DNA of 22,814 nucleotides. Source: a virus. Under the pieces are notes generated by a model. The model worked only from the letters and a program-made list of their open reading frames with translations, ran no database searches and was not told where the DNA came from. Where the stretch lies: positions 1 to 22,814 of the IMG/VR virus record IMGVR_UViG_3300035670_001303, one strand, 5' to 3'. Positions 1-22,814 of the stretch are shown here, piece after piece. Made by a program: the position numbers and the translations under genes. How positions within the stretch are numbered: the first letter of the stretch is position 1; each line of letters starts with the position of its first letter.

Positions 1-31
1 TTTCGTTGTCGATGATGCAAAGACGATGCAT
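1..31 (-). CDS. Partial small ORF, 5' end only
   Basis: The ATG at 31-29 shares its A with the TAA stop of the preceding gene (TAATG overlap). The ten visible codons read M-H-R-L-C-I-I-D-N-E before the window ends. The overlap style matches the other genes of this leftward cluster, which is the main reason to call it. Nothing can be said about product or length. Confidence 0.45.
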   Translation of the reverse strand, partial: MHRLCIIDNE

Positions 32-216
32 TACAACTCCTCTACGATGGTATCTAGTGCTTGGTCCATTACATCCATCTGCAGCATGAGGTCTGCATTG
101 ATGAGGTCTGCGGCGTACATGATGATCTGTCGCTTGGACATGGGCTCATCGAATTCTACTGTCGTCGTGATAGTGCAAGCGTCAATGACGAATGTGACGT
201 TGTAGCGCTTCATCAT
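31..216 (-). CDS. Small hypothetical protein, 61 aa
   Basis: Unrecognised 61-residue acidic protein. The N-terminal part alternates hydrophobic and polar residues (YNVTFVIDACTITTTVEF, likely beta-strands), and the C-terminal half is helical and Met/Asp-rich (DLMLQMDVMDQALDTI). No membrane segment or Cys cluster is present. The start ATGATG overlaps the TGA stop of the upstream gene by 4 nt and the stop overlaps the ATG of the next gene, so it is probably translated by coupling. It belongs to a tightly packed leftward cluster of tiny genes typical of phage early or accessory regions. No function is proposed. Confidence 0.6.
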   Translation of the reverse strand: MMKRYNVTFVIDACTITTTVEFDEPMSKRQIIMYAADLINADLMLQMDVMDQALDTIVEEL

Positions 217-503
217 TCCCCCGTTCCGTAGTTCTCAAGGAATTCTGCAAAGTAGATCAGCGGGACATAGCCGTAGACCCGCGTATCTCCGTCTGGCTCT
301 GCGGGTGTGCATCCAGCAAACTCAGGAAGAATGTCGTTCACCCACTCGCCATTCTTGAAGAATGCGAGTTCGACAGAGTAGGGGAAGCGTGCATACGCTC
401 CATCTCCGATTGCGATGGATACCTCATCAGCAAGTGGATGCGAGATAGACGCCTTGGCATTGATGAGGTTAGTCTTTCCGTAGGACTCTACGCGGGTAAT
501 CAT
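213..503 (-). CDS. Hypothetical protein, 96 aa
   Basis: Unrecognised soluble protein of 96 residues. Aromatic and Gly-rich stretches (DGAYARFPYSVELAFFKNG, VYGYVPLIYFAEFLENYG) look like a small beta-rich fold. There is no signal peptide or transmembrane helix. Its ATG lies inside the ATGA that also ends the upstream 34-residue gene, and its own TGA lies in the ATGATG start of the downstream gene, so it sits in the middle of a translationally coupled leftward operon. Base composition is close to 50% GC, richer than the structural genes further right. Confidence 0.65.
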   Translation of the reverse strand: MITRVESYGKTNLINAKASISHPLADEVSIAIGDGAYARFPYSVELAFFKNGEWVNDILPEFAGCTPAEPDGDTRVYGYVPLIYFAEFLENYGTGE

Positions 504-604
504 GGCAGCAGTTCTCCTGACTCAATGCCTCCCACGATTGCCATAGCAATCAGGAAGCCTCCGACAATGACGAATGATGCAGCGTGCTGCAGGAATGCTC
601 TCAT
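500..604 (-). CDS. 34-residue single-pass membrane peptide
   Basis: Short gene: ATG at 604-602, TGA at 502-500. The product is M-R-A-F-L-Q-H-A-A-S followed by one hydrophobic helix (FVIVGGFLIAMAIVGG, about residues 12-27) and a short acidic tail. The one-pass topology is visible, but the function is unknown. The start overlaps the stop of the upstream 59-residue gene (CCATGA) and the stop overlaps the start of the 96-residue gene. The A of its ATG is also exactly 7 nt downstream of a TAAGGT -10 hexamer inside the upstream gene, so it may additionally be made from a leaderless transcript. Confidence 0.55.
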   Translation of the reverse strand: MRAFLQHAASFVIVGGFLIAMAIVGGIESGELLP

Positions 605-780
605 GGCTTCACCTTAGCACTAGGGTCTGACACTTGACGGATGAGGGAGCGGTAGTAGTCCACACGCTCGCGGTCGATTGCATCGACAGCATCCCGACCG
701 ATGGCAAGGATGAGGGAACGTCGCGCACGTTGCGCGGAGGTCTGACGGGGAGCGATGCCCCGATAGGGGTAGGCGTTCAC
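601..780 (-). CDS. Small hypothetical protein, 59 aa, GTG start
   Basis: Reading the minus strand from GTG at 780-778 gives 59 codons ending in TGA at 603-601. The product is basic: residues 12-23 are Arg/Gln/Ala-rich (RQTSAQRARRSLI), followed by a helical stretch with DAVDAIDRERVDYYRSLIRQ. The GTG overlaps the TGA of the upstream gene (GTGA) and the stop overlaps the next ATG (ATGA), the same coupling seen throughout the cluster, which supports the non-ATG start. No recognisable family; possibly a small helical DNA-binding or regulatory protein, but that is a guess. Confidence 0.55.
   Translation of the reverse strand: MNAYPYRGIAPRQTSAQRARRSLILAIGRDAVDAIDRERVDYYRSLIRQVSDPSAKVKP
611..633 (-). 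promoter_or_regulatory. Leftward extended -10 promoter, copy D
   Basis: On the minus strand this reads GTGTCAGACCC, TAG, then TGCTAAGGT, matching the other copies at 988, 1073 and 1243. The TG-n-TANNNT part is an extended -10 (TAAGGT at 616-611). The position 7 nt beyond it is 604, the A of the ATG of the 34-residue membrane peptide. It lies inside the 3' end of an upstream coding region, so coding constraint could explain part of the match. Confidence 0.4.
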
Positions 781-962
781 TTGCCCACCACCCGATGGAT
801 GACGTAGCGCCGACTCTGCAGCGCGTACTCACCAACGCGGCTACGGTTTGCGTAGCGTGCGTAGGTCATGGCCTCACCATGCGAGAGCCAACGGGTCATG
901 GGGACTCCCCCATAGCGTGAGCGATCATCCAATCGGATGACGCGGTATCCATTAGTAGCCAT
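777..962 (-). CDS. Small basic hypothetical protein, 61 aa
   Basis: First gene of the leftward overlapping cluster. The product is strongly basic and Arg/Tyr-rich (DDRSRYGGVPMTRW, YARYANRSRVGEYALQSRRYVIHRVV), with no Cys or membrane helix. It has a good leader: AAGGGG at 974-969 ends 6 nt before the ATG, and promoter copy C is predicted to start transcription near 981. Its TGA stop overlaps the GTG start of the next gene. No family was recognised; the charge would suit nucleic-acid binding, which is only inference. Confidence 0.65.
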   Translation of the reverse strand: MATNGYRVIRLDDRSRYGGVPMTRWLSHGEAMTYARYANRSRVGEYALQSRRYVIHRVVGK

Positions 963-987
963 TTGCTACCCCTTTCTTTCTACCCCG

Positions 988-1010
988 ATACTAGCACGGG
1001 GGTCTGACAG
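988..1010 (-). promoter_or_regulatory. Leftward extended -10 promoter, copy C
   Basis: Minus-strand CTGTCAGACCCCC then GTGCTAGTAT: an extended -10 (TG-C-TAGTAT, hexamer 993-988) behind the conserved TGTCAGACCC block. The predicted start near 981 gives a leader of about 20 nt holding the purine-rich TAGAAAGAAAGGGG ribosome site of the 61-residue gene at 962. The same TAGAAAGAAAGG leader follows copy A, so promoter and leader repeat as a unit. Confidence 0.6.
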
Positions 1011-1015
1011 TCTGG

Positions 1016-1052
1016 CCTAGGGCTCATCCCTCATGGGGCTTATTTGCCTAGG
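1016..1052. repeat. Paired CCTAGG palindromes between promoters
   Basis: CCTAGG occurs at 1016-1021 and 1047-1052, with a third copy at 1240-1245 next to promoter copy A. The first two lie between promoter copies B and C, in a 142-base gap with no gene. They could be operator half-sites or part of a weak hairpin in the leader from copy B. Six-base palindromes recur by chance, so support is modest. Confidence 0.25.
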
Positions 1053-1072
1053 AGGTATTTAGTTATAGGTAC

Positions 1073-1095
1073 ACCCTAGCATGGGGGTCTGACAA
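1073..1095 (-). promoter_or_regulatory. Leftward extended -10 promoter, copy B
   Basis: Minus-strand TTGTCAGACCCCC then ATGCTAGGGT. The hexamer TAGGGT is at 1078-1073 and the TG is one base upstream of it. It lies just downstream of the 35-residue Cys/His gene and points at the main leftward cluster, in tandem with copy C about 85 bp further on. A tandem pair would let the cluster be transcribed even if one element is blocked. Confidence 0.55.
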
Positions 1096-1104
1096 TGAGG
1101 TCTG

Positions 1105-1212
1105 TCAGGAACCGATCAACTGTGCATCAACAATATGCTCGTTGCATACCATGATGTGGTTCACATTGACCTTGGCGGTATCGCCACAGAATGAACACTT
1201 ACGCTCTGTCAT
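1105..1212 (-). CDS. 35-residue Cys/His zinc-binding-like protein
   Basis: ATG at 1212-1210, TGA at 1107-1105. The 35 residues contain C6-S-F-C9, then C23-N-E-H26: a CxxC-N13-CxxH arrangement able to hold one zinc ion. An AAGGAAG ribosome site lies 8 nt before the ATG and promoter copy A is placed to start transcription about 24 nt upstream, so the gene has its own promoter, leader and site. A plus-strand reading frame over the same bases has no supporting signals. Small zinc proteins of this size in phages are often transcription or enzyme modulators; the target here is unknown. Confidence 0.6.
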   Translation of the reverse strand: MTERKCSFCGDTAKVNVNHIMVCNEHIVDAQLIGS

Positions 1213-1242
1213 TTCTTTCACTTCCTTTCTTTCTATGCCCCT

Positions 1243-1265
1243 AGGCTATCATGGGGGTCTGACAG
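1243..1265 (-). promoter_or_regulatory. Leftward extended -10 promoter, copy A
   Basis: Minus-strand CTGTCAGACCCCC then ATGATAGCCT (hexamer TAGCCT at 1248-1243, with TG-A upstream). The predicted start is near 1236, just before the TAGAAAGAAAGGAAG leader of the 35-residue gene. A degenerate fifth copy (CCCCCATG, two extra G, TAGGGT) is at 1268-1284, immediately upstream. Confidence 0.6.
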
Positions 1266-1294
1266 TCACCCTACCCATGGGGGTATACATACTA

Positions 1295-1363
1295 TGGCAA
1301 ATCGGACATTGCCAAAAACATTTTCCGAACAATTTTCGTCATCAAATCCTATGCGAAATTGTT
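1295..1363. promoter_or_regulatory. Two dyads in the divergent intergenic region
   Basis: The 304-base stretch 1213-1516 between the leftward and rightward units has no convincing gene. It holds TGGCAA (1295-1300) facing TTGCCA (1309-1314) across an 8-base loop, and AACAATTTTCG (1328-1338) facing CGAAATTGTT (1354-1363) across 15 bases with one bulged T. Two TTTGACAA copies (1386-1393 and 1426-1433) follow; neither has a well spaced -10. These could be operators or hairpins at the meeting point of two transcription units; the sequence alone does not decide. Confidence 0.3.
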
Positions 1364-1477
1364 ATGAAGGTTCTCGGCGTGTCGGTTTGACAAGTGTTCC
1401 GTGTTGTGTGCGGTCTATTCTTAATTTGACAAAGGGCTCAGAACATGCACCGTACAAATCTAGACAAAATTAAAGTT

Positions 1478-1497
1478 TGTAACTTTTATAAGTTACA
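1478..1497. promoter_or_regulatory. 8+8 bp dyad upstream of the endonuclease promoter
   Basis: TGTAACTT, four-base spacer TTAT, then AAGTTACA: a perfect inverted repeat ending 4 nt before the extended -10 at 1502. It occupies the -15 to -35 zone of that promoter, where a bound dimeric regulator would block or recruit RNA polymerase. This makes it the best operator candidate in the window. As RNA it would not be transcribed from the predicted start. Confidence 0.45.
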
Positions 1498-1501
1498 TTT
1501 G

Positions 1502-1510
1502 TGATAAAAT
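1502..1510 (+). promoter_or_regulatory. Extended -10 promoter, leaderless start at 1517
   Basis: TGA-TAAAAT with hexamer 1505-1510. The seventh base after the hexamer is 1517, the A of the endonuclease ATG, and no Shine-Dalgarno sequence precedes that ATG (only TAAAAT). The transcript is predicted to begin with AUG. Confidence 0.6.
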
Positions 1511-1516
1511 TAAAAT

Positions 1517-2044
1517 ATGAAAACGTGCATAAAATGTAACATTAGTCAGACATTAGAAGATTTTCCAAAATCATCCAGCAGCAGGGATGGCAGGCATTCA
1601 TATTGTAAGAAATGTATGGTGCAACAAAGAATGAACAAATATGAGTATAAAAAGAAAAGAATGACAACAACCCTTACGCATAAACAATGTAGGCTTTGTG
1701 AGGAAGTTTTGCCATTAAGCGAATATTCAGACTTAAATAAGACATATTGTAAAAAATGTTCTTCATTTTTAGGACACAAAAGAGTTTTAGCGCGATATAA
1801 ATTAACTGTAGACGACTACGTTAATATGTTAAAGAAACAAAACTATGTGTGTAAAATTTGCGGAGAGAAAGAAGAAAAAAGACTTTCTGTAGATCATGAT
1901 CATTCCTGTTGTTCTGGTAAGGAAACATGTGGCAACTGTATTAGAGGGTTGCTATGCTCATACTGTAACAAGACTCTTGGTATGGCTAAAGATGATCCTG
2001 AAATCTTGAAAAAGATGATTAAATACTTAGAGTCTTTTAAATAA
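1517..2044 (+). CDS. Endonuclease VII-like protein with two extra Cys clusters
   Basis: 175 residues. The C-terminal part (about 90-172) resembles the recombination endonuclease VII family (T4 gp49 type): zinc ligands C112-K-I-C115 and C147-S-Y-C150, the catalytic DHDH at 126-129, and N151 directly after the last Cys, matching the family's active-site Asp/His and Asn. In T4 this enzyme resolves branched DNA before packaging; related HNH proteins can also be homing enzymes. The N-terminal half adds two CxxC...YCKKC clusters (C4/C7/C30/C33 and C58/C61/C78/C81) that look like small zinc ribbons and may bind DNA. It is the first gene of the rightward unit, with its own promoter and dyad. The endonuclease fold is likely; the branched-DNA substrate is inference. 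Confidence 0.85.
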   Translation: MKTCIKCNISQTLEDFPKSSSSRDGRHSYCKKCMVQQRMNKYEYKKKRMTTTLTHKQCRLCEEVLPLSEYSDLNKTYCKKCSSFLGHKRVLARYKLTVDDYVNMLKKQNYVCKICGEKEEKRLSVDHDHSCCSGKETCGNCIRGLLCSYCNKTLGMAKDDPEILKKMIKYLESFK

Positions 2045-2066
2045 AATTTTTAAACTTTTGCCAAGG

Positions 2067-2072
2067 TACAAT
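2067..2072 (+). promoter_or_regulatory. -10 promoter element, leaderless start at 2079
   Basis: TACAAT followed by six bases and then ATG at 2079, so the expected start base is the A of the ATG. The extended TG is absent (GG instead), and no ribosome site precedes this ATG. It decides the start of the following gene over the TTG at 2058, which lies upstream of the predicted transcript start. Confidence 0.45.
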
Positions 2073-2078
2073 ATATGC

Positions 2079-2270
2079 ATGAGACCTGTCAAGCCATGGG
2101 ATTTATTAAATAAAGACAATTGGACAATGGAAGAAGTTCGCAATAAAAGACTAGAAATTTGCGGGGAATGCGAAAACTATAATTCTATTGGACAATGCAA
2201 GTTATGTCATTGTTTTATGAGTGCTAAAACATGGCTAGAAAATGCCTATTGTCCTATACGCAAGTGGTAA
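2079..2270 (+). CDS. Small Cys-rich zinc-ribbon-like protein, 63 aa
   Basis: 63 residues from the ATG at 2079; a TTG 21 nt upstream would add seven residues but precedes the predicted transcript start. The C-terminal two thirds carry the pattern ICGEC - CKLCHC - K - CPIRKW. I recognise this style of short Cys-rich protein as common in aquatic phage genomes, ending in a CP...W motif; the six Cys and one His could bind one or two zinc ions. The molecular role is not known to me. It sits between the endonuclease and the lysis-like cluster, with a separate promoter on each side. Confidence 0.7.
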   Translation: MRPVKPWDLLNKDNWTMEEVRNKRLEICGECENYNSIGQCKLCHCFMSAKTWLENAYCPIRKW

Positions 2271-2273
2271 AAT
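2265..2273 (+). promoter_or_regulatory. Extended -10 promoter, leaderless start at 2280
   Basis: TGG-TAAAAT, hexamer 2268-2273, inside the last codons and stop of the Cys-rich gene. The seventh base after it is 2280, the A of the next ATG. No ribosome site is present between them (ATACAT). Confidence 0.6.
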
Positions 2274-2279
2274 ATACAT

Positions 2280-2564
2280 ATGGCAGGACAAAAACCTTCA
2301 TGGAAGTTACGCAGACGAGCAGTATTTGGCTCATTGCTTTTTGCAGGGGCAATCATAGTATATGTGCTTGCTCGTTGGGATGATACTTCTTTGGCACAAA
2401 CAGCAGTATTAGGGGCTTTTGGTCTTATTGGTGCTATTGTTGCTTCATATATTGGTGGGGCTGTATATGAAGACACAAGGCTAAAAAATTTGGGGGAAAT
2501 GCCAATAATTCCTCCAACACAAGTTTCTGAATCAACAGATACAGAATATATAGGAATGGAGTAA
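2280..2564 (+). CDS. Two-TM membrane protein, lysis cluster
   Basis: 94 residues. A basic start (KLRRR, residues 9-13) is followed by two hydrophobic helices at about 14-31 and 40-62, with a Trp-Asp-Asp turn between them, then a soluble tail of about 30 residues rich in Pro, Thr and Glu. This resembles the small two-helix membrane proteins often placed next to holins in actinobacterial phages; it could be a second holin, an antiholin or a holin regulator. The next gene (holin) starts 3 nt after its stop, and its final codons supply the GGAG ribosome site for that gene, so the two are coupled. The family link is from memory, not from a search. Confidence 0.7.
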   Translation: MAGQKPSWKLRRRAVFGSLLFAGAIIVYVLARWDDTSLAQTAVLGAFGLIGAIVASYIGGAVYEDTRLKNLGEMPIIPPTQVSESTDTEYIGME

Positions 2565-2566
2565 AC

Positions 2567-2785
2567 ATGTTTACAATTCACTTTTGGAAGCAGTCAACCG
2601 AAAGAGCACTAAAAACATTTGCACAATTTATTATTGTGGTTGGCGGTGCTGGTGCATTTAATGTATTTACAGTTGATTGGGCACAGACACTAGGACTTGC
2701 TCTTGGTGGCGCACTTCTTTCATACGCAACAAGCATTGTTAGCGCAGGCGTAAAGAAGGAAGACAGCCCAAGTCTTGTAGAATGA
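2567..2785 (+). CDS. Holin, r1t type
   Basis: 72 residues. It starts with an amphipathic segment FWKQSTERALKTFAQ, followed by hydrophobic helices at about 21-37 and 42-60 and a short charged tail KKEDSPSLVE. The order W-K-x-x-x-E-R-A-x-K-T-F-A-Q, a helix, V-D-W, then a second helix is characteristic of the phage r1t holin family. Such holins accumulate in the inner membrane and open it at a set time. The ribosome site GGAG ends 5 nt before the ATG. The usual partner endolysin is not found nearby, which is unusual. Confidence 0.85.
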   Translation: MFTIHFWKQSTERALKTFAQFIIVVGGAGAFNVFTVDWAQTLGLALGGALLSYATSIVSAGVKKEDSPSLVE

Positions 2786-2794
2786 TGTTATAAT
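2786..2794 (+). promoter_or_regulatory. Extended -10 promoter with start-stop leader
   Basis: TGT-TATAAT, hexamer 2789-2794, expected start near 2801. The leader contains AGGAG (2811-2815), then ATG TAA (2818-2823), a one-codon reading frame, and eight A before the gene's ATG at 2832. AGGAG is 16 nt from that ATG, longer than usual, and is better spaced for nothing except the start-stop. Confidence 0.5.
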
Positions 2795-2831
2795 TAAATA
2801 ACAATTCTATAGGAGATATGTAACAAAAAAA

Positions 2832-3278
2832 ATGAACAAGGTCTTGGGCTTCTTCCAATCTAGAAAGGTTTGGATGAGGCCCTTTGACTTTTATGTAGCA
2901 CTTTTGCTATTTGTTGCAGGTTTATATAGTATTGTGAACGATACATGGCCTGAAACAGTAGGAAATGACACTACTGAAGCATTTATTGTTATCGTTTCTT
3001 TATATCTGATGACTGCGGCGGCAGTCATAATGGCCTCTCTATTATGCAAAAGAGCATCCAGACCAGTATTCTCTTTGATGGGAGAACTCTATGGTTGGAT
3101 GTTTGTTGCAGCAGCCTCATTAGCCACAAGTCTTATGTATATTGGTTCAGCAGTATCACATACTCCTGATTCTTGGTGGCTTTGGGGAATTCTTCTTACT
3201 GTATGGGTGGGTATGACTATAGCAAGCGCAATCAGATCTTTTGACCTATTTCTTGTTTATAGGAGTTTGAAACCATAA
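2832..3278 (+). CDS. Four-TM membrane protein, 148 aa
   Basis: Unrecognised integral membrane protein with four hydrophobic helices at about 17-36, 50-70, 82-105 and 114-134, and a basic C-terminus. There is no enzyme motif. It follows the holin and shares a TAATG overlap with the next gene, so it probably belongs to the lysis or membrane cluster; it might regulate the holin or anchor a complex, but neither is shown. The ATG at 2832 is the only ATG in frame near the promoter; an AUGUAA mini-frame lies 14 nt upstream in another frame. Local GC is near 40%, clearly lower than the following gene. Confidence 0.7.
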   Translation: MNKVLGFFQSRKVWMRPFDFYVALLLFVAGLYSIVNDTWPETVGNDTTEAFIVIVSLYLMTAAAVIMASLLCKRASRPVFSLMGELYGWMFVAAASLATSLMYIGSAVSHTPDSWWLWGILLTVWVGMTIASAIRSFDLFLVYRSLKP

Positions 3279-3592
3279 TGGACCCAGCAATATTAGTCGC
3301 TATCATAGGCGTCCTTGCCGCCCCATTTGCCGCGCTCATAACGTGGATGCTTAATAGAAAGAAGCACATTGCCGACATTTACACGGCTTTGAGCGAGTCT
3401 TCACAAACCGCCGTCGAAACTATGCAGTTGACCATGAATGAACTGCGTACAGAGTTGGAAGAGGCTCGTAGAAAGATTGACGACCTTATTGCTGAAAATG
3501 AGTTATTGCGTCACGACCTACACGAACTTAAGAAGCAGAATCAGGATCTAATGGCTGAGATTCGCGGTCTACGCGCTTCCTACGAGAAGTAA
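3278..3592 (+). CDS. TM plus coiled-coil protein, 104 aa
   Basis: One N-terminal hydrophobic helix (about 4-24) followed by a stop-transfer NRKK and then an almost continuous coiled coil from about 40 to 100 (heptads rich in Leu, Glu, Lys, Arg: ELEEARRKIDDLIAENELL). The topology suits a membrane-anchored rod, as in spanin-like or holin-associated phage proteins, but it has no lipobox and no known family was recognised. The ATG shares bases with the upstream stop (TAATG). Its 3' end overlaps the tail of the convergent HNH gene by 65 bp. Composition is GC-richer than the upstream neighbour. Confidence 0.75.
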   Translation: MDPAILVAIIGVLAAPFAALITWMLNRKKHIADIYTALSESSQTAVETMQLTMNELRTELEEARRKIDDLIAENELLRHDLHELKKQNQDLMAEIRGLRASYEK

Positions 3593-3866
3593 TAACAGCG
3601 TGACAATTGCTGCAGCGTACCTCGCATTTGCGTATCTCTTTTAATATAGTGGACCATGCATAGTCGCTGCGAATAAGATTGGAAACACTTGCTTTCTTAT
3701 TATCCTCAATGTGATCAAACTGTAGCGCTACTGCGTGTTCATCATATCCGCAATCCACGCATCCCTGCGCTAATTTGATCATGCCTGCTAGCCTCCACTT
3801 AGCCCCTCTTTTTCGCGCTCGCGGCGAAGGGAAAGCGTTGATGTGCCTATTAGATTCTAAACTCAT
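3528..3866 (-). CDS. HNH endonuclease, 112 aa
   Basis: Zinc-bound HNH nuclease: C36-V-D-C39, F50-D51-H52, then C85-S-N-C88-H89 in the usual order, with the basic N-terminal arm RARKRGAKWR seen in this short phage family. Such proteins nick or cut DNA, as free-standing homing enzymes or as packaging co-factors; no terminase is nearby, so homing is favoured here. I chose ATG at 3866, which overlaps the end of thyX by 17 nt. An internal ATG at 3782 has a better ribosome site (GGAGG 9 nt upstream) and would give a shorter protein that keeps the HNH core; an ATG at 3926 lies too far inside thyX. The last 21 codons overlap the convergent coiled-coil gene. Confidence 0.8.
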   Translation of the reverse strand: MSLESNRHINAFPSPRARKRGAKWRLAGMIKLAQGCVDCGYDEHAVALQFDHIEDNKKASVSNLIRSDYAWSTILKEIRKCEVRCSNCHAVITSRRKRVDRESQPLDPDSAS

Positions 3867-4557
3867 TCCATGCCTTAGCGGTGACGGGGAAGTGCTCAAT
3901 AACTTCTGAATTGATCGCTTGAGCATATTGCTGTATTTCCCATTGTGCGTGTGGATCTACTCGCAGCGAGATGAAGTGCAAAAGAGCATTAAGGCTTGCC
4001 GTCCAGCGCCAGCGAACATACATAGCGTATGCGGGGAGAAGGAGTCTTGCCTGCTCTGGAGCGATACCATCTTCCAATGCTTCCTTGTATAGCCTTTCTT
4101 GCTGCTCTACCAGGCGCATCATTTTAGATGTATACTTGGCGCCAATCCACCCTTTTACTGGCTCTGCGCTGCCCTGCTTTCGATTCTCAGGTACTGATCT
4201 CCATGCGTCAGCGGCGGGGATATAGAATTGCTCGTTTTCCGTTATGTACCGCCGCGAGGACTCATTCCACCCCATTTGTTCCTCAATATGAGAAGACCCT
4301 ACAGCGTGCTTATACCATTGACGAGCCACCATAAGAGGGGCATAGACTTCAAAAGTCATAGCACAATGTCTAAAACATGCATCATGCTTATGCTTAACCA
4401 AGAAGGAAATGAGAGACAGATCTTTTTCTTCTAAAGACTCTACTTCTTTATCAAAACTAACTCTTGCAGCATTGACAACATCAATATCAGATCCAAGAAC
4501 AGAAACAGTTCTAATATAACCATGATCAAGAAGTTCTATCAAAAGAAAACCTTTCAT
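3850..4557 (-). CDS. thyX: Flavin-dependent thymidylate synthase ThyX
   Basis: 235 residues, typical ThyX length. ThyX methylates dUMP to dTMP using methylenetetrahydrofolate, with FAD and NADPH. Visible family features in order: an N-terminal strand and V-N-A-A-R-V-S, F62-R-H64...T68-F69, the R79-Q-W-Y-K-H segment, W97-N-E-S-S-R-R-Y104, E168-Q-A-R171-x-x-L-P, N190 and F195-x-x-L-R199. The usual RHR-x7-S signature is altered: K83-H84-A85 replaces RHR, and a longer loop (VGSSHIEEQMG) precedes the NE-S-RY part, as in a divergent phage ThyX group I recall. The gene has its own strong promoter. Composition changes within it: the first 90 or so codons are AT-rich, the remainder much GC-richer. The HNH gene follows with overlap. 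Confidence 0.93.
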   Translation of the reverse strand: MKGFLLIELLDHGYIRTVSVLGSDIDVVNAARVSFDKEVESLEEKDLSLISFLVKHKHDACFRHCAMTFEVYAPLMVARQWYKHAVGSSHIEEQMGWNESSRRYITENEQFYIPAADAWRSVPENRKQGSAEPVKGWIGAKYTSKMMRLVEQQERLYKEALEDGIAPEQARLLLPAYAMYVRWRWTASLNALLHFISLRVDPHAQWEIQQYAQAINSEVIEHFPVTAKAWNEFRI

Positions 4558-4561
4558 CTCT

Positions 4562-4576
4562 AGACCCTGCGGGTCT
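4562..4576 (-). promoter_or_regulatory. Hairpin abutting the thyX start codon
   Basis: AGACCC, loop GCA, GGGTCT on the minus strand: a 6-bp stem ending 4 nt before the thyX ATG, where a ribosome site is expected. The leader has no clear Shine-Dalgarno sequence in the normal place; purine runs (AGAAGAAAGAAAGAG) are 40-60 nt upstream. The hairpin could limit translation or bring the upstream purines closer. Short stems are common, so confidence is low. Confidence 0.35.
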
Positions 4577-4634
4577 CAGTACCAGGAAGAGGAAAGAACA
4601 CTCTTCTTCTCTTTCTTTCTTCTTATAGAAGAAA

Positions 4635-4663
4635 ATTGTAATGACGTTTATGACACTTGTCAA
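4635..4663 (-). promoter_or_regulatory. Strong sigma70-type promoter for thyX
   Basis: On the minus strand TTGACA (4663-4658), a 17-base spacer, then TACAAT (4640-4635). This is the only near-consensus -35/-10 pair at ideal spacing that I found in the window. Predicted start about 4628, giving a leader of about 70 nt to the thyX ATG. It is back-to-back with the rightward tail-gene promoter at 4699. Confidence 0.8.
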
Positions 4664-4698
4664 GGAATGCAGATAACATTCGTATAACTATGTAAACC

Positions 4699-4707
4699 TG
4701 ATATAAT
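4699..4707 (+). promoter_or_regulatory. Extended -10 promoter for the first tail cassette
   Basis: TGA-TATAAT (hexamer 4702-4707) with no recognisable -35 (TTCGTA at that distance). Predicted start near 4714; AGGAG at 4723-4727 then serves the ATG at 4740 with a 12-nt spacer. It drives the block of tail genes up to the terminator at 6910. Confidence 0.6.
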
Positions 4708-4739
4708 TAAATTAAACTTCATAGGAGCCTTCTTGCAGG

Positions 4740-5084
4740 ATGACACCAGGAAAGTATAACATGATATGCCCCCAAGGGGCTACATTTGCAAAGCAACTTA
4801 CTTATGCCATTGACGGCGATCCTGTTGATTTGACTACCTATACCGCCCGAATGCAAGTGCGCGAAAAGCATACAAGCAAAACAGCAGTAGTAAGTTTGAC
4901 CACTGAAAATGGTGGGATTACGTTGGGCGATGACGAGGGCACTATTGATCTTTATATTACTGATGAAAATACTACAACTATTCCTGCCAAAGACTATGTT
5001 TATGACATAGAACTTATCTCTAGCGGTGAAGTTTATAGACTTCTTGAGGGAAAATTTATTGTTACTCCAGAGGTGACTAGATAA
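4740..5084 (+). CDS. Small tail-tip/baseplate protein, 114 aa
   Basis: A beta-rich domain with the pattern YNM-x-x-x-QGATF near the start, LTTYTARMQVR around residues 30-40, and YVYDIELIS near 90. It belongs to a common phage baseplate or upper-tail adaptor type (BppU N-terminal-like) found before tail fibres in many aquatic phages; the link is from memory. The paralogue at 9020 (118 aa) aligns over its whole length (YNI...QG at the start, YYYDVSI and LLTGTINVT at the end). That alignment supports the ATG at 4740 over an in-frame ATG at 4761. Its stop is directly followed by the TTG start of the next gene. Confidence 0.7.
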   Translation: MTPGKYNMICPQGATFAKQLTYAIDGDPVDLTTYTARMQVREKHTSKTAVVSLTTENGGITLGDDEGTIDLYITDENTTTIPAKDYVYDIELISSGEVYRLLEGKFIVTPEVTR

Positions 5085-5537
5085 TTGGCAGAAGTTACCG
5101 TTACCGTTGCTGATGTTCGCGTAGAAGTTGCTGTTTGCGAACAAGATGTTGTCATCCTTACTGGAGAATCTGGTCCACAAGGACCGCGTGGGTCACAACT
5201 TTTGTCGGGGAATACAGATCCCTCGGCAAGCATTGGTCTAATTGGAGACCAGTATATAAATACTGATACTGGATATCTTTTTGGTCCAAAAACTGCTAGT
5301 GGTTGGGGAGTAGGAGTCCCGTTAGGCAACAATGATCCAGAAGATTTGGGTCAGGTCTATACGCAAACTTCTCCTTCCACAGTATGGAACATCGTTCATA
5401 CTTTAGCGTTTGTTCCAAACATTATTATTGTCGATTCCGAAAGAAATGTTGTAGAAGGCGACTATGAATATGTAAGTGATAATGAAATTACTGCAACATT
5501 TAATTCTGCAATTTCGGGAAAGGCATACTTATCTTAG
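5085..5537 (+). CDS. Tail-fibre-associated protein with GPQGPRG, TTG start
   Basis: 150 residues beginning at TTG immediately after the upstream stop. The N-terminal 25 residues are beta-like (TVTVADVRVEVAV), followed by the short collagen-like GPQGPRG at about 32-38 and the motif GDQYINTDTGYLFGP at about 53-67. The C-terminal 60 residues look like a beta-sandwich (WNIVHTLAFVPNIIIVDSE). These features are typical of fibre adaptor and knob proteins. The 194-residue paralogue at 9377 keeps the same order (GQQGQRG, then GDVFINYATGNEYGWLY). It probably forms part of a trimeric tail-tip structure. No ribosome site is obvious, so it is likely coupled to the upstream gene. Confidence 0.65.
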   Translation: MAEVTVTVADVRVEVAVCEQDVVILTGESGPQGPRGSQLLSGNTDPSASIGLIGDQYINTDTGYLFGPKTASGWGVGVPLGNNDPEDLGQVYTQTSPSTVWNIVHTLAFVPNIIIVDSERNVVEGDYEYVSDNEITATFNSAISGKAYLS

Positions 5538-5554
5538 AAAGGAGATGAGTTTAT

Positions 5555-6907
5555 ATGGCTAGAAAATTTCTGACACACCTTGATATGCAGGGTAATCAGA
5601 TTTTGAATGCTGCCTTCGAAAAACTCGCTACAGATCCCACTACTGGCAATTTTGAGGGCCGCATTTACTATAACACCGCAGACGATTTACTAAAAGTCTA
5701 CGATGGAACAGCATGGATATCTGTAGGAGCAATTACAGATATCAACGGTACGGCAAACGAGGTAGAGGTCACTATAGTAGATGGCGTTGCCACTATTGGA
5801 CTGCCAGGAACAATTAATGCTGACACTACTGGAAATGCTGCAACAGCAACCAAACTTGCTACCGCCCGTGACATTGCCCTGTCTGGCGATGTAACTGGTA
5901 CTGCATCATTCGATGGCTCTGCAAATATCAGCATTACAACAACAATTGCTGCTGATAGTGTTGCGCTAGGAACCGATACAACTGGTGATTATGTCGCTAC
6001 TATTGCTGGAACTGAAAATCAAGTTATTGTATCTGGCGCAGGGACAGAATCAAGAGCAGTAACTCTTTCTACCCCACAGGACATTGCCACAACTTCAAGT
6101 CCAACATTTGCTGGAGCAACACTTGATGGTGTTACTGTTGGCGTAACAGCAGCAAACGAAATTGATACCGTTTCTGGAAATTTGACTATTGATTCAGCAG
6201 GCGGCACAGTAACAATTGATGACAACCTGGTTGTTTCTGGAGACCTTACAGTTTCTGGAACCACCACTTCTGTAAACACAGAAACCATCAATCTTGCTGA
6301 TAATATCATTACGCTAAACTCTAATGCTACTGGTTCACCAACTGAGAATGCTGGTATTGAGGTTGAGCGTGGAGATAGCGATAATGTTCAACTTAGATGG
6401 AATGAAACCGATGATACCTGGGAGGCCACAAGAAATGGAACCAATTATGCTGCTCTAATTCTTGCTGGCGATGATATTCCAACTTCAGATATAACAAACT
6501 TTACTGAAGATGTTCAGGATGTTGTCGGCGGAATGACTTCTGGAAGCAATTCTCTTTCCGCAACATATGATGATAACGCAGGAACGCTTTCACTTGACAC
6601 TACGCTTGCTGGAACAAGTTACTTGTCAAAGACTAGCGGCCTTGCTGTAGATATTGCAACTTTAGAAGCAAAACTTGTAACCGACTCTTTCACCAAGAAG
6701 GCTACTGCAAGTGTAGGAAATGGAACCAACACTTCATTTGCTGTAACTCACAACCTTGGAACAAGAGATGTTCAGGTTCAGATTTACGATAATGCTACAT
6801 ATGACACAGTAGAGTGTGACGTAGTAAGAACAGATGCAAATACTGTAACTGTTTCCTTTACCGTCGCTCCAACTAATGATGCATACCGCGTAGTTGTAAT
6901 TGGATAA
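5555..6907 (+). CDS. Tail fibre protein, 450 aa
   Basis: Likely receptor-contacting fibre. The N-terminus (MARKFLTHLDMQGNQILNA, then RIYYNTADDLLKVYDGTAW) is a familiar aquatic-phage fibre start. A repetitive Thr/Ala/Gly/Asp-rich shaft follows from about 65 to 150. The stretch from about 137 to 254 is shared with the fibre at 7907, including IATTSSPTFAGATLD. After ELRW-like blocks (VQLRWNETDDTWEATRNG), the C-terminal 85 residues form a separate beta domain (VTHNLGTRDVQVQIYDN) of the kind that ends many phage fibres. The ribosome site AAAGGAG lies 10 nt before the ATG. The gene ends at the strong terminator at 6910. Confidence 0.85.
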   Translation: MARKFLTHLDMQGNQILNAAFEKLATDPTTGNFEGRIYYNTADDLLKVYDGTAWISVGAITDINGTANEVEVTIVDGVATIGLPGTINADTTGNAATATKLATARDIALSGDVTGTASFDGSANISITTTIAADSVALGTDTTGDYVATIAGTENQVIVSGAGTESRAVTLSTPQDIATTSSPTFAGATLDGVTVGVTAANEIDTVSGNLTIDSAGGTVTIDDNLVVSGDLTVSGTTTSVNTETINLADNIITLNSNATGSPTENAGIEVERGDSDNVQLRWNETDDTWEATRNGTNYAALILAGDDIPTSDITNFTEDVQDVVGGMTSGSNSLSATYDDNAGTLSLDTTLAGTSYLSKTSGLAVDIATLEAKLVTDSFTKKATASVGNGTNTSFAVTHNLGTRDVQVQIYDNATYDTVECDVVRTDANTVTVSFTVAPTNDAYRVVVIG

Positions 6908-6909
6908 TT

Positions 6910-6951
6910 TTGAGAGAGGGGGGGGGTGGTTATTTGACTGCCCCCTCTCAA
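6910..6951 (+). terminator. Hairpin terminator after the 450-aa fibre gene
   Basis: TTGAGAG, a bulged A and a run of nine G face CCCCCTCTCAA across a loop of about 14 bases, 3 bases after the stop codon. At least 11 pairs are possible. There is no U-run downstream (TCAAAGAAGG), as in many actinobacterial terminators. The next gene's promoter starts 11 bases later. Confidence 0.7.
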
Positions 6952-6961
6952 TCAAAGAAGG

Positions 6962-6967
6962 TAGAAT
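6962..6967 (+). promoter_or_regulatory. -10 element, leaderless start at 6974
   Basis: TAGAAT followed by six bases and ATG at 6974, directly downstream of the terminator. There is no extended TG (GG instead). A possible AAGAAGG ribosome site at 6956-6962 would lie upstream of the predicted transcript start, so either this is a leaderless start or the ATG is served by a longer transcript. Confidence 0.45.
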
Positions 6968-6973
6968 AGGTAT

Positions 6974-7873
6974 ATGACAAAAAGATTTCTAGTACCCCTT
7001 AGTACAGATCACGTTGACTTCAATCTTATTAATAATTTTGCAAATGCAGAAGGAAGATTAAGATGGAATAGTGAAGAGGGAACTCTGGATCTTGGCATGT
7101 CTGCAGATTCATATCAGTCTGTAGGCATGAGTTTTTATATGCCCCCAACAAAAAATGCTTCAGGCGTTTCTATCCCCAAGGGATCTTTCGTTATGGCTAC
7201 AGGAGCGCTTGGAGATAGAATTACTATTGCCAAGGCGGTAACTGATGGATCAACAGATCCTATGTACATGCTTGGTATCGCAGACCATACAATTGCAGAT
7301 GGCGCAGAGGATGGACTTGTTGTTACTGATGGTACTGTGAGAGGAATAAACACATCGCTATGGCCTGTGGGAACAGTCCTTTATCCAAATCCATCTGTGG
7401 CGGGTGGACTTACATCAACAAAACCAACTGCTCCGAATATTAGAACTCCCATTGCAATAGTTCTTAGACAGAATGAAAATACTGGTCGTATTTATGTAAG
7501 AATGACTACTGGCTCCACGTTGGGCGGGACGGACTCAAATGTTAATTTTGATAATCCACAGTCTGGAGAAGTAATTGTTTATGATGGCGTTAACAATGTT
7601 TGGACAAATGATACCGCGCCCCCAGCAGTAACTCCAACAGGGGCCACTCTTCCTGAAAGTGGAACCAATGGACTATTCTTTTATAATACTACAAGCGACA
7701 AATTGTACTTTTTTTACAATCAATGGAAAGAAGTTCAATGGAACGAAATCACATCACTAGATGGTGGAACTTCAGCAACAACAGAGTTTGACATTGTTGT
7801 CGATGGTGGAGATTCATCCACCACAGTTTTCGCCGGAACCTATGATAACGGAGACTCATCTACAATCTTTTAG
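6974..7873 (+). CDS. Tail fibre/tail-associated protein, 299 aa
   Basis: Residues 50-190 contain a compact domain (MSFYMPPTKNASGVSIPKG, FVMATGALGDRITIAKAVTDG, GIADHTIADGAEDG) that I recognise from fibre-region proteins of aquatic phages. A Pro/Thr-rich linker and a small beta motif (GTNGLFFYNTTSDKLYFFYN) follow. The C-terminus repeats Asp/Gly/Ser (DGGDSSTTVFAGTYDNGDSS), a common fibre ending. The exact role, fibre shaft or adaptor, is unknown. It has its own promoter after a terminator and precedes the second fibre gene by 33 bases. Confidence 0.75.
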   Translation: MTKRFLVPLSTDHVDFNLINNFANAEGRLRWNSEEGTLDLGMSADSYQSVGMSFYMPPTKNASGVSIPKGSFVMATGALGDRITIAKAVTDGSTDPMYMLGIADHTIADGAEDGLVVTDGTVRGINTSLWPVGTVLYPNPSVAGGLTSTKPTAPNIRTPIAIVLRQNENTGRIYVRMTTGSTLGGTDSNVNFDNPQSGEVIVYDGVNNVWTNDTAPPAVTPTGATLPESGTNGLFFYNTTSDKLYFFYNQWKEVQWNEITSLDGGTSATTEFDIVVDGGDSSTTVFAGTYDNGDSSTIF

Positions 7874-7882
7874 TTTATAAAA

Positions 7883-7891
7883 TGATATAAT
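7883..7891 (+). promoter_or_regulatory. Extended -10 promoter for the 366-aa fibre gene
   Basis: TGA-TATAAT, hexamer 7886-7891. The expected start, 7898, falls inside the AGGAG ribosome site (7897-7901), giving a transcript that begins with part of the Shine-Dalgarno and then AACTT before the ATG at 7907. Confidence 0.55.
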
Positions 7892-7906
7892 TTAATAGGA
7901 GAACTT

Positions 7907-9007
7907 ATGGCAACCAGAATTCAACTAAGAAGAGATACAGCAGCCCAATGGACTGCAAACAATCCCACACTTTCTACAGGAGAAGCGGGCTTTGTCTCAG
8001 ATACCTCTAGACTTAAAATTGGAAACGGGGCGACAGCCTGGAACGACCTTGGTTATATTCAGGTTCACTTAGGCGATGACACAGTAGGAAATTATATTGC
8101 CACAATAGCCGGAACTGCAGACCAAATATCAGTATCTGGAAGCGGATCAGAAACATCTGCCGTTACCCTTTCTTTGCCTCAGAACATTGCAACCACAAGT
8201 TCTCCAACTTTTGCAGGAGCAACCCTAGATGCCATAACTGTCGGGGTTACTGCATCTAATAAAATTGATACTGCTTCGGGAAATCTAATTCTAGATTCTG
8301 CGGGTGGAACAGTAGAGATAGACGACAATCTTTCGGTTTCTGGAAACTTAACGGTGAATGGAACAACTACAACAGTAAACTCAACAACAATAACAGTAGA
8401 TGATGTTGTTATAACATTAGGTGGGGACACGGCCCCAGTATCTGATGATAATAAAGATCGCGGCATAGAGTTCAGATATTTTGATTCTGAAGCAAGAATT
8501 GGTTTTATGGGATATGATGATAGTTCTGGAAACTTTGTCTTTCTTACAGATGCAACTAACACAAACGAGGTTTTTTCAGGGACCAGAGCGACAATCGATG
8601 CCAACATTTCTTCTGCGTCAATATCATTAAGTCAGGCAGATACAGAAACTGCTGCCTCACACTACTTTGTTGAAACTGGTTCAGACGGAATTATTAGGCC
8701 AAAAACCTTAGCAAATGTTCAATCAGAAATTGTTACAACTTCCGCTGTTAATTCGGCTGCCGCCACAACACTAGGAACTGTTACAACGGGAACCTGGGAG
8801 GCTTCCGACATCGGACTTGCTTATGGCGGAACTGGTGCGACACTAACTGCGGTAAATGGAGGGGTCGTGTATTCTACTGGTTCAGCAATGGCTATAACCG
8901 CAGCAGGAACTGCAGGGCAGGTGCTTACTTCAACTGGTGTCGGAGCACCAACCTGGCAATCAGCATCATCTGGCGGTCTAGATCCATTCCTTCTTAGCGG
9001 AATGTAG
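7907..9007 (+). CDS. Tail fibre protein, 366 aa, paralogue of the 450-aa fibre
   Basis: The N-terminus (TRIQLRRDTAAQW, then STGEAGFVSDTSRLKIG) is a widespread phage fibre-attachment motif with a G-x-G-x-T-x-W-x-D-L close (GNGATAWNDL). Residues about 54-172 align with the fibre at 5555: GNYIATIAGT, then IATTSSPTFAGATLD identical, then DSAGGTVEIDDNL and the TTTTVNSTTITVDD shaft. A region describing DRGIEFRYF, a repeat-rich segment (YGGTGATLTAVNGGVVYSTG) typical of fibre C-termini, and a short end follow. It has a ribosome site 5 nt before the ATG. Its stop overlaps the zone of the next leaderless promoter. Confidence 0.85.
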   Translation: MATRIQLRRDTAAQWTANNPTLSTGEAGFVSDTSRLKIGNGATAWNDLGYIQVHLGDDTVGNYIATIAGTADQISVSGSGSETSAVTLSLPQNIATTSSPTFAGATLDAITVGVTASNKIDTASGNLILDSAGGTVEIDDNLSVSGNLTVNGTTTTVNSTTITVDDVVITLGGDTAPVSDDNKDRGIEFRYFDSEARIGFMGYDDSSGNFVFLTDATNTNEVFSGTRATIDANISSASISLSQADTETAASHYFVETGSDGIIRPKTLANVQSEIVTTSAVNSAAATTLGTVTTGTWEASDIGLAYGGTGATLTAVNGGVVYSTGSAMAITAAGTAGQVLTSTGVGAPTWQSASSGGLDPFLLSGM

Positions 9008-9013
9008 TATAAT
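9008..9013 (+). promoter_or_regulatory. -10 promoter element, leaderless start at 9020
   Basis: TATAAT starting directly after the TAG stop of the upstream fibre gene. The seventh base after it is 9020, the A of the next ATG, with TTAAAT between and no ribosome site. The TG is displaced (TAG precedes the hexamer). Confidence 0.6.
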
Positions 9014-9019
9014 TTAAAT

Positions 9020-9376
9020 ATGTCTTTTCCAGCCACATATAATATAAATTATTATCAAGGTGACAGGTTTGAGTTTGTAATAAGGCCAAAAACCTCCGCT
9101 GGAGAAATATATCCAGTAAGTTCGACAGAATATGATGCTTTTTTCTATATCGATGACCAGCGCGGCGGTACGGATGGAACAGGCACAACTGCATCTACAT
9201 CAATAGGAGACAATGCAATAACTTGTGTGATTACTCCAACAGTTGGCAATTCATTGGTTCCAGGAACAACTTACTACTATGATGTTTCTATTAAAGAAAA
9301 AACAGATGCAAGTATAGTGTATACGCTACTTACTGGAACAATAAATGTAACAGCAGATATTGCTTCGGGGGCGTAG
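9020..9376 (+). CDS. Small tail-tip/baseplate protein, paralogue of the 114-aa protein
   Basis: 118 residues. The order of motifs matches the protein at 4740: YNINYYQGDRFEF at the start, a central FFYIDDQRGG strand, YYYDVSIKE near 88-96 and LLTGTINVTADI near the end. The overall similarity is low but collinear, which indicates an old duplication. It is predicted to be translated from a leaderless message. The following gene starts directly at its stop, the same head-to-tail arrangement as in the first cassette, so the two products probably assemble together. Confidence 0.7.
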   Translation: MSFPATYNINYYQGDRFEFVIRPKTSAGEIYPVSSTEYDAFFYIDDQRGGTDGTGTTASTSIGDNAITCVITPTVGNSLVPGTTYYYDVSIKEKTDASIVYTLLTGTINVTADIASGA

Positions 9377-9961
9377 ATGGCTATATTTGATGTTATTGTA
9401 AATACAGACGACCTAGTTGTTCTTGGCCCTCCAGAAATCATTGAACTTTCAGTTTCTGTCGGGCAGCAGGGGCAGAGAGGCGCGACCTTCTATGCTGGAT
9501 CTGGAAGTCCAAATGACCCAGTAGTCTATCAATCAGTTTTTGGTTCAGAAATTAGTCCAATTTTTGGCGACGTTTTTATTAATTATGCAACAGGAAACGA
9601 ATATGGGTGGCTATATGTGTACAATCCAAAAATTGTGGGGGACCAATGGGACGAGGTTCTTAAATTAAATCAGCCTATATATGCCAATACACATGAAGTC
9701 TCCTTTACTTCTGGCAATGGGACGCTTTCTATACCCATCACAGACATTCTTCCTGTAGGGTTTACAGAAGAAGATCCAGATAAATATATTGTTGTTTCCA
9801 CCCCCATTTTTACTGATCCAGTAGCACTTAGTATAAATTCAAAAACAATAGTGGGAAGCAATCTTCAAATAGTTTTTGATGCAATAAAATATTCATCGTC
9901 TGCTTGGACGGCACTTAATTCAGAATCACTAAATATTTCTTTAAATATCACGGTGGTATAA
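9377..9961 (+). CDS. Tail-fibre-associated protein, paralogue of the 150-aa protein
   Basis: 194 residues. It has a beta-like start, the short GQQGQRG collagen-like run at about 31-37, then GDVFINYATGNEYGWLYVYNP at about 62-82, corresponding to the same two landmarks in the protein at 5085. The C-terminal half is different and longer (SFTSGNGTLSIPITDI, SLNISLNITVV), so the duplicated unit has an exchanged tip. The ATG directly follows the upstream TAG; no clear ribosome site is seen, so coupling is likely. Confidence 0.65.
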   Translation: MAIFDVIVNTDDLVVLGPPEIIELSVSVGQQGQRGATFYAGSGSPNDPVVYQSVFGSEISPIFGDVFINYATGNEYGWLYVYNPKIVGDQWDEVLKLNQPIYANTHEVSFTSGNGTLSIPITDILPVGFTEEDPDKYIVVSTPIFTDPVALSINSKTIVGSNLQIVFDAIKYSSSAWTALNSESLNISLNITVV

Positions 9962-9962
9962 T
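9954..9962 (+). promoter_or_regulatory. Extended -10 promoter for the 209-aa gene
   Basis: TGG-TATAAT overlaps the stop codon of the preceding gene (hexamer 9957-9962). The expected start near 9969 lies within the AAGGTGA ribosome site that serves the TTG at 9980, the same very short leader design as at 7883. Confidence 0.5.
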
Positions 9963-9979
9963 GAAAAAGGTGATTTATT

Positions 9980-10609
9980 TTGTCTCAAATTGTAGGTAGT
10001 ACCTTCAGGAGCAGAATTCCTACTTTTAATGATGATGCCTCAATTGAAGAAGCGTTGAGGGTGTACCATTATGGCGTAGACAATTATTCTACTCAGGCAA
10101 TTCCAAATGACAGCATAGAGGGCAATTTTAGGACTCTGACAACCAACCTTGGCGTCCTTGACGCGGCGGCAGTTAAAAGGGTGTCCTTAACTTCCGCCCC
10201 AAACATTATTACTGCTCAAGCAACAAATGTTGTTCCAATTACGGTTAAGGCAATAGCAGCACAAACAACTCCTTTGCAAATTTGGCAAAACTCTTCTTCT
10301 ACAGTAGTTGCTCAAATCACTACCGTTGGATCTATGTTTTTATCTAGCACTTTGGCAATAGGATCTTCAACAGTATCCGCTGATTCATATCTATTTGTTA
10401 ATCAGATTTCTAGTAATATAAAGGGAGTAGTTGTAAAAGCGGCGACTGGATCTACTGCAAATTTACAAGAATGGCAGGACAGTTCTTCCAACACCATGTC
10501 TTGGATAGATCCAGATGGAAATTTTTACACCAATAAAAGCGTTTATGTTCAGGGTTCAGACGTTATAGATTCGTCTAGAGTAAATTTAATGATGTTGATG
10601 GGGTGTTAA
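9980..10609 (+). CDS. Tail-fibre-like protein with internal repeat, TTG start
   Basis: 209 residues from TTG, with AAGGTGA 6 nt upstream deciding the start. Residues 1-60 are a helical/acidic adaptor-like segment. Residues 87-120 and 151-182 are two copies of one motif: V-K-A, T, LQ-x-WQ-x-SSS, I, G-x-F. This motif (LQIWQNSSS / LQEWQDSSS) is typical of repeated beta-solenoid blocks in tail spikes and fibres. The protein ends abruptly with MMLMGC and lacks an obvious receptor tip; it may be a short fibre or an adaptor. Confidence 0.6.
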   Translation: MSQIVGSTFRSRIPTFNDDASIEEALRVYHYGVDNYSTQAIPNDSIEGNFRTLTTNLGVLDAAAVKRVSLTSAPNIITAQATNVVPITVKAIAAQTTPLQIWQNSSSTVVAQITTVGSMFLSSTLAIGSSTVSADSYLFVNQISSNIKGVVVKAATGSTANLQEWQDSSSNTMSWIDPDGNFYTNKSVYVQGSDVIDSSRVNLMMLMGC

Positions 10610-10616
10610 AATTTTA

Positions 10617-10625
10617 TGATATACT
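10617..10625 (+). promoter_or_regulatory. Extended -10 promoter for 10644 onward
   Basis: TGA-TATACT, hexamer 10620-10625, expected start about 10632. AAGAAGGTGA at 10629-10638 is the ribosome site for the ATG at 10644. It probably drives four genes that follow with gaps of 1 nt or overlaps (10644 to 12783). Confidence 0.5.
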
Positions 10626-10643
10626 TTAAGAAGGTGAAAATAG

Positions 10644-10913
10644 ATGCCAACATATGCCGTACATGACAACAAAACTATATTAAATATAGTTATTGCTGAA
10701 TCTTTAGAAGAAGCCCAAAGTGCATTTGCAGACCTCGCAGTCTTTGATATAGAAGATTATGCAAAAATGGAAGCGGCTTTTAATGATGATGGAAGTCAAA
10801 TAATAAATCAAGAAACTGGAGAACCAGTAGTATTAAAAATTTTGCCAGGAATAGGATTTAAATATATTGATAATGAATGGGTGTTACCATACACGAATGA
10901 GGTAAATGAATAA
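10644..10913 (+). CDS. Small acidic phage protein, 89 aa
   Basis: An acidic protein starting with a strand MPTYAVHDNKTILNIVIAES, followed by a helix with EEAQSAFADL, and ending in PGIGFKYIDNEWVLP. This start-and-end pattern (a short strand describing an index or position, then G-x-G-x-x-Y-x-x-x-x-W) is common in small proteins next to tail fibres, some of which act in fibre assembly. No enzyme motif is present. The ribosome site is AAGAAGGTGA. The stop TAA shares its last base with the next ATG. Confidence 0.6.
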   Translation: MPTYAVHDNKTILNIVIAESLEEAQSAFADLAVFDIEDYAKMEAAFNDDGSQIINQETGEPVVLKILPGIGFKYIDNEWVLPYTNEVNE

Positions 10914-11242
10914 TGGCTACTTCTTACAAGGTACTTGGACAATCTGCTCCATCTGCTGATACTGATACTAATATTTATACTGTTCCTGCCGCTACACAGG
11001 CTATATGCTCAACCCTAGTTGTCTGTAATACATCACAAACAACCACAAAGTATAATATCGCCATTAGACCAGCAGGAGAAACACTTGCTCAAAAACACTA
11101 TATTTCATATCAGTCAGAGGCTCCAGCCCAGTCATCAACATATATAACTATTGGGGCATCGCTTTCAGCGACAGATGTTGTTACCATAAGGTCTAATTCA
11201 TCTGGACTATCTTTTACTATATTTGGATCGGAGATTTCATAA
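10913..11242 (+). CDS. Small tail-region structural protein, 109 aa
   Basis: A beta-rich protein: YKVLGQSAPSADTDTNIYTV at the start, ALC-like strands around 30-45, IAIRPAGETLAQKHYISY in the middle and FTIFGSEIS at the end. I recognise this pattern (K-V-L-G-Q, TVP, then RPAG, then LF-G-SEI) from small proteins in the fibre region of many aquatic phages, where it is presumed structural. The role is not experimentally known to me. It is overlapped by the upstream stop (TAATG) and followed after 1 nt by the glycine-rich gene. Confidence 0.65.
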   Translation: MATSYKVLGQSAPSADTDTNIYTVPAATQAICSTLVVCNTSQTTTKYNIAIRPAGETLAQKHYISYQSEAPAQSSTYITIGASLSATDVVTIRSNSSGLSFTIFGSEIS

Positions 11243-11243
11243 A

Positions 11244-12386
11244 ATGTCAGTCTCAAAAATAACTAATGATTCTAGTGACAAGTCGAAAGCAATTTGGCTT
11301 CCATGTCCAGGAAATGGTGAGTGGGTTCCTAATCTTTTTGAAAACCTGTCTATTCCAGCAAGTACCCCTCTAGTTGTTGGATCTACATCCTCCAACACTA
11401 CTATAACTTTTGAAGATCCAGACAACTCTTCTTTATCTCAAAAAACCGTGGTTATTGAAAATAGTGGTGATGCAATTAATGTAGTCTTACCTAAAAACTG
11501 CTCAAAGGTTTGGGCTTATGTGGGATCTAATGGTGGAGAAGCAACCGTGTCAGTTGCAATAAGAGAAGACGCCGCCACTCCAACAGTAAAATCTGCATCA
11601 TTGCTAACATATACCTCAACTAATAATTCACCAGGGCTAACCGGAAAAGGATTTGTTTTTATTGTCGGTGGAGGCGGAGGATCAGTAGCATATCCAAAGT
11701 TTATAAATTCTAGCAACGTTTATGGCAATCAGATGACAGCCGTAGCCGGAGGCGGCGGCTCTGGTGGAATGAATTCTGCTTATATTGAAGATCTTTCAAC
11801 AATAACATCTATTGCTGTCGGCGGTGGAGGTACATACGGGTACAACGCTGGAAATACCGGAGGAACCTCATCTGTCGTAACAAATTCTGGAACAATATCC
11901 TCAACTGGTGGAGGCGGTGGAAGGTTTAATGTCAGCAATCTTAACGTTAGCGTAAATCTAACCAATGAGGTGGCAGCGGGAGCAGGAGGCTCCCCAAACG
12001 GTGCCGATGGAGCACCAGGTCTTGTTATTACAAGAAACTCATCATCAGTAGCAATGGGCATTCCACAATACTCTACATTTCCTAAGCCAGACTGGTTTCC
12101 ACATATTATATCTTCTGGATCATCTGGCCCGATTATTGGAAATGCAGGAACGAATTTCAACTTCGCTAATGATTATAATTCAGTCATTAATCAATATAAT
12201 AGATCCAACCTTGGATCAACATCGCAACCTTCTGCGGGCACTCTGTCTGGCTATCAGTATTTAACTGGTTCTTCAGGATACGGGGTAGGGTCAGGTACAG
12301 GAACCGCATTTGGAAATACTAATTATCAATTTGGCGGGGGGAGCGCCCGTAATGGAGTAGTTTATATCCTTAGATGGACGGAATAA
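11244..12386 (+). CDS. Glycine-rich tail adhesin-like protein, 380 aa
   Basis: 380 residues from the ATG at 11244; an in-frame TTG 21 nt upstream lies inside the previous gene and lacks a better ribosome site (GGAG at 11230-11233 suits the ATG). Residues 1-135 form a beta-rich attachment part. From 140 to 260 there are glycine runs (VGGGGGS, AGGGGSGG, VGGGGTYGYNAGNTGG, TGGGGGRF, AGAGGS) separated by variable loops. The C-terminus ends GGGSARNGVVYILRW. This resembles glycine-rich phage adhesins such as T4-type gp38, where poly-Gly helices support receptor-binding loops. Identity as an adhesin is inferred from composition and location. Confidence 0.65.
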   Translation: MSVSKITNDSSDKSKAIWLPCPGNGEWVPNLFENLSIPASTPLVVGSTSSNTTITFEDPDNSSLSQKTVVIENSGDAINVVLPKNCSKVWAYVGSNGGEATVSVAIREDAATPTVKSASLLTYTSTNNSPGLTGKGFVFIVGGGGGSVAYPKFINSSNVYGNQMTAVAGGGGSGGMNSAYIEDLSTITSIAVGGGGTYGYNAGNTGGTSSVVTNSGTISSTGGGGGRFNVSNLNVSVNLTNEVAAGAGGSPNGADGAPGLVITRNSSSVAMGIPQYSTFPKPDWFPHIISSGSSGPIIGNAGTNFNFANDYNSVINQYNRSNLGSTSQPSAGTLSGYQYLTGSSGYGVGSGTGTAFGNTNYQFGGGSARNGVVYILRWTE

Positions 12387-12387
12387 T

Positions 12388-12783
12388 ATGAATTCAATTG
12401 TAGGATTTGATGATAGCCAATATTCAAATACTGTTCGTATTGCAAAAATTATGGGAAACTTGACAGTAGGTAAAGACGGCTCTCCTATCAAGTCTATAAA
12501 AATTGGTTCATTTACCATGATTCCCAATAACGGATCAGTAATATCTACTTTTGTACAGCAAAATAAAATCATCCCCGGATTGCACGTTGACGATATTGTT
12601 TTTGTTGAGGTGTCGGGCGCGTCAGCAGCATATGTATCGTTTGAAAGAGCATTCATTAGTTCAAGTGATACTCTAACAGTTGTTTGGAGAAACTTGCATC
12701 ATTCTAGTTCAGCCACAGATAATCTGGCATATGCTGATGGAAACGTCAAAACGATAAAATATATGTGGCTTGACCTGACATAA
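12388..12783 (+). CDS. Hypothetical tail-region protein, 131 aa
   Basis: Unrecognised beta-rich protein: VRIAKIMGNLTV, IKSIKIGSFTMIP, VDDIVFVEVSGASAAYVSFERAF. There is no Cys, TM helix or enzyme motif. The ATG is 1 nt after the upstream stop with only a weak GGA ribosome site, so it is translated with the glycine-rich gene. In many phages the gene directly after an adhesin encodes a cap or a chaperone for the fibre tip; this is only a positional hint. Confidence 0.6.
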   Translation: MNSIVGFDDSQYSNTVRIAKIMGNLTVGKDGSPIKSIKIGSFTMIPNNGSVISTFVQQNKIIPGLHVDDIVFVEVSGASAAYVSFERAFISSSDTLTVVWRNLHHSSSATDNLAYADGNVKTIKYMWLDLT

Positions 12784-12789
12784 TTTTAA

Positions 12790-12798
12790 TGATAAAAT
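12790..12798 (+). promoter_or_regulatory. Extended -10 promoter for the 231-aa gene
   Basis: TGA-TAAAAT, hexamer 12793-12798, 7 nt after the upstream stop. Expected start near 12805, leader of about 26 nt with a weak purine site (AAGAAAGAG) before the ATG at 12831. Confidence 0.5.
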
Positions 12799-12830
12799 TT
12801 TACTGTCGATAACAATAAGAAAGAGCAGTA

Positions 12831-13526
12831 ATGAAAAAAATTTTTTTTACACCAACCTTTCCCGTAGAAAAAAGCCTTTATCCAGAACCAGCATCAAAAA
12901 ACATACCAGAGTGGTACAAAAAAACAGAATCTTATATTAACTCCAATAATATAAAAATACTTGCTGGAGGAGCGCCAAATCTTACAATAAAAAAATGTAT
13001 TCCAGTATTTGATGCAATATCCGCTGGGTACATAATAAAGACATATACCGATATATATGTTCAAAGATCACCAGATGGTCAGTCACATTATAGTTGGCCC
13101 TCCTATAATCCAATATCGTTTCACCCTATTGATCAGGCTCCCAATCACCCTAATAACAATGATATGCCGTATCCTAAATGGAATTCCCCATGGTCAATAG
13201 AAACTCCAATCGGCTATTCTTGTCTTTTTATTTCACCAATGCATAATCCAAATAACATATTTACAATCTTGCCAGGAATAGTTGATACAGATACATATAA
13301 AAATCCTGTAAATTTTCCATTTACCCTTAACAATAAAGACTTTGAAGGAATAATTCCAGCAGGAACTCCAATGGTACAGGTTATACCATTTAAAAGGGAT
13401 GTTTTTGTATCTTCTATCGGAGATATGAAAAAAGTGAATGAAATTTCTATGTTTCAAGCAATATACAATAATAAGTTTGTCAACAACTATAAATCAAAAT
13501 TTTGGAAAAGAAAAGAATATAAATAA
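12831..13526 (+). CDS. Conserved-looking phage protein of unknown function, 231 aa
   Basis: 231 residues with an aromatic/proline-rich sequence: PEWYKKTESYIN near the start, KKCIPVFDAISAGYIIKTYTDIYV at 54-77, HPIDQAP and PYPKWNSPWSIETPIGYSCLF in the middle, then GIVDTDTYKNPVNFPF and GIIPAGTPMVQVIPFKRD. I recognise this order of motifs from uncharacterised proteins in aquatic phages, often near structural genes, but know no function. No signal peptide or TM helix. The gene begins with a run of seven A and eight T across codons 2-6 (12834-12848). It is the last gene before the RNR. Confidence 0.7.
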   Translation: MKKIFFTPTFPVEKSLYPEPASKNIPEWYKKTESYINSNNIKILAGGAPNLTIKKCIPVFDAISAGYIIKTYTDIYVQRSPDGQSHYSWPSYNPISFHPIDQAPNHPNNNDMPYPKWNSPWSIETPIGYSCLFISPMHNPNNIFTILPGIVDTDTYKNPVNFPFTLNNKDFEGIIPAGTPMVQVIPFKRDVFVSSIGDMKKVNEISMFQAIYNNKFVNNYKSKFWKRKEYK

Positions 13527-13553
13527 TTTATAAAAATGTTACAAATGATTTAT

Positions 13554-13571
13554 AAAAAATGCTTATTTTTT
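13554..13571 (+). terminator. Weak AT-only hairpin after the 231-aa gene
   Basis: AAAAAAT, loop GCTT, ATTTTTT, 27 bases after the stop. All pairs are A-T, so the stem is weak; it could act as a terminator in either direction or be chance in this AT-rich 134-base gap. Nothing else is seen in the gap except the promoter at 13616. Confidence 0.25.
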
Positions 13572-13615
13572 AAGAACTTTTCATATTCATATTATTTCCT
13601 ATTACAATCAAACGC

Positions 13616-13624
13616 TGGTATACT
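13616..13624 (+). promoter_or_regulatory. Extended -10 promoter for nrdJ
   Basis: TGG-TATACT, hexamer 13619-13624, expected start near 13631. The 30-nt leader carries AGGACGGTG before the ATG at 13661. An in-frame TTG at 13640 would add seven residues but lacks a ribosome site. Confidence 0.5.
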
Positions 13625-13660
13625 AATGACTTATTACATTTGATTAGGACGGTGTTATTT

Positions 13661-15607
13661 ATGTCATTCATTGACGAAAATGGATCAATTACAGATCCAT
13701 ACAGAAACTTTATTCATGTCTCAAGATACAGCCGCTGGCTAGAGGATAAGGGCAGGAGGGAAACATGGGTAGAAACTGTAGATCGTTATATGGATTTCAT
13801 GAAGTCTCATCTAGTTAATAATTTTAATTACCCCGAAAATGACATTAAGTTTGCACAGGTGAGGGATGCAATTCTTAATCATCGCGTTATGCCTTCTATG
13901 CGTGCCATGATGACCGCAGGGCCTGCATTAGAAAGAGACAATATCGCAGCATATAACTGCTCTTTTATCGCGGTAGATAGCCTCAGAGCCTTTGATGAGG
14001 CTATGTATGTGCTAATGAACGGCACGGGCGTTGGATTCAGCGTAGAACAAAAATATGTTGCACAACTTCCAGTAATTGCCGATGAGTTTTATCCCACAGA
14101 CACCACTATTGTTGTTGGCGACTCAAAACTTGGCTGGGCAAAGGCATACAAGGAACTTATCGGCCTTTTGGTTACTGGACAAATTCCACAATGGGATATG
14201 ACTCAGGTTCGTCCAGCAGGAGCAAGGCTTAAGACTTTTGGAGGTCGCGCATCTGGTCCAGAACCATTAAATGATCTCTTCGTATTTACAGTTGAGCAAT
14301 TTAGAAATGCAGCAGGACGCAGACTTAAGCCAGTTGAGGCACACGACATTATGTGTAAAATTGGCGAGGTAGTTGTTGTTGGAGGCGTTCGTCGCTCTGC
14401 TCTTATTTCATTGTCCAATCTTGATGATTTTGAAATGGCTAAGGCTAAGTCGGGTCAATGGTGGGAAACAGAACCACAAAGAGCATTGGCTAACAATTCT
14501 GCTGTATATAACATGAAGCCAAATACCGCTCAGTTTTTGCGTGAATGGCGCAACCTCTATGAGTCAAAATCAGGCGAGCGCGGTATTTACAATATGGATT
14601 CTGTTCGTAAGCATATTGATAAGTTTGGTCGTCGTGATTCAAGCAAGGTAATGGGAACAAATCCATGTGGAGAAATTCTTCTTCGCCCAAATCAATTCTG
14701 CAACCTTACTGAGGTTGTTATTGACGAGACAGATACAAAGGAAACTCTTGCAGAAAAGATTAGAATCGCTGCCATTCTTGGAACATGGCAATCAACTCTA
14801 AGCAACTTCAAGTATATTCGTAAGTCATGGAAGGACAACACAGAAGAAGAAAGACTCCTTGGAGTCTCCCTTACTGGAATCTTTGGCAATAAATTGACGG
14901 GTAAGGTACACAAAGATCTTGCTCCAATGCTAAATGAACTTAGAGATCATGCAGTATCAGTCAATCAGGAAGAGGCAGATGTTTTGGGAATTGAACATTC
15001 TGTTGCCGTTACCACGGTAAAGCCATCAGGAACTGTTTCTCAGTTGACTGGTGTTTCATCTGGCATCCACCCCTGGTATTCTGAATATTACATTCGTTCT
15101 GTGCGTGCAGATAACAAAGATCCTTTGACACAATTCCTCAAGGATTTCGGTGTACCAAATGAGCCAGATGTAATGAAGCCAGAAGCAACCACCGTTTTCT
15201 ACTTCCCCATTAAGGCTCCCAAGGGCGCGGTAGTTACCAAGGATCTAACTGCCATTGAGCACCTTGAGGTTTGGAAGGTATACCGTGAAAACTGGACAGA
15301 ACACAATCCATCAGTCACAGTAAACATTCATGAGGATGAATGGCTAGATGTTGGTGCATGGGTATACAACAATTTTGATTCCATCGGTGGAGTTTCATTC
15401 CTTCCTGCATCAGAGCATTCATATAAGCAGGCTCCATATCAGGAAATTGGCAAAGAGGAATATGAAGAAATGTTGGCAAAGATGCCATCTCGTATTCCAT
15501 GGGAATCGCTTCCATTGTACGAACTAGAAGACACCACTACTGGCTCACAGGATCTAGCCTGCGTTGCTGGAGCATGTGAAGTAGTAGATCTTGTTCAAAC
15601 TGCATAG
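13661..15607 (+). CDS. nrdJ: Adenosylcobalamin-dependent ribonucleotide reductase (class II)
   Basis: 648 residues. It reduces ribonucleotides to deoxyribonucleotides using adenosylcobalamin to make the thiyl radical. All key residues of the monomeric triphosphate type are present with the spacing of the Lactobacillus enzyme: C100 (YNCS) pairing with C347 as the substrate-reducing disulfide, N334-P-C336-G-E338 (radical Cys and its Asn/Glu partners; C347 is 11 residues later as expected), KPSGT at 454-458, and C634-V-A-G-A-C639 on the C-terminal tail for re-reduction. It is about 90 residues shorter than the Lactobacillus enzyme. It needs host B12 and thioredoxin. It stands alone between tail-gene blocks with its own promoter and a terminator after it. 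Confidence 0.95.
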   Translation: MSFIDENGSITDPYRNFIHVSRYSRWLEDKGRRETWVETVDRYMDFMKSHLVNNFNYPENDIKFAQVRDAILNHRVMPSMRAMMTAGPALERDNIAAYNCSFIAVDSLRAFDEAMYVLMNGTGVGFSVEQKYVAQLPVIADEFYPTDTTIVVGDSKLGWAKAYKELIGLLVTGQIPQWDMTQVRPAGARLKTFGGRASGPEPLNDLFVFTVEQFRNAAGRRLKPVEAHDIMCKIGEVVVVGGVRRSALISLSNLDDFEMAKAKSGQWWETEPQRALANNSAVYNMKPNTAQFLREWRNLYESKSGERGIYNMDSVRKHIDKFGRRDSSKVMGTNPCGEILLRPNQFCNLTEVVIDETDTKETLAEKIRIAAILGTWQSTLSNFKYIRKSWKDNTEEERLLGVSLTGIFGNKLTGKVHKDLAPMLNELRDHAVSVNQEEADVLGIEHSVAVTTVKPSGTVSQLTGVSSGIHPWYSEYYIRSVRADNKDPLTQFLKDFGVPNEPDVMKPEATTVFYFPIKAPKGAVVTKDLTAIEHLEVWKVYRENWTEHNPSVTVNIHEDEWLDVGAWVYNNFDSIGGVSFLPASEHSYKQAPYQEIGKEEYEEMLAKMPSRIPWESLPLYELEDTTTGSQDLACVAGACEVVDLVQTA

Positions 15608-15619
15608 GTCGGAGGGCTT

Positions 15620-15650
15620 GGCGGAGGCAGAGTATGAGACTGCCTCCGCC
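15620..15650 (+). terminator. Strong hairpin terminator after nrdJ
   Basis: GGCGGAGGCAG (15620-15630), nine-base loop, CTGCCTCCGCC (15640-15650): an 11-bp perfect GC-rich stem starting 12 bases after the nrdJ stop. No U-run follows; instead TTGC and the next promoter's TATAAT begin at once. Confidence 0.85.
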
Positions 15651-15651
15651 T

Positions 15652-15660
15652 TGCTATAAT
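15652..15660 (+). promoter_or_regulatory. Extended -10 promoter, leaderless start at 15667
   Basis: TGC-TATAAT, hexamer 15655-15660. The seventh base after it is 15667, the A of the ATG of the 1342-residue gene. Only TAAACT lies between, with no ribosome site. The nrdJ terminator stem ends one base upstream of the element. Confidence 0.7.
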
Positions 15661-15666
15661 TAAACT

Positions 15667-18600
15667 ATGAGCGTTGTCTCCAATAGATATGCAACAAAAA
15701 TATTTTCAGAACACCCTATTGCCCTCTGGCCTATCGATGACGATGCCTATTTTCTTTCTTTAATATCTTTAAGTGATCAGGATTTAACCACATGGGATAC
15801 AGACAAGTGCTCAATAACCACATCTGAAATATTTTCTATATCTGACGATCCGCCATTTAAAAATGAGCCGTTATATTACATTATTGGTGATGCTTCAGAA
15901 ATAACATCTGTAACAGACATAGAAGTTTTTCAATCAGATGTTTTTCAATTGGAAGATTTAAACGAACAACTTAAAACATTTTGCATAAATTTATATGTTT
16001 ATCAAGATTCCTCATATGTAAATTATTATGAATTTGGATATAGATATTTTAATTCAACCAGCCTTTCTACCGAAGAGGTTTCATTTAGGGTAGGCGCTTC
16101 ACAACAAAAAGGTTGGATAAATTTTAATGAAACGTTTAATGTTTCTCAGTTCGACTCAGAAACAGCAGAAATTTTTGTTCGTGCCAACGTAAATGACGGG
16201 GGGTTGGCGGGAGACTATAATTTTATCATTAACGGACTTTCTATAGGTCAATGGTCAGAATCCTTTTCTTCCAAAAGTCTGGGGTCTTTCACCCAACTTC
16301 TTCCAGCAGACACCGATCTTTCTACAGTACAGGCAGTTCCATCTGAACAATACGGTCCCTTGTCTAATAGCGCTTATTATATTGTAGAAAATGGAAGGCT
16401 TCTTGCTGTTAATAATAGCGTTCCTATGGTGTTTGGCTCAGAAAACTCAACATCTTTGTACCCAACTGAAAGTGATTTGCCATCATTTATATTTCCAGGC
16501 GAGGGCTTTTTGTCAGAAAGAGGTAGATACAGGTCTTTGACTCTTGAATTTTGGTTAAGAATTGATGTCAACACAAACACAGAAAAAAGAATTTTTGGCC
16601 CACTTGATTCTGATTACGGAATATATGTTTCTGAAAGTCAAATAAGTTTAGTCTTTGGCAATCAAATAGCAACACACAATATCCAAAATTGGTATAGGCC
16701 AATGCTTGTTCATCTTGTTTACTCGGCATCCAGAATATTGCTTCTTATTAATTCAGAAGAAGTAATAGAAATACAAATAGATCAAGATTCAATAGAACTT
16801 CCCACAACAAATGAATGGCTTGGATTTTATAGTTACTCAGACATTCGATTATTTCAAATAGACTGTGTTTCTATATTTCCATATGAAATTCCAGCAACGG
16901 TTGCCAAAAGAAGATTTGTTTGGGGTCAGGGTGTTGAGTCACAAGAAATAATAGACTCTTCTTTTAAAGGAAAAACAGCATCCATAAATTTTGCAAACGC
17001 AAATTATGCCGTCAATGCTGTATATCCAGATAAAGAAAGATGGGATGCAGGATCTTATAGCAATGTTATTGCTACGACAAATTATGTTGAGATGCCAGAC
17101 TACGCCCTTCCCAATATATTTTTAAGTGGAAGAGATGTTGATATTTGGTATGAAGATAATAAAAAGGTAAATGATGTAGAGTATTTGGTGGCCCATCCAA
17201 ATTTTATTACATTTAGACCAAACTTAAATCAGGCTGAAACAGAATGGCAGATAAATGGTACTAACTGGACAGAAAAATGTTATCTACAATTTTCTAGTGC
17301 TAATATCTTAGGCTCTCCAATAAGTTCCTTGTATGGAATCTTTGAACTAAAAGAAGACATTGAGACAGATAGACCGCTTATCCATATAGTGAATGCATTA
17401 AGCGGGAAAAGATTTGAAATAAACATAAACTCATACGACCTTAGTTATAGTTTTGACGGCGTGGAACTATTTTCTGTGGATACATCCGAACAGGAGCATG
17501 TGGTCGCTGGAATACACATACCAACACTATCTCAGAATTTTGGCTACGATCTAGCATCATTTTTTGCATCATACGAAAATTTAGAAATCTATGTTGGCGG
17601 GGCACCAGATACAGCAAATACCGTTTATGAAACATTTGAAAGCAAAATATATAAAGTTTCATTTTCGAATGAAAGCAACTACTCTGAGATATCAAATTTT
17701 TTCAATGCTAATGGATTTGCCAATTATGATGAAGAACAATTGTTTGGTTATTCTGCAACCTATACTCTCGCTCCATTTGAAAAATATAACAGATTCTTTT
17801 TAGATATATCAGTATCTGCCTACTGGGAAGAGTATTTCCCCCTGTATTATTTTGCAAAATATATAACTTTAAATGGGGCGGCAGACTACTATGACTTAGA
17901 TTTTCTTCAGTTCAATGTTGGATATCAGCCATATATAGAAAAAACTCCTACTGCCGTTGAAGAAATCACTCCAGAACAAATTTTTAATAATCAGATTAAA
18001 TTAAAGGAAATCGATTTTTCAAAATCTTCAATAAAAACTTTTGCCACTTTTCAATTGATGGCAGAAGGTGCTAATGAGCCAATGGATAATTTTCCATATA
18101 CGAAACAATTAGATAGTACCTACACAGTTGATGCGGCTTTAGAAAATACTGAAGAAGATCCATATAAAGCGTATAGAACTAAATTTTACATTAAGGATGG
18201 ATCAATAATTTATCCTCCCAAAAACATATCAATAGAAGATGTGGCTATTGTTATCCACATGAAGATCGATCATGAATGCATTTTGACAAACCCAATACAA
18301 ATCAGAAACATGGAAATATCATCAAGGGCTCTTGATTTAAATTCTGAAAATCCAATATCTACAAAATTTGGTAAAAATGTATATCCATATACAAAAAGTG
18401 GAATCTATTTTAATTATAAAAACCAAAATTCAGTTTTAATAGGAAAAGAAAATTCTCCATATCTATATCTAACCGATAAGAGTGGTATTGAAATTCTTCA
18501 GCCAAGAAAAATAAATAAAGAAAGCGGAATCTTAATTCCAATAAATGAGTCAAAACAAGAAGATTCCTATATTTCTGCAATGCAAATATTTATTAAAAAT

Positions 18601-19695
18601 AATATAGAAGACGTTCTCACTATCGATCTACCCATTTTTGAAATAGAGAGTTCTGATGAACATATATCTTTTATGGTCTCTTCAGACGAATCACAAGAAA
18701 GATATAGGCTTTATGCAATAAATAAACTAAATGGAGAACAATATTCTAATGTGGTTTTTTATAAGAATGGAATAGAGTGTCAAAATGTTTATCTAGAAAA
18801 AAATGAATGGAATTGCATATCTTTATCTTTTACTAATCCGCTAAATGTGTCCTCCTATACGGGATCTATGAAGATATACAGCGGAATAACATTTAATAAT
18901 TTTTCTTACTTCCTTTCTGAAGGTCTTGATGAAATTGCCACAATCATTCCAAGAATATGGTCCGAAATCTTGTCAGATGGCACAGGAAACAACTTCTCAT
19001 GGAGATATTGGTACGGAACTGTAGACGAAAACATTTCCCCAAATACTTCATTCGAATCCAATCTTTCTGGTTATTCGTCCCCGCAAACATTATCTTTAAA
19101 CACAAACTCTCTATATTCTTATCAAGGTCAAAATAGTGCCCTAGGCGTTATATCTAATCTTTCGGATACGGAGGTTATTTCTGTTGACGCGGGTATATCT
19201 GTAGAATCTGGTCAATCATATATAATTACTGCTAAATTCTATGTACCAAGCGGCTCTCCTTTAATTGGCAAAACAATAACTATATCTGGCGAGGGTGGAT
19301 CAGGATATACCAATAGTTCAGAGTCACTTGCCGTAGCGACATTGGCTGCCGACAAATGGGTTACAGCCAGAAGAAAAATAGTAATGTCTTCTACTTCGAT
19401 GCCAAAAATTTCTGCAGAACTAAACAACACTACTGGGGCATCTTCTGCATCAATATATATCGATGATATAAAAATTGAAAAATTGATTGTTCAGCCAGAT
19501 ATTAAAAAATGGAGAAACCTGTATGTTTTAGATTCAGGATCTCAGTATGCCTTGACTCCAGCAGACATATTTTCCTCATATGTTGGAACGAATAATAATC
19601 CAGTAGACGACGGCTTTGGAATTGGCATTCTAAATGACGACTTTACTGCCTTTTCTGAAATATTGTGGTCCACAACTGTCGGAAAACCTGCATAA
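15667..19695 (+). CDS. Large minor tail protein with LamG-like and CBM-like domains
   Basis: 1342 residues, by far the largest protein here. The N-terminus (RYATKIFSEHPIALWPIDDD) is the start style of large minor tail proteins in actinobacterial phages. A concanavalin/LamG-like jelly-roll lies at about 285-415 (LTLEFWLRID, then NWYRPMLVHLVYSASRILLLI). The middle (about 430-1100) is a chain of further beta-rich modules. A carbohydrate-binding-like module (CBM 4/9 style) spans about 1125-1278, with N-x-S-F-E at the start, SYIITAKFYV inside and ASIYIDDIKIE near the end. Together these suggest a baseplate or fibre protein that contacts surface sugars. Domain names are from memory of the folds. 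It is predicted to be translated from a leaderless message. Confidence 0.8.
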   Translation: MSVVSNRYATKIFSEHPIALWPIDDDAYFLSLISLSDQDLTTWDTDKCSITTSEIFSISDDPPFKNEPLYYIIGDASEITSVTDIEVFQSDVFQLEDLNEQLKTFCINLYVYQDSSYVNYYEFGYRYFNSTSLSTEEVSFRVGASQQKGWINFNETFNVSQFDSETAEIFVRANVNDGGLAGDYNFIINGLSIGQWSESFSSKSLGSFTQLLPADTDLSTVQAVPSEQYGPLSNSAYYIVENGRLLAVNNSVPMVFGSENSTSLYPTESDLPSFIFPGEGFLSERGRYRSLTLEFWLRIDVNTNTEKRIFGPLDSDYGIYVSESQISLVFGNQIATHNIQNWYRPMLVHLVYSASRILLLINSEEVIEIQIDQDSIELPTTNEWLGFYSYSDIRLFQIDCVSIFPYEIPATVAKRRFVWGQGVESQEIIDSSFKGKTASINFANANYAVNAVYPDKERWDAGSYSNVIATTNYVEMPDYALPNIFLSGRDVDIWYEDNKKVNDVEYLVAHPNFITFRPNLNQAETEWQINGTNWTEKCYLQFSSANILGSPISSLYGIFELKEDIETDRPLIHIVNALSGKRFEININSYDLSYSFDGVELFSVDTSEQEHVVAGIHIPTLSQNFGYDLASFFASYENLEIYVGGAPDTANTVYETFESKIYKVSFSNESNYSEISNFFNANGFANYDEEQLFGYSATYTLAPFEKYNRFFLDISVSAYWEEYFPLYYFAKYITLNGAADYYDLDFLQFNVGYQPYIEKTPTAVEEITPEQIFNNQIKLKEIDFSKSSIKTFATFQLMAEGANEPMDNFPYTKQLDSTYTVDAALENTEEDPYKAYRTKFYIKDGSIIYPPKNISIEDVAIVIHMKIDHECILTNPIQIRNMEISSRALDLNSENPISTKFGKNVYPYTKSGIYFNYKNQNSVLIGKENSPYLYLTDKSGIEILQPRKINKESGILIPINESKQEDSYISAMQIFIKNNIEDVLTIDLPIFEIESSDEHISFMVSSDESQERYRLYAINKLNGEQYSNVVFYKNGIECQNVYLEKNEWNCISLSFTNPLNVSSYTGSMKIYSGITFNNFSYFLSEGLDEIATIIPRIWSEILSDGTGNNFSWRYWYGTVDENISPNTSFESNLSGYSSPQTLSLNTNSLYSYQGQNSALGVISNLSDTEVISVDAGISVESGQSYIITAKFYVPSGSPLIGKTITISGEGGSGYTNSSESLAVATLAADKWVTARRKIVMSSTSMPKISAELNNTTGASSASIYIDDIKIEKLIVQPDIKKWRNLYVLDSGSQYALTPADIFSSYVGTNNNPVDDGFGIGILNDDFTAFSEILWSTTVGKPA

Positions 19696-19697
19696 TC

Positions 19698-19706
19698 TGG
19701 TACAAT
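19698..19706 (+). promoter_or_regulatory. Extended -10 promoter for 19714 and the portal gene
   Basis: TGG-TACAAT, hexamer 19701-19706, 2 bases after the upstream stop. Expected start 19713, one base before the ATG at 19714, so the message would be leaderless or nearly so. A GTG at 19708 lies upstream of the expected start. Confidence 0.55.
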
Positions 19707-19713
19707 TGTGGTT

Positions 19714-20106
19714 ATGAGCAATACTAGAAAAGCAAAAATTGGGAAAACAAAGATCACACAGATTGACAAGGGAACTGGTCAAAGAGCCATGTTCGGCTAT
19801 GAGTGGGGGCTATATTTTTGGAAATTGCCAGACGGACATCTATTTAAAGATGATGAGGGAAGAATGCTTAACATCCCCTCAGTCAAGGGAGACTTGAGCC
19901 AAATGGCAAAACTGCGTCAGGCAGCAGCCCACTATGGTCAGCCAGATGGTGAACCATGGTTCTATGCTGGTGTAAATCGTGCAACTGATGAAGAGTATGC
20001 AGAACAACTTGACAGATTAAATGAGGGTCTGCTTCCCACCATGAACGACCTTGGTGCAGTTCAGGCTGCAAAGAAGACTGCTGAACTATATGGAGATGCT
20101 GAATAA
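19714..20106 (+). CDS. Hypothetical protein preceding the portal, 130 aa
   Basis: 130 residues with a basic start (NTRKAKIGKTKITQIDKG), an aromatic middle (FGYEWGLYFWKLPDGHLFKDDEG) and a helical acidic C-terminus (EEYAEQLDRLNEGLLP, AAKKTAELYGDAE). There is no known domain. Its stop overlaps the portal start (TAATG), so it is made together with the portal; a virion or assembly role is likely from position only. It occupies the place where a terminase subunit might be expected but shows no ATPase or nuclease motif. Confidence 0.65.
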   Translation: MSNTRKAKIGKTKITQIDKGTGQRAMFGYEWGLYFWKLPDGHLFKDDEGRMLNIPSVKGDLSQMAKLRQAAAHYGQPDGEPWFYAGVNRATDEEYAEQLDRLNEGLLPTMNDLGAVQAAKKTAELYGDAE

Positions 20107-21737
20107 TGAGTGAGCCTTTTATCGATGCAAAAATGGCAGATGCCATCATTGAAAATGAATTTGCCAACTCAGACCCATTCTCAAAGTCATGGTCAGACTT
20201 ATCCTCTCTAAAGGGATTAAACAAAAACTTTAAGAGAAGAGTTTCAAGAACTGAAAAGGCCAACTCAACAATTACCAATATTCCAAGATCGCCAAGCGGA
20301 GCGATTGATCCAAGGTATCTAAGCGATTCTAAGGCAGTCCACCAGGGGCAATCAAAAGAGGCTTCTTCAAAACAAATCAACCCTGGTCAGGTATACAGAA
20401 ATGGCTACGGAATCTTTGATCTTATTACGCCTCCATACAATCTTTATGAACTTTCTGCTTATTACGATACGTCGTTTGCCAATCACGCAGCGGTAGACAC
20501 AAAGGTTTCTAACAGCGTCGGTCTTGGGTATGAACTTCATACTACTGCATCAACAATGATGAAGTTAGAGGCAATGGAAAACGAATCTGCTAAGAATAAG
20601 GCCAGAAGACGCATTGAGCAAATGAAAATGCAAATGTCTGACTGGCTAGAATCATTAAACGATGATGACAGCCTAACAAAGACATTGGAAAAAGTTGTCA
20701 CAGATATGCAGGCAACTGGAAACGGATATATTGAAGTTGGTAGAACGGTAACTGGAGAAATCGGATATGTTGGACATATTCCAGCAACAACGATGCGAGT
20801 AAGAAGAATTCGTGATGGATATATTCAAATTATTGCTGGCACAATTGTTTACTTTAGAAACTTTGGGGCCACAAACTCAAATCCTGTAACTGATGATCCA
20901 CGACCAAATGAGATCATTCATCTCAAGGAATATTCCCCACTTAATACTTTCTATGGAATTCCAGACATTATTTCTGCCATGACTTCTTTGCAGGGCGACC
21001 AAATGGCAGCCAGATATAACCTTGATTATTTTGAAAATAAGGCTGTTCCAAGATACGTTATTACTGTTAAGGGCGCAAAACTTTCACCAGAGGCAGAAGA
21101 CAAACTCTTTAGATTCTTCCAAACAAGTCTAAAGGGGCAAAGTCATAGAACTCTGTATATCCCACTTCCTGGAGACAGCGAGGGAAATAAGATTGAGTTT
21201 GAGATGCATCCTGTTGAGAATAGCGTTCAAGAAGCATCATTTGACAAATATCGTCAGCGTAATAGAGATGACATTCTTATGGCGCATCAGGTTCCTTTAT
21301 CGAAACTTGGCGGAGTAGATGGATCTTCTATGTCTGCAGCCATGAGCCAGGATAGAACATTTAGGGATCAGGTCGCAAAGCCTTTGCAGGAGTATGTAGA
21401 GAAGGCCATTAATAAAATTGTTAAGGAAAAGACTGACGTTCTTGCTCTTAAGTTTAATCAAGCCAGCCTTACCGATGAAGTTGCTCAGTCTCAGATTTAC
21501 GAACGATATGCAAAGATTAAGGCCATGATGCCAAATGAAATTCGTGAACAAATTGGCTTGCCACAGATGGATGGTGGAGACCAGCCACTTGAACTTACTG
21601 CGCGACAGGCTACAGATACTAGGGCAAATGTTCGCGGTACAAGAGCAAGAGATACTGAGAGATCTAACAATCAATCTGATGGTCCAGGAGCAATAACGGG
21701 AAGAAACCCAAAGGGCGAAGGCCCAAAAACTTCATAG
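20106..21737 (+). CDS. Phage portal protein
   Basis: 543 residues, usual portal length. The portal forms the dodecameric ring at one capsid vertex through which DNA is packaged and to which the tail joins. Family signs: GIFDLITPPYNLYELSAYYD at about 99-118, ATGNGYIEVGR at about 201-211, HLKEYSPLNTFYGIPDII at about 270-287 (the conserved IHL-x-G/YGxP core), the FENKAVPRYVI stretch that follows the YNLDYF helix, and a C-terminal Q-x-x-R-D-D-I-L-MAHQVP (about 377-400). It ends in a disordered Gly/Asn/Arg-rich tail. It resembles the HK97/PBSX-type portals, in keeping with an XkdF-type protease next to it. The ATG shares its A with the upstream stop. Confidence 0.92.
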   Translation: MSEPFIDAKMADAIIENEFANSDPFSKSWSDLSSLKGLNKNFKRRVSRTEKANSTITNIPRSPSGAIDPRYLSDSKAVHQGQSKEASSKQINPGQVYRNGYGIFDLITPPYNLYELSAYYDTSFANHAAVDTKVSNSVGLGYELHTTASTMMKLEAMENESAKNKARRRIEQMKMQMSDWLESLNDDDSLTKTLEKVVTDMQATGNGYIEVGRTVTGEIGYVGHIPATTMRVRRIRDGYIQIIAGTIVYFRNFGATNSNPVTDDPRPNEIIHLKEYSPLNTFYGIPDIISAMTSLQGDQMAARYNLDYFENKAVPRYVITVKGAKLSPEAEDKLFRFFQTSLKGQSHRTLYIPLPGDSEGNKIEFEMHPVENSVQEASFDKYRQRNRDDILMAHQVPLSKLGGVDGSSMSAAMSQDRTFRDQVAKPLQEYVEKAINKIVKEKTDVLALKFNQASLTDEVAQSQIYERYAKIKAMMPNEIREQIGLPQMDGGDQPLELTARQATDTRANVRGTRARDTERSNNQSDGPGAITGRNPKGEGPKTS

Positions 21738-21768
21738 TACCATAATATAAAAAATCTGTAACAAATGG

Positions 21769-21776
21769 TGTATAAT
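21769..21776 (+). promoter_or_regulatory. -10 promoter element for the prohead protease
   Basis: TG directly before TATAAT (hexamer 21771-21776). Expected start near 21783, leaving only about 4 nt before the ATG at 21787. No ribosome site lies between, so translation is probably leaderless-like. Confidence 0.5.
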
Positions 21777-21786
21777 TGTAAGTGAT

Positions 21787-22814
21787 ATGGAACTAAATAA
21801 ATCGCATTGGTCTACAAAAGACCAAAGAATCAATCTTTCCATGCCTATCAGCAAGGTAGATAAAGAGCGCAGAATCGTTTCTGGCTTTGCTACTTTGGAT
21901 AATTTAGATCGTCAAGGCGATGTAGTTCCAGCAGAAGCAAGCAAAAAGGCTTTCGAAAGATTTCGCGGAAATGTCCGTGAAATGCATCAGCCTATCGCCG
22001 TTGGCAAGATAGTGTCTTTCAAGGAGGACAAATATTTTGACCCAGAGGACAAGAAGTTTTATAACGGCATCTATGTTTCTGCGTATGTAAGCAAGGGCGC
22101 ACAAGATACCTGGGAAAAGGTTCTTGATGGCACCCTTACAGGTTTTTCTATTGGTGGGGAAATTAATGATGCAGACGACATGTATGACGAGAACATGGAC
22201 AAGTCTTATCGTGTAATCAAGGATTATGATCTCAGCGAATTATCTCTTGTTGACAATCCTGCTAATCAATTTGCCAACGTCATTTCTATTGAAAAGGCTT
22301 CAGATGGCAACCATCTCCATGGCTATCTTTCCAAGGCAACTATTGAAAACGTTTTTTGGTGTAAGGGTGACGACGTTATTACAATGTCATTTAATGCAAA
22401 TCTTGCCTGCCCACAATGCGACAAGGCAATGGCAAACATTGGTTTTGTGGAAACAAATGATGGAGACAAAGCATCTGTAGTTAAGTCAATTATTTCTAAA
22501 GTAAAGAAATCAGAGATTCAAAAGGGAATCGAAGACGGCTCATTCGTAAAGTTTGACGGTAATTATGGAAAAGTAGATCAGGTTATTTTGCACGGCGGAG
22601 CCAGACTTTCTTCTGAAGAAGTTGCTGTATTGGCAAAAGCAGATGATCCCGTTGTAATCATCAAAGTTTACTCAGAAAATAACGGTACAATAGTTCCTAC
22701 AAACCGTCGCGTTATTAAAAATATTTCTTCATTAGAAAAGGTTAATGCGATAAGTAAATCAGAGGTAAAGGAGGTTAGCAAGATGGACTCAGACATTGTT
22801 GTAGTAGAAGAAAT
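21787..22814 (+). CDS. XkdF-type prohead protease, 3' end outside window
   Basis: Reading from ATG 21787 gives 342 codons without a stop to the window edge. Residues 20-170 look like the phage prohead serine protease/XkdF fold: SGFATLDNLDRQGDVV, H67 in REMHQPI, S121 in LTGFSIGGE, and ELSLVDNPAN at 151-160. H67, S121 and probably E151 fit the family's catalytic set. Then follow an insert with a CPQC pair (208-211) and a small beta domain at about 247-316 (GSFVKFDGNYGKVDQVI ... DDPVVIIKVY), of a type I have seen appended to XkdF proteins. It would cut the scaffold and capsid during head maturation. It directly follows the portal, as expected. The role of the extra domains is unknown. Confidence 0.85.
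   Translation, partial: MELNKSHWSTKDQRINLSMPISKVDKERRIVSGFATLDNLDRQGDVVPAEASKKAFERFRGNVREMHQPIAVGKIVSFKEDKYFDPEDKKFYNGIYVSAYVSKGAQDTWEKVLDGTLTGFSIGGEINDADDMYDENMDKSYRVIKDYDLSELSLVDNPANQFANVISIEKASDGNHLHGYLSKATIENVFWCKGDDVITMSFNANLACPQCDKAMANIGFVETNDGDKASVVKSIISKVKKSEIQKGIEDGSFVKFDGNYGKVDQVILHGGARLSSEEVAVLAKADDPVVIIKVYSENNGTIVPTNRRVIKNISSLEKVNAISKSEVKEVSKMDSDIVVVEE

Follow-up and report, generated by a model that had tools for sequence, protein, structure and literature searches.

The locus analyzed here raises the question of whether a GC-rich stretch around a small HNH nuclease gene, which reaches into the neighboring thymidylate synthase gene thyX, is the footprint of homing with co-conversion of flanking sequence, as the initial annotation had proposed. 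The window, i.e. the whole stretch of DNA that was analyzed (22,814 bp), comprises an entire IMG/VR record. It is a linear tailed-phage fragment encoding a portal protein, an r1t-type holin, and a B12-dependent ribonucleotide reductase; the last of these (an RTPR-type enzyme scoring slightly below the NCBIfam cutoff) is encoded at 13640-15607 amid tail and structural genes. No close named phage was found among those searched (best thyX match 58%). The relatives of the window are uncultured contigs of up to ~100 kb, the nearest being L102. At the locus, rightward genes for a four-TM protein (TM4) and a coiled-coil protein (CC) converge on leftward thyX and HNH (Table 1). The HNH gene shares 65 bp with the 3′ end of CC, and its overlap with the thyX stop is 17 bp. 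A promoter candidate for the leftward pair lies 78 bp upstream of thyX and is identical in the alignment with L102. Taken as a whole, the GC-rich stretch is best explained as a composite of neighboring genes rather than as a homing footprint, an explanation to which we assign a probability of about 0.7.

Table 1. Coordinates of features in and around the thyX-HNH locus of the window
Feature	Position	Strand	Remarks
EndoVII-type nuclease gene	1517-2044	+	PF02945, E = 1e-22
95%-identical block shared with L102	2043-3882		Holin, four-TM, CC, and HNH genes
Four-TM gene (TM4)	2832-3278	rightward	
CC gene	3278-3592	+	104 aa; N-terminal hydrophobic segment and coiled coil; GC3 0.54; adjoins HNH in 14/14 close contigs
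Small HNH nuclease gene	3528-3866	-	112 aa; start ATG 3866; phrog_2255, E = 5e-23
thyX, FAD-dependent thymidylate synthase	3850-4557	-	235 aa; Pfam Thy1 140.7 bits; TIGR02170 138 bits (cutoff 87.9)
thyX tract, codons 84-225	3883-4306	-	32% divergence from L102, between 5% and 16% tracts; change-point analysis
AT-rich 5′ third of thyX, codons about 1-66	4360-4557	-	GC3 about 0.15
Sigma70-like promoter candidate, leftward thyX-HNH pair	4635-4663	-	TTGACA-17-TACAAT; 11/12 consensus matches

The base counts given in the initial annotation were nearly exact: 465 G+C of 960 at 3301-4260 (48.4%; ~470 claimed), 59 of 180 at the start of thyX, 4381-4560 (32.8%; ~58 claimed), and 39.8% for the four-TM gene (~40% claimed). 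The whole window has 39.9% G+C, and the GC excess at the locus is modest. The best local GC-rich segment within 2282-9526 was 3722-4341 (50.8% G+C), with moderate significance (P = 0.005 for 30-bp and P = 0.035 for 90-bp block shuffles). About 3% of all 960-bp windows were equally GC-rich, nearly all of them inside 1-1626. Positions 1-1283, a block of short minus-strand ORFs with 53% GC, are richer than the proposed island, and the sharpest composition step of the window falls at 1283, not at the thyX-HNH locus. The long relatives carry one GC-richer minus-strand gene cluster near the module of window 1-1283.

Nor is the GC-rich block centered on HNH, as had been described: its core consists of thyX codons about 70-235 together with the 5′ half of HNH, and in L106, L108, and L007 the best GC-rich segment was thyX alone or almost alone. 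The reported step inside thyX was present, but at codons about 52-66 according to the family profile, earlier than the codon 90 originally given. The step reported at the start of CC was conspicuous in the window, L102, and L010, but in those only, CC being markedly GC-rich in these three alone. An island forming one block was rejected, as composition and identity boundaries differ on the HNH side. The compositional observation was thus confirmed in part.

The step within thyX was strong in the window itself, with a GC3 of 0.15 for codons 7-65 and 0.51 for codons 86-229 (Fisher p = 1.7e-6). The first 50-60 codons favor A/T-ending codons (GAT, GAA, AGA, GGT, TCT), and the rest are more often G/C-ending; since third positions carry the step, amino-acid composition as its sole cause was rejected. 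Among the tabulated HNH-bearing relatives, the step had the same sign in 11 of 11 and was individually significant in most; it was not significant in L106/L003, L013, and L010. It also occurred in the swapped thyX of L104, which is 46% identical to that of the window, and was absent from thymidylate synthases at 38-45% identity. Changes in GC3 larger than 0.2 were found in only 2/42, 0/43, and 0/39 plus-strand genes. As the other genes of these phages have nothing comparable, the transition from AT-rich to GC-richer sequence is a trait of thyX, and most thyX genes in the family share it. Two further candidate causes were rejected: a hidden RNA element in the 5′ third (fold z = -0.65, no Rfam match) and a general translational ramp (the long relatives have a flat metagene GC3). 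No extra synonymous constraint was detected in thyX, with observed/expected ratios of 1.1-1.2 in both parts.

The thyX step is also independent of the composition of HNH; in L007, for instance, an AT-rich HNH (GC3 0.17) lies beside a GC-rich thyX-C (0.38). A step shared by all HNH-less relatives had been named beforehand as evidence against homing. It was seen in some of them (L004, L016, and L051, all without an adjacent HNH) but not in all. As relatives show the step whatever the composition of their HNH, a local GC step beside an HNH gene need not be a homing scar.

Composition also bears on the idea that CC, HNH, and thyX were imported long ago as one GC-richer module that has since been adapting slowly to an AT-richer genome. 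The GC3 values of CC, HNH, and thyX-C all exceed the plus-strand mean in the window and in L102, as such an import would predict. However, the composition of CC and HNH varies freely among the relatives (GC3 0.26-0.57 and 0.17-0.46, respectively), the 5′ third of thyX lies below the genome mean, which an import leaves unexplained, and thyX has a history different from that of CC and HNH. We regard a common import as highly improbable.

The start codon of HNH is most likely ATG 3866 (MSLESN) and not 3926, because the stretch upstream contains two TAA codons in L102. The predicted protein falls into a group of small, Cys-rich HNH proteins and carries an HNH/treble-clef nuclease motif with conserved catalytic-type residues, as indicated by the phrog_2255 match and by 39 columns that are invariant in 12 relatives, including C36, C39, D51-H52, C85, N87, C88, and H89. 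Its Pfam HNH score was below the cutoff. The AF2 model was confident (pLDDT 86) and had T4 EndoVII, Gme HNH, and GVE2 HNH as nuclease fold neighbors, with weak Z-scores of 3.7-4.5; a sequence search of solved structures yielded no nuclease match. Between the window and L102, dN/dS was 0.012/0.185 for HNH and 0.004/0.201 for CC, and HNH is under purifying selection.

If HNH had homed into an HNH-less phage, with CC and the 3′ part of thyX co-converted as flanks from a GC-richer donor, loci without the gene might be expected among close relatives, and the initial annotation had accordingly pointed to HNH-less relatives with an AT-rich 3′ half of thyX. No HNH-less CC-thyX locus was found. CC was present in all 14 contigs with a close HNH (at least 59% identity; the window plus 13), and HNH in every contig holding a close CC relative. 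Among these 14 loci, there was no optional presence or absence of HNH between conserved neighbors and no sign of a recent arrival; the gene is fixed in the family. In contigs with a close HNH, thyX adjoins it, with two exceptions: L104, and the contig of L105/L012, in which thyX and HNH lie at opposite ends in matching orientation and are presumably adjacent. HNH relatives with less than 50% identity sit away from thyX; in the corresponding search, 68 of 80 HNH loci lacked a thyX within reach, and of these loci all except one were distant relatives.

Evidence for recombination at the locus was nevertheless clear, and it includes points in favor of homing. The block shared with L102 (94.8% identity) extends from the EndoVII stop to the thyX/HNH junction. 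Change-point analysis placed a sharp breakpoint at 3883, where divergence from L102 rises from 5% to 32% (2lnLR 283); this position is 17 bp from the HNH start codon, within the last codons of thyX. Beyond 4306, divergence declines to 16%. In codons 84-165, the window and L102 are as diverged as other family members are from each other, codons 131-165 being the fastest-changing part of thyX in the family, and dN/dS for thyX-C was 0.217/1.39. On its right side the exchanged tract lacks a sharp end, thyX-N (dS 0.58) likewise exceeding HNH and CC (0.19-0.20) in divergence. A swap limited to codons 84-225 held only partly, both because codons 7-83 are more diverged than HNH/CC and because of the fast change at codons 131-165. 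Congruent trees for the two halves of thyX, which had likewise been named as evidence against homing, were not seen. The N and C trees conflicted (AU p = 0.004-0.013, for groups picked after the trees had been seen), and the distance congruence of the halves was 0.60 instead of the expected 0.82 ± 0.05, in a type of test that is also lowered by uneven rates and that the halves of CC fail, too.

The side on which HNH falls speaks against homing. HNH distances track those of TM4 and CC (r = 0.80) and not those of thyX-C (0.36 vs 0.83 expected), HNH and thyX-C forming the least congruent pair, so that no co-converted flank shares the history of HNH. As thyX beyond 3883 is diverged and HNH distances follow TM4 and CC, the comparisons indicate that the history changes at the junction of HNH start and thyX stop, with HNH on the stable side. 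This counts against homing, because co-conversion would put HNH and the adjacent part of thyX together; here, the part of thyX next to HNH is the divergent one, and HNH shares its history with AT-rich TM4 as well as with CC. Moreover, what was exchanged does not correspond to the GC-rich block: the 2043-3882 block spans AT-rich and GC-rich sequence and ends inside it. The homing interpretation was supported in part, in that thyX is recombinant and HNH borders on exchanged sequence. The model of homing with co-conversion is largely refuted, and we consider it the least probable of all the explanations weighed here.

An exact 27-bp conserved junction was considered as a shared recombination site and rejected, as it occurs only in the window and L102 records. 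L104 represents a second exchange in the same slot. Its neighbors on both sides resemble those of the window (a tail gene is 80% identical), and at 6655-8039 of L104 a 46%-identical replacement thyX overlaps a GIY-YIG-like gene, between HNH and the tail genes. No relatives of this GIY-YIG-like protein were found besides itself.

The association between the step and HNH counts against a composite of neighboring genes as the explanation. Among 60 thyX sequences, dGC3 was at least 0.2 in 12 of the 16 that have any small HNH at most 600 nt downstream, compared with 2 of the 44 that have none. In raw form, this association would suit homing as well, although the step also occurs without an adjacent HNH. 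It would also suit a fixed HNH that cuts incoming thyX alleles and so causes repeated conversion of the 3′ two thirds of thyX, with recurrent and possibly GC-biased repair keeping this part GC-richer and mosaic. The internal mosaicism of thyX, the purifying selection on HNH, and the presence of other nucleases at thyX 3′ ends (GIY-YIG-like in L104, HNH_3 in L128) are consistent with such a role. Yet the tree yields a single supported independent contrast (5 in all), such that the association is phylogenetically ambiguous and descent is not separable from linkage; cleavage of thyX by HNH is itself hypothetical. The step is also found in L004, L016, L051, and L053, and mosaic tracts are no less present at a distance from HNH. 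A survey of 103 thyX 3′ flanks for motifs gave 12 matches, 8 of which belong to the HNH family of the window. We therefore consider recurrent conversion by a fixed HNH unlikely, and it is equally doubtful that thyX 3′ ends serve as docking sites for unrelated nucleases, with the resident HNH keeping thyX mosaic and compositionally split.

Other arrangements of thyX and nuclease genes were observed in the course of this survey. In L018 (6885-7247), and also in L024, L026, and L059, thyX is followed on the same strand by a small ORF and then by a small HNH ~200 nt downstream; the small HNH of this group, which belongs to another phage group, is about 48-57% identical over the core. In L128 (2992-4227), an HNH_3 endonuclease gene begins 12 bp past a relative of the L104 thyX (68%), which makes three types of nuclease at thyX 3′ ends.

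In the reading of the GC-rich stretch as a composite of neighboring genes, its sharp edge in thyX is the codon-usage step of the family. Much of the elevated GC level would be accounted for by the minus-strand location of HNH and thyX (minus-strand genes were GC-richer in three ~100 kb relatives, with GC3 of 0.36-0.42 vs 0.28-0.32), and the GC-rich CC of the window, L102, and L010 may reflect lineage drift or bias. HNH appears to have been inherited with CC and TM4, while thyX alongside has a different, partly exchanged history. HNH would then be a nuclease gene resident at an exchange boundary and most likely represents a free-standing endonuclease of homing type that is old and now fixed. 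Possibly, it acts, or once acted, like a homing endonuclease; we did not class it as one because it showed neither optional presence nor a co-converted flank. For the exchange of thyX, ordinary homologous recombination via conserved stretches would suffice, because tail genes at a distance from HNH show mosaic tracts of a similar kind. These further tracts diverging between the window and L102 are located at 5668-5823, 5995-6612, and 7012-7504, and exchange in these phages therefore does not require HNH.

The distribution expected of a mobile nuclease was seen instead, as far as sequence comparison can tell, for the EndoVII-type gene at the other end of the shared block. This gene lies within an apparent insertion relative to L102 (1479-2042, 33% GC), where L102 (at about 855-940) has 18 bp in place of about 565 bp between matching flanks (right, 95% identity; left, 35 bp at 83%, found by blastn). 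Its stop coincides with the left end of the 95% block, in AT-rich DNA, and L104, L006, and L013 have EndoVII-type genes as well (48-56% identity). It is a candidate free-standing homing endonuclease gene with an empty site, and a better homing candidate than HNH. Being absent at the L102 site, it is comparable to F-CphI, a homing endonuclease with an EndoVII motif (PMC6083498). In contrast to F-CphI, no intron was seen near it (no Rfam match in the window), and its activity is putative.

Regarding other known systems, the ThyX of the window is an ordinary member of the tailed-phage proteins (PF02511, TIGR02170), with Thy1/ThyX profile scores well above the curated cutoffs; its clade differs from other tailed-phage ThyX in the strong AT codon bias at the 5′ end. 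Like the free-standing endonucleases of T4 (seg, mob), which are associated with intronless homing (PMC2988022), the HNH gene is free-standing and adjoins a gene of nucleotide metabolism, and its start overlaps the upstream stop, so that it could share the upstream promoter. Unlike those genes, it displayed no presence/absence polymorphism and no co-converted flank among the relatives compared. Nuclease (HEG) genes at exchange boundaries have been described as 'HEG islands' (Barth, Dunham and Seed 2023; PMC10448857), whose main text does not mention thymidylate synthase. The window differs from these islands in several respects: (i) its block measures 1.84 kb, vs >10 kb there, and concerns one phage pair; (ii) its HNH is small and Cys-rich with a sub-threshold Pfam HNH score, whereas the surveyed types were T5orf172 and IPA-HNH; and (iii) L102 lacks the left nuclease and instead has a different HNH-like gene at a distance of about 340 bp. 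As in HEG islands, however, the high-identity block has a nuclease at each end (EndoVII left, HNH right), the phages diverge outside the block (95% identity within it, 55-93% in later tracts), and its cargo includes a lysis gene (holin). The locus is a further instance of a small nuclease gene at a phage exchange boundary, in this case beside a thymidylate synthase, and offers a testable case of a fixed nuclease beside an exchanged metabolic gene.
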